The position numbers and the translations under genes were made by a program. A stretch of 64,000 nt of DNA from Synechococcus sp. PCC 7335 (GTDB lineage Bacteria > Cyanobacteriota > Cyanobacteriia > Phormidesmidales > Phormidesmidaceae), in contig NZ_DS989904.1 in assembly GCF_000155595.1 (NCBI RefSeq), positions 1,209,354 through 1,273,353 on the forward strand, read 5' to 3'. Positions 1 through 64,000 of the stretch are shown here, in pieces. Numbering within the stretch: position 1 is the first letter of the stretch; each line of letters starts with the position of its first letter. The notes beneath the pieces were generated by a model. The model made no database searches and had not been told where the DNA came from. It worked only from the letters and a program-made list of their open reading frames with translations.

Positions 1-1305
1 ACGAATACGAGGATCTCGGAAGCTAAGACTCGTGCTGAAACTATTTTCCTGTGAAAGTTCGACGGCTTGACACTGCAGAAGTAGTGAGACGTTAAAGCTT
101 AGCTCTGTGAGCGGACAGTCTGTTCGCAGCTGTTCGAGATTAAGCGGTGCACCCGCTACCGCAAGGGCCGTATATCCGCCAAGGGATTGACCAATGACGC
201 CAACATTATTGAAGTCGATGCGTCCGCCGTCTTTCTCAAGTAAGTTATCTCTTTGTTCTAGCTCGTCTAATACCTGCGAGATCATCTCAGGGCGATCGAC
301 AAACTCATCGGTATCTACCACTTCGTTCCTAAACCCAGCGAATAGCCCGGAGACCTGTTCATCGCTGCTACCTCTATGCTCTATGTTGATCACCGCGAAG
401 CCGTGCTCAGCTAGGAACTCCGCGAGATAGGCGTAGGTATTACGGTCATTGCCAAGTCCGTGAGAAATCACAACCGCTGGCCAAACAAAGTCGTCTCTTC
501 GCATAGCGCTATGGAGAAAGCCGGTGGAGAAGGTCGGTATATAGATATCGACGGGGCGATCGCTTGCCTTTGTCCGGATCGGCTGACGTCTGACTTGAAA
601 AGGACCCGGTTCTGTGACTAGTTGGGTGAGTCTAATAGCAGAGGTATCGCCGGGGAGATCTTCAGTCGCTCTTGCTAGAGAAAGCTGTTCGACTAGTTGT
701 AGTGCAGTATCTGACTGTTGAAATGCGGCATCGAACTGGCGGGCGATCGCAATCCCTTGACGGATATCTACTCGCAGCACTGGCGTGGGAAATCGTTGAA
801 TCACATTCAACAGGGTTAATCCTTCTTCTGGATCAGCTGCGGACAATATCGCTGCACCCCGCAACCCACTTGCGCCAGATAGCCGGGCGCCTGTTCGAAA
901 AACTTCTCCGATCTGTTGGAGTATATATTCCCCCTGTGCGGTGTAGCTAAATTGTGAGACGGTCGTCACATCTGTATCTACTCGCTCTGTTAGAATCTCG
1001 CGGGCTCGATTCAAGCTGGCTGCATCGAGCTGACGTAGATAAGGTAGATAGGCGGAAAATTCTTCGGTGATAATGCCCTCTTTCGCATAGAGCGTCAAAG
1101 AATCAACAGAAAGAGACCGTTCAATCCCTGATCCCAGATAAAAGACAATCTTTTCAGCCGCCTGTCCAGGTCTAGCTGCTTGAGGAGAGAATGCGATGAC
1201 CGCTTGCAATAGTCCTATTCCTAGGCCCCATACCCCCTGCTTGAAAAATCTTTGCTGAAACAAAAATGAGAATAGTGAATAGGGCCCTGATTGCAAGATC
1301 CACAT
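1..1305 (-). CDS. DUF1400 / alpha-beta hydrolase, 3' end truncated by window
   Basis: I translated this by hand from an ATG; 435 codons run open to the window edge, so the C-terminus is missing. An N-terminal hydrophobic stretch looks like a signal or anchor. It is followed by a DUF1400-like region (residues about 50-230) and then an alpha/beta-hydrolase core with HGLGND (oxyanion loop region) and the nucleophile elbow GQSLGG. Cyanobacteria carry several such predicted secreted lipase or dienelactone-hydrolase-like proteins; the substrate is unknown. No convincing Shine-Dalgarno precedes the ATG, so the start could be a little off. The family assignment is firm; the enzymatic role is inferred from the fold only. 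Confidence 0.82.
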   Translation of the reverse strand, partial: MWILQSGPYSLFSFLFQQRFFKQGVWGLGIGLLQAVIAFSPQAARPGQAAEKIVFYLGSGIERSLSVDSLTLYAKEGIITEEFSAYLPYLRQLDAASLNRAREILTERVDTDVTTVSQFSYTAQGEYILQQIGEVFRTGARLSGASGLRGAAILSAADPEEGLTLLNVIQRFPTPVLRVDIRQGIAIARQFDAAFQQSDTALQLVEQLSLARATEDLPGDTSAIRLTQLVTEPGPFQVRRQPIRTKASDRPVDIYIPTFSTGFLHSAMRRDDFVWPAVVISHGLGNDRNTYAYLAEFLAEHGFAVINIEHRGSSDEQVSGLFAGFRNEVVDTDEFVDRPEMISQVLDELEQRDNLLEKDGGRIDFNNVGVIGQSLGGYTALAVAGAPLNLEQLRTDCPLTELSFNVSLLLQCQAVELSQENSFSTSLSFRDPRIR

Positions 1306-1380
1306 AGATAGTCAGTCGGCTAGTTCCATCTGCCAATAGTTAAAGTAGCTCATAGCGCTATCACTCGGCTCAAAATCAGA

Positions 1381-3507
<2,127 letters not shown>

Positions 3508-3576
3508 TTAATTATGCCCTGATAACGACTATGCTGTCCAACTCCAGGCGTTTTGGGCTTTTATCGCTCTGTTTTG

Positions 3577-3610
3577 TCGTCTCGATTGAAGTTTATCGTC
3601 TCGATTGAAG
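3577..3610. repeat. 15-bp direct repeat across hisIE stop
   Basis: TCGTCTCGATTGAAG occurs at 3577-3591 and 3596-3610. One copy is outside the gene; the other encodes the last residues of HisE. It is typical of the many short tandem duplications in this window. Confidence 0.85.
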
Positions 3611-4237
3611 CTTGCGATAGACATCATTGAGATCTACGTTGTGGTGGGCGATCGCCACGAGCGTGTGATAGAGCAGATCGGCCACTTCCCCAGCAATCTC
3701 ATCAGGTGCGTTATCTTTACAGGCCATGACGACCTCGACAGCTTCTTCACCGATTTTTTGCAATATTTTATTATCGCCGCCCTCAAAAAGCTGGTTAGTG
3801 TACGATCCCGGTTGAGGATTTTGCTGGCGATCGCGAATCACACTGAACACCTGCGAGAGCGTATCCGCAGGCGGCGGCAGAACCCCCTGAGTCCCGTCCA
3901 AGTCAATCTGATGAAAACAGCTGCGCTCTCCGGTATGACAGGCAACATCGCCCACCTGTTCAATCGTGACTAATAGCGCATCGCTATCACAGTCGTAGCG
4001 TAAGCCCCGGACCTTTTGGATATGGCCAGAAGTTGCTCCTTTATGCCACAATTCCTGGCGCGATCGGCTCCAGTACCACACCTCACCAGTGGCCATCGTT
4101 TTTTGCAGCGCGTCGGCGTTCATCCAAGCCATCATCAGCACGGTGCCATCTAGATAGTCTTGAGCGATCGCAGGCACTAGTCCCTGCTGATTAAAGCGAA
4201 TCTGATCGATTGGAACAGTGCCCGAGAACGGAGTCAT
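3593..4237 (-). CDS. hisIE: Bifunctional phosphoribosyl-AMP cyclohydrolase / phosphoribosyl-ATP pyrophosphatase
   Basis: This catalyses steps two and three of histidine biosynthesis. The HisI half (residues about 10-120) has WYWSRSR, HKGATSG, the metal-binding DCDSD and the cysteines of [11 protein letters not shown]. The HisE half (about 125-214) has the [11 protein letters not shown] helix and DLLYH. The 214-aa fusion is normal for cyanobacteria. The ATG start lacks a strong ribosome site. The last codons lie in one copy of a 15-bp direct repeat (period 19) whose second copy lies just past the stop, so the C-terminus may have been shaped by tandem duplication. Confidence 0.97.
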
Positions 4238-4392
4238 AGCTGGTTAAGAGTTAGCAGAAATATAGTCTCTATGCTACAGGCTGAGCGAGTGTTGAACCTT
4301 GTGTTGTTGCTATAGCACTTCATTTACTCAGCTAGCGACTGCTCGATTGGTGGTTGCCTAGGGTTGCTTGATTACCCGTATTAATTAACAAG

Positions 4393-4408
4393 GTCGTAAC
4401 ATTACGAC
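4393..4408. promoter_or_regulatory. Operator-like inverted repeat upstream of hemL
   Basis: GTCGTAACATTACGAC is a perfect 7-bp inverted repeat around a 2-nt centre, 78 nt before the hemL start. TACGAT at 4441 could serve as a -10 element, which would place the palindrome in the -35 to -50 region where a dimeric regulator could act. It has GTA-N4-TAC rather than the NtcA spacing GTA-N8-TAC, so the binding protein is unknown. Confidence 0.4.
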
Positions 4409-4485
4409 ACTATTCAAAAACAAAAGCGAACTCAACCCGCTACGATAAAAAACACTGCTTTTCAACACTCATTCAGGAGCGCGCT

Positions 4486-5787
4486 TTGGTTAGCACCACG
4501 ACCCTAAAAACAACCAAGTCTGACGAGATTTTCTCAGCGGCTCAGTCTCTAATGCCCGGTGGCGTCAGTTCTCCCGTTCGTGCTTTTCGTTCTGTTGGCG
4601 GTCAGCCCATCGTCTTCAAACGGGTTAAAGGCGCCTATGTTTGGGACGTAGACGAGAATAAATATATTGATTACGTGGGCACCTGGGGCCCGGCGATTTG
4701 TGGTCACGCTCACCCAGAGGTACTAGAAGCGCTTCATGCTGCTCTCGATAACGGGACCAGTTTTGGTGCGCCTTGCCAGTTAGAAAATGTGCTAGCTGAA
4801 ATGGTGATTGATGCGGTCCCTAGCGTTGAGATGGTCCGTTTTGTTAACTCGGGTACAGAAGCCTGTATGGCAGTGCTGCGCTTGATGCGTGCCTTTACTG
4901 GTCGTAACAAAATTATCAAGTTTGAAGGCTGCTACCATGGCCATGCTGACATGTTCTTGGTCAAGGCTGGTTCTGGGGTGGCGACGCTTGGTCTGCCGGA
5001 TTCGCCTGGGGTTCCCAAAGCAGCGACGGCTGATACCTTAAATGCACCCTACAACGATTTAGAAGCCGTCAAAAAGCTCTTTGCCGAGAATCCTGACGCG
5101 ATCGCCGGCGTGATTCTAGAGCCCGTTGTCGGTAACTCTGGGTTTGTCACTCCCGATGCTGGCTTTCTAGAAGGGTTAAGGGAGATTACCAAAGATAACG
5201 ATGCGCTTTTGGTGTTTGACGAGGTCATGACTGGCTTTCGCATCTCCTATGGAGGAGCTCAGCAAAAGTTCAATGTCACACCTGATTTGACTACTATGGG
5301 CAAAGTCATCGGTGGTGGCCTGCCCGTCGGCGCTTATGGCGGTCGCCGCGAAATCATGGAAATGATCGCCCCTGCTGGCCCTGTTTACCAAGCCGGTACG
5401 CTTTCTGGAAATCCTTTAGCGATGACCGCAGGCATTAAAACGCTTGAGATTTTGCGGCGCCCAGATACTTATGAACAGCTAGAGCGAATGACTAAAAAAC
5501 TCAGTGAAGGCTTGCTAAAGGCTGCTCGTGAGGCGGGTCATGAAGTTACCGGTGGTAGTATTAGTGCCATGTTCGGTATGTTCTTCACCGGCTCGCCCGT
5601 CCACAACTACGACGATGCTAAGACCTCTGATTTAGAAAAGTTCAGTCGCTTCCACAGAGGCATGTTAGAAGAAGGTATCTACCTAGCACCCTCTCAGTTT
5701 GAGGCAGGGTTTACCTCTCTAGCGCATACTGATGAAGACATTGAGCAAACAATTGCTGCTGCGAGCCGTGTGTTTGCGGAGATTTAG
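4486..5787 (+). CDS. hemL: Glutamate-1-semialdehyde 2,1-aminomutase
   Basis: This PLP enzyme converts glutamate-1-semialdehyde to 5-aminolevulinate, the entry to heme, chlorophyll, bilin and cobalamin synthesis. It has 433 aa. The class-III aminotransferase landmarks are [12 protein letters not shown] (about 122-133), FDEVMTGFR (about 244-252) and the PLP lysine in [10 protein letters not shown] (Lys about 273). The start is TTG, supported by AGGAG six nt upstream. A palindromic site lies in the promoter region, and a HEAT-repeat gene follows with an 8-bp gap, so the two are probably co-transcribed. Confidence 0.98.
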
Positions 5788-5795
5788 ACGATGCA

Positions 5796-6563
5796 GTGAA
5801 CATATACGACGACGAACTATCAGTTTTAGAAGCCGAGATTGGCGGCGCTAGCCCACATGATCCGCTCGATCTGATTGCCCTTGCTGGGGAAGAAAATGAG
5901 CCAAAGCCGGATGCAGATGTGATGCTGGCGCTGCTGTATCATCCAGATAGTCAGCAGCGAATGTTCGGTGCCAGGGCGTTTTGCGATATTGAAGACAATA
6001 GAGCGATCCCTTTCTTGATTGGCCTATTAGGTGACCCATGCCCCTTGGTGCGTGTCAGCGCGGCCAAAGCGCTAGGCCACAACACGAGCTCAAACGCTGT
6101 AGAGCCCTTGATAGCCCAATTCCATCGAGACTGGAATGGCTATGTCCGCAAAGGGGTGATCTGGGCACTGGGCAACAGTCATGATGCGCGAACGATCGAC
6201 ACGCTCATTGATGCACTCAAGCATGATATTGCGGCAGTACGGCTGTGGGCAGCGAGTGCGTTAGGCCAAACGCCCAAAATCAACTATGACTGCATGATTA
6301 AGGCGATGCCTGCTCTGATTGGTGGATTACGCCGAGATGCTGTGGCTGCAGTCAGGAGCAACTGCGCCTGGGCAATTGGACAGATTTGTGTGGAGCTGCC
6401 GTCGAACGTGGTTTACGCGACGGCCATCGATGCGCTGATTGAGGCGTTTGCAGAAGATGATGAGTTCGGGGTGAAAGAAGATGCTCGCTCTGCGATTCTA
6501 AGTGTGGGCGACTCTCGTGGACTGCAGGTAATCGAAGAGATTGAGCAGGACGGCTATTTCTAG
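5796..6563 (+). CDS. HEAT-repeat protein, phycobilisome lyase-like family
   Basis: The 255-aa protein starts at GTG (the ATG five nt earlier is followed by a stop). It is built of helical HEAT repeats of about 30 residues, for example AIPFLIGLLGDPCPLVRVSAAKAL and TLIDALKHDIAAVRLWAASAL-type units from residue 60 to 245. Related proteins act as bilin lyase subunits (CpcE), NblB-like factors or protein scaffolds, but the family is too broad to assign one role. Its position directly behind hemL hints at a tetrapyrrole-linked job; that is inference. Confidence 0.8.
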   Translation: MNIYDDELSVLEAEIGGASPHDPLDLIALAGEENEPKPDADVMLALLYHPDSQQRMFGARAFCDIEDNRAIPFLIGLLGDPCPLVRVSAAKALGHNTSSNAVEPLIAQFHRDWNGYVRKGVIWALGNSHDARTIDTLIDALKHDIAAVRLWAASALGQTPKINYDCMIKAMPALIGGLRRDAVAAVRSNCAWAIGQICVELPSNVVYATAIDALIEAFAEDDEFGVKEDARSAILSVGDSRGLQVIEEIEQDGYF

Positions 6564-6650
6564 AAACCTCTAAGGAGTTTCTAAGGGTAGAAGGTTCTAG
6601 CATGGCATGATTGCAGGACGTTGACTGCTGGCATTACAGGTGACCAATCC

Positions 6651-8432
6651 ATGCAACCTATCGACTGGCTGATTGTTGCTAGCTACCTAATTTTGACGCT
6701 GATCTTAGGGGCGTATCTCTCTAGCCGAGCGCTTAAGCACAAGCGCAGTCTCCTTGATGGCAGGCGATCGCCTGCCTGGTGGCTATTGGGCACAAGTATG
6801 GCGGCGACGACGTTTTCTGCTGATACGCCGCTGTATATTGCTGGTATCGTGGCTAATCGTGGGATTGCGGGCAATTGGGAATGGTGGTGCTTTGGCTTTG
6901 CTCATGTACTCATGATCTATCTGTTCTCGCGCCTATGGCGGCGCTCAGAGATTGTGACCGATGCAGAGCTAACTGAGCTGCGCTATGGCGGGAAACCGGC
7001 AGCGGTGCTGCGTGGGGTGAAAGCTTTTTTGTTTGCAGTGCCGCTCAACTGTTTGGGTATTGGCTATGCGATGCTAGCGATGATGAAGGTGATGGCTGTT
7101 CTACAGTCAGGGCCTGGCATAGACGCATTAGCGGGTGGTCCGAAGCTATGGAGTGCGATCACGCTTACCATCGTGGTGATTATCTACGCTGCCTGCTCTA
7201 ATCTTTGGAATGTGGTTGCCACAGATTTCTTTCAATTTTCTGTCGCACTGCTTGGCTCCCTGGTGGTTGCGGCTGTCTCTGTCAATGCAGTCGGCGGTAT
7301 GCGTCCGCTGGTTGAACAGCTCAGCGCCAGTAACCCTGAGATGCTGACCTTTGTCCCACTTCGATTCGATCAAGGGATTGAATGGAGCGCTTTAGCAGCG
7401 ATTCCCTCAAGCACTTTTCTTGCCTATGGTTTTTTACAGTGGTGGTCTTTTCGGCGCAGCGACGGCGGTGGTGAGTTTGCGCAGCGATTAGCCACCTCAA
7501 AAACGACTGTAGATGCTGAGAAAGCCGCTTGGCTGTTCAGTGTCTTACACTATGTCGTGCGGACCTGGCCCTGGATCGTGTCAGCGCTAGCAGCAGTTAT
7601 ACTCTATCCAGATTTGGTGGACAAAGAGCTAGGCTACCCGCTGCTGCTAGTCGACTATCTTCCCTCTGTGGTTTTAGGTGTGGTCGTCACCTCTTTGATT
7701 GCGGCCTTTCTAAGCACAGTCTCCACCTTAATTAACTGGGGCGCAGCTTATCTTACAACTGATGGGTATGTTCGGTTTTTGAGCCCGAGAGCAACGGCTG
7801 GCGAGCAGCTGCTGGTGAGTAGAGGGGCTTCGATTTTGATTGCGCTCCTGGGAGGAATGGTCGCTTTTATCTCAAGCGATATTGCCACCATTTTTCGACT
7901 GGTGATCGCTGTCGGTACAGGCCCAGGACTAGTGCTGATCTTGCGTTGGTTCTGGTGGCGAATTAACGCGGCCACCGAGCTAGCGGCCGTAGTCGTTGGG
8001 TTTGTCGCTGGGCTAGTCACTAGCGTTGGTCCAAGTGGATTAGTGATAGAAGCGTTTGGCTTACGGCTGCTGGTGATTACCGCTGTAACAACGCTGGTGT
8101 GGGTAGTGACTATGCTAGTGACCCCAGCGGAGAGCGATCAGGTACTCGATTGCTTTTTTGCCCAGATCCGCCCAGGCGGGCCAGGTTGGAAAAAGCAGAG
8201 ACGGCGTACGGGCCTAAAGCCCCTGCAGAATTTGGTTTTAGATGGGCAAAAAGCGGTAGCGGCACTGCTAGTGCTGTTTGGATCTCTGTTTGCGGTAGGC
8301 GGGTTTTTGCTGTTGCAATCCTTCACCGGCTGGCTGTCTTTGATTGTTGCGGTAGGCAGCGGTCTTTGGCTGCGCCGACTCACCAAGCAGCCTGCTTTTT
8401 CGACACCTCGTCCTGGTATCGAAGATGGTTAG
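6651..8432 (+). CDS. Sodium:solute symporter (SSS) family transporter
   Basis: The integral membrane protein of about 593 aa has 13-14 hydrophobic segments and the SSS signature region around GGRRSPAWWLLGTS-like and TFSADTPLYIAG sequences near the N-terminus. The substrate cannot be read; distant relatives carry sugars, amino acids, solutes or pantothenate. I prefer the ATG at 6651, which has AGGTGA seven nt upstream; an in-frame TTG at 6621 would add ten residues but has no well-placed ribosome site. It starts 87 bp after the HEAT-repeat gene. Confidence 0.9.
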   Translation: MQPIDWLIVASYLILTLILGAYLSSRALKHKRSLLDGRRSPAWWLLGTSMAATTFSADTPLYIAGIVANRGIAGNWEWWCFGFAHVLMIYLFSRLWRRSEIVTDAELTELRYGGKPAAVLRGVKAFLFAVPLNCLGIGYAMLAMMKVMAVLQSGPGIDALAGGPKLWSAITLTIVVIIYAACSNLWNVVATDFFQFSVALLGSLVVAAVSVNAVGGMRPLVEQLSASNPEMLTFVPLRFDQGIEWSALAAIPSSTFLAYGFLQWWSFRRSDGGGEFAQRLATSKTTVDAEKAAWLFSVLHYVVRTWPWIVSALAAVILYPDLVDKELGYPLLLVDYLPSVVLGVVVTSLIAAFLSTVSTLINWGAAYLTTDGYVRFLSPRATAGEQLLVSRGASILIALLGGMVAFISSDIATIFRLVIAVGTGPGLVLILRWFWWRINAATELAAVVVGFVAGLVTSVGPSGLVIEAFGLRLLVITAVTTLVWVVTMLVTPAESDQVLDCFFAQIRPGGPGWKKQRRRTGLKPLQNLVLDGQKAVAALLVLFGSLFAVGGFLLLQSFTGWLSLIVAVGSGLWLRRLTKQPAFSTPRPGIEDG

Positions 8433-8500
8433 AACGTATCGAAGCTAAACCGCTAAGATAGAGACAGAGATTTACATAACTTTAATCAAGCTGCGCAGCT

Positions 8501-8689
8501 ATGGGTTTTTTCCGTCAATATATTGCACCATTGTTCATTGTGCTGATTTTTGCGATCGCTCTATTAGCTGTTAGTGCTCGGATTTTTCTACCTAGCGACA
8601 TGATGGCGCCTGCGCCTATAGAAGAACCTATCTCTGTCCTTTTAGAGCATGACTATGTCAGTACAAACCCTATGCACTTACTTACCTAG
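8501..8689 (+). CDS. Small single-span membrane protein
   Basis: The 62-aa protein has one strong hydrophobic segment (residues about 8-27, IAPLFIVLIFAIALLAVSA) and a short polar tail with a Pro-rich APAPIEEP stretch. The function is not recognised. It resembles small conserved cyanobacterial hypothetical membrane proteins. The ATG lacks an obvious ribosome site, which keeps confidence moderate. The region just before and after the stop carries a 16-bp tandem duplication. Confidence 0.55.
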   Translation: MGFFRQYIAPLFIVLIFAIALLAVSARIFLPSDMMAPAPIEEPISVLLEHDYVSTNPMHLLT

Positions 8690-8709
8690 CACGCTTACTT
8701 ACCTAGCAC
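8677..8709. repeat. Tandem 16-bp duplication across a stop codon
   Basis: CTTACTTACCTAGCAC occurs at 8677-8692 and 8694-8709 (period 17). The first copy contains the stop codon of the small membrane protein; the second lies just before the GTG of the acetyltransferase gene. Confidence 0.9.
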
Positions 8710-8712
8710 CTA

Positions 8713-9210
8713 GTGCCTATCCCATTTAGCGTTCCTGAATACCGACTAGAATCTGGCTCTACGCTAGATAGAGCCCGTTTAGTTAAGTTCATGCAGCGTG
8801 CCTATCGTGAGTTAGGCACAACTGAAACGGGTAATCATCTAGCTGATACTGTCAGTCGACACTTTACTGCTAGTTCCAAACTATGGTGGCTCATTGGTCC
8901 AAAGTCATCTCTATCAGGTGGTTTACCAGGACTCCAACGCCATGAGCCGGTAGGTTGCTTGTGGTTAGGTGAATCTATCGATCAACGCAACGGGCATAGG
9001 CAAGCGTACGTTTTTTTGCTCTATATAGCAGCCTCGCATCGTCGCAAAGGACTGGGAAGCGCTCTCATGCGACATGCTCACAATTGGGCAAAAGAACAAA
9101 ATTATCAGCAGGTTAGTTTGCAAGTATTCGAGGACAACAACGCGGCTCTTAGCCTGTATCAGAAGCTCGGCTACACGCCTCAGGCAAGATGGATGTCTTT
9201 AGATATTTGA
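8713..9210 (+). CDS. GNAT-family N-acetyltransferase
   Basis: The 165-aa protein has the acetyl-CoA binding motif A as YIAASHRRKGLGSALM (residues about 104-119) and motif B as VFEDNNAALSLYQKLGY near the C-terminus, which resembles RimI-type acetyltransferases. The N-terminal 60 residues are not typical and may form a lineage-specific extension. The substrate is unknown. The start is a GTG immediately after a short tandem duplication and no good ribosome site is visible, so translation may start elsewhere in the first 30 codons. Confidence 0.85.
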   Translation: MPIPFSVPEYRLESGSTLDRARLVKFMQRAYRELGTTETGNHLADTVSRHFTASSKLWWLIGPKSSLSGGLPGLQRHEPVGCLWLGESIDQRNGHRQAYVFLLYIAASHRRKGLGSALMRHAHNWAKEQNYQQVSLQVFEDNNAALSLYQKLGYTPQARWMSLDI

Positions 9211-9330
9211 GAAAATATCCTAGACACTGATTATCTATGTCCTTATTGCTTTGGAACTTATTGTTTTAAGTCGTTTTGTTCTGAGTCGTTATCGCTTGGA
9301 AGCCTTTTAGAGTCTGATCGCAATAAGGGC

Positions 9331-9822
9331 TTATCGATAATTGTTGAATTGCAAAGCCATGGGCCAGTCCTCGGCTTTAATCATTTGCATAGCTTCTTGC
9401 AGGTCGTCTTTGCTCTTGGCTGATATCCGAACAGAATCACCCTGGATAGATGCCTGTACCTTCTTGAAATTATCCTTGATCAGCTTAGAAATTTTCTTAG
9501 CATCTTCTTTTTCAATTCCCTTTTTCAGCTTGATTTCTTGCCGAACCCGACTACCACTAGCCGCGTCAATCTCACCAAAGTCGAAGATCTTCATCGACAA
9601 GTTACGCTTCGCCGCTTTGGTCTGAATCAAAACATGTATAGCTCTTAGCGTCATATCGCTATCGGTTTCTATATCGATAGTGTCTTCTTTGAGATTTATT
9701 TCTGTCTTGGTATCTTTTAGGTCGTAGCGGCTTTTGATTTCGCGGCGGGCCTGATCGAGCGCATTGACTAATTCCTGTCGATCAAAATCACTGACTACAT
9801 CAAACGATGAACTAGAAGCCAT
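9331..9822 (-). CDS. yajQ: YajQ-family nucleotide-binding protein
   Basis: The 163-aa protein matches the YajQ/UPF0234 family from its first residues ([17 protein letters not shown]) through [11 protein letters not shown] to the C-terminal LQFNNYR. Members have two ferredoxin-like folds; some bind cyclic di-GMP, and others were reported to bind nucleic acid or GTP. I placed the start at the ATG that begins the conserved family sequence; an in-frame TTG 24 nt upstream would add an unconserved MLFAFAFP. It appears monocistronic. Confidence 0.92.
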
Positions 9823-9971
9823 AGGGAAAGCAAAGGCAAACAACAACGCTCAACCAGACACAAGATTTTGAGCGTCTATGATCAAACGCATCTGAAAACA
9901 AACGCATCTAGGCATACACTCAACTTGAGGTTAAACGTACTTGATCATAGCGAGAGATATACGCTACCTGC

Positions 9972-10487
9972 TTAATCAAAATAAAATAGCGTTACAATCT
10001 TTCGCTGGTCCTCAGCATCCTGACAGGTTTTTAATAGTGTCACGCTATCGTGAAATGCAAAACAAATGAGTTGCTGACATCGACTGATAATTTCGCGGTT
10101 GCACATCGCACTAGCATCCGCGAGCGGCAGCATATCATTCGTTGAATTTTCAACCAAATTGGCAACCATTTCCAGCTGATCGCGAGATTCTCTCGGCTGC
10201 TTTTTCAAACTTTGCGGCAAGATCACTGTCAGCAAGTTCGGATCTGCCTTCATAGCACCTCTAATGGCTGCTGAGTTAGTCCCAGCGGCCCCAGACGTAA
10301 TCAATCGATTACCCCCTAGCACGAGCGCATAGCTCATAAGCTCAATCAGCCGCTGATGAGTAATCGGCACATGACGAGAACCCAAAATAGCAATACGCTT
10401 CGAGCCAGATTGCTGAATTGTCGCCAGCTCTTGCAAAAAGTCATCTACTTTGACAGAATCAAGCGGATTTTCGACGGACTGACTCAA
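9972..10487 (-). CDS. DprA/LOG-like Rossmann-fold protein
   Basis: The 171-aa protein has a DprA-like nucleotide-binding core: RIAILGSRHVP (residues about 31-41) and ITSGAAGTNSAAIRGA (about 63-78). Cyanobacterial members are often labelled DNA recombination-mediator protein A, but this one is shorter than true DprA and lacks its extra domains. It may therefore be a stand-alone Rossmann protein rather than a transformation RecA loader. It stands alone between yajQ and the phosphotransacetylase-like gene. The fold is clear; the function is uncertain. Confidence 0.75.
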   Translation of the reverse strand: MSQSVENPLDSVKVDDFLQELATIQQSGSKRIAILGSRHVPITHQRLIELMSYALVLGGNRLITSGAAGTNSAAIRGAMKADPNLLTVILPQSLKKQPRESRDQLEMVANLVENSTNDMLPLADASAMCNREIISRCQQLICFAFHDSVTLLKTCQDAEDQRKIVTLFYFD

Positions 10488-10627
10488 TGGCTACCTCGGG
10501 GACTAAAAAGATGTAGAAAATCGACTATGCAATAGTACCAAACCCTTTAAACTCTGCCAAAATCGTCTCATTCCACCAGCATCGCCGTGACAAGCAGGGG
10601 AATCGCAGATCTAAATGAAATGAGATA

Positions 10628-11767
10628 CTAAGCTGTTACAGCCGGAGCTAGCCCTAAGGCGTTCATCATCCGCTCAATATCAAAATGTTGTTCCATTAGA
10701 TGCTTGATGCAGGCTACTTTGATTGGTTCATGCAGACGCACTTGATCAAAGGCCTGTTCAATCTTATCCACGGTTGTTAGCGTATCAAAATCGACAGATA
10801 AGATGGGCACTTCTACGTCGTTTGCTCTGTCTAGAATGTCTTTTCTAGGCGATAGTCTGCCCGTAAGTACTAAGCATTGGGTCGAGCTTTCTAGTGCGGC
10901 CATCTGGATATCAAATCTATCCCCTCCTGTGACAACCACCATATTGTGAGCTTGGTTAAAGTATCGGAGCGCTGAATTAGCATTCATAGCTCCGATAGAG
11001 ATTTCTTCTACCATCATCTGATCGATGCGCTCAGGCTTGTTCAGAATTTCTGCGTTGAGTTGGTCTACGAGCGCACCTACACTGACACTGCGCATAATGG
11101 CGGTTCTTGGTAAAATGCCAAATACCTTGATGTCATGCCGTTCTAAGTAGGCACGAACTGAGGTGTTAGCGACTTTCATCAGGTCTTTAGGCACGTCGTT
11201 AATCACAACGCCGATGAGCTTATCGCCTAGCTTTTTCTTAGCAGCTAGCAGCTTGTCGACGACTAGTGTGGAATGATAGCGAGCCACTAGCATGACTGCA
11301 GCTTGAGTCGTTTCGGCGATATCTGGCAACGAAAGTCCAAATAGAGAGCCCTCTTCTAGGTTACCTGGCCCTTCCATAAGTAGAATATCTTCGCCCTGTG
11401 GCGCTAGGGCGGTAGTGACTTCTGGCCCATTGAGTCGTTGCTCTTGAGAGAGCTGCTGTTGGATAGTGGGCTCGTCTAGTACGAAGAGGGTCGGACGAAT
11501 ACGGTCTGCGCCCAGCTCTAGGGTCTGTGAAATGAATCGAACGTCTTCGTCGAGGTTGCTATCCGAGTTGTCTTCGCTAGGGCAGGTGCCGATGGGTTTG
11601 GCATAGGCAACATCTAATCCTTGTGATCGCAGCTGCACAGCTAGGCCTAATACTGTGGCAGACTTACCGCTATACGCCTCGACTGACCCGATCAACAACT
11701 GTTTCGACGTTCGGACTAATGACTGGGGCACGCCCTTGACTCCTCGCAACTTACAAGCGCTGACCAT
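10628..11767 (-). CDS. Phosphotransacetylase-family protein (P-loop + DRTGG)
   Basis: The 379-aa protein has an N-terminal P-loop NTPase of the BioD/CobQ-like AAA_26 type (LLIGSVEAYSGKSATVLGLA; P-loop about residues 27-37). A DRTGG regulatory domain follows (about 215-325). This is the architecture of the N-terminal part of long Pta enzymes but without the catalytic phosphate acetyltransferase domain, so acetyl transfer is not expected. In cyanobacteria it is a conserved stand-alone gene of unknown role. The first 15-20 residues may be an over-extension, since AAGG lies too close to the ATG. Confidence 0.8.
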   Translation of the reverse strand: MVSACKLRGVKGVPQSLVRTSKQLLIGSVEAYSGKSATVLGLAVQLRSQGLDVAYAKPIGTCPSEDNSDSNLDEDVRFISQTLELGADRIRPTLFVLDEPTIQQQLSQEQRLNGPEVTTALAPQGEDILLMEGPGNLEEGSLFGLSLPDIAETTQAAVMLVARYHSTLVVDKLLAAKKKLGDKLIGVVINDVPKDLMKVANTSVRAYLERHDIKVFGILPRTAIMRSVSVGALVDQLNAEILNKPERIDQMMVEEISIGAMNANSALRYFNQAHNMVVVTGGDRFDIQMAALESSTQCLVLTGRLSPRKDILDRANDVEVPILSVDFDTLTTVDKIEQAFDQVRLHEPIKVACIKHLMEQHFDIERMMNALGLAPAVTA

Positions 11768-11995
11768 ACCTTATCTATTACCGACACCTAATGGCTTGGT
11801 TCAAAGGATACAAGCGCAAACCTGAAATTATTCTGACACGTTCGCTTGATAAGTCGCGAAAGAAAGCGAAAGAAAATTGAAAAAGCCAGACAATCCAGTC
11901 GGGAAATGGATCGTCTAGCTCTTTGCTAGAGGCACTACTAGAGGCACCGGGTAAATTTGGCTCTTACCAAACTTGATTCTTTGCTTCCTTTTACC

Positions 11996-12370
11996 TCATG
12001 CATTGATCCGCAGTAGCTTGCGGTAGAAGGCCTTATCAAAGTCTGGTGTCTTATTCTGATTCAAAGCAAAGATAATGCTGATCAAGCAATCTACGAATTC
12101 ATAAGTCGGCATCGCGATTTCATAGGTGAGTTCAGCGTCGCCATCGAACTGCATTCGGCAGCGAGTAAGATCGGCTGGGAGCATGGAAGTATTCCATGTG
12201 GCTAGAAAGGCGATACTATCAGCTCCTTCAATTTTACGTTCGCCTTCTATGTTGCCTTGTTTGTATAGACCAATGGCATAGGGCAGAGCGTTGCGTCTTT
12301 TGCCTTGATAGTAGGGCAAAAACACACTGACTTCAGGTTTAGTAGCAGGCTGAATAGATTGAAGAGACAT
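11996..12370 (-). CDS. ebsA: Probable EbsA, type IV pilus-associated protein
   Basis: The 124-aa cytosolic-looking protein has no membrane segment. From MSLQSIQPATKPEV through FLPYYQGKRRNALPYAIGLY and CRMQFDGDAELTYE to FYRKLLRI it matches my memory of the cyanobacterial EbsA family, described in Synechococcus elongatus as needed for type IV pilus assembly and biofilm self-suppression together with Hfq and PilB. The name rests on recall and needs an alignment. I chose the ATG that starts the conserved part; an in-frame TTG would add 14 unconserved residues. It is divergent from the mgdA-like gene, with a spacer of about 200 bp. Confidence 0.6.
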   Translation of the reverse strand: MSLQSIQPATKPEVSVFLPYYQGKRRNALPYAIGLYKQGNIEGERKIEGADSIAFLATWNTSMLPADLTRCRMQFDGDAELTYEIAMPTYEFVDCLISIIFALNQNKTPDFDKAFYRKLLRINA

Positions 12371-12567
12371 AGCTACAGAGGTGACGGGTGGCAGATGTTG
12401 AGTGTGCTGCAAGGAGGCTGATAGAAGATGCGTCGATAGACGATAACTGCCCTTGCTTTAGAATTCCCGTTTGCCGCTTCTAGCGCTCACTAATGCATGC
12501 TTATTGCTCATGAAGCGGTATGGTTAAAATGAAAGAATTTGTTAAGAGATCGAAACAATAAATACGC

Positions 12568-13995
12568 ATGACGGATTTTGTTAAACCTGTGGAGTCTGAG
12601 CTGGACTTGGAGTCTGACTTTGTCCTAGATGATGATCTATTCGAGGGCTATTCTGGACGGCGGCTAAAAGCTGCGATCGCCCTCTCCGCTCTATGGCTGC
12701 TTACAGCCTTCCTCCACAAAGTGAGCTGGGGACATGAATTTGTCTTGATCGCGACTGTGGTCTTAGCTGTGTATGCGCTGCGCGTTATCTTTGCTAGGCC
12801 TCAATCTCCCCCTATTCCTTTGCCTAGCGTGGAGTCGTTGACCCAAACGTCCATCGATCGTGCTTCTCTAGAAGCGGTGGATGAAGCAGGTGAAATCCCT
12901 TTAGATTCAAAGTCTTGGCCATATGTTTCCCTGTTAGTTGCTGCTAAGAATGAGGAACAGGTGATCGGTTCACTGGTCGAATCTTTGTTGCATATCGACT
13001 ATCCGACTGACCGTTACGATCTCTGGATTATTGACGATTACAGTACAGATGCCACACCAGAAATACTCGATAATTTGGTCAAGCGACATCGTCAACTCAA
13101 CGTCATCCACAGAGGACCTGGGGCGATAGGTGGTAAGTCTGGTGCGTTAAATCTGGTCTGGCCGCAAACGAAGGGAGATCTACTAGCGGTTTTCGATGCG
13201 GATGCTCAGGTCTCTAGCGATTTACTGCGCTATGTGGTGCCGATGTTTGATCCGGAAAAAGGGGGTAAGAAGACAGGTGCCGTGCAGGTGCGTAAGGCGA
13301 TCGCGAATGCCACTAAGAATTTCTGGACACGCGGTCAGAAGGCTGAGATGGCACTAGATTGCTATATGCAACAGCGGCGAATTGCGGTAGGCGGCATTGG
13401 TGAACTACGGGGCAATGGTCAGTTCGTTAGGCGAGAGGCGATCGCCCAGTGCGGCGGCTGGAACGAAGAAACCATCACCGATGATTTAGATTTGACTATT
13501 CAACTGCACTTGCAGCAGTGGGATATCGGTTTGCTATTTGCACCTGCCGTCGGTGAAGAGGGCGTTACGAATCCGCTTGCGCTTTGGCATCAGCGCAATC
13601 GCTGGGCAGAGGGTGGCTTTCAGCGCTATCTAGACTACTGGCGTCAGCTAGGAAAAAATCAATTGGGCTGGGGCAAGTCACTGGATATGTTAGGGTTTTG
13701 GATTATTCAATACATGTTGCCTTTAGTCGCGCTACCTGATTTAGTGATCGCGCTGATCCGCCGTCAGACGCCAGTCTATGCCCCGATTACGATACTGGCT
13801 GTCTGTATGTCTGGAATCGGCATGTTTACAACCTTGCGCCAGTCCGAGCGCACCTCTGTATGGAGCGCAATCGTGCAGACCATACGCGGGTCTATCTACA
13901 TGCTGCATTGGCTAGTTGTGATCGGCTCGATGGCCATCCGAATTTCCGTGCGGCAGAAGCGATTGAAGTGGGTCAAAACTGCCCACGGCAGCTAG
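12568..13995 (+). CDS. mgdA: Beta-monoglucosyldiacylglycerol synthase-like GT2 glycosyltransferase
   Basis: The 475-aa protein has two N-terminal membrane segments (about 33-75) and C-terminal ones (about 370-465) flanking a GT2 catalytic domain. The processive-type D,D,D,QxxRW pattern is present: IIDDYS (Asp 156-157), FDADAQ (210-212), TDDLD (304-308) and QRNRW (342-346). The layout and the GELRGNGQFVRR region match the cyanobacterial glucosyltransferase (Synechocystis Sll1377, MgdA) that makes monoglucosyldiacylglycerol, the precursor of the thylakoid galactolipid MGDG. A polysaccharide synthase is the main alternative. It appears monocistronic and is followed by a 14-bp tandem duplication. 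Confidence 0.78.
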   Translation: MTDFVKPVESELDLESDFVLDDDLFEGYSGRRLKAAIALSALWLLTAFLHKVSWGHEFVLIATVVLAVYALRVIFARPQSPPIPLPSVESLTQTSIDRASLEAVDEAGEIPLDSKSWPYVSLLVAAKNEEQVIGSLVESLLHIDYPTDRYDLWIIDDYSTDATPEILDNLVKRHRQLNVIHRGPGAIGGKSGALNLVWPQTKGDLLAVFDADAQVSSDLLRYVVPMFDPEKGGKKTGAVQVRKAIANATKNFWTRGQKAEMALDCYMQQRRIAVGGIGELRGNGQFVRREAIAQCGGWNEETITDDLDLTIQLHLQQWDIGLLFAPAVGEEGVTNPLALWHQRNRWAEGGFQRYLDYWRQLGKNQLGWGKSLDMLGFWIIQYMLPLVALPDLVIALIRRQTPVYAPITILAVCMSGIGMFTTLRQSERTSVWSAIVQTIRGSIYMLHWLVVIGSMAIRISVRQKRLKWVKTAHGS

Positions 13996-14014
13996 AGGCA
14001 TTGAGCTAGATAGA

Positions 14015-14042
14015 TTGAGCCGAACCGGTTGAGCCGAACCAG
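14015..14042. repeat. 14-bp tandem duplication after mgdA
   Basis: TTGAGCCGAACCGG is followed directly by TTGAGCCGAACCAG (one mismatch), with a decayed third unit after it, in the spacer between convergent genes. Confidence 0.85.
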
Positions 14043-14067
14043 TCGAGCTATGTGATCTAAGTCCGGG

Positions 14068-14874
14068 TCATCTCAATTTGGATACCTTAATTTTGACAAT
14101 AAGTACTGATAGGGCAACGGCTAGAGCTATGCCCACTATTGCGATCACCAGCAGGGTGCTATGGCGGATGGCGATCGCACTCAAGGCCCAAACGATCACC
14201 GCTGGATAAGAAACGTCCCTGTACTTCGAGGCTACTACCATTGCTAATCCTGTACTGATTGCCATCATGAAGACAGTTGCTAGCAGTCCGCCGCCGGAGG
14301 CGTTAACAGTGCTCGAAAACTCTCCTAAGTTCTCTAGGGGGACATCCATGACATAGAGCGCTCCGGCAATATTGACGATTGTAGCCACCGTAATCCACCC
14401 AAAGTAAATGCTAACCGGTGCCTGATATAACCAGCGTTTTTTCCAGGACGTCTGCACAGAGCGCGTGTTGAGATAGGCATACGCTAAGCACAGCCAGATA
14501 CCCAGAATTAATAGGACAGATAGCCAGAACCGAAATGTCAAGAAGACATATATCCAGATGATTTGCAGCACGCACGCGCCGATAATTCCCCAAGAAGTCT
14601 TTTGAAAGGCGGGTTCATGCCGCTGAGCAGGGAGCGCTTGGTAGATGCTGTAAGCAATTAACCCAACGTAGATCAAACCCCAAATCGCGAAGGCAAAGCC
14701 TGCGGGTGTAATCAGCACGCCGCCTAATATCGTATTAGACACTTCCCCTGTGTTCTTTCCGGCAGGTGGATAGACATTAGAGATACCGTTGATGACGATC
14801 GCCATCAAAACTGCTACTACGGTCAGCCACTGCCGCACAATCTGTATCCTGGTCTGGCCAATAGATCTTTGCAT
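14068..14874 (-). CDS. Tryptophan-rich membrane protein, TspO/MBR-like
   Basis: The 268-aa protein has about eight hydrophobic segments and many Trp residues in them (FAIWGLIYVG, IIWIYVF, IWLCLAYAYL). This fits the tryptophan-rich sensory protein group related to TspO, although it is longer than classical five-helix TspO (about 160 aa). TspO proteins bind tetrapyrroles or sterols in other bacteria; whether that applies here is unknown. It converges on the mgdA-like gene and is transcribed in the same direction as the ArnT-like gene upstream. Confidence 0.72.
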   Translation of the reverse strand: MQRSIGQTRIQIVRQWLTVVAVLMAIVINGISNVYPPAGKNTGEVSNTILGGVLITPAGFAFAIWGLIYVGLIAYSIYQALPAQRHEPAFQKTSWGIIGACVLQIIWIYVFLTFRFWLSVLLILGIWLCLAYAYLNTRSVQTSWKKRWLYQAPVSIYFGWITVATIVNIAGALYVMDVPLENLGEFSSTVNASGGGLLATVFMMAISTGLAMVVASKYRDVSYPAVIVWALSAIAIRHSTLLVIAIVGIALAVALSVLIVKIKVSKLR

Positions 14875-14947
14875 AGCTAGTTCCAGTAACTAGCTCTAGT
14901 AAAACCTAAATGTAGTGCTAGCGACTTCCTCCCTTAATCCGTCTTAT

Positions 14948-16615
14948 TCATTCCTTCGGCGGAACGAGTTTACAGATAGAGCCAAACTCGCTTTGTGTTT
15001 CTACCTGACAGTTGGCTTCAATATGCTTAGCTAGGGTTGGGTGCTCGTTCTGAAGTATGGGGGCTTGAGTTTGGGTGATCGCTAGCCAGTCTGCCCCCCT
15101 TCCCCTAAGATCCTCAAACATCTCGATAGAATCGCTCTCATCTTCTGGGAAAACGCTCCAGTCAATATCGTTATTAGCAGGTGGAAATGTCCAGCCTCGC
15201 CGCTGACTGTAATAAATCACGTTGGGATCGCCTAAGTCGCTAGACATTGAGACCACCATATCTCCAGGCTCAGAGATCTGTCGTAGCAGCTGTCCTAGCT
15301 CGTAGCTTTCTTCTCCATAGTGCCGACTGTACATCCCTTTGAGTCTCACATGACTCACTCCAGAGATGATCAGTAGAACAGCGACGATAGTGGTGATAAA
15401 AACAGTCTTTTGAGCAGATTTCCTAGGACTGTATGGTTGAAGCAGAGGAGAAAATACTGAGGCTAAAAGCCGACCGACTACTAACATGCCATGACCTGCT
15501 AGCGCAGCAACTGCCGGATTGAAAATATGAAAGTTCCAAGGATTGTCAATCAGCTCTCGAGCGCCAATGAAGTAGTACAAAGCGGCCGAAAATAACCACC
15601 AGTGAAAGAACCAAGGCGCCTTACAAGATGATTTTTGAGAAGAGAGAGTCGGCCTAGTGGCAAAGATTGGTTTGAGAGGGCTCTTTTCTAGGTTGCTCTT
15701 GAAGATTTGCTTGCCTGGCAAGACGACTATGCCAATTAGCAGCAAAATCATAATTGGCCATGTCCAGAGCCAATAGTAAGTGCTGCGTACAAAGTCTGGA
15801 ATGAAGTAAAGCTCTTCAAACCATCGGCTGAACCCCTGCACCCAGATCCAATTAGCAGATCCGGCAAAGTGGTAGGGTGGATAGTTGCTTGCTAAATACT
15901 TAGCCCAAAGATAGTAAGCAACTATCGGCAGCAGCGATAGCGTGCCCGCGATCGCAATCGGAATTAAACGTTTGTAATTGAGTTCTCGCTTCTGGCGCAA
16001 AATCACAAACAGTGCATAGAGCAAAGGAATGCCTACCATCAGGCCAGTAATTTTCGAGAGTGCTCCCCAAGAAAAAATGACGGCAGCAAACAGAAGATAG
16101 CGCCAGCTCCCCGTCTGCAGGTGAGCCACCAATAGCCAGCAGCTGGTCGTCATCAACGCGGTCATCGCTGGGTCAGGCAAAAAGGAACGATCAATAAAAA
16201 CGCCGCCAGGAAGAATGGCCATAATCGCAGCGCTGGCGATCGCCCGCTCGTCATCCCAGACGCGGCGAACAAGCTGGTAGAGCGCAAACACTCCCCAAAC
16301 GCCAAATGAAGCTGCCACTGAGCGGCCTATCCAGTCCTGCTGACCAAATACTGTGTAGAGTAGCGCTGATACATAGCTAACGGTTTGAAACTCTCTACCT
16401 TGATAGTTGGGGCCTACCCCTCCCCAGCTCACCTCAGGGAAAAAGATGTTCCAATTTGTGCGGTAGTAATTGTCTGCCATCATGGCTGTGCTGGTCTGCC
16501 GCCAGCTAAACACATCCACGTAGGGTTGATCGATGTGATTGAACCGTAAGGCGATCGCTAATATCAGAATTGCAATTAGAAAGTATGTATGACGTCTCGG
16601 CCTTAGCGCTTTCAT
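14948..16615 (-). CDS. ArnT/PMT-like membrane glycosyltransferase
   Basis: The protein of about 555 aa has around eleven membrane segments. The first periplasmic loop carries an acidic and polar sequence (DVFSWRQTSTAMMADNYY) of the kind used by GT-C lipid-phosphate-sugar transferases (PMT/ArnT superfamily). A soluble C-terminal domain of about 120 residues contains DPNVIYYSQRRGW. It probably transfers a sugar from a polyprenyl carrier to an envelope or secreted target. I prefer the ATG at 16615 with AGGA nine nt upstream; an in-frame TTG at 16657 would add 14 residues. Confidence 0.8.
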   Translation of the reverse strand: MKALRPRRHTYFLIAILILAIALRFNHIDQPYVDVFSWRQTSTAMMADNYYRTNWNIFFPEVSWGGVGPNYQGREFQTVSYVSALLYTVFGQQDWIGRSVAASFGVWGVFALYQLVRRVWDDERAIASAAIMAILPGGVFIDRSFLPDPAMTALMTTSCWLLVAHLQTGSWRYLLFAAVIFSWGALSKITGLMVGIPLLYALFVILRQKRELNYKRLIPIAIAGTLSLLPIVAYYLWAKYLASNYPPYHFAGSANWIWVQGFSRWFEELYFIPDFVRSTYYWLWTWPIMILLLIGIVVLPGKQIFKSNLEKSPLKPIFATRPTLSSQKSSCKAPWFFHWWLFSAALYYFIGARELIDNPWNFHIFNPAVAALAGHGMLVVGRLLASVFSPLLQPYSPRKSAQKTVFITTIVAVLLIISGVSHVRLKGMYSRHYGEESYELGQLLRQISEPGDMVVSMSSDLGDPNVIYYSQRRGWTFPPANNDIDWSVFPEDESDSIEMFEDLRGRGADWLAITQTQAPILQNEHPTLAKHIEANCQVETQSEFGSICKLVPPKE

Positions 16616-17176
16616 CGATTGCTTTCCTATGGAAGTCGTAAGTAAAAATCTGTCCAAAATTTAGAATATTCGCCTACAGCGTTATCTATACGAAGAGCGG
16701 CGATCACCGGCCGCACAATTAGAATGGGCCAGCTACTCTGCCTCTTTGCCGGCCTCTTTTGCCGGCCTGTGGCTAGTTAGTAGCTATCTACATATATGGA
16801 GGCTTCCCTCAAATTCCTGTTTAACCTAGAATGCGGCGCAAAGCGCCAACTTATGATTTCTTTTGCGCATACTTTTTGTGCTTTAATCCACAGCATCCTA
16901 AGACGAACTTGTCTCCCCTCTAAACACAGCCAAAGTCTCCTAAGATAAACTTCATCTTCTTGTAAGCCTCAAGAAAATTTTTTAGGGCTTGGGCACCTTG
17001 GCTTTAGCCGCTTAAGTAGTTGAGTTCGTTAAGTAATTGTTCAGTATTTTAAGCTGTGTGTTGCTGTACAAAGTTGTCTTACCTTGAATAGTCTTTATGC
17101 AAGAAATATTCACGGGAGACGCCAGGGAGTTTAGTTAAGGTAAAAGCATCCCTTCACCCCTTTGTAGGATTCGATT
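16616..17176. other. Intergenic region between divergent membrane-protein genes
   Basis: This 560-bp spacer holds both promoters and no convincing ORF. A tandem duplication sits at 16741-16765 (CCTCTTTGCCGG, then CCTCTTTTGCCGG). A purine/pyrimidine-skewed stretch near 16860-16990 has a partly repeated CCTAAGA-AACTT motif. No RNA gene was recognised. Confidence 0.5.
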
Positions 17177-17710
17177 ATGACTAATCTCTCTAATCTGTCT
17201 TCAAAGCTTTCTCGGCGTCAGTTTAGCTGGGATGCGTTTGTTCTGCTGCTAGTGACTTTCTGGCTAAGTAGTAGTGTCTTGCTAGACTTTGTCATGATGC
17301 CGATGATGTACGAATCTGGCATGATGAACACGCCTGATTTTGCGACGGCAGGCTACAGCCTGTTTTGGGTGTTCAATCGGGTTGAGATTCTATGTGCAGC
17401 GGCGATTTTGACCGGGCTGTTGGTGCTGCGTCAAAACAGGACTCAGTATGACGTGATCGCTAGTGGTTCTCGCAGTCGCTGGGCGCTTTGGCTAAGTGGT
17501 GCTTTGTTTGTGATTGCCTTGGTCTATACCTACCTACTCACTCCGCAGATGGGCGCACTTGGCCTTAATCTCAGTGGTGAGTTTTTTGACCCTATCACAC
17601 CTCAAATGAACCTAATGCACCTACTGTATTGGGCGCTAGAAGCGACGAAACTAGCCGCTGCTGGTCTATTAATGAAGCTCTGCTATCGCGATATGGCCAA
17701 CAGTCTATAA
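17177..17710 (+). CDS. DUF4149-like membrane protein
   Basis: The 177-aa protein has four hydrophobic segments (about 20-42, 67-85, 102-122, 145-165). Features are LDFVMMPMMYESGMM between the first two segments and LYTYLLTPQMGALG-like text after the third. This resembles DUF4149/TMEM205-like four-helix proteins found in cyanobacteria. No catalytic motif is visible and the function is unknown. It starts with an ATG 10 nt behind TAGGAT, converges on the GDT1 pair and is probably monocistronic. Confidence 0.6.
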   Translation: MTNLSNLSSKLSRRQFSWDAFVLLLVTFWLSSSVLLDFVMMPMMYESGMMNTPDFATAGYSLFWVFNRVEILCAAAILTGLLVLRQNRTQYDVIASGSRSRWALWLSGALFVIALVYTYLLTPQMGALGLNLSGEFFDPITPQMNLMHLLYWALEATKLAAAGLLMKLCYRDMANSL

Positions 17711-17823
17711 ATAAGGCCTGTCTTAGCACGAGATACTGTCCGTCTCCGGCATATCCTTTGGAACGTCGATACCTATGAAACTTTGATGCCAACTTCGATG
17801 CCTAAGTGCGTTCTAGCTGTTGG

Positions 17824-18165
17824 CTAGTCTGCGCTAGGTATTTGATCAAGTAGGTCATCACTTAGAAGGCTGTTGGCTGTCTCTTTGGACGCTTCAGCTT
17901 CTGGCCACAGCAATCGCACTGCGAGGAGTCCGAATCCGATTGCCGCAATGCCTTTGACAATCTTTTCAGGCAGAAAGAGCGCTGTACTTTCGCCTAGAAT
18001 CACGCTGACAAAAGAAGCCAATAGTAAAGCACTTGCAGATCCTAGAAAGACCGCTTTAGGGGAAGCAGAAGAGCCGCCAAGGGCCATCGCGGCCAGTTGA
18101 CTTTTATCGCCTAGCTCAGAGATAAAGACTGCTGCAAATGTCACAAATAATAGCTGAAAATCCAT
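17824..18165 (-). CDS. GDT1/TMEM165-family half transporter (Mn2+ exporter subunit 1)
   Basis: The 113-aa protein has three membrane segments and one copy of the family signature E-x-G-D-K-S/T (ISELGDKSQLAAMALG, residues about 15-30). Full-length members have two such halves in one chain. Here each half is a separate gene, suggesting a heterodimer. Split pairs in cyanobacteria have been described as manganese exporters (hemi manganese exchangers), as I recall. The family's role is Mn2+/Ca2+ efflux against H+ or Na+. It lies downstream of the second half, in the same direction. Confidence 0.85.
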   Translation of the reverse strand: MDFQLLFVTFAAVFISELGDKSQLAAMALGGSSASPKAVFLGSASALLLASFVSVILGESTALFLPEKIVKGIAAIGFGLLAVRLLWPEAEASKETANSLLSDDLLDQIPSAD

Positions 18166-18287
18166 TCTTACCTATGTAGATAGCCTTTGAAGAAGATAGC
18201 CTTAAATGCGTTTGCATTGTTCTTAGGACTTAGTGCTTAGACTCAACTAATGGGCCTAGCCCTTAGCATTAACTCTGCAAACTAGCT

Positions 18288-18683
18288 TCAAGAGCCAACA
18301 ATATCACCAACTAACCCGATGGTAATCAGCAACAGTAGAATCCCTGCCCAAGTGTCTAAAGACTCTTCTGAAACGCGTTTGGATAGCCACTGACCTAGTA
18401 AAACTCCAATCAAGCTAGTTGATATTAACGCTAAACCCGCGCCAGCAAATACTATCAGCGGCGATTGTGATTCAGCGCTCATCAACATTGTGGTTATCTG
18501 TGTTTTGTCACCTAACTCTGCTAGAAAAATGGTGAGGAAGGTGGAGAAAAAAACGCTCCAAAAGCCATTGGTTGAACGCTGCTCGCCAACCTTGACGGCA
18601 GTCGGCGTTTCGATCGAATCATTTAGTCCCAGCTTGGTAGGTTCTAACCTGCTAGATTCAGAAGTCGTGGGCTTAGAGGTCAC
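18288..18683 (-). CDS. GDT1/TMEM165-family half transporter (Mn2+ exporter subunit 2)
   Basis: The 131-aa partner of the gene 122 bp downstream carries the matching signature FLAELGDKTQITTMLM (about residues 55-70) and three membrane segments. The N-terminal 40 residues are a polar cytoplasmic extension (Ser/Thr/Glu-rich) absent from the partner. The GTG start has AGG about seven nt upstream. I looked for a yybP-ykoY manganese riboswitch in the short upstream gap (56 bp) and saw none. Confidence 0.85.
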   Translation of the reverse strand: MTSKPTTSESSRLEPTKLGLNDSIETPTAVKVGEQRSTNGFWSVFFSTFLTIFLAELGDKTQITTMLMSAESQSPLIVFAGAGLALISTSLIGVLLGQWLSKRVSEESLDTWAGILLLLITIGLVGDIVGS

Positions 18684-18739
18684 AATTTACCTAACTTCAT
18701 AATTTTCTTATTATCTGTGATGACCTGCTGCTACTGCAA

Positions 18740-19153
18740 TCATTGCTTGCTACTATCTGCTTCGCCCTCAATTGTAATCACCTGCGTATCTACACCAATC
18801 GCCTCGTAGAACCGATTCATCTCTGGGCTTATATTGCCGTATATAGCGTCAATTTGCTGCTCACAGCATTCAATCGCGAAGTCGTTGAGTTTGTCTGGTT
18901 CAATGTTGTAGAGCTGTTCAAACGTATCTGCTTGTACTCGGCAAAAGTTTGGCCGCTGATCGTAAATTGAGCAAGTTCGCTGGTCTTGGTTGTAGTGAAT
19001 GCACCAGCCATCATCGCCGACCATACTCAGGTACAGACTGAGCTCAGTAGGTGATAGGTAGTCAGCAAGATCTGGCCTATCCGCTGGGCTAAGCTCACAG
19101 CAGGCACCACAGTTTTTTACACACTGCCAAGTTGCCATATTACTCACTTCCAT
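18740..19153 (-). CDS. YkgJ-family cysteine-cluster protein
   Basis: The 137-aa protein carries the zinc/iron chelatase-like cysteine cluster C-x3-C-x2-CC (Cys 11, 15, 18, 19), followed by CIHY, CSIYDQRPNFC and ECC. This is the UPF0153/YkgJ family of putative metal-binding proteins of unknown reaction. A second ATG five codons in has a better-placed GTGAG and may be the real start. It leads the GDT1 pair (56 bp apart, same strand), so a metal-related operon is plausible but unproven. Confidence 0.88.
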   Translation of the reverse strand: MEVSNMATWQCVKNCGACCELSPADRPDLADYLSPTELSLYLSMVGDDGWCIHYNQDQRTCSIYDQRPNFCRVQADTFEQLYNIEPDKLNDFAIECCEQQIDAIYGNISPEMNRFYEAIGVDTQVITIEGEADSSKQ

Positions 19154-19310
19154 ACCTTACGTCTAATGTGTCCTAAATCTAGTGAAACTCGCCATAGCTA
19201 AGCAAACGACGGACCTTAGAATTTTGTAAACAAAGCTTAATGTGAGCCACCGCAAACAGGTACAATGCTGTGAAGTGAAATTGCTTGATGTGGTTCGGTT
19301 TAAACAGTTT

Positions 19311-19316
19311 GGAGGA
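19311..19316 (+). promoter_or_regulatory. Ribosome binding site of psb30
   Basis: GGAGGA lies 12 nt before the TTG used for psb30. The spacing is long, so initiation could instead use the in-frame CTG one codon earlier. A TACAAT hexamer at 19261 is a possible -10 element. Confidence 0.5.
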
Positions 19317-19328
19317 TAAATAGCTCTG

Positions 19329-19460
19329 TTGAATAGCGCTCTTTCTTTGATAAATAGTATCGATTTTGTTTTGATCGCTCAGCTAACGATGCTGGCACTA
19401 GTGGTGATCGCTGGCCCTGCGATTGTGTTTCTGCTGGCACTTCGGGGCGGCGATCTATAA
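19329..19460 (+). CDS. psb30: Photosystem II protein Psb30 (Ycf12)
   Basis: I found this by reading the spacer. A 43-aa single-span peptide runs from TTG: MNSALSLINSIDFVLIAQLT, then MLALVVIAGPAIVFLLALRG, ending GDL. The pattern IAQLTM...IAGP..IFLLA-R-G-(D/N)L is that of cyanobacterial Psb30/Ycf12, a small PSII core subunit at the periphery of the reaction centre near PsbJ/cyt b559 that helps stabilise PSII. The upstream GGAGGA and a strong terminator hairpin immediately downstream support an independent short transcript. It lies alone between ykgJ-like and ispD. Confidence 0.88.
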   Translation: MNSALSLINSIDFVLIAQLTMLALVVIAGPAIVFLLALRGGDL

Positions 19461-19516
19461 AGTGCTCCTTCGGTTAATTCTTTCCTTAGCTGAGCTTGAA
19501 CCGAATTTGTCAAAGG

Positions 19517-19550
19517 CCCTATGACTACCTTAGTGAAGTCATAGGGTTTT
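19517..19550 (+). terminator. Rho-independent terminator after psb30
   Basis: The perfect 10-bp stem CCCTATGACT / AGTCATAGGG has a 10-nt loop and is followed by TTTT on the + strand, 57 nt after the psb30 stop. Read from the opposite strand it could also serve ispD, but the T-run favours psb30. Confidence 0.85.
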
Positions 19551-19607
19551 ATTGATGTTATCTAATTTTCTATCAAGGACGCTCTTTCTCTATCAAGCGC
19601 GCTCCTT

Positions 19608-20300
19608 CTAGGCTGTGGTATCTTTCCGTTTTTGAAGGATGAACTGCGCGATCGCTAGATCCACTGGCGTGGTCACTTTCAAATTAGTCTCTTCTCCGTT
19701 CACTATGCTGACAGGGACACCGCATTTTTCCAATAGCGCCGCATCATCGGTTACCTGCCAACCTTCGCTTTGTCCTTTGGCGTGACACTGCTTTAGCAGC
19801 GCGACTTCAAATCCTTGGGGTGTCTGCGCGGCCCATAGCTGTGAACGATCTGGCGTGCTCGTGATCACGTTTTGCGCATTGACTTGCTTGATGGTGTCCT
19901 TCACAGGTACCGCGGCAATAAATCCTTTTGACGCTAGCGCCGCCTTAGCACAGCGATCGAACAGTGCTGGCGTAGCTAAACAGCGGGCCCCATCGTGAAT
20001 CAAGACGTGCGTAGCCTGGTTTGGAAGTGCCTGCAGCCCGTTGAAGACTGAGGCTTGCCGGGTATCACCGCCCTGGATGAATTGAATGGGCTTCTGTATC
20101 TGGCACTGATTGACCATGGCCTCGATGTCCGGGCGATCTATGGGCTGGCAGATAATGCCAATCCACTCGAGGCTGCTAGCTGACTCTGCGGCGATCAAAG
20201 TCCAGGCAAGGATAGGACGCGACAGTAGGGGAAGCAGGAGTTTGTTGCGATCGCTTCCCATGCGACGGCCTACCCCGGCTGCTGGAATCAGTAAATGCAT
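19608..20300 (-). CDS. ispD: 2-C-methyl-D-erythritol 4-phosphate cytidylyltransferase
   Basis: This enzyme makes CDP-methylerythritol in the MEP isoprenoid pathway that feeds carotenoids, chlorophyll phytyl chains and quinones. The 230 aa from the ATG match the usual IspD length. Signature sequences are LIPAAGVGRRMGSDRNK (CTP-binding, residues about 4-20), HDGARC, PVKDTIK and the late TDDAALLE. An in-frame GTG at 20357 would add 19 unconserved residues. The next-step kinase gene ispE lies about 9 kb away. Confidence 0.96.
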   Translation of the reverse strand: MHLLIPAAGVGRRMGSDRNKLLLPLLSRPILAWTLIAAESASSLEWIGIICQPIDRPDIEAMVNQCQIQKPIQFIQGGDTRQASVFNGLQALPNQATHVLIHDGARCLATPALFDRCAKAALASKGFIAAVPVKDTIKQVNAQNVITSTPDRSQLWAAQTPQGFEVALLKQCHAKGQSEGWQVTDDAALLEKCGVPVSIVNGEETNLKVTTPVDLAIAQFILQKRKDTTA

Positions 20301-20455
20301 AGGATTTAGATTAGTGTTGCTTTGCTGCTGGTGACTGCTACTGGTTACATAGAACACCTTTTTGGGCTTATTTCAGTTTTATTTCCGTAGAATTTCGCTA
20401 AGCTCACCAGCGTCGCTTAGAATGATGAGCGGATAAAAATACGAATTTTAACCGC

Positions 20456-21427
20456 ATGCGCATACTGGCCATAGTCCCTGGTGGCATCAGTGATCAGCTT
20501 TTGTTTTTTCCAGCTTTAGAAGATATTAAGCGGGTTTACCCAAATGCTGAGATTGGTGTTGTCGCCGAGCCCAAGGCATCTCCCGCCTACCGAGTCTCAA
20601 AAATTGTCGATACCATCATCCCGTTTTCGTTCTCGGCTGCTAATAGTCCCTCCGATTGGGCTAATCTGCTAGGCAATGTGCGTGATAGAGAATATGAAGT
20701 GGTGCTCACGACCGACCTGAGCTGGTCGATGGGCCTATTGCTCTGGCTTAGCGGCGTGCCAACTAGGGTAACGCTCGAAGGCACAAGCGCCCCTTACTTC
20801 TACACCAGGGTCCTGCCAGATAGTGCCCAATCCTCTCACTATCAAGCGGATCGCTATCATAATCTGCTATCGGCTATCGGCATTGAAGGACCTACGCCAG
20901 CACTATCGGTGAATGTGCCAGAAGCAGATCTAGCTTGGGCAAAGGAACTGCGCGATCGCCTTGGCCTCAAAGATGGCTATGTCTTGATGTATCCAGGTCC
21001 AGACACCGGTAGTGCTGAGGCAGGTGCGCGCTTCCCAGTGCCTAGCTGGCAGGCTGTGATTAAAGATTTTCGAGAAAAGCAGCCCCAGATGCCAATCGTA
21101 CTCCTTCAAACAGAAGGCAGTATTCCACAAATCAATGCGCTAAGAGTCGGCGACGACAAACTAATTGTGGCCAACGCTGAGAATCTAGGTCAGGCCGCCG
21201 CCGTTATTGCGGGCGCAGATCTGCTGCTGACCCCTGATAGCTATGTTATGCAGCTATCAACTGCCCTTAAAGTGTTTACGTTAGCGTTGTTTGGTAAGAA
21301 CAAGCCGGCGGAAATGCTGCCGGCAGCCAAAGGCGAAGAAACCCGTTTCTTAGGAATTGCTTCGAAAACAAATCTAATTGCTGATATCCCACCTGAGACA
21401 GTATTAGAAAAGGTCTGGGGAGGATAA
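20456..21427 (+). CDS. Glycosyltransferase family 9 protein
   Basis: The 323-aa protein of the ADP-heptose:LPS heptosyltransferase-like GT9 family has MRILAIVPGGISDQLLFFPAL at the N-terminus (the GGIGD-type nucleotide-sugar loop, here GGISD). The C-terminal Rossmann half contains LMYPGPDTGS and ADLLLTPDSYVMQLSTAL (the usual late D-S-G-x-MH region is diverged). It probably adds a sugar to an envelope glycan; donor and acceptor are unknown. It is divergent from ispD and followed by a conserved hypothetical gene in the same direction. Confidence 0.82.
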   Translation: MRILAIVPGGISDQLLFFPALEDIKRVYPNAEIGVVAEPKASPAYRVSKIVDTIIPFSFSAANSPSDWANLLGNVRDREYEVVLTTDLSWSMGLLLWLSGVPTRVTLEGTSAPYFYTRVLPDSAQSSHYQADRYHNLLSAIGIEGPTPALSVNVPEADLAWAKELRDRLGLKDGYVLMYPGPDTGSAEAGARFPVPSWQAVIKDFREKQPQMPIVLLQTEGSIPQINALRVGDDKLIVANAENLGQAAAVIAGADLLLTPDSYVMQLSTALKVFTLALFGKNKPAEMLPAAKGEETRFLGIASKTNLIADIPPETVLEKVWGG

Positions 21428-21558
21428 CCTTTCCTCTAGGCTACTCTGTATGGTTCCTGGTTGTGATGTTTTGTTCGGTCATCGTAGGCCAGCGCCGTAC
21501 CAGTGCCGTAATATTGCGGTAGAGACCACTTGTTAAATCTAACCCCTTGATTAAAGCC

Positions 21559-22179
21559 ATGGACCGTATCCAAGAACAGGCATCAGAGTTGTGGGAGCTT
21601 ATCTTTAAAGATGAAACTGCTGAAACCTATCAGGCAGCCCTAAACTTAACAGGCAAAATTCTGACTGATACGGCCCGCCTTCTTTGGTTGATTATTTGCT
21701 CTGTTTTTGTCTTTGGTGCCTGGTTTAGCGATGCTTCTGTAAAGGCGGGCAACAACATCAGGCTCTGGCTAGATCGGCAAACGAATAGCGATACGACGAC
21801 TGAAGCATCGAAGCCGCTGAGTGAGACTAGTAAAGACGTGCTTGACAAGAGTCGTACAGCTATCGTCAAGCTAGTGAATAAGGCCCGAGAAGAGCTAGGC
21901 CTAGAAGCAGAGCCCTTGCCGACACCTACGAAGAAAGCGGATGCTCTAGCCATTCCCGCTAAGACCGCCGTCCCCTCCGCTGCTCCAAAGGTCTCATCTG
22001 AGACAACCTCGCCAGTAGCCTCTCAGCCAGAATCCCAGACAGCATCGCCTCAAACGACCACCCCTCCAACTACAAAGGTAAGCGACAGCTCCTCTGAAGA
22101 TTTAACGGACGATATGGTTGAAGAGGTGGTAGAAGACGACACGGCAGAGAGCTGGCCACCGCAGGCTACCGACGACTAG
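21559..22179 (+). CDS. Conserved membrane-anchored protein with Pro/Thr/Ser-rich tail
   Basis: The protein of about 206 aa has one hydrophobic segment (about 35-52, LLWLIICSVFVFGAWF), a short amphipathic region, and a long low-complexity tail from about residue 105 rich in Pro, Thr, Ser and Ala that ends in an acidic patch (DDMVEEVVEDDTAE). No domain is recognised. The start is either the ATG at 21559 or an in-frame TTG four codons earlier; neither has a strong ribosome site. It may be an operon partner of the GT9 gene, from which it is separated by about 130 bp. Confidence 0.6.
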   Translation: MDRIQEQASELWELIFKDETAETYQAALNLTGKILTDTARLLWLIICSVFVFGAWFSDASVKAGNNIRLWLDRQTNSDTTTEASKPLSETSKDVLDKSRTAIVKLVNKAREELGLEAEPLPTPTKKADALAIPAKTAVPSAAPKVSSETTSPVASQPESQTASPQTTTPPTTKVSDSSSEDLTDDMVEEVVEDDTAESWPPQATDD

Positions 22180-22197
22180 AGCACCGACGACTAGAGC
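22168..22197. repeat. 15-bp perfect tandem duplication across a stop codon
   Basis: ACCGACGACTAGAGC is present twice in direct succession. The TAG of the preceding gene lies inside the first copy, so the second copy is a duplicate of the gene's last codons placed after the stop. Confidence 0.95.
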
Positions 22198-22207
22198 GTC
22201 GCTGCCG

Positions 22208-23797
22208 CTAACTGCCACTGCCTAGCAGGAACAGACCAATCATAGTGATGCTATTCCAGGTGCTATGTAGCAGAATTGAAGACATCAAATTTCGCGACTT
22301 AGCGTACACGAATCCTAAGATAGCGCCTAGTACTGTCAGCGGTAAAACTTCTGAAAAACTTAGGTGTGCCGTCGCAAAAATCAAGCTGCTCAGCCCGATC
22401 GCTGTCCAGGTTGACATATAGCGAGTGAGCGAGGGAAGTAAAAACCCTCGAAATAAAATCTCTTCAAAAATAGGAGCGGCGATCGCAGCTGTAAACAAAA
22501 ACATTCCTAGCGCCACCGGATCGCGCTCTTCTAGCACCAGCTGAAGGATCGGATTGTTCCCTCCTTGCCCTTGCCAAATCTGCTGATTCAAGGCTGAGAC
22601 ACCTAGCATCAGAGGCAGCGCTACAAGGTAACCGCCCCCTCCCCACAGCGGCCACCGACCAGCCAGCTCAAAGCGAAACCATGCTTTAGAAAGTGGTAAA
22701 TATTGCCTGATAGCCCAGTACAATACGCCTAGCGTGCTTGCCGCCATCAATAGGTAGAACACCAGAGAGTACAGCGCTTTCCCTCGGCTGTTTAATCCTA
22801 AGATAGTGGCCGCTGCAGCTAAGCCTGAATCAGTTAGACTAGCAGTCTGTAAACTGCCTGATTGAGTAAGCAGCAACCCTACTTGCAAGACTAAAGGTAG
22901 CGCCAGCTGGCCGATAAATAAGAAGCCGCCGACAATAACTAGCCAAACCACTTCCCAATTCCAAGGCACTTCCCAAGGAGTCTGCGTAATCGCCAAGATA
23001 GATTCCTTCCCTCTGAGTATCCGCTGAGCGACTAGCGCAATCAATAGTCCAACACCTAGCAGACCCCCTAAAGAAGGCAGCAGGCTAATCACGCTAAGTC
23101 GGATTAGTGTACTCTCTGCGGTGTCGGCCTGTGTCGTTTCAACTTGCGCGAGTAATTCGCTTTGACCTGTTGTCTCATACAGCCTGGCAAGCGCCGACTC
23201 TCGATACCAGCCCCTAAGATTATTGTTAATCACATCTGCTGTTTCGGGGTGAGTAATTGGCGGATCTTTCCAAAGATCGGCAAGTACTGTAGCAGTGACT
23301 GTTGGCGCTGATAAAACTTTGCGAGTGTCTTTCGTACCCTTTTGAGATAGCTTCTTCCAAGTAGAAACAGCCTCTGCTACATCCCCTGTCTGCGCTTCTA
23401 TCATCCCTAAGCGCAGATCGATTTGGTCAATTAAAGCCTCTTGCGACCTGGCAGTAGCCATCAGCTTTTGAGTGCGTTCAATATCTGGCCCCGGTGAGCT
23501 CTCAAGCTGCTGCTGCAAACGGGCAAGGCCGGTAGCCGCTTCTTTGCGTACCTCTTTGTATTGTTCAGTAGCCGATTCTAGGGCGTCTTCTCCAAAGACA
23601 GCTTGGCGAAACTGTTGAACTTCAGCCTCCGGCAAGCCGCTGCCGCTCCATTCGCTAGCTTGAACTAATAGGTCAGTTTGATAGAGCTGAAGCTGATTGC
23701 CAACCTGCGGTTCACCAAGACTGCTAAAAAGTGAATTCCCCATCACCCACGCCACGAGCAGTGTCAAAACAGAGAGAACAATTCGCTTAGGGGTCAT
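22208..23797 (-). CDS. CPBP-family intramembrane metalloprotease
   Basis: The 529-aa membrane protein has an N-terminal helical extracytoplasmic region of about 230 aa. It is followed by seven to eight membrane segments ending in a CPBP (CAAX protease/Abi-like) domain: EEILFRGFLLP (motif 1, Glu-Glu and Arg), FATAHLSF (His), and HSTWNS (motif 4 with His/Asn). Family members cleave prenylated or membrane proteins, or act without proteolysis. The N-terminal region, Gln/Glu-rich with coiled-coil character (about 60-130), is the type seen in cyanobacterial homologues. Likely monocistronic. Confidence 0.85.
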   Translation of the reverse strand: MTPKRIVLSVLTLLVAWVMGNSLFSSLGEPQVGNQLQLYQTDLLVQASEWSGSGLPEAEVQQFRQAVFGEDALESATEQYKEVRKEAATGLARLQQQLESSPGPDIERTQKLMATARSQEALIDQIDLRLGMIEAQTGDVAEAVSTWKKLSQKGTKDTRKVLSAPTVTATVLADLWKDPPITHPETADVINNNLRGWYRESALARLYETTGQSELLAQVETTQADTAESTLIRLSVISLLPSLGGLLGVGLLIALVAQRILRGKESILAITQTPWEVPWNWEVVWLVIVGGFLFIGQLALPLVLQVGLLLTQSGSLQTASLTDSGLAAAATILGLNSRGKALYSLVFYLLMAASTLGVLYWAIRQYLPLSKAWFRFELAGRWPLWGGGGYLVALPLMLGVSALNQQIWQGQGGNNPILQLVLEERDPVALGMFLFTAAIAAPIFEEILFRGFLLPSLTRYMSTWTAIGLSSLIFATAHLSFSEVLPLTVLGAILGFVYAKSRNLMSSILLHSTWNSITMIGLFLLGSGS

Positions 23798-24008
23798 GCT
23801 AGTGATAGTGGATGAAAAACTTATTATCGCACTTTGCTTCGTCGCGTGTTCCGCAGAAAATAACTGTCGCGCTCTAATTACAACTAATTACAACAAGTGA
23901 GCACAACAAGTGGAATCGTCTTGCGTCCCTAGTCTTGCTAAACTTACAAGATCTCGCTAATTCAGCGTCGGATTTTCTTCACAAACGGTATCCTTACGTT
24001 CTTTCTTT

Positions 24009-24689
24009 ATGACTAGCTCAAATGCTTCTGATCAAACACAGCTCGACCAGACGGCTACCCAGTTAGATGAAGAAGCAACGCAGACAGGATTAAGTGAAGC
24101 CCAGTACAAGCGCAAAATGAAACGGCGCAAAGAGGTTCAGCAGGAGCGATTAGCCAGTCGTAGCGCAGAGAAAGGACTGATTGTTGTCAATACGGGGAAC
24201 GGCAAAGGCAAGACGACGGCGGCGTTAGGCATGGTGCTGCGATCGCTTGGTCATGGGTTTAAAGTGGCGATTGTTCAGTTCATTAAGGGTGGCTGGGAGC
24301 CAGCAGAAAAAGCGGCCCTGAGCCATTGGCCAGATCAGCTGGCGTTTCATGCGATGGGTGAGGGCTTTACCTGGGAGACGCAAGATCGCGATCGCGATAT
24401 CCAAACCGCTCAAGCCGCTTGGGAGAAGGCGCTGGCATACATTCGCGACCCAGACTACCGTACCGTATTGCTCGATGAAGTCAACATCGCTCTGAAGCTA
24501 GGATATTTATCCATCGATCAAGTATTAGCGGGCATAGAGGAAAAGCCCGAGATGAATCACCTCATCTTGACGGGTAGAGGCGCACCGGCTGAACTGATTG
24601 AGCGCGCCGATCTAGTCACGGAAATGACTTTGATCAAGCACCCTTTCAAAGAGCAAGGGATAAAGGCGCAAGCGGGCATTGAATTCTAG
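24009..24689 (+). CDS. cobO: Cob(I)yrinic acid a,c-diamide adenosyltransferase
   Basis: The 226-aa ATP:corrinoid adenosyltransferase of the CobO/BtuR type attaches the upper adenosyl ligand in adenosylcobalamin synthesis. The P-loop is GNGKGKTT (about 63-70), followed by VQFIKGGW, the Walker-B-like VLLDEVN and LTGRGAP. An N-terminal region of about 55 residues is polar and charged (KRKMKRRKEVQQERL) and probably disordered. I saw no cobalamin riboswitch in the 210-bp upstream spacer. Confidence 0.95.
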   Translation: MTSSNASDQTQLDQTATQLDEEATQTGLSEAQYKRKMKRRKEVQQERLASRSAEKGLIVVNTGNGKGKTTAALGMVLRSLGHGFKVAIVQFIKGGWEPAEKAALSHWPDQLAFHAMGEGFTWETQDRDRDIQTAQAAWEKALAYIRDPDYRTVLLDEVNIALKLGYLSIDQVLAGIEEKPEMNHLILTGRGAPAELIERADLVTEMTLIKHPFKEQGIKAQAGIEF

Positions 24690-24803
24690 TACGGCTATTG
24701 CCCTTTCACTTGAGATAGCGGCCTGCGGAGTGAATTGGCCTAGCATCAGTAAAACTTAGTCCCTCGTGAGGCATTATGTGAAAGATAAAAATGCTAATCC
24801 TTA

Positions 24804-25760
24804 ATGCTAAAAATTACTCGTCTTTCAAAGCAGTTCGGTGAGCGACAGGTGCTGACCGAACTCTCGCTAAGCCTACAGCCTGGAGAAATATATGGATTGT
24901 TAGGTCCAAACGGGGCGGGTAAAACAACTGCACTGAACCTGCTATGCGGCCTACTACAGCCAGATAGCGGGGAGATTATGGTTCAAGGCCGGCCAGTTGA
25001 TCGCTCAACTAAACGAGTGATAGGGGTGATGCCTCAACAAAATCTGCTCTATCAGAGTCTAACCTGCGCAGAGAATCTAGCTTTTATTGCTCGCATTTAC
25101 GGCCTAAACAAAAAAGAAACATCGCGCAGAGTGCAGATATGTTTAGAATCTGTGAACTTATCAGCGCGTTCTAATAGCGTGGTCGGTAACCTGAGTGGTG
25201 GTATGCAGCGGCGACTAAGCCTAGCAGCGGCAATTGTTCATCAGCCAAAGCTGGTAGTGCTTGACGAACCCTCTACCGGGTTGGACATCGAGGCAAGATA
25301 CGAAGTCTGGGAGTTGATTCGCTCGCTAAAGCAGCAGGGAGTGACAGTGCTGCTGACAACACACTTGCTCGATGAGGTAGAGCGGCTATGCGATCGCATT
25401 GGCATTATCAAACAGGGCAGACTGCTTGCAGAAGGGACGCTTGAGCATCTACGCGAGCAAATCCCTGCTAAAGAAGTGGTAGTGATTGATACCGATGATG
25501 AGGTCGGTGTGATTGCCCGCGCCCAGTCTTACGGATTTACGCTTCGGCGCTATGGTAGAGATTTAGCCTTTTGGGTGCCAGAACTTCTAGAGCTCCCACA
25601 GCTGCTACAGCGCTTTTCCGGGTTGCCTATCAACTCAATTTCTCGTCGCGCCGTAGGGTTGGACCATATCTATCTAGAAGTCACTCAAAATCAATCCCAC
25701 CACACGATTGGGCGTGAAGAAGAAATCCCGTCGCTAAAAGTAGCCTCTGCGGCTGTTTGA
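24804..25760 (+). CDS. ABC transporter ATP-binding protein (DrrA/CcmA type)
   Basis: The 318-aa ATPase has Walker A GPNGAGKTT (34-42), the Q-loop in MPQQNLLY, signature LSGGMQ (130-135), Walker B LVVLDEP (150-156), the D-loop, and the H-switch in TTHLLDE. A C-terminal extension of about 90 residues is typical of DrrA-like drug/lipid exporters. No permease gene is adjacent. An ABC-2 permease lies about 34 kb away in this window and could be its partner, but nothing in the sequence proves that pairing. Confidence 0.92.
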   Translation: MLKITRLSKQFGERQVLTELSLSLQPGEIYGLLGPNGAGKTTALNLLCGLLQPDSGEIMVQGRPVDRSTKRVIGVMPQQNLLYQSLTCAENLAFIARIYGLNKKETSRRVQICLESVNLSARSNSVVGNLSGGMQRRLSLAAAIVHQPKLVVLDEPSTGLDIEARYEVWELIRSLKQQGVTVLLTTHLLDEVERLCDRIGIIKQGRLLAEGTLEHLREQIPAKEVVVIDTDDEVGVIARAQSYGFTLRRYGRDLAFWVPELLELPQLLQRFSGLPINSISRRAVGLDHIYLEVTQNQSHHTIGREEEIPSLKVASAAV

Positions 25761-25947
25761 GTCTCTAAGCGTATCGCTTTCATAGAGCTTGCTTAGGATA
25801 TATTTGAAGATTGCAATTGGAGATGTCAACCCTACCTGCAAGCCTGCAACTCTACTGCGTAGATGCTCCAATGCATCAGGCCATCTGCTATACCTTGTGT
25901 ATGGTTGTTTTGCACAACGTTATCTGGTTCTAGCATAGGTTTGTGCC

Positions 25948-26163
25948 ATGGTGAAGCTTTTGGTCGTGGTCATTTCGACAGTTTTGGTCATCTCGATTGC
26001 CATCCTTTCCGTTCAAAATGCTACCTTGATCCAGCTAACCTTTCTAAATGGTCAGAGCGTTCCTCTGCCCATTGGCATCTGGATTTCCTTGGCGCTAGGC
26101 GTCGGCATGCTAGGCAGCGCTCTACTGCTGAGTCTCTTGAGTAGAAAGAAATCAAGACCATAG
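25948..26163 (+). CDS. LapA-domain (DUF1049) small membrane protein
   Basis: The 71-aa protein has two hydrophobic segments (about 2-22 and 40-63) joined by SVQNATLIQLTFLNGQSV, the Q-N-x3-V/I-x-L-x-F-L signature of the LapA/DUF1049 family. In other bacteria LapA (YciS) works with LapB to control LPS synthesis; in cyanobacteria the role is not established. The protein ends in a short basic tail (SRKKSRP). The ATG start has no strong ribosome site. Confidence 0.82.
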   Translation: MVKLLVVVISTVLVISIAILSVQNATLIQLTFLNGQSVPLPIGIWISLALGVGMLGSALLLSLLSRKKSRP

Positions 26164-26374
26164 CGTTTGTCACTTTTCAGTATAAGGACGCTCAGCTGTG
26201 AGACGGCTTTTTGCTGCAAGCTATGCGAAGCAGCGGTAGGAACCCGCATCGCTTTGTGGCTTTAGGAAACGCTTACCAAGCCAAAAGGCTAAATGATTCA
26301 CCTTCCTTGTAGGCATAGCCTTCTCTATAAGAGCGCATCGGAGGACCGCTATCTTTTGTAAGCAGGGCGGATAG

Positions 26375-27613
26375 TTAGTTTTCTAGCTGGGCGATCGCGG
26401 TGCTCTGATAGTAATGGTTCAAAATTTGCTCATAGTCCCAGCCCTTTTCAGCTAGAGTGCGGGCGCCCCACTGACTCATGCCGACACCGTGGCCGTAACC
26501 TGAGCCAGTAACGGTAATCATTTCTGTATCTTCGTTCAAGTCAATGTCAAACCGAGTACTGCGCAGCTTTAGTGCAGAGCGAACATCTCGGCCTCGCAAG
26601 GTTCTAGTACCGTCCTCTCCTGCGAAGGTAATAGATGCGACTCGCCCACTTGGTGTTAGTTGAGCAGTGCCAATAGTATGGATCTGACCAATGTCGCCAA
26701 TCTTATGACTAAACTCAGTTAGGGTATAGGTTTCTTGCCAACTGTAGACAGGTGAGCCTTGATCGAAGTCTTGAACACTGCGTAGATAAGGTACGTCGCT
26801 ACTCCACACGTCTGCAGCATTCTCGGTGCCGCCGCCCGAGGACGAATGAAAGATGGCTTCGATAACGGTGCCATTGTAGGTCACTACCTCCCGGGCCGTG
26901 CTATCGACAGCGTTAATGGTGTTGGGATGCTCTTGTTCTATTCCCTTGTATACCTGGTAAGTAGTGGTTGCATTGAGGTCGTAGAGGGGATGTTTAGAGC
27001 GCGATTGCTTGTACAAAGCGTAAGATCTAGCGGCTACTGCCTGAGACTGTAACGCAGCTTGTGGCCAGCTTGTCGGCATTTCACTACCTACTACGCTATA
27101 CAGATAATCTTCCAACTCTACATAGTTAATAGCGAGTAGTTTGCCGCCTTCTTGAGCTACCCGCACTCGGCCGCGGTACCAACTGCCGTTGATCCAAACG
27201 AACCCGTCGTTAGCAGGCTCTAGCCAAAACGCATCCGACTCAGATAAGACTGTGCCATCGTTAACTAAATCGATGTCGGAAGTATCAGATTCCATGCTGA
27301 CACCTTGCAACTGAGGAAGCTGATAGATTGCCTCGCCGCTGCCGTTACGGATAACCGCTGTCGTAGAACTACCAATAGTAACGGTGTCCTGGTCTTGCCC
27401 AATCGCTACTCTTAGCTCGACTGCGGCCTGCGCCGGTAGCACAAGCACCAGCCACAGGAGCATCCCACCCCACCACCGCAAGCTCCATCGCAGCGCTGAT
27501 CCATGCTGCCGCCTAGAACCAGTCCCGTCAACTGCCTGATCGTTGCTCCCCAATGTCTGGTTGACCAGACCGAAAAGCCAGTTTTTAGCGAAAGAATTAG
27601 AGTTGGCAGACAT
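26375..27613 (-). CDS. SpoIID/LytB-domain secreted protein
   Basis: The 412-aa protein has a cytoplasmic N-terminus and a signal or anchor helix (about 47-63, GMLLWLVLVLPAQA). A SpoIID/LytB domain (about 150-405) contains LEDYLYSVVGSEMPTSWP, ALQSQAVAARSYALYK, a GGGTENAADVW loop and the C-terminal GYGHGVGMSQWGA. SpoIID proteins are lytic enzymes or amidase activators that remodel peptidoglycan. The unusually long pre-anchor region suggests a type II membrane protein facing the periplasm. Start ATG; monocistronic. Confidence 0.88.
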   Translation of the reverse strand: MSANSNSFAKNWLFGLVNQTLGSNDQAVDGTGSRRQHGSALRWSLRWWGGMLLWLVLVLPAQAAVELRVAIGQDQDTVTIGSSTTAVIRNGSGEAIYQLPQLQGVSMESDTSDIDLVNDGTVLSESDAFWLEPANDGFVWINGSWYRGRVRVAQEGGKLLAINYVELEDYLYSVVGSEMPTSWPQAALQSQAVAARSYALYKQSRSKHPLYDLNATTTYQVYKGIEQEHPNTINAVDSTAREVVTYNGTVIEAIFHSSSGGGTENAADVWSSDVPYLRSVQDFDQGSPVYSWQETYTLTEFSHKIGDIGQIHTIGTAQLTPSGRVASITFAGEDGTRTLRGRDVRSALKLRSTRFDIDLNEDTEMITVTGSGYGHGVGMSQWGARTLAEKGWDYEQILNHYYQSTAIAQLEN

Positions 27614-27865
27614 GATTAAGCAAGGTTAGGGAGGTAAAGACACGCGTAGCGCTTGGACGAATGATTTAACGTATCAAATTTTGCTGAGCTTACGCTTCAA
27701 CATTCCCTTAGCATCTTAGAGATTCCAATTGTCTCGAACAAGATTAGTGGCAGTTTTTGGGTTGGCTACTGTCGGAAGGCTATAGGTTTCTCTAGTGCGG
27801 CCTGTCTAAATTGAGAGTTTAGTGGATCAGCACGGATGATCCTAGTGGCGCTTAGTGGGTTTAGC

Positions 27866-28222
27866 TCAATCGGTAGCCTCTGACGATTGAGCGTCTGGCT
27901 TGAAAATTAGCTGAATACCTAGTGCCGTTAGGCCTAATGCTGCTACCCCAAAGACGCCTGCTCCCAAAGCTGCTATGCCAGTTACCAGTGTCCGAACCGC
28001 AGCCGAGATGTTCACTGCCACCGGATTGTCTGAAACAATTGGCTTGCTAGCAAAGGTTGCGGCAATCGAAATCGTCAGCCGATAGGCCAGTAGAGAAAGC
28101 GTGGCTGCCATCAGCGCTCCTGTAAAGCAGCGGAGCGGTGTTGCTGGCTTTTGACCACTTTCAAGATCTGAATCTTCAATGTCTGAAGCGTTAGTCGGAG
28201 TAGGCGAATTGGACTCTTCCAT
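27866..28222 (-). CDS. DUF3082-family membrane protein
   Basis: The 118-aa protein has a polar acidic N-terminus and two to three hydrophobic segments (about 34-57 and 70-105, the latter very Ala/Gly-rich). It fits the cyanobacterial DUF3082 family, whose function is unknown. The ATG lies inside a 13-bp tandem duplication (TTCCATCAGTTG twice), so the second copy upstream offers no competing in-frame start with a ribosome site. Confidence 0.7.
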   Translation of the reverse strand: MEESNSPTPTNASDIEDSDLESGQKPATPLRCFTGALMAATLSLLAYRLTISIAATFASKPIVSDNPVAVNISAAVRTLVTGIAALGAGVFGVAALGLTALGIQLIFKPDAQSSEATD

Positions 28223-28242
28223 CAGTTGATTCCATCAGTTGG
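28217..28242. repeat. 13-bp tandem duplication over a start codon
   Basis: TTCCATCAGTTGA is followed by TTCCATCAGTTGG. The first copy covers the ATG of the DUF3082 gene on the minus strand. Confidence 0.85.
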
Positions 28243-28459
28243 CAGCTATGGGTTTCGGCAGCGCTAATCACCTGTTTAGTACTCGTTACCTGTCTCGAGT
28301 GCGGTGTGTCTACCCAATCTCTAAAATACCGTGAGTGTGAAACGCTTGCCTCGCTCCTATTGAGATAGGATTTTCCCGCTGAGCGATCGCACACGCTAAG
28401 ATAAGGTGCTAGCAAGCCCAGTCACCCATGACTTCCCTCAGGGCTATCTCTAATAAGGA

Positions 28460-29380
28460 ATGGTTTGGCCTGTGCCTGCGAGAACTGGACGGAAAACAAG
28501 CGCTAACCCTGCGCCTAGAAATGACCCTAGGGCCGGTCCTAAAGTCGGTAAAAGAGCGCGAAAAAGATTTGGTCAGCACTGGCTGTGTAGCGATCAGGTG
28601 CTCAACCAGATTGTGAGGGCGGGCGAGTTGGCTGAAGGCGACCTGGTGCTAGAGATTGGTCCTGGCCAGGGCGTACTGACCCAAAGGTTGTTAGACACCT
28701 CTGCAAAGGTGCTCGCGGTGGAAATCGATCGAGATCTGTGTTTGCAGCTTAGCGATCAGTTTATTGCAGACATGGCGTCTGGGCAGTTTCGGCTGATTGA
28801 GTCTGACTTTTTAGAGCTGAACTTTGACCAGGCGCTGCTTGATTTTGAGCTAGATCGACCCAACAAAGTAGTTGCGAATATTCCTTACTACATCACCGCG
28901 CCTATTTTAGAGAAGCTGTTAGGGACAATGCGATCGCCCAACCCTTTCCCCTTCAGCAATATTGTCCTCTTAGTCCAAAAGGAAATCAGCGATCGCCTCT
29001 GCGCTCAACCCGGTACTAGAGCTAACGGCGCACTCACTATCCGAGTCCAGTATCTAGCTGAGTGCGAAGAGATCTGCTTAGTTCCGCCTAGCGCCTTTAA
29101 GCCTACTCCTAAAGTAGACTCCGCTGTTGTTCGACTTCGGCCTCGACCCTTTCTTACCCCCGCTGAAGATCCCATCTTCCTCAGTCAGCTGGTCAAACTT
29201 GGGTTTTCTCAAAAGCGTAAGATGCTACGTAACAACTTACAGAGCATTGTTGATCGCGATACGTTAAGTGCGCTTCTAGAAAGCCTTTCTCTCAATCCTC
29301 AAACTAGAGCAGAAGGTCTAGGCGTTGGTGAGTGGGTCGCCTTGAGCAATGCTGTTGGAAAATTAAAGTCAGAAGTATAG
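28460..29380 (+). CDS. rsmA: 16S rRNA (adenine1518/1519-N6)-dimethyltransferase
   Basis: KsgA/RsmA dimethylates two adenines in the 3'-terminal 16S helix during 30S maturation. The SAM-binding LEIGPGQGVLTQ (about 64-75) and catalytic NIPYYITAP (about 140-148) are present. At 306 aa it is longer than usual because of a basic N-terminal extension of about 35 residues before the conserved KRFGQHWL. A GTG four codons in, or a later non-canonical start, cannot be excluded. It is followed after 11 bp by ispE, forming a two-gene operon that many cyanobacteria share. Confidence 0.95.
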   Translation: MVWPVPARTGRKTSANPAPRNDPRAGPKVGKRARKRFGQHWLCSDQVLNQIVRAGELAEGDLVLEIGPGQGVLTQRLLDTSAKVLAVEIDRDLCLQLSDQFIADMASGQFRLIESDFLELNFDQALLDFELDRPNKVVANIPYYITAPILEKLLGTMRSPNPFPFSNIVLLVQKEISDRLCAQPGTRANGALTIRVQYLAECEEICLVPPSAFKPTPKVDSAVVRLRPRPFLTPAEDPIFLSQLVKLGFSQKRKMLRNNLQSIVDRDTLSALLESLSLNPQTRAEGLGVGEWVALSNAVGKLKSEV

Positions 29381-29391
29381 ACCCGCCCTCG

Positions 29392-30348
29392 ATGCTCACT
29401 TTCCTCGCTAACGCCAAAATCAACCTCCACCTTGAAATCATTGGCAGTCGACCTGACGGCTTTCATGAGCTAGTTATGGTCATGCAAAGCGTTGCTTTAG
29501 CGGATCGCATTACCCTTCGCCCTCTAAACACACCAACTATTCAGATTCAATGTGATCACCCGCAGGTTCCTACTGACTCAGCGAATCTGGCTTATCAGGC
29601 GGTAGCACTCCTTCAAGAGCGACTGCCTCATCGAACCAATCAAAAGGGTGGGGTAGAAATCACAATTGAGAAGAAGATTCCGGTAGGGGCTGGACTAGCG
29701 GGCGGATCGTCGAATGCGGCTGCGGTACTGTTTGGTCTAGATATCTTATGGGATCTAGGGTTGACGCGGGTGGAGCTTCAGGAACTCGGCTCGGAACTCG
29801 GCTCGGATGTGCCATTTTGCTTGGCAGGGGGATGCGCGATCGCGACCGGCAGAGGTGAGGAAGTCAATCTACTTTATAAAAACAACAGCCTTCACGCTGT
29901 CTTGGCTAAGTACAATAGCCTTTCAGTTTCTACCCCATGGGCCTATCAGACCTATCGAGAGCAGTTCGGCCACACCTACATCCCCGTCGACAGATTCACT
30001 AGCTTAGAGAAACGCCGAGCGCGAGTGCATTCTGGCAGTATGGTCCAGGCGATCGGCAAAAAGCAGTCGCAGGCGATTGGTTCAAATCTTTATAACGATC
30101 TAGAGAAAATCGTGTTGCCAGCTCATCCTAAGGTCGCTCTGCTCAAGTCAACCATGACTGCTTTGGCAGCGCAGTTCAATGCTCTCGGTACCCTAATGTC
30201 TGGTTCTGGACCTACCTTATTCACGCTATCTGAAACGCCAGAGCAAGCCCAGTCTATGGCGAAGGCACTCCGTCAATCCGTTAGCGACTCAGATCTTATG
30301 GTCTATACCGCTCCATTTACCGCCCATGGCATTGAGACCCTCTCTTAG
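29392..30348 (+). CDS. ispE: 4-diphosphocytidyl-2-C-methyl-D-erythritol kinase
   Basis: This GHMP kinase of the MEP isoprenoid pathway acts directly after IspD. The 318 aa start at the ATG that begins AKINLHLEIIGSRPDGFHE, with a PVGAGLAGGSSNAAAVL ATP-binding loop (about 98-114) and a C-terminal GTLMSGSGPTLF. An open frame upstream overlapping rsmA is not part of the protein. Co-transcription with rsmA is likely (11-bp gap). Confidence 0.96.
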   Translation: MLTFLANAKINLHLEIIGSRPDGFHELVMVMQSVALADRITLRPLNTPTIQIQCDHPQVPTDSANLAYQAVALLQERLPHRTNQKGGVEITIEKKIPVGAGLAGGSSNAAAVLFGLDILWDLGLTRVELQELGSELGSDVPFCLAGGCAIATGRGEEVNLLYKNNSLHAVLAKYNSLSVSTPWAYQTYREQFGHTYIPVDRFTSLEKRRARVHSGSMVQAIGKKQSQAIGSNLYNDLEKIVLPAHPKVALLKSTMTALAAQFNALGTLMSGSGPTLFTLSETPEQAQSMAKALRQSVSDSDLMVYTAPFTAHGIETLS

Positions 30349-30398
30349 CAGTGAGACTTTGTTTTAATAGCCTGATGACGATCGATCTATAGCTTTCG

Positions 30399-30457
30399 CC
30401 ACTTAGCTCTACACATTTTCTAGGACTGAAACCCTTGATGTATGAAGAGCTAAGTGG
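30399..30457. repeat. 12-bp inverted repeat downstream of ispE
   Basis: CCACTTAGCTCT at 30399-30410 pairs perfectly with AGAGCTAAGTGG at 30446-30457 across a 35-nt loop. There is no T-run, so it is not a typical terminator. It may be an RNA stem in the ispE 3' untranslated region or a remnant of a small repeat element. Confidence 0.6.
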
Positions 30458-30644
30458 TCAGCAATGACCGTAGGCTTTGCCTTCTCGCAGAGTCTGCATC
30501 CAGCCATTGCCCCCTAATTGCGCTTAGTCCAAGTACCACACACTTAGAGCCTAATTGAGGGTTCTGTTCATCTATGCCTGTAATCTAGGTCTGTAATCTG
30601 GCGCTGTTTGCTACACTAAACGCTGTTACCTAAAGAAATATTCT

Positions 30645-30869
30645 ATGAAGCGACTTCCCTTTGACAGCCAACAAGTCATGCGCCGCACTGAAGATCTGAT
30701 CAGCGCCGCCTCAAATCGCTATCGCATCACTGTACAAGTTGCTAACCGGGCGCAGCGTCGTCGTTTTGAAGAGTTCGATAGCTTAGATGAGTCCAAAATG
30801 AAGCCTGTCCTACGTGCGATTGTCGAGATGTCGGACGAGCTAACGCAACCAGAGATCATCGGTGAATAG
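30645..30869 (+). CDS. rpoZ: RNA polymerase omega subunit
   Basis: The 74-aa protein is short, as in other cyanobacteria. [40 protein letters not shown] is a clear match to the omega fold (helix pair with NRYRI and the A-x-RA-R motif). Omega supports assembly and sigma recruitment of the polymerase. TACACT at 30612 is a possible -10 element. Monocistronic. Confidence 0.95.
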
Positions 30870-30954
30870 GCATTCAGCATTCAGCTAGCATTCAATTGGC
30901 GTTCCCATCTAGTTAACACAACCAAATTTCAAGTCAAACTTTAAGAAAACAAGC

Positions 30955-31452
30955 GTGGCTATGTATAAACACCTAAAGCGATATCGTTTATTAGGCGTCT
31001 TAGTGGCTACGTTTGTTGCGTTTAACGGAATCGCACTTGAACCCGGGCAAGCTCAGTCTCCATCTCGCGCTGTTAACCCTGCGGCCATATCGATACAGGT
31101 ATATACCCAGATACCAGAACTACCTTTAGAAAATCAGTATGTCAGCAGTGAAACCGGAGAGGTCGCTGCGGAAAATACACTGGTTTCTAGAATTATTCGC
31201 TATCACCTATACATCAAGGACCGTCCTACTACTTTGCGACTTGATTGGAAGCTGACGATGGCTGATTTTCTCGGTGTATTTGAGCGGATATCTGCCGATG
31301 ACTATCCTGACTACGGTTTGCGAGAAAATCCGATGGCTGGTGATATCTTGGCAGTTGAGAATCTAAGCTGGGAGGTACGCGATCTCCTTACCAATCTTCT
31401 TTATGAAGCATTTGTCTCGCCGACCATAGCGTCTAATAGTGACCGCAGGTGA
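30955..31452 (+). CDS. Conserved secreted hypothetical protein
   Basis: The 165-aa protein starts at GTG (or ATG two codons later). A typical signal peptide (KRYRLLGVLVATFVAFNGIALEPGQA) has a cleavage site around residue 33 (GQA-QS). The mature part contains VYTQIPELPLENQYVS, LVSRIIRYHLYIKDRP and WKLTMADFLG, consistent with a conserved cyanobacterial periplasmic protein of unknown function. Its stop overlaps the start of the next gene by four bases (GTGA), a strong sign of translational coupling. Confidence 0.75.
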   Translation: MAMYKHLKRYRLLGVLVATFVAFNGIALEPGQAQSPSRAVNPAAISIQVYTQIPELPLENQYVSSETGEVAAENTLVSRIIRYHLYIKDRPTTLRLDWKLTMADFLGVFERISADDYPDYGLRENPMAGDILAVENLSWEVRDLLTNLLYEAFVSPTIASNSDRR

Positions 31453-31820
31453 AGCAAAAAGTCCTAGAAGGAAATGGTTGGCGACTGGGCTGGAACCCTG
31501 AGGCTGATAACTTTCGTGGTTTGATAGCTGGACCAGACTGGGCCCTAGAGTTGACCGCTGCAGAACTCAAAGATTTTTGTAGGCTCGCTCGGCAGTTAGA
31601 TAGCACGATGAACGCGATGACAGTGCAACTAGTCGACGAAGAGCGTTTGAGCTGTGAGCAGGAAACTCAGATAGTTTGGTTAGAAGCTGAAGGCTTTCCG
31701 ACCTGCTATGGTCTGCGCTTCATACTATTGACAGGCAGAAAGTGCGAAGGAGAATGGCCGCCTGATGTAGTTCCACAGTTGATTAGCGCTCTAGATCAAT
31801 TACCTTTTCGTGACCTATAG
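31449..31820 (+). CDS. DUF1818-family protein
   Basis: The 123-aa soluble protein starts at GTG within the stop of the preceding gene. The N-terminus LEGNGWRLGWNPEADNFRGLIAGPDWALELT and WLEAEGFPTCYGLRFILLTGRKCEGEWP match the cyanobacteria-specific DUF1818 family. The function is unknown. The four-base overlap means it is made together with the secreted protein upstream, a pairing worth noting for function prediction. Confidence 0.85.
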   Translation: MKQKVLEGNGWRLGWNPEADNFRGLIAGPDWALELTAAELKDFCRLARQLDSTMNAMTVQLVDEERLSCEQETQIVWLEAEGFPTCYGLRFILLTGRKCEGEWPPDVVPQLISALDQLPFRDL

Positions 31821-32591
31821 CGCTAGACACTTCGGCCGTAGGCACTGCTCTGTAGGTACTTCTCTGTATACCTTGCGCTGTGCACTACGGGGCACGAGTT
31901 CGAAGGTCAATTCCGCATAAGTAATCAAGCTTAACTAGGTTAATCTTGATCACTAGCTTTATCAATCACTAGCTTTATTACTTTATCTACAGCGTCATCG
32001 AGTCTATAGCGTCATTGACTGCCCAATAGCGTTTCAATTTTCACGCGTATCCAAGTCGGAGCAGGCTACGCTCGCTAGTCTTACGGGCTATGAAGACGAC
32101 TACAAGGCAAAAACTATAGGACTGTCCTCAGGAATTAATATATGGTATATATGAACTATATTCCTGTATACTATCCTATGGACGAAACTGGAATGGGTAG
32201 CGTACTAGAGAGCTACAGACCACCCATCTGTCTGCTCGTCGCTAGATAGAAAAAAGCATCCCTTCTACTGCCAGCTTAGGACTCCAAATGCCCTAAACCT
32301 ACCCTAGGCCTACAAGAGCCTAACGGTCTCTGTATTACCTCAAAGGGCCGCAGATTACATTTTTAGGTGCTCTTCGTTCGGATGTTAGAAACAATGAAGC
32401 AACTGCTGAGGTTCTCTTTTCCCATGTCATAGAATCTGGACTTTGAGTTGGAACCCATGGCTGCTAAGCGATGAATATGGATAACTGTCCTCTACTTATC
32501 TTTAGAGCTGTCTAGTGACCGGACCTAGCAGAGAAAAGTATGTATGATAGATTCAATTTAAAGCTCCTGCGGATTGTCCAGAGGATAGGTC
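31821..32591. other. Long spacer with palindrome and AT-rich stretch
   Basis: These 770 bp have no convincing ORF. They contain a 16-bp tandem duplication (ATCACTAGCTTTATCA at 31949, ATCACTAGCTTTATTA at 31965) and the perfect palindrome AGGACTGTCCT (32118-32128). An unusually AT-rich segment rich in TATAT follows (32133-32180). It also contains GGATTGTCC (32571-32579) just before the ribosome site of the next gene. It is the likely control region of the helix-turn-helix gene. Confidence 0.55.
32118..32128. promoter_or_regulatory. AGGAC-N-GTCCT palindrome
   Basis: AGGACTGTCCT is a perfect 5-bp inverted repeat around one base, about 465 bp before the helix-turn-helix gene. The same motif recurs inside that gene (32852-32862) and half-related copies flank the tRNA-Pro locus, so it may be a binding site or an iterated palindrome. 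Confidence 0.45.
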
Positions 32592-33185
32592 ATGAGTAGT
32601 GGAAATATCGACCGTATCCCGGTCAATCAACTGAGCGATCGCTACCAATTAGCTAGAAGCGCTGTGTACAAGCGCATGTCAGATTTAGGAGTTGAGCGGG
32701 AGAAGATCGGTAATCGAGCATACGTCAGTAACGAGCAGGTCAAGCTACTAGACGAGCTGCATAATTTTATCGGTGTGGGCGGCAACGTTGCCGAATTCAT
32801 AGCCCGTAAAGGACTCAACAAGCCTAGCCCCTCGTCTTCTAACAATTCTTCAGGACAGTCCTCAGGTCGATCCTCAGGACAATCCTCGGATCTAGCCCTC
32901 AACCAGTCTGATATGGTGAAGCTGATCAGTGCGATCGCGGCCGAAATGTCCACAAAGCTTCAGCCTGCTTTGTCTGCGCGCGATCCGCTAGCCTACTACG
33001 AATCCTTAGAGAAAGCAGCTAAAGGAGGATGGAAGTTGAGGACCTCTGAATTGGCAGAGCTACTAAAACTCGATCCTAAAGAGATTGAGGGCTACGGCCA
33101 CACCTTCTATGAAGCAGGATTCATCTTTAATCGTGCAGGCTATCGATCGGGGGGTGAAGGTGCTTGGCTAGTCTCGAAGAGATAG
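32592..33185 (+). CDS. Helix-turn-helix protein with Ser/Gly/Gln linker, function unknown
   Basis: The 197-aa protein has an N-terminal segment (about 8-60; IPVNQLSDRYQLARSAVYKR and EKIGNRAYVSNEQVKLLDEL) that reads as a winged or MerR-like helix-turn-helix. A low-complexity linker follows (about 78-102, repeated SSGQ/SSGR). The C-terminal domain (about 105-197) has a second helix-turn-helix-like part (LRTSELAELLKLDPKEIEGY) and an EGAWLV end. The linker is encoded by 12-nt repeats containing AGGACAGTCCT. The ribosome site GAGG sits seven nt before the ATG. Its isolation in a gene-poor region suggests acquired or regulatory DNA; no known family was recognised. Confidence 0.7.
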   Translation: MSSGNIDRIPVNQLSDRYQLARSAVYKRMSDLGVEREKIGNRAYVSNEQVKLLDELHNFIGVGGNVAEFIARKGLNKPSPSSSNNSSGQSSGRSSGQSSDLALNQSDMVKLISAIAAEMSTKLQPALSARDPLAYYESLEKAAKGGWKLRTSELAELLKLDPKEIEGYGHTFYEAGFIFNRAGYRSGGEGAWLVSKR

Positions 33186-33250
33186 AACTAGTCCGTTCTA
33201 TTCTCAATCTCCCTTTGGTCTTGTTCATTGAATCTACAATGCTATGTACT

Positions 33251-33311
33251 TAGGACAGTCTGTAGGATAAGTATCAGGAAGATACTCAGGACTATATTGC
33301 AGACTGTCCTA
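33251..33311. repeat. 61-bp element bounded by perfect 12-bp inverted repeats
   Basis: TAGGACAGTCTG and its exact reverse complement CAGACTGTCCTA bound a 37-nt centre that itself folds (6-bp stem, 5-nt loop). The 10-mer GGACAGTCTG recurs at 33476-33485 just after tRNA-Pro. It resembles a miniature inverted-repeat element or a pair of binding sites; no target-site duplication could be confirmed. Confidence 0.55.
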
Positions 33312-33328
33312 AACGTATCTGATAGCTA

Positions 33329-33365
33329 GTAGCGCACTACTTTGAGGTAGTAGGGGTCGTGGGTT
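33329..33365 (+). pseudogene. Partial duplicate of tRNA-Pro
   Basis: These 37 bp match tRNA-Pro(GGG) positions 33416-33452 (D-stem 3' side, whole anticodon arm, variable loop and start of the T arm) with a single mismatch in the middle base of the anticodon. The acceptor stem, D-arm 5' half and T-loop 3' half are absent, so it cannot form a tRNA. The offset is 87 bp. Confidence 0.85.
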
Positions 33366-33396
33366 GTGCTATTCTTGATAGGCAAATTAGCAGCTT

Positions 33397-33470
33397 CGGG
33401 GCGTAGCGCAGCTTGGTAGCGCACTACTTTGGGGTAGTAGGGGTCGTGGGTTCAAATCCCGCCGCTCCGA
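33397..33470 (+). tRNA. tRNA-Pro(GGG)
   Basis: The 74-nt cloverleaf folds by hand. The acceptor CGGGGCG pairs with CGCTCCG (one G-T), the anticodon stem CTACT/AGTAG carries loop TTGGGGT with anticodon GGG, and the T-arm contains GGGTTCAAATCCC. The discriminator is A and CCA is not encoded. It closely resembles the bacterial proL-type tRNA. It reads CCC and CCU codons. A partial copy lies just upstream. Confidence 0.96.
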
Positions 33471-33720
33471 TTGTTGGACAGTCTGCATACAGGAGCTTAA
33501 AGCGTTGACAATTTGTCAGCGCTTCTCTTGTATCAAAGGTGTATTAAAGGGTCGCTAGGAGGTAAGGCGATAGCTGAAGCTAGATTGGACGATCAGCATC
33601 TGCTAGCCATACGGTTTTCTAGCCATCGTGCTCTTCCTCCTTGCTGATGGGTTTATTTTTGGCATAAGCACTAGGCACAACCTCCTATGGCACAATGGAA
33701 TAAGCCCAATGTATAAATGA

Positions 33721-34806
33721 TTGCCACCTGTGAGTATCGTAAAGTCGCCAGCCCGCCGAGCCGTTTTTCCCTTCACTGCGGTTATTGGCCAAGAAGACAT
33801 GAAGTTAGCGCTGATCTTGAATGTGATCGATCCTAAGATCGGTGGCGTGATGATCATGGGCGATCGCGGGACAGGTAAATCTACCACAATCCGGGCTCTA
33901 GCCGATCTGCTACCAGATATTGAAGTGGTCGCCAACGACCCTTTCAACCGTGCGCCTGATAACCCTGACGTTCTAGCTGAATATGAAGGTCAAGACATCA
34001 CAACGGCTAGTAAAAAGGTGCCTATGGTTGATTTGCCTTTGGGTGCAACCGAAGATCGCGTTTGCGGCACGATTGATATTGAAAAAGCACTTGCTGAAGG
34101 CAAGAAAGATTTTGAACCTGGTCTACTCGCTAAAGCAAACCGCGGTCTGCTCTATGTAGACGAAGTAAACTTACTAGACGACCATCTAGTCGATGTTTTG
34201 CTAGATTCTGCCGCCTCTGGTTGGAACACCGTAGAACGTGAAGGTATCTCCATTCGTCACCCAGCGCAGTTTGTTCTGATTGGTTCTGGAAACCCGGAGG
34301 AAGGTGAACTACGACCTCAGCTATTGGATCGCTTTGGTATGCACGCTGAGATTCGCACCGTTCGTGAACCGACGCTGCGCGTTCGGATCGTAGAGCAGCG
34401 GACTGAATTTGACCAAGACCCAGAGGGGTTTGCCGCCCAGTGTCAGGCTGAACAAGCAGCGCTGCAAGAGAAGATTGTGGCTGCCCAGAATCGACTAAAG
34501 GACGTCACGCTTGATCACGAGTATCAGCTCAAAATATCTCAAGTCTGCTCAGAGCTGAATGTAGATGGACTAAGAGGCGATATTGTAAGTACTCGAGCAG
34601 CCAAGGCGCTAGCCGCCTACGAAGGCAGAACTGAGGTCGCTTTGGAGGACATCCAACGAGTGATTGCGCTATGTTTACGTCACCGTCTGCGCAAAGATCC
34701 TTTGGAATCAATTGATTCTGGTTTCAAGGTAGAAAAGACTTTTAGCGCTACTTTCGGTGTTGCCGCGCCAGAGATGAATGGCCGTAAGCCTATGGCTACT
34801 CGATAA
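33721..34806 (+). CDS. chlI: Magnesium chelatase ATPase subunit I
   Basis: The 361-aa AAA+ subunit drives ATP-dependent Mg2+ insertion into protoporphyrin IX with ChlD and ChlH, the first committed step of chlorophyll synthesis. Walker A is GDRGTGKST (about 47-55), Walker B is LLYVDEVNLL, sensor 1 is LIGSGNPEEGELRPQLLDRFG, and a C-terminal helical lid is present. The start is TTG (or GTG three codons later); neither has a strong ribosome site. ruvC follows after 12 bp in the same direction. Confidence 0.97.
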   Translation: MPPVSIVKSPARRAVFPFTAVIGQEDMKLALILNVIDPKIGGVMIMGDRGTGKSTTIRALADLLPDIEVVANDPFNRAPDNPDVLAEYEGQDITTASKKVPMVDLPLGATEDRVCGTIDIEKALAEGKKDFEPGLLAKANRGLLYVDEVNLLDDHLVDVLLDSAASGWNTVEREGISIRHPAQFVLIGSGNPEEGELRPQLLDRFGMHAEIRTVREPTLRVRIVEQRTEFDQDPEGFAAQCQAEQAALQEKIVAAQNRLKDVTLDHEYQLKISQVCSELNVDGLRGDIVSTRAAKALAAYEGRTEVALEDIQRVIALCLRHRLRKDPLESIDSGFKVEKTFSATFGVAAPEMNGRKPMATR

Positions 34807-34818
34807 TTTAGTACCTGC

Positions 34819-35313
34819 ATGACTAAGCGCATTCTTGGTTTGGACCCGGGTTTGGCAATTTTAGGGTTTGGCGTGCTCGAGTATGACCCAGCCAAGATGC
34901 GAGACTTGATGCCAGATATTCGAGTCATAGACTATGGCATTGTGCAGACGCCTGCTCGTACGGATACCGGCCAGCGCCTTTGTACTATATATAACGACTT
35001 GCACAGCGTCATCGACGAGTACAAGCCAGATTTGGTTTCAATTGAGAAGCTTTTTTTTTATCGGATGGGTAATACCATTTTGGTTGCCCAGGCTAGAGGC
35101 GTTGTGATGTTGGTGCTAGCTCAGTGCAATTTGCCTTTTGTAGAGTTTACGCCTGCTCAAATTAAGCAGTCGATCACTGGCCACGGCAATGCGGATAAAG
35201 TAGAAGTGCAGGACGCTGTAGCTAGAGAGCTGAACCTAGAGGCAATTCCTAAGCCGGACGACGCGGCGGATGGTTTGGCTGTTGCTTTGACAGCTTGGTT
35301 TCGTATGGAATAG
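34819..35313 (+). CDS. ruvC: Holliday junction resolvase RuvC
   Basis: The 164-aa RNase H-fold endonuclease resolves Holliday junctions with RuvAB. Acidic catalytic residues are in ILGLDPG (Asp about 9), VSIEKLFF (Glu) and [12 protein letters not shown] (Asp pair near the C-terminus). It starts 12 bp after chlI, so the two are likely co-transcribed even though their functions are unrelated. Confidence 0.97.
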
Positions 35314-35325
35314 CGCAGACGAACC

Positions 35326-35368
35326 TGATCCTAGTAATTTGATGCCAGTAATCTGATGCTAGTAATCC
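35326..35368. repeat. Decayed 14-15-bp tandem triplication
   Basis: Three units related to GATGC(C/T)AGTAATCT follow one another in the spacer between ruvC and the next gene, with two to three differences between units. Confidence 0.7.
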
Positions 35369-35404
35369 AATGCGAATGAAGTGATGCCTAGGGAGGACGA
35401 GGTC

Positions 35405-35917
35405 GTGCCTAAGTTTGCAAGCGCTGTAGACAGAGTAAAGGTAGAGCAGCTGATGCAGCCTGCCTTGATTCGAGTCATTGATAATATTCGAAAGCAGTTG
35501 GATAGCACAGCCTGGGAAGGCCAATATGACGAGAAGCTAGTATGGCCAGAAGGAACGACGGTAGAACAGCAGGAAGAATACGCCAGGTTGCAAAAAGGAC
35601 TGCATGGTGTGCCACCCGAAGAACACGATCGAGTGGCTGCGCTGATGGCCGTGTTGCCCCAACCGTCACCTATTTACACGCTCAGACTCACGCATGTTGG
35701 ACAGGCAGATCGAACGATAGATATCTGGAGTTTGTGCTATCAGGTGTGTGCGTTGGCGCAGCCTCTAGACCAGAGAAGTGCCGCTCAGGAGGGTGCTCAA
35801 TCAGTGATCGCAGCAGACAATAGCTTATTTGATGACGCGGGCGAAATCGACTGGCGAGCGCTTGATGATAAGACACTAAATCTTGTCAGCAGTCACTTTG
35901 CGGCTTTGCCAGCTTAA
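35405..35917 (+). CDS. Conserved cyanobacterial hypothetical protein
   Basis: The soluble protein of about 170 aa starts at GTG (MPKFASAVDRVKVEQLMQPA) and is preceded by GGGAGG eight nt upstream. An earlier in-frame GTG would add eight residues encoded by the ribosome site itself and is therefore unlikely. Visible features are ALIRVIDNIRKQLDSTAWEG, then WPEGTTVEQQEEYARLQ, then LPQPSPIYTLRLTHVG; none is a known catalytic motif. It is third in line after chlI and ruvC, 91 bp after ruvC. Confidence 0.7.
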   Translation: MPKFASAVDRVKVEQLMQPALIRVIDNIRKQLDSTAWEGQYDEKLVWPEGTTVEQQEEYARLQKGLHGVPPEEHDRVAALMAVLPQPSPIYTLRLTHVGQADRTIDIWSLCYQVCALAQPLDQRSAAQEGAQSVIAADNSLFDDAGEIDWRALDDKTLNLVSSHFAALPA

Positions 35918-36091
35918 CTGCTCAGTTGACCACTCGCTTTGCGGTTTAATTTGCCACTGGCTAATCTGCTATTGGCAAAATAGACTTACCCAATTCAAAG
36001 AATAGATAGGATGAGCTTTGGATGTGTGCTTATCTTTATCTAACAAGGAACAATTGCCGAAAGATTACGTACTCAACCTTAAGGAAGCGCT

Positions 36092-36724
36092 ATGCAATTG
36101 GTTGGAATGCTGGATTCTCCCTATGTCAGACGGGTAGCGATCGCCCTTCATAGTCTCCATATCCCATTCGATCATTTGCCGCTGTCGGTCTTTCGCAATA
36201 TGCCAGAGTTTAGTCAGATTAATCCATTAATCAAAGCGCCTACGCTGGTGTGTGACGATGGTGAAGTGCTGATGGACTCTAGTTTAATTCTGGACTATAT
36301 CGAACGGCTCGCTGGCCCAGACAATACGCTCATGCCTGTGAGTATCAAGCCCTATCAAAGGACCATTCGCTTAATCGGACTAGGTATTAATGCCTGCGAT
36401 AAGACGGTACAGGTCGAGTATGAGCGTAAAAGACCTGAGGAAAAACAATATCAGCCTTGGCGCGATCGCATCCAGACGCAGCTGATTGTCGCCTATGATC
36501 AAATCGAGACTTACGCCACCAAGGCTCCAGGCTGGTTAGTCACAGAGAAAATGACTCAAGCCGATATTACCGTCTGTGTCGCTTGGCAGTTTACCCGCTT
36601 CATTGCCGACGATGTAATCGACTCTAGCCGCTATCCAGGCTTGGCCTCACTCTCAAAACGCGCCGAAGCTAGCGCTGCTTTTAAAGCTGTGCCCATAGAC
36701 ACTAGCTGGGAGCCCAAGTTTTAG
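36092..36724 (+). CDS. Glutathione S-transferase family protein
   Basis: The 210-aa protein has a thioredoxin-fold N-terminal domain (MQLVGMLDSPYVRRVAIAL, with Ser/Pro/Tyr at the usual glutathione site, and NPLIKAPTLV with the cis-Pro). The all-helical GST C-terminal domain contains TQADITVCVAWQFTRF. Its substrate is unknown; it could act in detoxification or as a thiol peroxidase. A gshA gene elsewhere in this window confirms that glutathione is made. The ATG is 4 nt behind AAGGAAG. Confidence 0.9.
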   Translation: MQLVGMLDSPYVRRVAIALHSLHIPFDHLPLSVFRNMPEFSQINPLIKAPTLVCDDGEVLMDSSLILDYIERLAGPDNTLMPVSIKPYQRTIRLIGLGINACDKTVQVEYERKRPEEKQYQPWRDRIQTQLIVAYDQIETYATKAPGWLVTEKMTQADITVCVAWQFTRFIADDVIDSSRYPGLASLSKRAEASAAFKAVPIDTSWEPKF

Positions 36725-36789
36725 CTTGCTCCTGATGTCTCTGTATATTGCCTAATATTGCCTGAGCCGCTAGTATCCTTAGATTCAAG

Positions 36790-37263
36790 ATGACTCGAAG
36801 TCTTATGAAGATAGATCTCTGTGCTGTACCGATTGAGACAGGTACGAACTATCCTGCCCCTTTTCGATTGGCTGTAGAGGGGCGATCGCGTCAAAGGGTC
36901 GGCAATGCCGCTGGCCTGACAAATTTTGGTGTCAACATCACAACACTTACACCCGGCAGTCAGTCAGCACTAAGACATTGGCATTCGGCTCAAGATGAAT
37001 TTGTCTATGTGACGCATGGTGAGCTAGTGCTAGTGACAGATGCTGGTGAGCAAGTAATCAAAGCCGGAGAGATGGCAGGGTTCGCCGCAGGTGTTGCCAA
37101 CGGACATCATTTGATTAATCGCTCTAGCTATCTGGCTACTTATCTAGAAATTGGCGATCGCACTACACCCGATCAAGTTGATTATCCAGATCAAGACTTG
37201 CAGTGTGTTCCTGTAGATGAAGGCGATAGAGTCTTTCTGCATAAAGACGGTCGAGCTTACTAG
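36790..37263 (+). CDS. Cupin-domain protein
   Basis: The 157-aa protein has a single conserved beta-barrel. Cupin motif 1 is RHWHSAQDEFVYVTHGELVLV (the histidines and Glu are metal ligands) and motif 2 is GEMAGFAAGVANGHHLIN. This resembles small cupins of unknown substrate in bacteria, some of which bind sugars or thiols. The start may be the ATG used here or a second ATG five codons later. It is downstream of the GST gene by 65 bp and co-oriented, so an operon is possible. Confidence 0.85.
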   Translation: MTRSLMKIDLCAVPIETGTNYPAPFRLAVEGRSRQRVGNAAGLTNFGVNITTLTPGSQSALRHWHSAQDEFVYVTHGELVLVTDAGEQVIKAGEMAGFAAGVANGHHLINRSSYLATYLEIGDRTTPDQVDYPDQDLQCVPVDEGDRVFLHKDGRAY

Positions 37264-37318
37264 TGGCAAAAAGCTCGTGCCGAAGAGTCAGATATTAAGG
37301 CAGGTTGTTTTTTTCTGT

Positions 37319-38248
37319 CTACTTTTGTCTCTGGCGGTGATTATTGAAGTAATTGACTCGCGCCCCTGCCCACTGCAGCTTGTTTCGTAGCGTCCGGTAA
37401 TAAGAATGATCCTTGCCTAGCAAGATAAACTTTGCCAAATGACTGGCCATACGTATATCGACCCTTTGTCCGGGCCAGATCGTAGTGGCTAATACGCCAT
37501 CAGCCCACAGCTTAGTATTTCCTTCAGGGTCAACAAGTGGCCAGACGCTGACAGTGCTACCGGGTGGCAGCACGATCGGGCGGCTAGATAAGCTCATCGG
37601 ACAGATTGGAGTCACAATCAATGCGTGCATACCTGGATGCACGATCGGGCCGTTAGCCGAAACCGTATAGCCTGTCGAACCGGTCGGTGTGCCAATAAGT
37701 AGACCATCTCCTTGATATTGATCGACCACCTCTCCATCTATCTCTACTTCTAGCGTAGAGGTAATCATGCGATTCGGAGAGGCCGGTTTCACACACATTT
37801 CATTAAGCGCAAAGTAGCGATCGCTCACCGGCTCAATGTTGTGGGATTCACCTTTGTGCGTTCTTGCTTGCAACATCATCCGTCGCTGCACCGCAAATTG
37901 ATCGCCTAGCAAGCGCTCCCATACCCGCTCAAAGTCGCCAATAACCTCCGACGAGTCTGCCAAAAAGCCAAGATGGCCCCCGATATTCACAGCCAAGATA
38001 GGAATATCATCCATTGCCAAGTGACGGGCAGCGGCTAGTGCGGTACCGTCTCCTCCTAACGCAACGGCAAGATCGATCGGCTGAGGCGTAGATTCTAGAA
38101 AAACAGGATAGGGGTTGTCTTGAGCACCACTCGGACCCATCATCACATTGGCGCCATGAGCTTCCAACTGCCGAGCACACTTATCGGCGCAGCTCTTACT
38201 ACGCTGGTTGCCAGCCTTGTATACAATAATGACTTGCTTGAGCTGCAC
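37319..38248 (-). CDS. nadK: NAD kinase
   Basis: The 309-aa NAD(H) kinase supplies NADP+. GGDGT (about 65-69), NEMCV, the TSTLEVEIDGE region and GSTGYTVSANGP are diagnostic. Cyanobacteria usually carry two NAD kinases; this is one of them. It sits 33 bp downstream of ndhE on the same strand, so it may be transcribed with the NDH-1 genes, linking NADP+ supply to the complex that feeds electrons into the plastoquinone pool. Confidence 0.96.
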   Translation of the reverse strand: MQLKQVIIVYKAGNQRSKSCADKCARQLEAHGANVMMGPSGAQDNPYPVFLESTPQPIDLAVALGGDGTALAAARHLAMDDIPILAVNIGGHLGFLADSSEVIGDFERVWERLLGDQFAVQRRMMLQARTHKGESHNIEPVSDRYFALNEMCVKPASPNRMITSTLEVEIDGEVVDQYQGDGLLIGTPTGSTGYTVSANGPIVHPGMHALIVTPICPMSLSSRPIVLPPGSTVSVWPLVDPEGNTKLWADGVLATTIWPGQRVDIRMASHLAKFILLGKDHSYYRTLRNKLQWAGARVNYFNNHRQRQK

Positions 38249-38281
38249 AGCGCTCCCTAGTTTCTACCAGCCGAATGACAA

Positions 38282-38587
38282 CTACCACTTAAGTAGATTG
38301 AACTGCTCCATATCAACGGTGTCACGATTGCGATAGATAGATAGCACGATAGCTAGACCCACAGCAGCTTCAGCAGCAGCGATCGTAATTACAAAAACTG
38401 CGAACACCTGCCCTTTAATCCCATCTGGATCAAGATAGTTCGAGAAGGCCATTAGATTGATATTGACCGCATTCAGCATCAGCTCAATAGACATTAATAC
38501 TCGAATGACGTTGCGGCTGATGACCAGACCATAGACACCAATACAAAATAAGGCCGCTGCCAATATTAGAAAATACTCAAGTTGCAT
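38282..38587 (-). CDS. ndhE: NDH-1 subunit NdhE (NuoK)
   Basis: The 101-aa membrane subunit has three hydrophobic helices and the conserved membrane glutamates in [11 protein letters not shown] and [11 protein letters not shown]. It is part of the proton-pumping arm of the photosynthetic complex I (NDH-1) in respiration, cyclic electron flow and CO2 uptake. It is last in the ndhA-ndhI-ndhG-ndhE order on this strand. Confidence 0.98.
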
Positions 38588-38682
38588 AGGAAGAGATATA
38601 TTTGGGAAATTGTCTAAATCCGTCAGCTACCGTACTAAAGCACTGACAAAAGGCCACCACCAAGAAGCGACTAACAAAAAGG

Positions 38683-39309
38683 CTATTCGTTCGGCCGGCC
38701 CGCAGCAACCAGCTCGCGAGGTTTTTCAGGAAGCGTAAGCGCTTCTGTAGGTGCAATTAGCTCATCTGGAATGTACTCGCGTCGCGCCAAGATAATCGCT
38801 CCAACTAGCGCAATCAACAGCAATACAGATGCCAGCTCAAAAGGCAACAAGTAATCACTAAAGAAGTGCTGACCGATCACCTCAATTGCCTTATCCCCAG
38901 CGGCAGGTGCACTAGAAATAGCCCATGGATGAGAAAGCACCATCGTACTTAGCAATCCAAATAACCCTGCACAAACTGCGCCGGTTGCAGCTTTTCCAAT
39001 CCAGGCATTCTTGACTTCAATAAAATCTTCTTGCTTATTGACCAGCATGATTCCAAACAAAATCAGCACATTGACTGCACCTACATAAATCAGTACCTGT
39101 GCTGCTGCTACAAACCCAGCATTGAGCAAGATATAAAAGCCAGCAATGCTAATAAATACTAGGCCCAATAGAAAAGCTGAGTACACAATACTAGAGAGCA
39201 GCACAACGCCTAGCGCCCCAACTACCATAATTAGACCTAGCAGTCCAAAAGAGACAACCTGTACTCCTTCTGCCAAGCTAAACGGCGCAGAATCTAAAGC
39301 CAATATCAA
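38683..39309 (-). CDS. ndhG: NDH-1 subunit NdhG (NuoJ)
   Basis: The 208-aa protein has five membrane helices, including VLIYVGAVNVLILFGIMLVNK, the characteristic helix with a pi-bulge in NuoJ. It belongs to the NDH-1 membrane arm. A soluble C-terminal tail rich in Pro/Glu follows the last helix. It lies in the same operon as ndhA, ndhI and ndhE, with gaps of about 90-100 bp. Confidence 0.97.
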   Translation of the reverse strand: MILALDSAPFSLAEGVQVVSFGLLGLIMVVGALGVVLLSSIVYSAFLLGLVFISIAGFYILLNAGFVAAAQVLIYVGAVNVLILFGIMLVNKQEDFIEVKNAWIGKAATGAVCAGLFGLLSTMVLSHPWAISSAPAAGDKAIEVIGQHFFSDYLLPFELASVLLLIALVGAIILARREYIPDELIAPTEALTLPEKPRELVAAGRPNE

Positions 39310-39400
39310 AATGATGTTCTCCTCTCAATACACATATCGAATACAGACGTTGACCAAACACTACTAAACTGAACCACAAGTGAGCCGCAAACGTATTCAG

Positions 39401-40039
39401 CTAGTTCTCTGTGGCGCTCTTTGCAGGGTCTTTTGCAGAGTCCTCTTTGGCCTGCTGCGCTTCCATTTCTGCCAAAATATCTTTGGGCAACCTGCCTGCT
39501 CTTTGACTGCCTACTGGCAGATCATGGGGGTCCATCACACCCTTGGGCAAGTAGGCAAACTCACGCATCGGCGTCACCATTGGATCGTTAGTGACTTTGT
39601 AGGGCAGACGGCCTAAAGCGACGTTGTCATAATTCAGATCATGTCGATCGTAGGCTGAGAGCTCGTATTCTTCTGTCATCGACAGGCAGTTAGTTGGACA
39701 ATACTCGACACAGTTACCGCAAAAGATGCACACCCCAAAGTCGATACTGTAGTGGTTAAGCACCTTCTTCTTCGCTGCTTTATTAAATTCCCAATCGACT
39801 ACCGGTAAGTTAATGGGGCAAACCCGCACACAGACTTCGCAAGCAATACACTTGTCGAATTCGAAGTGAATACGGCCTCGATAGCGCTCAGACGGAATCA
39901 CCTTCTCGTATGGGTACTGAACCGTTACCGGGCGACGCTTCATGTGATCAAAAGTTACAGAGAGCCCTTGCCCGATAAACTTTGCTGCCTGGGCCGTTTC
40001 TTTAGCGTAGTCACCAACTTGTTTTAAGAAGTTCAACAT
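39401..40039 (-). CDS. ndhI: NDH-1 subunit NdhI (NuoI), 8Fe ferredoxin-type
   Basis: The 212-aa peripheral-arm subunit binds two [4Fe-4S] clusters: [12 protein letters not shown] (Cys 64, 67, 70, 74) and [12 protein letters not shown] (Cys 104, 107, 110, 114). It passes electrons from ferredoxin toward plastoquinone. The C-terminal extension beyond residue 165 is polar and typical of cyanobacteria. It lies between ndhA and ndhG. Confidence 0.98.
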
Positions 40040-40140
40040 GGCACGAAGTCTAGATAGGTAAGCAGTAGAAAAAAGAAGGCGATAAGCAGTCGAGTGAAAG
40101 CACTAATGCTAGTCGACATTAGCGAGCGTCAACACTAGGT

Positions 40141-41259
40141 TTAGCCGCCGAACGCGCCTGGAAACGTCAGCTTAAGTCCAGCGGTTGCTAGTAAGTTTAC
40201 TAAAGCAATTGGGAGTAGAAACTTCCAGCCCAGATCAAGCAGCTGGTCAATCCTAACGCGAGGCACCGTCCATCTAAGCAAGATAGTCAGAAATACCAGC
40301 AAATATGCCTTGATCATTGTCATCACGATCCCTAAGGCTGCCGTCAGAATCTGTACCCAGGCCACGTTGGCATCAATTCCTAGCAGTGCCGTGATGCTCT
40401 CAACTGGTACAGGAAAGCTCCAACCGCCTAGATATAGCACTGATACAATCAGCGCAGATAGCATCAGGTTGACGTAAGAGCCTACATAGAACAGACCAAA
40501 CTTCATCCCGGTGTATTCAGTTTGGTAGCCTGCTACTAGCTCTTCCTCTGCTTCAGGTAGATCAAAGGGGAGACGTTCGCACTCTGCTAAGGCAGAGATC
40601 CAAAAGATGACGAATCCTACCGGCTGCCGCCAGATATTCCAACTCAAGATGCCATAGCCAGATTGCTGATTGACAATGTCAATTGTGCTTAGTCCATTGG
40701 ACATCATTACAACTGCTAGAACAGCGAGTGCAAGTGGAATCTCGTAACTAATTGACTGAGCTGCGGCGCGTAAGCCGCCCAGTAAAGAGTACTTATTGTT
40801 CGAAGAATAGCCGGCCATCAATAGCCCAATGGGCGTGATGCTCGAAAGAGAGATCCATAGAAAGATGCCAATACCCAAGTCGGTGATAACCAGATTTTGA
40901 CCAAATGGAACGATTAGAAAAGACAGAAAGACGGGAATGACTACGACCGCAGGACCGATTATAAAGAGCCAAGGGTCTGCTTTGGCAGGCGTAATATCAG
41001 CTTTAAAGATAAGCTTGACTCCGTCTGCTACAGCCTGCAGCGCACCTAATGGGCCAATATACTCAGGACCAACCCGCTGCTGTGCGGCTGCGGAAATTTT
41101 TCGCTCTAGCCAAACGCAAATAAAAATGCTGACTGTTGCCACAATCAGCATAAGTAACATCGGCAGTGGAATCCAAACTGTTTTGGCTGCGCCTGTCGGC
41201 AGACCCAAATCTATCAGTGCTTGAACGAAGGTCCCTTGAAGGTCAATCCCTGGAGTCAT
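40141..41259 (-). CDS. ndhA: NDH-1 subunit NdhA (NuoH)
   Basis: The 372-aa subunit has eight membrane helices and helps form the quinone-binding cavity. Conserved sequences include [19 protein letters not shown], the acidic loop [23 protein letters not shown], and [12 protein letters not shown]. It is first of the ndhA-I-G-E operon; the promoter must lie in the 398-bp spacer upstream, beyond the gltA terminator. Confidence 0.98.
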
Positions 41260-41657
41260 GCTAATAAAAGACGTTTTGCGGTGTCTAGATACATTGCTTT
41301 AACAGATTCTAACGCTTAATCAACTTCTATACGCTCTATCTATATTGCAAACACGACCTAGAGCGATAGATAAAGCCTATGACCCTAATAAAAGTAGTCG
41401 ACAATAAAACCCCTTCGGCAAATGCCGAAGGGGCTGGAGTTCCTGAAAATCGTCACTGGATACATAGTCTATGTAGTCTTGGAAATTGTAAAGGGGGGTG
41501 ATGCCCATCACCGGGTGATTATGCTAGAAGACTAGGGCTTTACACCGTTGAACTTTGGACTTGAGAACTCTGTACTCGAACTGTACTCGCACTGTCGCTA
41601 AGGAGCCGCGTTCAACGGTGGAGTCGTCGCGATATAAAGGACTGAGCGATATAGGGA
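41260..41657. other. gltA 3' region and ndhA promoter region
   Basis: This spacer contains the gltA terminator (41410-41433) and two further perfect palindromes upstream of it in gltA transcription order: TACATAGTCTATGTA (41461-41475) and GGTGATGCCCATCACC (41497-41512). About 150 bp then remain for the ndhA promoter. No ORF or RNA gene is recognised. Confidence 0.6.
41410..41433 (-). terminator. Rho-independent terminator of gltA
   Basis: The 11-bp GC-rich stem CCCCTTCGGCA / TGCCGAAGGGG has a two-base AA centre. On the minus strand the stem is followed by TTTTATT, so it ends transcription coming from gltA. Confidence 0.88.
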
Positions 41658-42818
41658 CTATTTGTCCCAAATATCGGGTCTTTTATCGATAGGGAGGTAG
41701 GGCTGCGCATGTAAGCCTTCGTATATCTGGGTGGGGCGAAAGATTCTGTTTGTACTGATTTGTTCTTTCCAGTGAGCTAGCCAGCCAGCCACACGTGCGA
41801 TCGCAAAGATTGGCGTAAATAGATCGGACGGAATTCCTAGCTTGCGATACACCAGTCCAGAATAGAAGTCCACATTAGGATAGACTCCCTTGTGGCCCAG
41901 TTTTTCTTCCACCACCAGCTCCAGCTCTAGCGCAATATCGTAATAGGCATCACGGCCAACTTTCTCAAATAGCTGTTCGACCAGTCCCTGTAGAATGACT
42001 GCCCTGGGGTCTTTTACCTTATACACCCGGTGACCAAAGCCCATAATCTTCTCACGGTTGGCAATTCGCGCGTCGATATAGGGCCGCACGTTATCGACAG
42101 AGCCAATTTCCTCTAGCATAGCGATCACCTCTTCGTTAGCCCCGCCGTGCAGCGGCCCTGCTAATGTGCCGACCGCAGAGGCTACCACCGCATAGGGATC
42201 GGTTAGGGTAGAAGCTGTCACCATCGCAGAGAAGGTAGAGGCATTGATAGTATGCTCAGCGTGCAAGATTAAGCACACATCAAAAATCCTCGCGGATAGG
42301 GCATCTGGCACCCTTTCATTGAGCATATATAGAAAATTGGAGGCATAGTCGAGATCGTCTCTGGGCTGAACGGGATCATTCCCTTTACGCATCAGTTCAA
42401 AAGCAGCCACCATTGTCGGAATCTTCGCCAGCAGTCGGACAACTGCATTTTGTACATAGGCAGGATCATTCAGCTCTCGCTTAGAGTGGAATAGACCCAA
42501 TGCGGCGGCGCATGCCTGTAATGCATCCATCGGATGACCGCTTTCTGGAAAGCATTTCATCATGTCTCGAATGCGATACTTCAGCCGACGGTGATATTGA
42601 ACTTCGTGTTTAAAAACGTCTAGTTCGGCCTGAGTTGGTAATCCGCCCCAAATCAATAGGTAAGAGCTTTCTAAAAAAGTGCTACTGCGAGCAAGGTCCT
42701 CTATTTTGATGCCGCGATACTCTAGTATTCCACTCTTACCGTCTACATGGCTAATACTCGACTGCGTAGCTGGAACCCCTTCTAAGCCTGGTCGGTATTG
42801 GTGTAGCATCGTTGTCAT
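41658..42818 (-). CDS. gltA: Citrate synthase
   Basis: The 386-aa enzyme condenses acetyl-CoA and oxaloacetate. Active-site signatures are LHAEHTINASTFSAMV, GTLAGPLHGGANE and the GFGHRVYKVKDPRA signature with catalytic His; the catalytic Asp is in the VDFYSGLVY region. The start is the ATG with AGGA eight nt upstream; an in-frame TTG at 42851 would add 11 residues. It is followed by a strong terminator. Confidence 0.97.
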   Translation of the reverse strand: MTTMLHQYRPGLEGVPATQSSISHVDGKSGILEYRGIKIEDLARSSTFLESSYLLIWGGLPTQAELDVFKHEVQYHRRLKYRIRDMMKCFPESGHPMDALQACAAALGLFHSKRELNDPAYVQNAVVRLLAKIPTMVAAFELMRKGNDPVQPRDDLDYASNFLYMLNERVPDALSARIFDVCLILHAEHTINASTFSAMVTASTLTDPYAVVASAVGTLAGPLHGGANEEVIAMLEEIGSVDNVRPYIDARIANREKIMGFGHRVYKVKDPRAVILQGLVEQLFEKVGRDAYYDIALELELVVEEKLGHKGVYPNVDFYSGLVYRKLGIPSDLFTPIFAIARVAGWLAHWKEQISTNRIFRPTQIYEGLHAQPYLPIDKRPDIWDK

Positions 42819-42881
42819 AGTGAGGGTCCTGATCGGGTCAGTCAAAGTCAATGCTTTTTTAGTATCTCACTACTCGGATTC

Positions 42882-44132
42882 CTAATCGGTATTTAGTACA
42901 CCGTTTTCAGGATTGACCAACCGCTGCAGCTTTTGCTTGATTTGCTTGTCGAACACTTCCCATTTCTGGCGGTTGTAGTCGCTATTTTCATAGTAGCCAG
43001 ACAGAAAGCCAATCGGAATCTCAAAGCCGCCTGCCATAGAACGTCCGCCTCCAAAAAACCGTCCGTGATTGTCTTGGCCTAAAGCTTCTTTGATAAATTC
43101 ATCTGGATCAAGCGTAATCTTGTTCGTTCTTAAAGAGCCTACGACCAGCTCTTTTTCCTCGTCCTCGTCATGAACGATGCCGTAGACAACCGCTGTGTGA
43201 ACATTCTCCTCGGTCACTAAAAAATCTGCGGCTTGAGGGATGGCATCTCTATCTTCATAGCGAAGGTAGCCTACCCCGGCAATGGAGACACTGTTTTGTA
43301 TTTGACGGTTGCGCAGCGATCGCTCGATCACATCCATTACCCGACGCGATCGTGAAGCTTGCAGCACTGCGCTCAATAGCTGCGCGTCGTAGTATTTACT
43401 TAAGAAAGCTGCCGCTAAAAAATCAGGCTCCGATGCTTGCAGGAGGTGACTTGTATCAGAACGTAGTCCATGCATCAGCGCCGTCGCACACTTCACATGG
43501 TTATCATTACTGCGATCTAGCTGAACAATTCCAGAGCGCAAGTACTCAGTCATGATCGTCGCTGTTGCATGGATATCTGGTCGGATATCAATGAGTTCAC
43601 CCAAAAGCTTCCCCTGCGGGGCGTGATGATCGACAACAAGCAACAGCGGGAGTTCGGCGTCTTGAACTTTTTTGGTCAGGTGACTAGTTGTGCCCTGCGT
43701 ATCCACTAAAACGTAGCCCTGATATTCAGACAGATCAGGCGTGTCTTTCGCACCCACTGGCCACCGTTTTGCTGGCAGATTGGTCAGCTTGACTAGAGCG
43801 ATGTTTTCTTGATGGCTAAGGGTCCCTGAGTAGTAGATATCGCATTGGATGTTGTAGGCATTTGCCATCAAACGGTAAGCCCAAGCCGAAGATAGCGCAT
43901 CAGGATCAGGAAAGTCTTGCAAGAGAACGATCTGATGGGTACCGCTATGCTTTTTTAGTAGCTTTTCGAGTGCTTCTGTAGGGTTACTTTCAAATCCAGC
44001 CGCACGACGCAATTTGTCTGTCTGGCCAGCTGTCACTGAGTCCGTTGCTTTTGAAGCAAGCGTACCTGTCACTGATGATTCATCGGTGCTAAGAGGTTGC
44101 CTATCTTTTGATAAAGTGCCTTCGTCTAACAA
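42882..44132 (-). CDS. DHH-family phosphoesterase
   Basis: The 416-aa protein has an N-terminal DHH domain and a C-terminal DHHA1-like domain. Motifs are DFPDPDALSSAW (motif I, residues 73-84), VDTQG (143-147) and DHH (168-170). The late FFGGGRSMAGGFEIPIG is the substrate-binding GGGH-like segment. Relatives are NrnA-type nanoRNases/PAP phosphatases or c-di-AMP phosphodiesterases; the exact substrate cannot be told. The start is TTG, and the first 55 residues are polar and may be partly over-extended. It lies 63 bp upstream of gltA. Confidence 0.88.
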   Translation of the reverse strand: MLDEGTLSKDRQPLSTDESSVTGTLASKATDSVTAGQTDKLRRAAGFESNPTEALEKLLKKHSGTHQIVLLQDFPDPDALSSAWAYRLMANAYNIQCDIYYSGTLSHQENIALVKLTNLPAKRWPVGAKDTPDLSEYQGYVLVDTQGTTSHLTKKVQDAELPLLLVVDHHAPQGKLLGELIDIRPDIHATATIMTEYLRSGIVQLDRSNDNHVKCATALMHGLRSDTSHLLQASEPDFLAAAFLSKYYDAQLLSAVLQASRSRRVMDVIERSLRNRQIQNSVSIAGVGYLRYEDRDAIPQAADFLVTEENVHTAVVYGIVHDEDEEKELVVGSLRTNKITLDPDEFIKEALGQDNHGRFFGGGRSMAGGFEIPIGFLSGYYENSDYNRQKWEVFDKQIKQKLQRLVNPENGVLNTD

Positions 44133-44519
44133 AGTGCTTCTAGGGGAGTGACGTTTACAGTAATCTAATAGTCTTTTATTCTGACGGATATGAGCGCAGA
44201 TAGATAGTGGGGTTTATGGCCTGTTTTGTTTATGGCTATCAGTCCTTGCGTTCGTAGTACTTTTAGGTTCTTCTCTACAGGTGCAAGTACCTAGGTTAAG
44301 TAATTTCTGTTCAGGTCACTTACTGTTTAAGTCACTTAGAGCCAAGCTGCTGAGGAGATACCTCAAATAAAAGAGCAAGAGATCTAAACAAGCAAGAGAT
44401 CTAAACAAAAGAGCGGCAGCTCTAAGGATGGTAGTTGTTGATAGCGCGGTTGTATATAAGTGTGACTATGCTCATTTTAACCAACGCTACTAATTGATGC
44501 TGTTGAGTTTTAAGGCTGT
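44133..44519. other. Spacer with perfect 17-bp tandem duplication
   Basis: No ORF or RNA gene is recognised in this 387-bp gap. AGCAAGAGATCTAAACA is repeated exactly at 44374-44390 and 44391-44407. AT-rich sequence before 44170 probably holds the promoter of the DHH gene. Confidence 0.6.
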
Positions 44520-45020
44520 TTAGTTTAATCCAATCACATATCTACGCCATTCTTGATGGACACCACCACGTACGTGCCTAGATATTTCAAAATACAGGCT
44601 ACTGTGTGGTTTTCGCGGTTGGTTCGCTAAGGGCATTTCGGCTTCTCTGGGAGTGCGGCTACCTTTTTTGACGTTGCAGCGTACGCAGGCACTAACAATA
44701 TTTTCCCATGAATCGCCACCCCCGCGTGATCTAGGAATGACGTGATCTAATGTTAATGTCTCACCTGTATAGCCGCAGTATTGACAAGAGTGGTTATCAC
44801 GATGGAGTAGATTGCGGCGGGTTAGGGGAATGTCTTTGTAGGGGATGCGAACGTAGTGGCGTAATCGAATGACGGTAGGCAATGGAAAGTCGGGATAAAT
44901 CTGTTCCTCTCGCTGCTCAATCTGCTCAGCTTTGCCCTTAATGATGAGCACAACCGCACGTCGCCAACTGGTAATGTTTAGCGGTTCATAGGAGGCATTT
45001 AAAACGAGAACCTTACTCAT
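44520..45020 (-). CDS. HNH endonuclease
   Basis: The 166-aa protein has a zinc-bound HNH domain: CQYC (Cys 79, 82), LDHVIPRSRGGGDSWENIVSAC (Asp-His 92-93, Asn 107) and CVRC (112, 115). The N-terminal region, KVLVLNASYEPLNITSWRRAVVL, is the typical lead-in of a conserved cyanobacterial family of free-standing HNH proteins. These are not in introns or phages; their role (perhaps DNA repair or nuclease defence) is unknown. Monocistronic. Confidence 0.93.
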   Translation of the reverse strand: MSKVLVLNASYEPLNITSWRRAVVLIIKGKAEQIEQREEQIYPDFPLPTVIRLRHYVRIPYKDIPLTRRNLLHRDNHSCQYCGYTGETLTLDHVIPRSRGGGDSWENIVSACVRCNVKKGSRTPREAEMPLANQPRKPHSSLYFEISRHVRGGVHQEWRRYVIGLN

Positions 45021-45162
45021 GTACTAGTACGCCAAATCCTGAATAGATAGTAGCATAGCCAAGGAATTCCGAAGGTTTGAGCGCTGCTACACTGGTTTCC
45101 TGAAAGAATCCATCCACTTTTTCACGGGTTCTTTTCATTCCTTTCATTCTTTTGAGGTCGCT

Positions 45163-46362
45163 ATGCTGAGCTGGGAGGCAACACCTGCACTATCACCTAT
45201 GCGCTGTGCCAGGGCTTGGGTCGAAATCAACCTAACGGCGCTAGCCCATAATGTGAAGGTACTCAAAGCAATGTTGCCAAAGGGTACTGATTTGCTCTCT
45301 GTGGTTAAGGCTGATGCGTATGGCCACGGGGCGGTGATGGTTGCTGATGTGGCGATCGCGGCTGGTACAACTTGGCTAGGCGTAGCGACGGTGCCGGAGG
45401 GAATAGAACTGAGGCAGGCAGGCATCGACGTGCCTATCCTAGTAATGGGCGCGGTGAATGACTCGGCGGAAGTCAGGGCGATCGCGCATTGGAATTTACA
45501 GCCAGTTATTGTCAATCCCAAACAAGCCTTGGTCTTTTCTGAGACGCTAAAGGACCAGCGCACGCCCGTTCAAGTTCACATCCAGCTAGATACCGGCATG
45601 TCGAGGCTTGGCTTTAGCTGGCAGCGAGCTGTAGAATTCGTCCGCTTTGTTCGTCAGCTACCTTATCTAGAAACGGTTGGTCTTTGCTCTCATTTTGCGA
45701 CTGCTGATAGCCTCGACCAGACAGTAATGCGATTGCAGCACGACCGATTTAAGCAGGCGATCGCTCGGCTCAAACAAGAAAGCCTTCTTCCCGTTCGGCT
45801 CCACATTGCTAACTCTGCTGCTGCCTTAATAGCACCAACGTTTCACTACGATATGGTGCGCATGGGGTTAGCTACCTACGGACTCTATCCTGCACCACAC
45901 CTAAGGGATAAGCTCAAAGTTGAGCTACAGCCAGTTCTAGAGCTTAAAGCTCGCATCACCCATATTAAGGAGATAGACGCTCACACAGGTGTCAGCTACA
46001 GCTATCAGTTCATTGCGCCTAAGTCGATGAAAATCGCAATTGTTGGTATTGGCTATGCGGACGGCGTTCCACGGATTCTCTCCAATAAAATGCAAGTCGT
46101 TGTCAACGAACAGCGAGTGAATCAAATTGGTGCAATCACAATGGATCAGCTCATAATTGATGTTTCAGACCTTGAAAGCGTTCAAGAAGGTGACATCGTT
46201 ACCCTCTTGGGGCGAACTCAATATCACTGCCTACACGCTGACGAGTGGGCCGAACTTGCCGGCACCATTTCTTGGGAAATCCTTTGTGGATTTAAACATC
46301 GCTTACCTAGAGTGACGCTATCAAACCAAGCCACCTCTCAAATTACCTCAAAATTTTGCTAG
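45163..46362 (+). CDS. alr: Alanine racemase
   Basis: The 399-aa PLP enzyme provides D-alanine for peptidoglycan. The PLP lysine is in LLSVVKADAYGHGA (Lys about 49) and the catalytic tyrosine is in THTGVSYSYQF-type text (HTGVSYSYQF). LDTGMSRLGF and MDQLIIDVSD are also conserved. The N-terminal 15 residues precede the conserved RAWVEINLTAL; the ATG used is the only good candidate. It is followed by tRNA-Ser. Confidence 0.96.
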   Translation: MLSWEATPALSPMRCARAWVEINLTALAHNVKVLKAMLPKGTDLLSVVKADAYGHGAVMVADVAIAAGTTWLGVATVPEGIELRQAGIDVPILVMGAVNDSAEVRAIAHWNLQPVIVNPKQALVFSETLKDQRTPVQVHIQLDTGMSRLGFSWQRAVEFVRFVRQLPYLETVGLCSHFATADSLDQTVMRLQHDRFKQAIARLKQESLLPVRLHIANSAAALIAPTFHYDMVRMGLATYGLYPAPHLRDKLKVELQPVLELKARITHIKEIDAHTGVSYSYQFIAPKSMKIAIVGIGYADGVPRILSNKMQVVVNEQRVNQIGAITMDQLIIDVSDLESVQEGDIVTLLGRTQYHCLHADEWAELAGTISWEILCGFKHRLPRVTLSNQATSQITSKFC

Positions 46363-46402
46363 AGCTTTCGCAGAGTTCTTGGTATTATGGTTGCTCACTC
46401 TA

Positions 46403-46491
46403 GGAGAAGTGGCTGAGTGGTTGAAAGCGGCTCCCTGCTAAGGAGTTATGGGGTGTAAACTTCATCGAGGGTTCGAATCCCTCCTTCTCCG
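46403..46491 (+). tRNA. tRNA-Ser(GCT)
   Basis: The 89-nt class II tRNA has acceptor GGAGAAG pairing with CTTCTCC, an anticodon stem GCTCC/GGAGT around CTGCTAA (anticodon GCT), a long variable arm, and the T-arm GAGGGTTCGAATCCCTC. The discriminator is G, a serine identity element. A T-rich tail follows. It reads AGC and AGU. Confidence 0.97.
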
Positions 46492-46544
46492 TTGTTTTTA
46501 GCGTATGCCTACCTAGCTATTATTCGCTGGATATAGGCGCCTTC

Positions 46545-47084
46545 TTATAGGTTTCTGACCGCCCAGAGCAATCGCTCAGGCGTCGCATTTGTATGTGCAA
46601 AAGAAAATAAGTGCTGGAAGCGCAGTCGGCCCTGAGCATCCAAGACAAACTGGGCAGGTAACGGTGCTCCTAGCGCCTGGCCCGTTCCGTACCTACGGAA
46701 GACCTTGCAGTCTGAATCGACTAGCAGTGGTAGCTGCAGGGAAAGATCCCGCTGTATTTTTTGACTTTGGAGCGCATCTGTACTTGTCACCATCAACGCA
46801 GCTACCCCTAGCCCAACAAACTGGCTGTACGCTTTATTCACCGATAGGATGTGCGGGTAGCAAAAAGGGCAGTACTGCTTTTCAGTGAAGATCCGAGTGA
46901 AGAGCACTACAACTGGTCTCCCTCTGTAGCCAGAGAGCTGATGAACCTGTTGGTTAGTATCTGTCAGAGAAAAATCAGGTAGGATTTCTCCAATCTGGAA
47001 TCGACAGTGAGCAGGTAGAGGTAGGAAATTTCTGAAAAAGCGCTGATTGAAGAGCCCTTGAAGATTGCTGGGAGTAAGCTGCAT
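46545..47084 (-). CDS. Peroxiredoxin-like redoxin with CPFC motif
   Basis: The 179-aa AhpC/TSA-fold protein has FTEKQYCPFCYP (Cys 72 and 75), a two-cysteine active site like thioredoxin-type proteins rather than a classic peroxiredoxin PxxxTxxC. A second motif region is RRYGTGQALGAPLPAQFVLD. It may act as a thiol peroxidase or as an accessory reductant. It follows the 2-Cys peroxiredoxin gene by 28 bp on the same strand, suggesting joint expression. Confidence 0.85.
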   Translation of the reverse strand: MQLTPSNLQGLFNQRFFRNFLPLPAHCRFQIGEILPDFSLTDTNQQVHQLSGYRGRPVVVLFTRIFTEKQYCPFCYPHILSVNKAYSQFVGLGVAALMVTSTDALQSQKIQRDLSLQLPLLVDSDCKVFRRYGTGQALGAPLPAQFVLDAQGRLRFQHLFSFAHTNATPERLLWAVRNL

Positions 47085-47112
47085 CTAGACGGTTACTGAC
47101 ACATATAGTGAC

Positions 47113-47712
47113 TTATACAGCTGCAAAAAACTCTCTCGATTTCACCGGATCGGGAATCATTGTCGAATCGCCAGGTTGCCAGCCAGCCGGACAAACTTCA
47201 TCAGGATGAGACTGAACATGCTGAACCGCCTGAAGTACACGCAGCGTTTCGTCAACACTGCGGCCAAAGGAAAGGTTGTTAATTGTGGCATGTTGTACGA
47301 TGCCTTCTCTATCGATAATAAATAGGCCGCGTAGAGCTACGCCTACTTCTGTATCAAGCACGTTATAGGCTGAGCTAATTTCCTTCTTGATATCTGAAAC
47401 CAGCGGGTAGTTAAGATCGCCAACGCCACCCATCTTTCGATCTGTCTGAATCCATGCAAGATGGGAGAATTCGCTATCGATAGAAACGCCTAGCACTTCT
47501 GTTTTGATATCCTTGAAGCTATCATAGCCATCACTGAACGCAGTGATTTCCGTAGGACACACAAACGTAAAATCTAAAGGATAGAAAAAAAGAACGACGT
47601 ACTTACCACGATAGTCGGACAGCTTGATTGTCTTAAACTCTTGATCGACCACAGCAGTAGCCGTGAAGTCTGGAGCAACTTGACCTACTCTAAGACATCC
47701 TTGCTCACTCAT
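47113..47712 (-). CDS. 2-Cys peroxiredoxin
   Basis: The 199-aa typical 2-Cys peroxiredoxin detoxifies H2O2 and alkyl hydroperoxides. The peroxidatic cysteine is in DFTFVCPTE (Cys about 52) and the resolving cysteine in DEVCPAGW (about 174). [10 protein letters not shown], the GG-loop of sensitive Prx, precedes the C-terminal arm. It is the first gene of a likely two-gene redox operon. Confidence 0.97.
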
Positions 47713-47768
47713 AAACGTTCTCCGCGTTCAATACTTTCCTATTCACTTCCGTGGCATCGGCATCTTCA

Positions 47769-47841
47769 TGGCTCTGGCGGGATTTGAACCTGCGACCTTG
47801 GGCTTATGAGTCCCCTGCTCTAACCACTGAGCTACAGAGCC
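47769..47841 (-). tRNA. tRNA-Met(CAT)
   Basis: The 73-nt tRNA has acceptor GGCTCTG pairing with CAGAGCC, discriminator A, anticodon loop CTCATAA (CAT) and T-arm CAGGTTCAAATCCCG. The anticodon stem has imperfect end pairs. A CAT tRNA could also be elongator Met, initiator or lysidine-modified Ile; the 5' G-C acceptor pair argues against the initiator. Confidence 0.9.
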
Positions 47842-48190
47842 GTGCGCAATAGATTACTGCCGCTGGGTTGCGATAATCTTGGCTCAACAAATGTAACACG
47901 AAACGGAAAACCCTAGAAAAGTATCCTATGACTGGCTTCGGAAGAAGATGAATCCGCCCACCTGATCGACCTACTCAGCTCTATGGTGAAGGGGATTTCG
48001 ACGACGAGGATTTCACCGTTAGCATGTATAGCAAAGTGGCAAAAGCTATGCATATTATTCGAAGAAAAAATGCACTAATTCTAAAACGGTGATCAGCCCA
48101 CTGGCTAATCGCCGTTTGCTCAAACTAGCTGTGCAAGCCAGATTTTTTGACTAGACTAATCTGGCTCTCGTGCTTCCTAACGATTAGTTC
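47842..48190. other. Spacer with M23 gene terminator
   Basis: This 349-bp gap lies between tRNA-Met and the M23 gene. Apart from the terminator hairpin at 48084-48117, nothing recognisable was found. Confidence 0.6.
48084..48117 (-). terminator. Terminator of the LysM/M23 gene
   Basis: The 15-bp stem, imperfect only at one A-C pair and one G-T pair, is formed by AAACGGTGATCAGCC and GGCTAATCGCCGTTT around a CACT loop. Read on the minus strand it ends with TTTT, 74 nt past the stop codon of the peptidase gene. Confidence 0.8.
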
Positions 48191-50104
48191 CTAGCGATTA
48201 GGCAGATAGGCAATAGGGTTGACAGCACCTCTTCCGCTCACATGAACTTCAAAGTGAAGATGAGGCCCAGTACTATAGCCTGTGCTTCCCATCTCAGCGA
48301 TCTTCTGTCCCTGCTTAACAGCCTGCCCAGTGCTAACATTCAAACGATTGTTGTGAGCATAGAGGGTGAGGCTACCGTCCGGATGGCGAATCTCTACTAG
48401 ATTGCCGTAGCCACCAGAGTTCCAGCCTGCTTTTTCGACGATGCCGCTGCCCGCTGCCACAATAGGTGTGCCGACCGGTCCAGCGACATCTACGCCCCGG
48501 TGCATCCTGCCCCATCGCCAACCGTAGCCAGAGGTGAGCGTACCGCGAGCAGGCCAAATGTAACCATCGAAGTAGTTAGGTGCTTCAGGCAGAAACTCAT
48601 CTGCCTCTGGTAAAAGCGGCATATCTGGTGAAACCACCTGTCCGGCCGGAGAACGCTGGGCAGGGACGTATGCCTCTGGACTTAGCGGCGCTGCTGCTAG
48701 CAGGGTGGAGTCAGCAGGCTCGGTGGCTGTAGGTGTAATCGCAATTTGCTCTGAAACCCGTTCTGCAACCCGCGGTGAGTTAGAAACGCTCGCTTCTACT
48801 TCAGTTATCTGTGCTTCGGATACCTGAACAGGCTGGCTTTGAATCTCTTGAACTTCCTCTAGAAGGCTTGCTACGTAAGGATCGATGCCACCTTGTGCAG
48901 CAGCTACTTGAGCGTCAGTTGCGATCACATTTTGTGAAGATGATGAATCCTTACTTTGAAGCTCTTCCTCAGTAACTGATGCATCCTGCCTAATAGCGGT
49001 GCTTTGCAAGTGGTCTAGGCGACTTTTTGCCGCTGTTTGCTCTAGCGTGCTGCCTGTCCGGATGTCTCTTCTGGCAACCTGCGGGCTGTTAGCAGTCGGT
49101 ATCACCAGCGTAGCACCCGGCATGATAACGTCTGGGTTGGCTAAGTCGTTGGCTGAAATCAGCGCTGCAGTGGACATTCCTAGGGAAGAAGCAATACCCG
49201 CAAGCGTATCGCCTGCCTGAACCTGATAGCTGACGGAAGGTGGGGTTGGCGAAGTGAGTGTGGCAACAACAGGCGAGGACTCACTGGCCCCTGCGAAAGA
49301 AGCATCAGCAACTTCGATTTCTTCTATGCCTGCTGGGTCTGATGGTTCTATAGCCGCTGATGGCTGTGCTTCTCTTGCTTCCGCCCGGGCTGCAGCGGGT
49401 TCACCCCTCTCTTTAACGAAAAGCTCTGTTGGGGAATCAACCTGACCTCCAGCCTGAGTATTGGCTACTTTAAACGCAGCTTGCACTTGGTCGAGCTGAG
49501 GAACAGGTTGGAGGTCTGCCTGTGAATTTGCCGATAGCTCTTCAGCAGACTGACTCTGGTTAGAGATCTTAGCCTTTGCAATTGTTTCAGCGTTTTCTAA
49601 AGCAAGACTGTTAGCAGCCAGTTCTATTGGTTCAGGTTCTCTAGCAATTAGACTCTGGATGACTTTTTGGGTAGGTGATTGAGCCGCTACCGCCGCACCT
49701 GGCACCTTTAATACCTGTCCAACTCGAATAGATGGTTCTACCGACAGATTATTAGCCGTCTTCAGATCGTGCAAACCTACCCGGTGAAGCTGAGCAATCT
49801 GCCAGAGGCTTTGACCCGACTCGACAGTGTGATGGGCAACAATCCGTGATTGTGACGCGGATGCTGCTGGTTTAGAAAGTTGAACACTTGAAAAAGCTTT
49901 GGCTGTAGCAGGAGCCCTTGGAGTAGAGACAGCAGCCGATGCTTCAGATTGCGTGGTGAACACTCCAGATGCACCTACTGATAAAGCTAGACCTAGCACA
50001 GCAGCTGACTTGATTGAACGGCTGCTAGCTGCGCTTTGGCGCGTTTCCTGGATACATGAGTGACTTGAATCAGACATGGACCCCTGTGAAATGGCTTGTC
50101 TCAA
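48191..50104 (-). CDS. LysM-containing M23 peptidase
   Basis: The 637-aa cell-envelope protein has an N-terminal anchor/signal (about 34-56) and two LysM domains (about 90-134 with GQSLWQIAQLH; about 294-340 with GDTLAGIASSLG). Long Ala/Gln/Ser/Glu-rich linkers separate these from a C-terminal M23/LytM domain (about 510-635) with GYGWRWGRMHRGVDVAGP (His and Asp ligands) and HLHFEVH. It likely cleaves or remodels peptidoglycan cross-links in division or separation. The TTG start is fixed by AGGAGGT eight nt upstream; an internal ATG nine codons later is weaker. Three 18-bp repeats sit in its leader. Confidence 0.92.
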   Translation of the reverse strand: MRQAISQGSMSDSSHSCIQETRQSAASSRSIKSAAVLGLALSVGASGVFTTQSEASAAVSTPRAPATAKAFSSVQLSKPAASASQSRIVAHHTVESGQSLWQIAQLHRVGLHDLKTANNLSVEPSIRVGQVLKVPGAAVAAQSPTQKVIQSLIAREPEPIELAANSLALENAETIAKAKISNQSQSAEELSANSQADLQPVPQLDQVQAAFKVANTQAGGQVDSPTELFVKERGEPAAARAEAREAQPSAAIEPSDPAGIEEIEVADASFAGASESSPVVATLTSPTPPSVSYQVQAGDTLAGIASSLGMSTAALISANDLANPDVIMPGATLVIPTANSPQVARRDIRTGSTLEQTAAKSRLDHLQSTAIRQDASVTEEELQSKDSSSSQNVIATDAQVAAAQGGIDPYVASLLEEVQEIQSQPVQVSEAQITEVEASVSNSPRVAERVSEQIAITPTATEPADSTLLAAAPLSPEAYVPAQRSPAGQVVSPDMPLLPEADEFLPEAPNYFDGYIWPARGTLTSGYGWRWGRMHRGVDVAGPVGTPIVAAGSGIVEKAGWNSGGYGNLVEIRHPDGSLTLYAHNNRLNVSTGQAVKQGQKIAEMGSTGYSTGPHLHFEVHVSGRGAVNPIAYLPNR

Positions 50105-50113
50105 GGATTGGAC

Positions 50114-50119
50114 CTCCTA
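50114..50119 (-). promoter_or_regulatory. Perfect AGGAGG ribosome site
   Basis: On the minus strand this reads AGGAGG, eight nt before the TTG at 50104. It decides between that start and the ATG at 50077. Confidence 0.8.
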
Positions 50120-50167
50120 ATAATTGTCGGTGGTTAGGCACCTATTAACTCGCTGCTGATTAACTAG

Positions 50168-50221
50168 TTGCTTGCTAAACACGTCTTGCTTGCTAAACAC
50201 GTCTTGCTTGCTAAACACGTC
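50168..50221. repeat. Three perfect 18-bp tandem repeats
   Basis: TTGCTTGCTAAACACGTC is present three times head to tail, 64 bp upstream of the M23 start. On the complementary strand the unit begins GACGTGTTTAGC. It lies in the untranslated leader or promoter of the envelope peptidase. Confidence 0.97.
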
Positions 50222-50874
50222 TATGAAACCCCTAGCTGGGAATGAACGATCTTCTATAACAGTGAAATGCTGAATAAAGTTAGCACCGAAACCTTCAGGC
50301 AGTTGATTTTTCCATCTAGTTGATTTGTCCACCTGCTAGTCATGGGCTCGTGCAAGTCTACAAGTTATTTCTCTTGTCCGACTTAGGCAAGTTTACACGA
50401 CTTAATGATTATTTCAATCTTCACTCGATAAACACATTCTTGATGCACACTTTAAGCGCGCCGTTAAACTTAGTGTCTGCGTTTATAACTACTCTACGTT
50501 CTCTTCTAATTAGATTATCCGTTGAAGAAGCCTTATCTTATAAGGGTTTGAGTGCCCTCTTAGGAGGCTAGCCGACTTGTTTGCACCTCCCAACTTTATG
50601 GATTTTGCAAATGTCGGCAGATCAGAAGAGTGCTTAACGAGTTTTGCCGCGGTAACGCCTGAATGCCGCACAGAGATTGTTCTTTGTGACATTTCCCTTA
50701 AAATCTGCAAAAAATAGCTTTGCATTAGTTACCGATCATAAGTTCGATATGATCAATTAAAAAAACTGATATAGATTGCACTAAGTTCCTCCCGATCTAT
50801 TCCTCGCTAGGCAGACTGATTGCTTGTCTAGCAATTCGTGATAGTTCGACGCTAGTGATATCTGCTCCTACGTA

Positions 50875-51360
50875 CTATGCTCTCTTATCAGACTGTTCGA
50901 GAGAATTATCGGTCTGCCTAATTGCTTCGAAGAGACCAACAGCGGCACAGACAGAGAGGTTGAGGCTGCGAACATGGCGGCGATCGCTCATCGGAATAGT
51001 GGTCACTACGTCGCATTGCTCCAACACTTCGGCTGAAAGTCCCTTGCTTTCACAGCCAAATAGCAACCAGTCGTCACGCCTATATGTCAGTTGAGTGTAG
51101 ACCGCCGTTGCTTTAGCGCTGTAACCGATCAGCTTGCCGCCTTTGGCTTGTGCGTGCTGCCAAAAGTCTTCGATGGACTGATGTATGTGTAGATCAACAT
51201 AAGGCCAATAGTCTAAACCTGCTCGTTTGAGATAGCGATCGCTCAGCTCGAATCCCAATGGCATAACCAGGTGCAGCGGCGTTTCAGTGGCGGCGCAGGT
51301 ACGAGCAATGTTGCCAGTGTTTGGCGGAATCTCAGGATTGACGAGAACGATACTGGGCAT
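50875..51360 (-). CDS. trmL: tRNA (cytidine/uridine-34 2'-O)-methyltransferase
   Basis: The 161-aa SpoU/TrmH-class knotted methyltransferase methylates the wobble ribose of tRNA-Leu. The N-terminal PEIPPNTGNIARTC (about 9-22), mid LLFGCESKGL and C-terminal IPMSDRRHVRSLNLSVCAAV are the three SPOUT motifs. It lies 27 bp downstream of gshA on the same strand, forming a short operon. A C-terminal tail beyond the knot is short and charged. Confidence 0.95.
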   Translation of the reverse strand: MPSIVLVNPEIPPNTGNIARTCAATETPLHLVMPLGFELSDRYLKRAGLDYWPYVDLHIHQSIEDFWQHAQAKGGKLIGYSAKATAVYTQLTYRRDDWLLFGCESKGLSAEVLEQCDVVTTIPMSDRRHVRSLNLSVCAAVGLFEAIRQTDNSLEQSDKRA

Positions 51361-51387
51361 AGCTTAAAGATGGTCAGTCGTAGATAC

Positions 51388-52542
51388 TTAGGCGTAGGCA
51401 ATAGTAGGCGTGCAGATGTCTTCGGCAAGCTGACTTTCTTGGATCTGCATTTGGGTGATTGCCCCTTGTATCACATCTGTGGGGCTGCTCGTCTCGGCCT
51501 GCTGTAACCACTGCTGAGCTTGGTTGCCGTTCCTTAGAATCTGCTTGATCGGGTTTAGAAAGCAAGCAATGCCAGAGTGCTTAGCAAACGGATAAACCTC
51601 TTCATAGAGCTGTGATATCCATGCGCGCGCAGTAACTGTTTTCCCGGTCTGCCAATGATACAGCTGAGCATCTAGACTTTGCTTGGCGACTGCTTTTTCA
51701 TTGCTTAGTGTGATTTCTACGAGATCTTCAGCTCTAGTTTGGGCAGGAAGCGCACAGCTTTGTAAAGGATCAAGCGATGGCGTTTTTAGCATCTGGACTA
51801 ACCTGGCCTCTAATAGCGCAGTTACTGCTAGCAGATGTAATGGATCAGTGACTAGATCGCAAATACGTAGCTCTAAGCGATTGAGATTGTACGGTCTGCG
51901 ATCGCCGTTGGGCCGAACTGAGCTCCATAGGTGGCGAACACTTTGCATACCCCCTGTATCCATTTGCTCTTCTACCCAGCGAATATGGTGAAGATGACTT
52001 TCAAAGAGCGGTACGTAAGCAGGCGTTTGTGGGAATAGCTGCCAGCGGGTGGAATGAAAGCCAGTAATATTACCGTCAAAAAAAGGAGAGGACGCTGTCA
52101 GCGCCAGGTAAAGCGGCGCTTCCAAGCGAATGAGCCGACAGGCGCGTATCAGCTCTTCTAGATTGCTTATTCCAATATTGATATGAATGCTGGCAGTGAC
52201 GACATCGGTGCCGTAAGTCTTTTCGATATAGGTGTGATAGGGATTTTTAGGATCGGAGCGGTGGAAAGTGTCAGCGCCACCTAGTGGCAGGGTGCTACCC
52301 GGGATAATGGTGTAGTCGCCCAGCGTCTTAAGATAGTCGCGCAGTTTGACCCTAGGCTTGATGAGTTCGCACAGAAGGTGTTCGTACCGACAAAAGGGCG
52401 CAGTGGTGTATTCAACATTGCGCGCATCTGGTTCACGAACAAACCCATCCAAAGCTGCGACGATCTTATCCGAAAAGCCAACGACCTCTCCGGCAGGCGT
52501 TCCGGTATACATCTCGACTTCAAAACCTTTGGATAGCAGCAC
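51388..52542 (-). CDS. gshA: Glutamate-cysteine ligase (cyanobacterial type)
   Basis: The 384-aa enzyme makes gamma-glutamylcysteine, the first step in glutathione synthesis. MLLSKGFEVEMYTGTPAGEVVG at the start and LGDYTIIPGSTLPLGG, ASIHINIGISNLEE and RLELRICDLV are typical of the GCS2-like family used in cyanobacteria and plants. The GTG start has AGGA seven nt upstream. It supports the GST gene in the same window. trmL follows after 27 bp. Confidence 0.93.
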   Translation of the reverse strand: MLLSKGFEVEMYTGTPAGEVVGFSDKIVAALDGFVREPDARNVEYTTAPFCRYEHLLCELIKPRVKLRDYLKTLGDYTIIPGSTLPLGGADTFHRSDPKNPYHTYIEKTYGTDVVTASIHINIGISNLEELIRACRLIRLEAPLYLALTASSPFFDGNITGFHSTRWQLFPQTPAYVPLFESHLHHIRWVEEQMDTGGMQSVRHLWSSVRPNGDRRPYNLNRLELRICDLVTDPLHLLAVTALLEARLVQMLKTPSLDPLQSCALPAQTRAEDLVEITLSNEKAVAKQSLDAQLYHWQTGKTVTARAWISQLYEEVYPFAKHSGIACFLNPIKQILRNGNQAQQWLQQAETSSPTDVIQGAITQMQIQESQLAEDICTPTIAYA

Positions 52543-52935
52543 GATGGTGTCCTAGATAAAATTAACGATCTGAAGTGACTTCGGGGTAACACGGGGTAAC
52601 AATAGAGTGTAAAGAAAGGCTAGATTTGCGTCGAAAGTAACCACCAGAACCACAAATTTAGAAGATTCTCTCCTTATATATACGGGTGAATTTAAACTGT
52701 GTAAAAGACGACATTCAGAGAATGCTATTAATAGCACTGAAATTTAAAGCGCTGAAGTTCAGTCCTGCCACGCCGGAACTCTGACTGGGTTTCCCCCTTG
52801 GGGCTTGTTTCTTTCACAGTAGTCCTGTCTCTTCCACAGCAGTATAAAGTGCTAGGAATACTGTCTTACTCTGCCTACAGTTCAAACTCGACCATTCCAT
52901 TTTGTAGGGTTGTGGTAGTTTCTCTCTCATACCAG

Positions 52936-52977
52936 AAGCACTTGGCCAAAAGCACTTGGCTAAAAGCACCTGGCCGA
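52936..52977. repeat. Three 14-bp tandem repeats
   Basis: Units AAGCACTTGGCCAA, AAGCACTTGGCTAA and AAGCACCTGGCCGA are consecutive, with one to three differences. A fourth decayed unit may follow. Confidence 0.9.
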
Positions 52978-52997
52978 AAACATCTAACTCCCATACG

Positions 52998-53037
52998 CAA
53001 GATATCCAGAACGATAGCTACCGTTCTGGATATCTTG
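52998..53037. terminator. Perfect 16-bp hairpin downstream of tRNA-Leu
   Basis: CAAGATATCCAGAACG and CGTTCTGGATATCTTG enclose an 8-nt loop. On the minus strand the hairpin lies 43 nt after the end of tRNA-Leu. It has no adjacent T-run, so it may be a processing or transcription-end structure rather than a canonical terminator. Confidence 0.5.
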
Positions 53038-53080
53038 GAGAGTTTACCTACTCAGAGCCTGCTTAGGCGCTACTTTCAAG

Positions 53081-53163
53081 TGCGGATGAAAGGACTTGAA
53101 CCTTCACGTCGCGAGGACACTAGAACCTAAATCTAGCGCGTCTACCAATTCCGCCACATCCGC
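53081..53163 (-). tRNA. tRNA-Leu(TAG)
   Basis: The 83-nt class II tRNA has acceptor GCGGATG with CATCCGC and discriminator A, an anticodon stem CTAGA/TCTAG with loop TTTAGGT (anticodon TAG), a medium-long variable arm and the T-arm AAGGTTCAAGTCCTTT. It reads CUN codons. CCA is not encoded. Confidence 0.96.
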
Positions 53164-53280
53164 GCCGGGCCATAATAATAGCAAGAAACGAGACCGCTCT
53201 ACAACGAGAGTTGCCTGAGAGCGCTTATGATGAGAGGAATAAAGCCAAAGAAATGTCCAATGGCAACGGACAAATGATGT

Positions 53281-53306
53281 TTTGAGTGTCAGATTTGAGT
53301 GTCAGA
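53281..53306. repeat. 13-bp perfect tandem duplication upstream of dnaK3
   Basis: TTTGAGTGTCAGA is repeated exactly twice, 33-58 bp before the dnaK3 start, within its likely leader. Confidence 0.9.
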
Positions 53307-53338
53307 TCTTGGTAGTTGGATGAGGAGAAACGCTTCGG

Positions 53339-56113
53339 ATGGGTAAGGTAGTTGGCATTGACCTCGGCACAACAAACTCTGTAGTGGCGGTAATGGAGGG
53401 TGGTAAACCCGTTGTAATTGCCAATGTAGAAGGCATGAGGACAACGCCGTCTGTGGTGGCCTTTAGCAAAGAAGGTGAGAAGCTAATTGGCCAGATGGCT
53501 CGCAGGCAAGCTGTGCTGAACCCCCAAAATACGTTTTATGCGGTGAAGCGGTTCGTCGGACGTAAGTATGACGAACTCTCTTCAGAGGCTAAGCGGCTGC
53601 CCTATGCCGTACGTCGAGGTGAATCTGGCAACGTGAAGCTGCGCTGCGATCGCCTGGATAGAGACTTTGCTCCCGAGGAAATCTCGGCGATGATTCTGCG
53701 AAAGTTGGCAGAAGAAGCCTCTCAGTACTTGGGTCAGTCAGTGACAGGCGCCGTCATCACAGTACCGGCCTATTTCAATGATGCGCAAAGGCAAGCGACT
53801 CGTGATGCTGGGCGTATCGCTGGCTTAGAAGTTAAAAGGATTATCAACGAGCCGACAGCAGCCTCTTTGGCCTACGGATTAGATCAGCAATACAACCAAA
53901 CAATTCTAGTGTTTGACCTAGGCGGCGGTACGTTTGATGTGTCTATCCTAGACGTCGGCGACGGTGTCTTTGAGGTGCGCTCTACGAGCGGTGATACGCA
54001 GCTAGGGGGATTGAACTTCGATAAGGTGATTGTTGACTGGCTTGCTGAGGCGTTTCTAGAAAAAGAAGGTGTGGATCTGCGGCGCGATCGCCAGTCTCTT
54101 CAAAGGCTAAACGAAGCGGCTGAAAAAGCAAAAATAGAACTCTCTGGTGTTCCGGTAACAGCTATCAACCTGCCGTTTATTACTGCCACTAAGGATGGAC
54201 CGAAGCATATTGAAACCAGGTTAGAGCGATCGCACTTTGAGTCTTTGTGTAGCGATCTAATCAGTCGTATGCGAGGTCCTTTGAAGCAGGCGCTAGCAGA
54301 TGCAACCGTCACACCCACTCAGGTAGATGAAGTGGTTTTAGTCGGTGGCGCTAGCCGGATGCCGATGGTTCAAGATCTGGTTCGCTCGGTGATGAACCGG
54401 GAACCCAATCGCAACGTCAACCCGGATGAAGTGGTTGCCATTGGGGCGGCCATTCAAGCCGGCATTTTGACGCAGGAAGTCAAAGACATTTTGCTTTTAG
54501 ATGTCACACCGCTATCTTTGGGTTTGGAGACTATCGGCGGCGTGACGAAGAAGTTAATTCCTCGCAATACGACGATTCCAGTGCGCCGTTCTGATACATT
54601 TTCTACCTCCGAAAACAACCAAACCGTTGTAGAAGTCCACATTCTACAAGGTGAGCGCGAGATGGTAGATGACAATAAATCGCTGGGCCGCTTCAAGCTG
54701 ATGGGTATTCCACCTGCGCCTAGAGGTATTCCGCAGGTACAGGTATCATTCGACATCGATGCGAACGGCATCTTGCAGGTATCGGCGCTCGATAAGACCA
54801 CGGGTAGGCAGCAAAGCATTACGGTGCAAGAAGCCTCAAATTTGTCTGAAGCTGAGATTCAAGACATGATCCGGGCGGCTGAGCAGAATGCCGCAACAGA
54901 CAGGTTGCAGCGTGATCGCATTGAGAAACGCAACCGCGCTGAAGCGCTGACATTTAAGGCTGAAAGAGTGCTTCGAGAAGTCGCAATCGATTTTGGCATG
55001 CAGTTTGGACGCGATCGCCGCCGCCGCATAGAGAACCTAGTACAGCAGCTTAGAGCCGCCCTAGAGCAATCCGATGACCGCGGCATCGATATGTTTCAAG
55101 CTGATCTGCAAAATGAAGTCTACGAACTCAACCGAGAAGCCTACCTCTATGACCTAGAAGAAGATGGCGAAGGTATTCTAGGGGCAATCGGAAATACTTT
55201 GAAGCAGGCATTCTCTGGCGAAGATGACGACTACTATCGCACTGGTGACTATGGCTACGGTGCTGGTAGTGGTTATGAGACCGGTTATTCAGCCGGTGGC
55301 TACGCCGCCAACCCCTACGGACAGCAGGCTCAGTGGGATACCCCTAGCTGGAGTCAAGGTAGTGGTAGGGGCAACAGCTGGGATGATTGGGACGATGACT
55401 GGGAAAGTACTCGCCGTCCTCAATCTCCGCCCGCTACGAGATACAGCGATTCTAGGGGTGGCTATCAATCAGATAGCTACAACTCAGGTGGCTACAACTC
55501 AGGTGGCTACAAGGATAACTACAACCCGGATAACTACAAGCCAGATGGCTATAGCTCAGATAGCTACAAGCCGGATAGCTACACGCAAGAGCCACGCTAT
55601 AGCCAAGACCCGTACGCTAAAGGAGATCGACCTTTAGAGCCTCGCGATCAGCGCAACGGCTACAGCCAGGACAATTACAGCAGAGAAAATGGCTACGGCC
55701 AATCGAGCAGCGGCAACCAGGACGCCTATGGAGGCCGTCCTAGCCAATACAGTCAAGATAGCTATTCGCAAGAGCGTTACAACCAGCCTGCTAGCCAGGA
55801 TGTCTATGAGCAAAAGGGCTCTTGGCAAGAGGGTTATCAGCAAAGTGAGTATCGACAGGGCGATTCCCAGCAAGGCGATTATCAGCCAGGTAGTTCTGTA
55901 GGACCCTATGATCAGGGTGGCTACAGCCAGGATGATTATGGTCAACAGAACTATGGCCAACAGAATTACGGTCAGCAGAACTACGGTCAGCAGGACTACA
56001 GGCCGCGTCGTCAACAATCTGACTATGATGAGCAAGACTACGCTCGAAGTAGACAGCGATCACCTCAAGACAATCGTAGGCAGGAGCGTGAGACTGAAGA
56101 CGACTGGTTCTAG
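53339..56113 (+). CDS. dnaK3: DnaK3-type Hsp70 chaperone with very long disordered tail
   Basis: The 924-aa protein has a canonical nucleotide-binding domain (about 1-385: [46 protein letters not shown]) and a substrate-binding beta domain (about 395-510, [14 protein letters not shown]). A helical lid reaches to about 610. From about residue 630 a tail of roughly 290 residues is rich in Tyr, Gly, Ser, Gln, Asn and Asp, with units such as [17 protein letters not shown] and repeated NYGQQ, ending in DDWF. Typical DnaK is about 635 aa and known DnaK3 about 740-770, as I recall. dnaJ follows after about 120 bp, which supports the DnaK3 (thylakoid-associated) assignment. Confidence 0.93.
55238..56110 (+). 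repeat. Coding low-complexity repeat tract in dnaK3
   Basis: The DNA consists of near-repeated 9-15-nt units (for example GGCTACAACTCAGGT, and CAGAACTATGG-type units repeated four times at 55949-56000). This produces the Tyr/Gly/Gln-rich tail. The repetition also opens long frames on the other strand and frame, which are by-products. Confidence 0.85.
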
Positions 56114-56120
56114 GCCACTG

Positions 56121-56189
56121 TTGATTTGAGCCTTTGATTTGAGCCAGTTGATTTGAGCCAGTTAATTTGAGCTAGTCGATTTGTGCCCT
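56121..56189. repeat. Four to five decayed 13-14-bp tandem repeats
   Basis: Units related to TTGATTTGAGCCAG follow one another between dnaK3 and dnaJ, with decay toward the end of the array. Confidence 0.85.
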
Positions 56190-56235
56190 TCACCCATATC
56201 GCGTAGGCTGCGCCAGTTGAGCTAAGCGTTCTTTC

Positions 56236-57312
56236 ATGCAAAATTTTCGAGACTACTATCAAATTCTGGGGGTGGCCCCAGACGCTAGCGCTGAGGAAAT
56301 CAAGCGCGCCTATCGGAGACTTGCCCGTCAATATCACCCTGACGTCAATCCTGGTGACAAAGCCGCTGAAGAAAAGTTCAAGCTGCTAGGCGAAGCCTAC
56401 GGTGTGCTTTACGATGCAGATAAAAGACAGCAGTATGAGCAGTACAGTCAATATTGGAATAAAAAAGGTGCGAAGGGTTGGGGCAGCAAACGCAAACAGT
56501 CTAGTAAGAATGCTGACTACAGTGCCTTTGAGGATTTTGACAACTTTGTTGAACAGCTATTAAAACAGCACAAGGCAACCGATCAGTCGGCTTCGCGTTG
56601 GGCTGATGGCCCAGCAGTTTCAAAGACAGTTAATCAGGAAAATGTTGCTTCAAAAACGACTGATCGCGCTACAGGTGCAACTCGTTCTTCTAGGCAGAAT
56701 CGGCCGCTAGACGGACAGCCAGCTAGGCCACCTAGAAAACAGCCAGATCTAGAGCGTCAGCGGCGTCCTACTTATCGCAGACAATCTACTCCTACTTCGA
56801 GACGGGATGCAGAGGCAGATCTAACGGTGCCTCTTGAGAAGGCATATGCAGGCGGACGTGAACGAGTGCGGTTAGAAGATGGGCGATCGCTCGAAGTGAG
56901 TATGCCACCAGGAATGGTGACTGGGCAGCGTATCCGGCTCAAAGGTCAGGGGATTGAGGGTGGCAATCTATATCTACGTATCGAAGTAGAGCCCCATAGC
57001 TATTTCACCTTGCAAGACGGTGATGTCTACTGTCGTTTGCCACTTACGCCAAGTGAAGCAGTGTTAGGAGGCACCATTGGAATGCCGACTTTGGGTGGAA
57101 CCGTCAATATGATGATTCCGCCAGGTGTGCAGCCCAGACAACGGCTGCGACTTACTGGAAAAGGCTATCCCATTGGTCAAGGTCTCTATGGCGATCAAAT
57201 TGTCGAAATTGACGTTGTGATGCCGACCGTGTTGGATGATGAAGAGAAAGCGCTTTATCAGGAGTTGAGAAACATTGAAAGACTAAATCCACGGGCGGGA
57301 TTGCCCTTTTAA
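56236..57312 (+). CDS. dnaJ: DnaJ co-chaperone, class B
   Basis: The 358-aa protein has an N-terminal J domain with HPD (His 34-Asp 36), a charged Ser/Gln/Arg-rich middle (about 75-185) and a two-barrel DnaJ C-terminal domain (about 190-345). The C-terminal domain includes [29 protein letters not shown] and [20 protein letters not shown]. It has no CxxCxGxG zinc finger, so it is class B (CbpA-like). Its position right behind dnaK3 makes it the likely dedicated partner. Confidence 0.95.
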
Positions 57313-57420
57313 GCGGCCTATTCTCTTCGAGAGAGCTTGCTTCTCGACGGCTGATTGTCTTGCGAGGATATTGCCAAGAAAAGGTGTTTTCTTGCTTTGA
57401 TAGTCAGATCACCTGCCAAT

Positions 57421-57472
57421 CAGATTACTTGCCAGCCAGATTACTTGCCAGCCAGATTACCTGTTGTCACGC
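57421..57472. repeat. 16-bp tandem repeats, about three copies
   Basis: CAGATTACTTGCCAGC occurs exactly at 57421-57436 and 57437-57452, followed by a partial third copy and preceded by a diverged one, in the spacer after dnaJ. Confidence 0.92.
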
Positions 57473-57554
57473 GGGGATTTCACGAATCCCTTTCAGCATA
57501 ACTACTTTGGAAATGCCAGATGTGGTTAGAACGCCTTTACCCAAGCTACCTATA

Positions 57555-57776
57555 ATGCAGACCATCACAATCAACCTACCCCAGTCACTTCGAGCTCAGC
57601 TGCAAACGTTTCGAAGTGACCAGAACATCGATCATCTCGAAGCTGCCGTTGTAAAAGCCTTAGAAAGTTATTTTCTGACTTGGGAACCAGCCAAAAAGAT
57701 AGACCCGCTACCTGCAATGTACAACGCAGAAGACGGGCCTTGTGAAGTAATCGATTCGTTTCGAGAGGAGATCTAA
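57555..57776 (+). CDS. Small protein with ribbon-helix-helix-like N-terminus
   Basis: From the ATG a 73-aa protein reads MQTITINLPQSLRAQLQTFR, then SDQNIDHLEAAVVKALESYF, then a polar tail. The beta-strand ITINLP followed by two helices looks like a ribbon-helix-helix (CopG/Arc-type) DNA-binding or antitoxin-like fold. No toxin gene is adjacent. The upstream in-frame extension to 57360 crosses tandem repeats and is not credible. Function unknown. Confidence 0.5.
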   Translation: MQTITINLPQSLRAQLQTFRSDQNIDHLEAAVVKALESYFLTWEPAKKIDPLPAMYNAEDGPCEVIDSFREEI

Positions 57777-57834
57777 AAGCTACATGTTCAGATCTGTTTT
57801 CTAGAGAGCTAGTTTGAGCTGTGAACCAAGGGAC

Positions 57835-57893
57835 TATGCGTCAAAGAAATGTGCATCAAAGAAATTTGCACCAAAGAACTATGCGCCAAAATA
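57835..57893. repeat. 15-bp tandem repeats over a stop codon
   Basis: Four units like TATGCGTCAAAGAAA, TGTGCATCAAAGAAA, TTTGCACCAAAGAAC and TATGCGCCAAAATAG. The last overlaps the final codons and stop of the thioredoxin-like gene. Confidence 0.85.
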
Positions 57894-58463
57894 GGCGGGT
57901 TCCTGACCAGGTGCCCACTTGATGTTGCAGCCAATACTCGGCTTTTGGGTTTCTGATATAGATTCGCCTGCGACAATTTTGTCTAGAGCCGCTCGCAGAT
58001 CTTTACCATCGACAGGCAAGTCATTGCCAGGACGACTATCATCTAGCTGACCGCGATAGGCAAGCTTGAAGTCACTATCAAACAAGAAGAAGTCAGGTGT
58101 ACAGGCAGCAGTGTAGCTCTTGGCGACCGCTTGAGTAGCATCGTAGGCATAGGGGAAGCTAAAACTAGCACGCTCTACCTGTTCGCGCATGTTCTCAGGA
58201 CTGTCCTGAGGATGGGTTTCAATGCTGTTGGAACTAATCGCTAGAATGCCAATACCTTTATCTGCATAGTCTTGGCCAATCTTACCAAGCTGGTCTTCTA
58301 CATGCTTGACAAAAGGACAATGCTGACAAATGAACATCAGTAGCAGACCTTTCTTGCCTTTGAAAGTGTCTAGGGAGATCGTCTTTTTAGAAATGACATC
58401 TTCTAGCTTAAAGCTAGGAGCAGGCGTGCCTAAAGGCAACATAGTGGATGCAGTTTTGACCAT
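57879..58463 (-). CDS. Thioredoxin-family protein
   Basis: The 194-aa protein has an AhpC/TSA-type thioredoxin fold: APSFKLEDV, LLMFICQHCPFVKH (Cys 46 and 49) and PDFFLFDSDFKLAYRGQLDD. This CxxCPF group (often annotated thioredoxin family protein) is widespread in cyanobacteria and probably reduces or oxidises protein thiols. Start ATG with AGGAGG eight nt upstream, inside the end of a 31-aa open frame. A 17-bp perfect palindrome lies within the coding sequence. Confidence 0.92.
   Translation of the reverse strand: MVKTASTMLPLGTPAPSFKLEDVISKKTISLDTFKGKKGLLLMFICQHCPFVKHVEDQLGKIGQDYADKGIGILAISSNSIETHPQDSPENMREQVERASFSFPYAYDATQAVAKSYTAACTPDFFLFDSDFKLAYRGQLDDSRPGNDLPVDGKDLRAALDKIVAGESISETQKPSIGCNIKWAPGQEPAYFGA
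58194..58210. promoter_or_regulatory. CTCAGGACTGTCCTGAG palindrome inside thioredoxin-like gene
   Basis: Perfect 8-bp inverted repeat around one T. The central AGGAC-N-GTCCT is identical to the motif near the helix-turn-helix gene 25-26 kb away. Being inside a coding sequence, it may be chance, an iterated palindrome or a real site. Confidence 0.35.
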
Positions 58464-58467
58464 GGGT

Positions 58468-58563
58468 TTAGCCTCCTGCGCTCATACCCGCCATCACTAT
58501 GACGGAGAGCAATAAGCCGGGACTAAGCAGAAGAATAAGCAAAAAGAAGTCGTGGAGTTCCAT
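58468..58563 (-). CDS. Possible 31-aa single-span peptide
   Basis: The ATG-initiated frame reads MELHDFFLLILLLSPGLLLS, then VIVMAGMSAGG. It is almost entirely a membrane helix and lies four nt upstream of the thioredoxin-like gene, whose ribosome site sits in its last codons. A purine-rich AAAGAG precedes its ATG. It does not match a small photosystem or cytochrome peptide that I know. It may be a leader peptide or a small membrane protein translated with the downstream gene. Confidence 0.4.
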   Translation of the reverse strand: MELHDFFLLILLLSPGLLLSVIVMAGMSAGG

Positions 58564-58719
58564 AAGCTCTTTAACGAGTGGGTTGGATTGCAACGTCTAT
58601 ATGATGACGAATCTGAGCTTAAATTATGGCGATTTTAGTAGCGCAAAGCTAACAACTTCTTGAAAATTGATGTACTAGGTTTTGGTTTTATGACGTATCC
58701 TGTCAGTGAATTTGTATAG

Positions 58720-59400
58720 ATGGACGCAAATTTCATGGACGAGACGTCGATACGCGCTAGAGGATTGAGTCTAGCTATGAAAGGGGTGATCGGAGGGATA
58801 AGTGCGATCGCACTCTTGATACTATGTGCCTCCCCTGGACAAGCAGACCAGTCACGGCGGCGCTCGTTCATAGCGGTATCTGATCAGGTCAATCTCAATC
58901 AGGTCGACCACAAGCAGCTAGCCTCGAAAGAGGGCACTGCTGAAGATCTTCAACTATCTCCTGCCTCCGGCCTGCAGGGCGGTGACTTGTCCGAGTTACC
59001 TGTGTTAGAGCCGTCTGTTCCACTTGACCAACCGGTGAGTGTTCCACCGATTGCGCCGCTCGAGACATCCGCTTCCCCAACGACGACTCAAACGACTGAA
59101 CCGGACGAAAGTGTCGCTGAAGTGCCAAATGAGCCTGAAATTCCTTTAGAGCCACCTTTCATTGGTGATTTGACTCAGACAGCAGCCACAGAAACGATAT
59201 CAGCTGAAACGTTAGCTGATAGTGGTCCACCCCCAACTTCATCAGTGGCTGTAGATCCAGCGGCTGCAGACTCGGCCGTTGTAGATGCGAGGCCAGTCGT
59301 TACAAGCTCAACCACCGCTGCTATTCCAATTGTCCGTCCTGCTAATGTCAGTCGGTGGCCTGATCCAATTCCTTTTGGTCAACCGCTGCCAGATAACTAA
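58720..59400 (+). CDS. Secreted Pro/Thr/Ala-rich hypothetical protein
   Basis: The 226-aa protein has a signal peptide (KGVIGGISAIALLILCASPGQA, cleavage near residue 41) starting at the first ATG or at Met 20. The mature chain is low complexity, rich in Pro, Thr, Ser, Ala, Val and Glu. It has no folded-domain signature and ends in VRPANVSRWPDPIPFGQPLPDN. It is probably a secreted or periplasmic disordered protein. The ATG lacks a clear ribosome site. Confidence 0.6.
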   Translation: MDANFMDETSIRARGLSLAMKGVIGGISAIALLILCASPGQADQSRRRSFIAVSDQVNLNQVDHKQLASKEGTAEDLQLSPASGLQGGDLSELPVLEPSVPLDQPVSVPPIAPLETSASPTTTQTTEPDESVAEVPNEPEIPLEPPFIGDLTQTAATETISAETLADSGPPPTSSVAVDPAAADSAVVDARPVVTSSTTAAIPIVRPANVSRWPDPIPFGQPLPDN

Positions 59401-59657
59401 CCTAGCAATAGACGCACGGATCGCGGCACAATAGAAGCGAGCATATAAGCTTTGGGTAGCTTTAGAAGCTCTAGCTAGTAATACCTTTGCTCTATCCTTA
59501 TCTTAATCTAGCTTTGTCTTGATCTGGCTTTGTCTTGATCTGGCCTTGTCTTATCTAGCCTTGACTTGAGAAGACAAAGCGGTTGGTAAATAGATAAACG
59601 ATTCGACACTAGCTATATCTATATAGTCTTTGGCCTTGACAGACCAAACTTTCTGCT
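59401..59657. other. Spacer with 15-16-bp tandem repeats
   Basis: This 257-bp spacer holds four 15-16-bp units at 59506-59568 (ATCTAGCTTTGTCTTG, ATCTGGCTTTGTCTTG, ATCTGGCCTTGTCTT, ATCTAGCCTTGACTTG) and the probable promoter of the permease gene. Nothing else is recognised. Confidence 0.75.
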
Positions 59658-60491
59658 GTGAAAACTGCCTCTAAATTACCGACAACGCTCGTTAAAGCTG
59701 CAATTAGTCCTGTTTGGAGGACGCTGCTTGCTGATTCGCTAACCGTATTCTGGGGAGATTGGTTGGATCTAAGAGTGAGAATTCCTCAGGTTGCGGCGTC
59801 TGGATTGGTTTCACCGTTGATCTATATTCTGGCGTTTGGTCTAGGATTGGGCAGCTCTTTAGACAGGGTTAGTACGCCGACAGCAGGAGAGAACTATTTG
59901 GAGTTCATTTTGCCAGGAATGGTAGCGCTCTCTTCAATGGTGATCAGCTTTGGTGGAACAACATTCTCTATTTGTGGCGAGCGCCTATTTACCAAAACGT
60001 TTGAAGAGATGCTGCTGTATCCAATTCATCCTCTGTCGCTGCATCTCGGCAAGATGCTAGCAGGAATTGTACGGGGCTTAATGACGGCTTCAACAGTGAT
60101 CTTGATAGCTGTTCTCTTTACAGGCAAAGTGTGGAGCTTTCTAAATCCACTCTTTTTTCTATTGGTCGTCTTGAACTGTGCGGTGTTTGCCGGGCTAGGT
60201 GTCATTGTGGGCCTAAACGTGAAGTCGCTAGAGAGCGTAGGCTTGTTCAATAACTTCTTGATCGTACCGATGTCATTTTTGGGTGGTACGTTTTTTGATC
60301 CGACAACGCTGCCTGTAGCGCTTAAGCCGATTGTGTATGCGCTGCCGCTAACGTATACGACAATTGGACTGCGGGCGATCGCATACAAGCCGCTAGCCGA
60401 TTTCCCATGGTATAGCCTGCCGATTCTGCTAGGATTCGCCATCCTACTTTCATTCTTCGGCGCTCGTCAATTTGCCAATCAACAGGACTAG
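59658..60491 (+). CDS. ABC-2 type transporter permease
   Basis: The 277-aa protein has six membrane segments and the ABC-2 (DrrB-type) features FILPGMVALSSMVISFGG and PMSFLGGTFFDPTTLP-YALPLTY. It would export a drug, lipid or polysaccharide with a partner ATPase. No ATPase gene is adjacent; the nearest DrrA-type ATPase in the window is about 34 kb upstream. The GTG start has no clear ribosome site. Confidence 0.88.
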   Translation: MKTASKLPTTLVKAAISPVWRTLLADSLTVFWGDWLDLRVRIPQVAASGLVSPLIYILAFGLGLGSSLDRVSTPTAGENYLEFILPGMVALSSMVISFGGTTFSICGERLFTKTFEEMLLYPIHPLSLHLGKMLAGIVRGLMTASTVILIAVLFTGKVWSFLNPLFFLLVVLNCAVFAGLGVIVGLNVKSLESVGLFNNFLIVPMSFLGGTFFDPTTLPVALKPIVYALPLTYTTIGLRAIAYKPLADFPWYSLPILLGFAILLSFFGARQFANQQD

Positions 60492-60602
60492 TGTCCCAAT
60501 CTGCTCAGTCATCAGCATCATCTTGTGGTGACTGACTAATACATTGGCCTAACACATTGGCAACGCAGTGCATAGAGGATGGGGCGAGGTGAACTCGCAT
60601 CT

Positions 60603-60953
60603 TCAGGCTTCTGTTTCATAAGCTACGTCTGTCTTAGCCGCCATAATAAAGTCATTTTGATGCAGCCCATTAATCGTATGGGTCCACCAGAATACGCTCA
60701 CCCTCCCCCATTCAGTAATCAGCATGGGATGATGGCCTGCTTGCTCAGCCGCCTCACCTACTTTTTGGGTGAAGGCTAGAGCACGCTTAAAATTAGAAAA
60801 TTTGTAGGATCGAGATAGCTTGGGTATGCTGTCTTTATCGACGATCTGCCAATTGGCAATCAAAGTCCTCATCTCCTCAATTTCCTCCGGCGACAGTGGT
60901 GGATCGCTGCCTTTGCAAGGAACGCAAGTCTGGCTACTCAGTGTCGTTGTCAT
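60603..60953 (-). CDS. Pterin-4a-carbinolamine dehydratase
   Basis: The protein of about 116 aa is the 4a-hydroxytetrahydrobiopterin dehydratase (PCD/DCoH) family: LSPEEIEEMRTLIANWQI, then KFSNFKRALAFTQKVGEAAE, then QAGHHPMLITEWGRVSVFWW, with the catalytic HHP. It recycles tetrahydrobiopterin. I begin at the ATG of MTTTLSSQ; the longer in-frame extension is not conserved. It lies between the permease gene and the large sensor gene. Confidence 0.95.
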   Translation of the reverse strand: MTTTLSSQTCVPCKGSDPPLSPEEIEEMRTLIANWQIVDKDSIPKLSRSYKFSNFKRALAFTQKVGEAAEQAGHHPMLITEWGRVSVFWWTHTINGLHQNDFIMAAKTDVAYETEA

Positions 60954-61014
60954 GGCCTTCATCAAATCTATGGCGTGTAAATCTATGACATACAAATCTT
61001 TGGCATAGAGATAG

Positions 61015-63516
61015 CTACTTGTCTATTGATTCGCTTCTTGCTTCACGCTGAGGTAGGAGCGCTAAAGGAACTTCAGTCCTAATTTGACTAATTTGGCTAG
61101 TTTCCACTAAGGCAGTGTCAACGTGCTGGTAGGTCGTCGTGATCAGCGACGCTAGTTTTTCTAAACGCCTATGCAACATTCTAAGCTGTCGATCTAGGTG
61201 CTGAGCTTGCTTATCTGAAGGGCTACTTGAGTGTGAGTGACGCATAGCCTCAACATTTGACGGTGAGTTTTGCCGCAACTGAGAAGCTGTTAGTGAGTCG
61301 GCAAAACTGTCTAGCGTTGTGGCGACTTGTTCGACAGCGTCCATTCCTGATTGTAGATCTGCTGATAGTTTTTCTACTTGAGCGACGTTCTGCTGTTGCT
61401 GACTATAGGTTTCTTCTAGCTGGTTTGATAAAGTCTCTAAGTCGATGCTTTGACTTCGAAATTGCGACAGAATGTCCTCGAAGATTTCTGAATTCTTCTG
61501 TCTAGATGCTGAGATAGATAGCGTAGAGGCATTCGCAATCAAAACTTGCGCGGTGGTATTCAGTCGTTGATATTGTTTGCTCTTGCGACTGATGTTCTCA
61601 GTGGCGGTGAAGAGCGATCGCAAGTCCTGACTCAACTGCTGTGTAGTCTGATGAAAAGCCGTGATTGCAGGAATGACTAGATCTATATTCTTCGAAGACG
61701 TTGATAACTGTGAGTTGGCAACGGCTAGGCTTTGGCCAGATTCAGCGGGCGTCAGTTCATGCAATAAGGTTTCATGTGCTTTGGCCCATTGCTGAAGCTG
61801 CCCGACCACTTCTGCCTGACTCGAAACATCTCGCTTCGCAACACGCATTTCCTGCTCGACCGCGATTACATGATCGTACGTTTCCCCAAAGGCAGACAGC
61901 AGACGAGAGAACCGATCAAGCGCGGAAAGGATTTGCAAGAAAGTATGCTCTAGGCGATCGCTGATCTGACTTAGTTCAGAGCGTTCAGCCGCAGGCAGCA
62001 GATCCCCTCTATGGTCTTCGATCACATTAATTAGCCAGCCGTCTGAGGCCAGCATCGAGACGATTTCGTAGAGCCAAGCTAGCTCCTGCTGTAGTGAAGT
62101 AGCAGGAGAATTCGATGAACTAGCTAACGCGGCTTGCATATCATCGACTAGCGGCAGGATATCTATTGACTTACGACCAAGGGGGCGCTGACGCTGCGAA
62201 TCAGCAGCGGCTCTTTTGATCTGACTAAGCTGGGCTTCGACTTCTGCGGTCCTGGCTGCTTCTAGCTCTACCCGCGTCCGGCTTAATTTTAGCTGTTCTA
62301 TTAAGTTGAAAAAAGAGATAGATAGCTGTGTCAGCTCATCTTTCCCTGCCAGCTTCTCAGTGACGGTCTCACCTGCTGTGTAAAGCCGCTGACATTCATC
62401 AATTACCGGCCGCAGGCGACGGTTAAGATAGCGCACTGCTAGCACCGTTATGCCTGACATTAAGAGCCCAGCCAAGAGCATTGCACCGAGCGCAATCGCC
62501 GCAATCCGACCAAACACTACGTGATAGGGTACGTAGGCCAAAACGACCCATGACTGTTCTGGAATTTGTAAATAGGACCAGTAGCCACCTCTACCCTCTA
62601 TCAACCCACTGCTGCTTTCCCTCCTGATCTGTGGCCAAACTTCAGTCAGCCCTGAGACATCAGCATAGGTTTGATCAATCACCTGCTCTGGGGCCGACGG
62701 ATTGGCGACGACACGTCCATCTTCTGATAGCAAGAACAGCTTTCCACCTTGTCTGAAAACAGGCTCATTCAAGACCGTTTGCAGGTAGGCTTCATCGATA
62801 TCCACTACCGCTGTTCCTAACCATTCGCCCTGGTTGTCGAAAATTTGCGAGTAGTAGGTTAGCAGCATCCCGCGATCGCTCTGGTAAGGCGCTGTCCATA
62901 GACTCTTTTGAGGCAAAAAGTAGTTGCGATAAGCCTCGGTGTTTGGATAAAAGTAGGGCTGCTCGGCGCGATCTGTATAGCGGAGCGTGCTAGCTTGCGC
63001 TGTCGTCTGCTCGACAGAGGTAGGGGGAGCCTCACCCTCTTCACCTGAAGAACTGACTTCGTTAACCCCAGAGTCGATTTGGTAGTAGGGATAGAACCAC
63101 TCTTTGCTAGGCAGAATGCCACCTTCTTTCTGTCCAAATCCCATTCCCAGAACGTAGCTTGGCTGGCTCTCAAATAGCTGTCGCACCAGCTCTTGATAGG
63201 TCTCAGGAGTCTCGGCCCTACGCACATGTAGAGTAGAAACGCTCACACCTAGACTGTAGGCTAGATTCTCAGCGCGATCAGTAATCTCATGAACTGTGCC
63301 GACCTTGCCTTCTAGCACCTTCTGAATTTGCTCTTCCGCTTGGAACTTCACCGTTTCAGCAAACAGGAAAGCCACGCTAGCAATACTTAATACAGCGCCC
63401 CCCATGATCATGGAAAACAGCCGAATACCGAAAGAATTACGGCGAAGCTGCTGTTTGAGTTTTGCTGATGTCTTTAAAGTTGAGGCCTCCGGAGTAGAGC
63501 GCGCAGTTTGCTGCAT
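61015..63516 (-). CDS. dCache/HAMP sensor protein lacking a canonical MCP tip
   Basis: The 833-aa membrane protein has TM1 (about 35-57), an extracellular double-Cache-like sensor region (about 58-335, with GYWSYLQIPEQSWVVLAYVPY before TM2), TM2 (about 337-360) and a HAMP (about 360-412). A very long helical Gln/Ser/Leu-rich cytoplasmic part follows (about 412-833). I do not see the highly conserved QTNLLALNA hairpin tip of methyl-accepting proteins, nor a kinase, GGDEF or phosphatase domain. It therefore resembles a chemoreceptor or HmpF-like scaffold with a diverged signalling part. Long coiled coil throughout. ATG start, monocistronic. Confidence 0.82.
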   Translation of the reverse strand: MQQTARSTPEASTLKTSAKLKQQLRRNSFGIRLFSMIMGGAVLSIASVAFLFAETVKFQAEEQIQKVLEGKVGTVHEITDRAENLAYSLGVSVSTLHVRRAETPETYQELVRQLFESQPSYVLGMGFGQKEGGILPSKEWFYPYYQIDSGVNEVSSSGEEGEAPPTSVEQTTAQASTLRYTDRAEQPYFYPNTEAYRNYFLPQKSLWTAPYQSDRGMLLTYYSQIFDNQGEWLGTAVVDIDEAYLQTVLNEPVFRQGGKLFLLSEDGRVVANPSAPEQVIDQTYADVSGLTEVWPQIRRESSSGLIEGRGGYWSYLQIPEQSWVVLAYVPYHVVFGRIAAIALGAMLLAGLLMSGITVLAVRYLNRRLRPVIDECQRLYTAGETVTEKLAGKDELTQLSISFFNLIEQLKLSRTRVELEAARTAEVEAQLSQIKRAAADSQRQRPLGRKSIDILPLVDDMQAALASSSNSPATSLQQELAWLYEIVSMLASDGWLINVIEDHRGDLLPAAERSELSQISDRLEHTFLQILSALDRFSRLLSAFGETYDHVIAVEQEMRVAKRDVSSQAEVVGQLQQWAKAHETLLHELTPAESGQSLAVANSQLSTSSKNIDLVIPAITAFHQTTQQLSQDLRSLFTATENISRKSKQYQRLNTTAQVLIANASTLSISASRQKNSEIFEDILSQFRSQSIDLETLSNQLEETYSQQQQNVAQVEKLSADLQSGMDAVEQVATTLDSFADSLTASQLRQNSPSNVEAMRHSHSSSPSDKQAQHLDRQLRMLHRRLEKLASLITTTYQHVDTALVETSQISQIRTEVPLALLPQREARSESIDK

Positions 63517-63897
63517 AGCTATCTCAAACGAATGAACTTACTGATTGATAGAAAGACTAAGGAAGATGTCCTAAGTATCTATAAGGAAAAGCGATTTCAT
63601 AGTATCATCGGCTACTCAGTGAAGCGTCCCCTTTGTGCAAAGAGTCTGTGTTGATTTCAGTATCTATCGATAAAAGCATTTATCGCAAGACAGATTAGTT
63701 TGCCTGCTTAGACCCGTAGCTATAGACCCGTAGCTATACGTTTTCTAGAGGGTAAAGCCAACTGAAGCTGCCTTAGAATTTGAAGAGAAAGTGTACCTAG
63801 CAAGGTGAAAATGCAGGCATCTTTGCTCTGCGGGCTGGCTGTTGTTTTCTAGGTTTTATATAGGTCTTGACCGACGTGGCTATAGCGTTCCTCACTT
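63517..63897. other. Spacer with 14-bp tandem duplication
   Basis: This 381-bp gap upstream of the sensor gene holds a perfect 14-bp tandem duplication (TAGACCCGTAGCTA at 63709 and 63723). The rest is AT-rich promoter-like sequence with no ORF or RNA gene visible. Confidence 0.6.
63709..63736. repeat. 14-bp perfect tandem duplication
   Basis: TAGACCCGTAGCTA occurs twice in direct succession, in the spacer between era and the sensor gene. Confidence 0.95.
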
Positions 63898-64000
63898 CTA
63901 CTTTTCGACTTTATAGCCAAACTCTGACAAGCGAGTGCGCGACTGCCGCCAGCGTTCTTGTACCCGCACGAATATTTCTAGATAGACTTTTCCTGCAACC
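63898..64000 (-). CDS. era: GTPase Era, C-terminal end only
   Basis: The last 33 codons plus stop enter from the window edge: VAGKVYLEIFVRVQERWRQS, then RTRLSEFGYKVEK. This matches the end of the Era KH domain (KVYLELFVKV-x-W-R-x5-L-x-E-x-G), which binds the 16S rRNA 3' end during 30S assembly. Only the terminus is visible, so the assignment rests on about 30 residues. The G domains lie outside the window. Confidence 0.82.
   Translation of the reverse strand, partial: VAGKVYLEIFVRVQERWRQSRTRLSEFGYKVEK

Follow-up and report, generated by a model that had tools for sequence, protein, structure and literature searches.

A probable autoregulating helix-turn-helix protein with a predicted 21-bp dyad operator in Synechococcus sp. 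PCC 7335, and a predicted structured RNA gene beside its relatives

The DNA analysed here (the window) is a stretch of 64,000 nucleotides of Synechococcus sp. PCC 7335. A gene in its middle part would encode an autoregulating protein of helix-turn-helix type which acts on a 21-bp dyad, and which in relatives also controls a dedicated RNA gene; from sequence comparison, we consider this reading of the locus probable. The window locus is best read as a reduced copy of this module, in which the protein was kept, the RNA is gone and a tandem first copy of the gene has decayed. An undescribed small system had been suspected at this place in the original prediction, which was supported here and extended by a conserved RNA gene found next to the regulator gene in relatives. 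The features of the window locus are as follows.

32113..32133, no strand: operator-like site containing AGGACTGTCCT at 32118-32128 (matrix score 18.6; alignments), which precedes the decayed first gene copy
32141..32153, plus strand: putative -10 stretch TATGGTATATATG, aligned with TATAGTATAAATG of three genus relatives
32162..32182, no strand: eroded operator-like site, the second one in the promoter of the first copy (matrix score 15.7)
32178..32455, plus strand: decayed tandem copy of the regulator gene, end approximate (alignments; no open frame left)
32565..32585, no strand: predicted proximal operator TCCTGCGGATTGTCCAGAGGA (matrix score 28.1; position shared by 16 training and 15 held-out loci)
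32592..33185, plus strand: probable helix-turn-helix regulator gene, 197 aa (open frame; homologues; dN/dS)
32847..32891, no strand: three overlapping, 12-bp-phased operator-like sites in the SSGQSSGRSSGQ linker, inside the coding sequence (matrix; synonymous-redraw test)
33247..33312, no strand: remnant operator-like site at 33247-33267 with an inverted GGACAGTCTG/CAGACTGTCC pair (matrix; alignment)

The regulator protein

The 197-aa protein had been described as belonging to no recognised family, and indeed no Pfam, NCBIfam or PHROG family matched it near the cut-off. The best match was the HTH_AsnC-type entry of Pfam with 13.3 bits (E 0.076), under the curated cut-off of 27 bits. Named genomes of Phormidesmis and Leptolyngbya contain four close homologues with 61-88% identity, and a profile search revealed relatives in 27 of 58 related genomes. 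The window protein is under purifying selection, since dN/dS was 0.08-0.14 against four genus relatives, with dS of 0.9-1.9.

The AlphaFold2 model, built from five rows, was poor overall (pLDDT 51) and better from about residue 141 (block means 67-78), where the order of helices and strands was winged-helix-like. The fold search of the PDB gave no match reaching E 0.001, and the profile search of PDB sequences gave nothing at E 1. As the model was poor and the PDB gave no match, the assignment was taken from the sequence pattern and from inference, by which the protein is probably a DNA-binding protein of helix-turn-helix type. Its C-terminal domain was also observed behind an unrelated N-terminal part in a 391-aa protein of the same genome (G000 contig 2, L035 688-1863), and it had matches in frames of about 340-400 aa in other genomes as well.

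Palindromes and the 21-bp dyad in the window

All palindromic strings reported in the original prediction were found at their positions, namely AGGACTGTCCT at 32118, GGATTGTCC at 32571 and AGGACAGTCCT at 32852, together with copies of GGACAGTCTG at 33253, at 33476, inverted at 33300, and at 113-122. Two exact palindrome copies at 31217 and 58197 had been overlooked, as had a copy with one mismatch at 32876. With at most one mismatch, AGGACNGTCCT had six matches in the window versus 1.49 expected, a number reached by 0 of 100 shuffles. In the whole genome (5.97 Mb) it had seven palindromic sites versus two for the reversed-pattern control, and four of these seven fell in the 64-kb window. For GGACNGTCC, the genome-wide count was lower than that of the control (31 vs 58), and AGGAYNGTCCT with one mismatch had no genome-wide excess (237 forward vs 274).

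The genome-wide count had been proposed as a check on whether the motif was an iterated palindrome; this outcome was absent, because AGGACNGTCCT sites were few and GGACNGTCC stayed under its control, and the palindromes are real and locally clustered. The reading as a genome-wide repeat was rejected on these counts and on the near-confinement of the motif to the locus. HIP1 and the other highly iterated cyanobacterial palindromes, as covered in the available part of PMC4390886, are alike in being short palindromes in a cyanobacterium; unlike them, the present motif is near-confined to one locus instead of being iterated genome-wide, and neither AGGACNGTCCT nor GGACNGTCC had the large genome-wide excess that marks a HIP-like class.

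The strings turned out to be parts of one larger 21-bp dyad, TCCTNNGGACNGTCCNNAGGA, which was obtained from the upstream regions of orthologues. A matrix was trained on 28 sites of 16 non-window loci, with L001, L002 and L004 coming from the window's genus and L003 excluded. It gave nine sites scoring at least 10 in the window versus 0.475 per simulated first-order Markov window (40 simulated windows, largest simulated score 18.0). Seven of the nine, three of them mutually overlapping, lay in 31901-33500, and they start at 32113, 32162, 32565, 32847, 32859, 32871 and 33247. Matrix support was weak for 33283-33303 (8.4), and several copies did not fit the matrix, including GGACAGTCTG at 33300 (1.3), 33476 (-8.8) and 113 (-14.0), and AGGACCGTCCT at 31217 (-13.5).

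The right arm of the site at 32565-32585 overlaps the presumed ribosome-binding AGAGGAU. The matrix indicated no good distal operator for the window gene itself. An RNA hairpin at the proximal operator was no better than shuffles in the window, where 48 of 200 were as stable; in two relatives the numbers were 19/200 and 97/200.

Two isolated operator-like sites were observed off the locus. One is at 58192-58212, inside a gene named by eye as thioredoxin-like (57879-58463, minus strand), and has the top matrix score of the window (29.0). When seven genus genomes were compared, the best score at the orthologous loci was 29.0 in the window's genome (G000), 29.1 in G002, 23.3 in G006, 11.0 in G004 and at most 5.1 in G005, G001 and G003. 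The site is thus kept in G002, partly in G006 and weakly in G004 but not in G001, G003 and G005, and was set aside as probably incidental and not a true target. Another is at 49166-49186 with a matrix score of 14.8.

Placement of the dyad in relatives

A proximal dyad was present 26-29 bp before the start codon in all 16 training loci, which make up 16 of the 17 close orthologues; in the 17th (L003, outside the training set) it was 58 bp before the start. The search for homologues with the motif in their neighbourhoods, which had been suggested for this protein, was thus answered positively. Twelve of the 16 training loci had a second dyad with at least 13 of the 16 fixed letters at 66-79 bp upstream, and the two upstream dyads were mostly about 48-50 bp apart (39 bp in two relatives). 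The held-out set consisted of 15 orthologues from genus g13, a genus that had supplied two training loci too; 15 of them had the proximal site and 14 the distal site. In this set, 66 matrix sites fell within the locus (23,975 bp) versus two outside it (26,056 bp).

Six genomes with the gene were scanned for the dyad with at most two mismatches, and 32 of 37 distinct places (counted by hand) were within 2 kb of the gene: 8/8 in G057, 7/9 in G040, 6/6 in G048, 4/4 in G034, 4/5 in the window's genome and 3/5 in G009. The reversed-pattern control gave three forward and five reverse matches in all six genomes together. Because the dyads concentrate within 2 kb of the gene, the protein appears to serve mainly its own locus instead of a wide regulon. 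One dyad of G040 (L038 16507-16527) was observed about 9 kb from the regulator gene, in a short gap between two minus-strand open frames. A related gene in G049 (E 1.6e-38) had neither operators nor the RNA described below.

The palindromes might also be products of chance or by-products of tandem repetition with no protein bound to them. The 12-bp periodicity would fit this, as would a linker which is repetitive in the protein too and the one strong dyad in the unrelated thioredoxin-like gene, but the near-fixed distance between dyad and start codon and the near-confinement of the dyads to the locus make it very improbable. Control of the protein's own gene through the palindromes, as originally proposed, is strongly supported by this phylogenetic footprinting: a conserved dyad, the mark of an autoregulator, was found at the gene's own promoter or leader, in L003 further upstream.

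Dyads were also found within the coding sequence. In the window they are carried by a Ser-Gly-Gln linker. With codon usage pooled from the same 18 genes, 11 of the 18 coding sequences had a best intragenic site that exceeded synonymous redraws of the same protein (p<0.02) and seven did not, and a linker site was present in none of the 15 held-out orthologues of genus g13. On account of these seven failures and the complete absence from the held-out set, the intragenic site is a lineage-specific and not a defining feature.

The decayed first copy and the tRNA-Pro neighbourhood

The decayed gene copy at 32178-32455 has counterparts in the genus, as the tandem first copy is open in G003 (about 122 aa) and interrupted by stop codons in G002 and G004. 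The AGGACNGTC core of the 32113 site was retained in three genus relatives, and the promoter of the first copy, with the AGGACNGTC core and the TATAGTATAAATG-like stretch, could be aligned in all four genus sequences compared. By these alignments, the palindrome at 32118 is best assigned to the older promoter of the first copy.

On the other side of the gene, control of the tRNA-Pro region by the protein had been suggested from three GGACAGTCTG copies around the tRNA. This part of the original prediction was not supported, because two of the three copies (33300 and 33476) misfit the matrix and the tRNA was seen close by only in the window's genus. It was a close neighbour in six of six genus genomes with the gene and in none of the other 24 of 31 loci, most of which were scanned to about 1.5 kb on either side. 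A 37-nt partial copy of the tRNA-Pro was observed just upstream of the tRNA at 33329-33365, 97% identical to its positions 21-57, with GAG replacing the GGG anticodon. In G006, which lacks the RNA described below, a 376-aa open frame (L004 5918-7048, L049), TnpB-like by eye, is located downstream of the regulator gene and the tRNA-Pro.

A predicted structured RNA gene in relatives

In many relatives, dyad arrays with 12-bp phasing were found past the 3' end of the gene. They immediately precede a conserved element, which lies on the other strand. A small protein was rejected for this element, as the frames were inconsistent and covariation indicated an RNA. Fifteen aligned sequences share four helices and a proposed pseudoknot, and the model has 28 pairs with 98.1% of cells paired. 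Two-sided changes were observed in 13 pairs versus 5.7 in shuffled alignments (0/500 as high), and with one row per genus (10 rows) in 11 pairs versus 2.9 (0/1000). Fifteen RNAs outside the model were 98.8% paired, with two-sided change in six pairs versus 1.9 (0/500); 14 of them belong to genus g13, from which two training rows came, the pseudoknot pairs were left out, and the alignment to the model biases them towards its structure. The second RNA of G012 (L066) and a weak one (L067) were excluded from this alignment. Further pair types were not above shuffles, with 74/500 as high in the 15-sequence set and 97/500 in the held-out set. The compensatory changes expected of a structured non-coding RNA were thus found, held-out sequences included, for the helices; the six proposed pseudoknot pairs are near-invariant and so lie outside the reach of the covariation test.

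The strand assignment is favoured by 23 G-U versus 2 A-C cells. A GGAC half-dyad runs into an extended -10-like box (GGAC-RTG-YTA) in 14 of 15 RNA genes, one or more upstream sites scoring 8 or higher were present in 15/15, and hairpin-and-T-run (terminator-like) ends were found in 15/15 by a loose pattern. By these predicted ends the RNA would be about 200-400 nt overall: about 200-380 nt, and more in G057, whose box is placed further upstream. The distance between the RNA and the gene is about 60-370 bp, and most pairs are oriented tail to tail; a head-to-head orientation relative to the nearest full-length gene was found in G009, G012 and G022. Tandem units with two regulator copies and an RNA gene between them were observed in G022 (L044) and G012 (L045), and both genomes have a second RNA upstream of the first regulator copy (a weak match in G022).

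No Rfam 15 family matched the window or the 15 loci at gathering scores, apart from tRNAs and one group II intron, and one RNA member searched at a lax threshold gave only chance-level matches (E 1.4-3.1). A known RNA family was rejected on this ground. The RNA resembles Rfam structured RNAs in its covarying helices, proposed pseudoknot, promoter-like box and terminator-like end; unlike the members of Rfam 15 families, it has no gathering-score match.

Co-occurrence of the RNA and the gene

The RNA search used strict filters, which can miss weak matches, and in 58 related genomes it found the RNA in 16, every one carrying the gene. Among 63 genomes of the order, the gene subfamily was present in 29 (28 at E<1e-70, and G011, where it is split over contig ends). 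Of these 29, 26 had the RNA, compared with 0 of the 34 others; a more distant member of the family is present in 12 of those 34. Eleven of the 26 co-occurrences count as by construction, since it was next to the gene in these genomes that the RNA was discovered; the remaining 15, in G011 and 14 genomes of g13, do not. Within genus g13, the RNA was present in 16 of 17 genomes with the gene subfamily and in none of nine without it. In G456, which has the gene and no RNA, the contig stops 12 bases past the gene, and two of the 29 genomes, that of the window and G006, are real absences. The RNA was also found outside the order, in G040, G044, G048 and G057. In a sample of 386 genomes of the phylum, where few candidates were scored per genome, it was found in three, all already known, and the wider protein family was found in 29.

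The RNA was found neither in the window nor, at E 0.01, in its genome. The segment 33247-33312 is at the position of the array before the RNA gene in genus relatives, and what is left there is one matching site (33247) and the inverted pair. The genome of the window seems to have lost the RNA gene.

Gene neighbourhoods were little shared outside the genus when 18 stretches were compared, and no gene was common to all of them. A selfish pair of toxin-antitoxin kind would fit this scarcity of common neighbours: the protein would counteract, and be counteracted by, the RNA or a short peptide encoded on it, and loss of the RNA would leave the protein behind. Tandem duplications in G003, G010, G012 and G022 would suit such a pair, as would the failure to find the RNA without the gene subfamily in the 63 order genomes, and short frames starting with MPVL could be read by eye on several RNAs. 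The letters of these frames, however, are partly those of a helix and the pseudoknot, Pfam, NCBIfam and PHROG revealed no toxin family in the protein, and the protein was retained without the RNA in the window's genome and G006. We regard such a pair as improbable, at roughly one chance in eight.

The wider family and plasmids

Distant homologues were found in 31 plasmid records, including pSYSM of Synechocystis PCC 6803. Three (L068, L070 and L071) of six fetched plasmid homologues were scanned for repeats, and all three had repeats before the gene, consisting of two dyad copies in L068, two inverted repeats 55 nt apart in L070 and two direct repeats in L071, in each case without the dyad sequence of the window. 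A blastn search with one RNA member gave no match on plasmids, and 14 loci of distant homologues gave no convincing match to the RNA (one at E 0.81). A plasmid origin of the protein family is plausible. In L068 (pP742404 of Gloeothece citriformis), the regulator homologue shares the plasmid with TIR-domain and CBASS phospholipase genes, which suggests a defence-rich plasmid. An origin from viruses or phages was rejected, as no relative was on a viral contig and one weak phage match was found (E 2e-3); the RNA pattern had a single match in viral sequences, which was not the RNA.

The plasmid homologues could also mean that the locus is a domesticated single-protein module for plasmid stability or partition, with the arrays as centromere-like sites and self-regulation as a by-product. 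The 12-bp phasing of the arrays and the repeats of other sequence before L068, L070 and L071 would fit such a module. Against it, the close subfamily is on very large contigs in the genomes with the best assemblies (4.7 Mb in the window's genome, 5.5 Mb in G057 and 6.1 Mb in G437), no neighbour gene is common to all neighbourhoods, and the RNA gene is left unexplained. A module of this kind is unlikely here, though a little less so than the toxin-antitoxin-like pair.

Single-protein plasmid partition systems are represented by pSK1 Par and R388 StbA. The present locus is like them in having a probable DNA-binding protein, plasmid homologues and repeats near its own gene, and unlike them in that its close members, wherever the assembly is informative, map to very large and probably chromosomal contigs and have a dedicated RNA gene.

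Proposed mechanism

In the preferred reading, that of an autoregulating protein, the protein, probably with two domains of DNA-binding type, would bind the 21-bp dyad. The upstream dyad is near the presumed -35 region and the second dyad overlaps the leader and the ribosome-binding site; the bound protein most likely represses its own gene. In complete modules, dyad arrays precede the RNA promoter, and the protein most likely controls the RNA too, because the arrays come before it and the GGAC half-dyad joins its -10-like box. For the window gene, self-regulation would most likely proceed via the operator at 32565, the intragenic sites and the older promoter at 32113-32182. The RNA is perhaps regulatory or binds the protein, and it may act on the protein, its mRNA or targets in the cell. 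The sequences show the sites, their placement and near-confinement to the locus in six genomes, the conserved RNA structure and its co-occurrence with the gene; that the protein binds, that it represses instead of activating, that the RNA is transcribed and what the RNA does are inferred. The arrays are equally compatible with repression, with activation and with a centromere-like role.

A further step would be that the helix-turn-helix protein and the pseudoknotted RNA form one regulatory unit, a cyanobacterial module not listed before, in which the protein controls itself and the RNA gene by a single dyad code and the RNA acts back on the protein or on targets in the cell, with the window genome as a natural deletion of the RNA half. 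This is held tentatively, at slightly less than an even chance.

Relation to known systems and significance

Autorepressing helix-turn-helix regulators with paired operators are a general class. The present protein is like them in its dyad operators around its own promoter and leader, and unlike them in that it is outside the families of Pfam, NCBIfam and PHROG and that its operators also form arrays at a structured RNA gene next to it and, depending on the lineage, within the coding sequence. An autoregulating DNA-binding protein is thus of a known kind, and the protein family and its linked RNA are absent from the libraries searched. Literature searches, mostly of open-access papers and of the parts of them that were accessible, gave no description of the gene, the dyad or the RNA.

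The locus thus adds a regulator family not represented in these libraries, for which an operator can be predicted, and an accompanying class of structured RNA that is likewise unlisted. Genomes with the RNA and the two genus members which have the protein without it could be compared as natural experiments. If the operator reading is true, the binding sites and the RNA structure would be directly testable, and the plasmid relatives, including that on pSYSM of Synechocystis PCC 6803, are an experimental entry point to the family in a laboratory strain.
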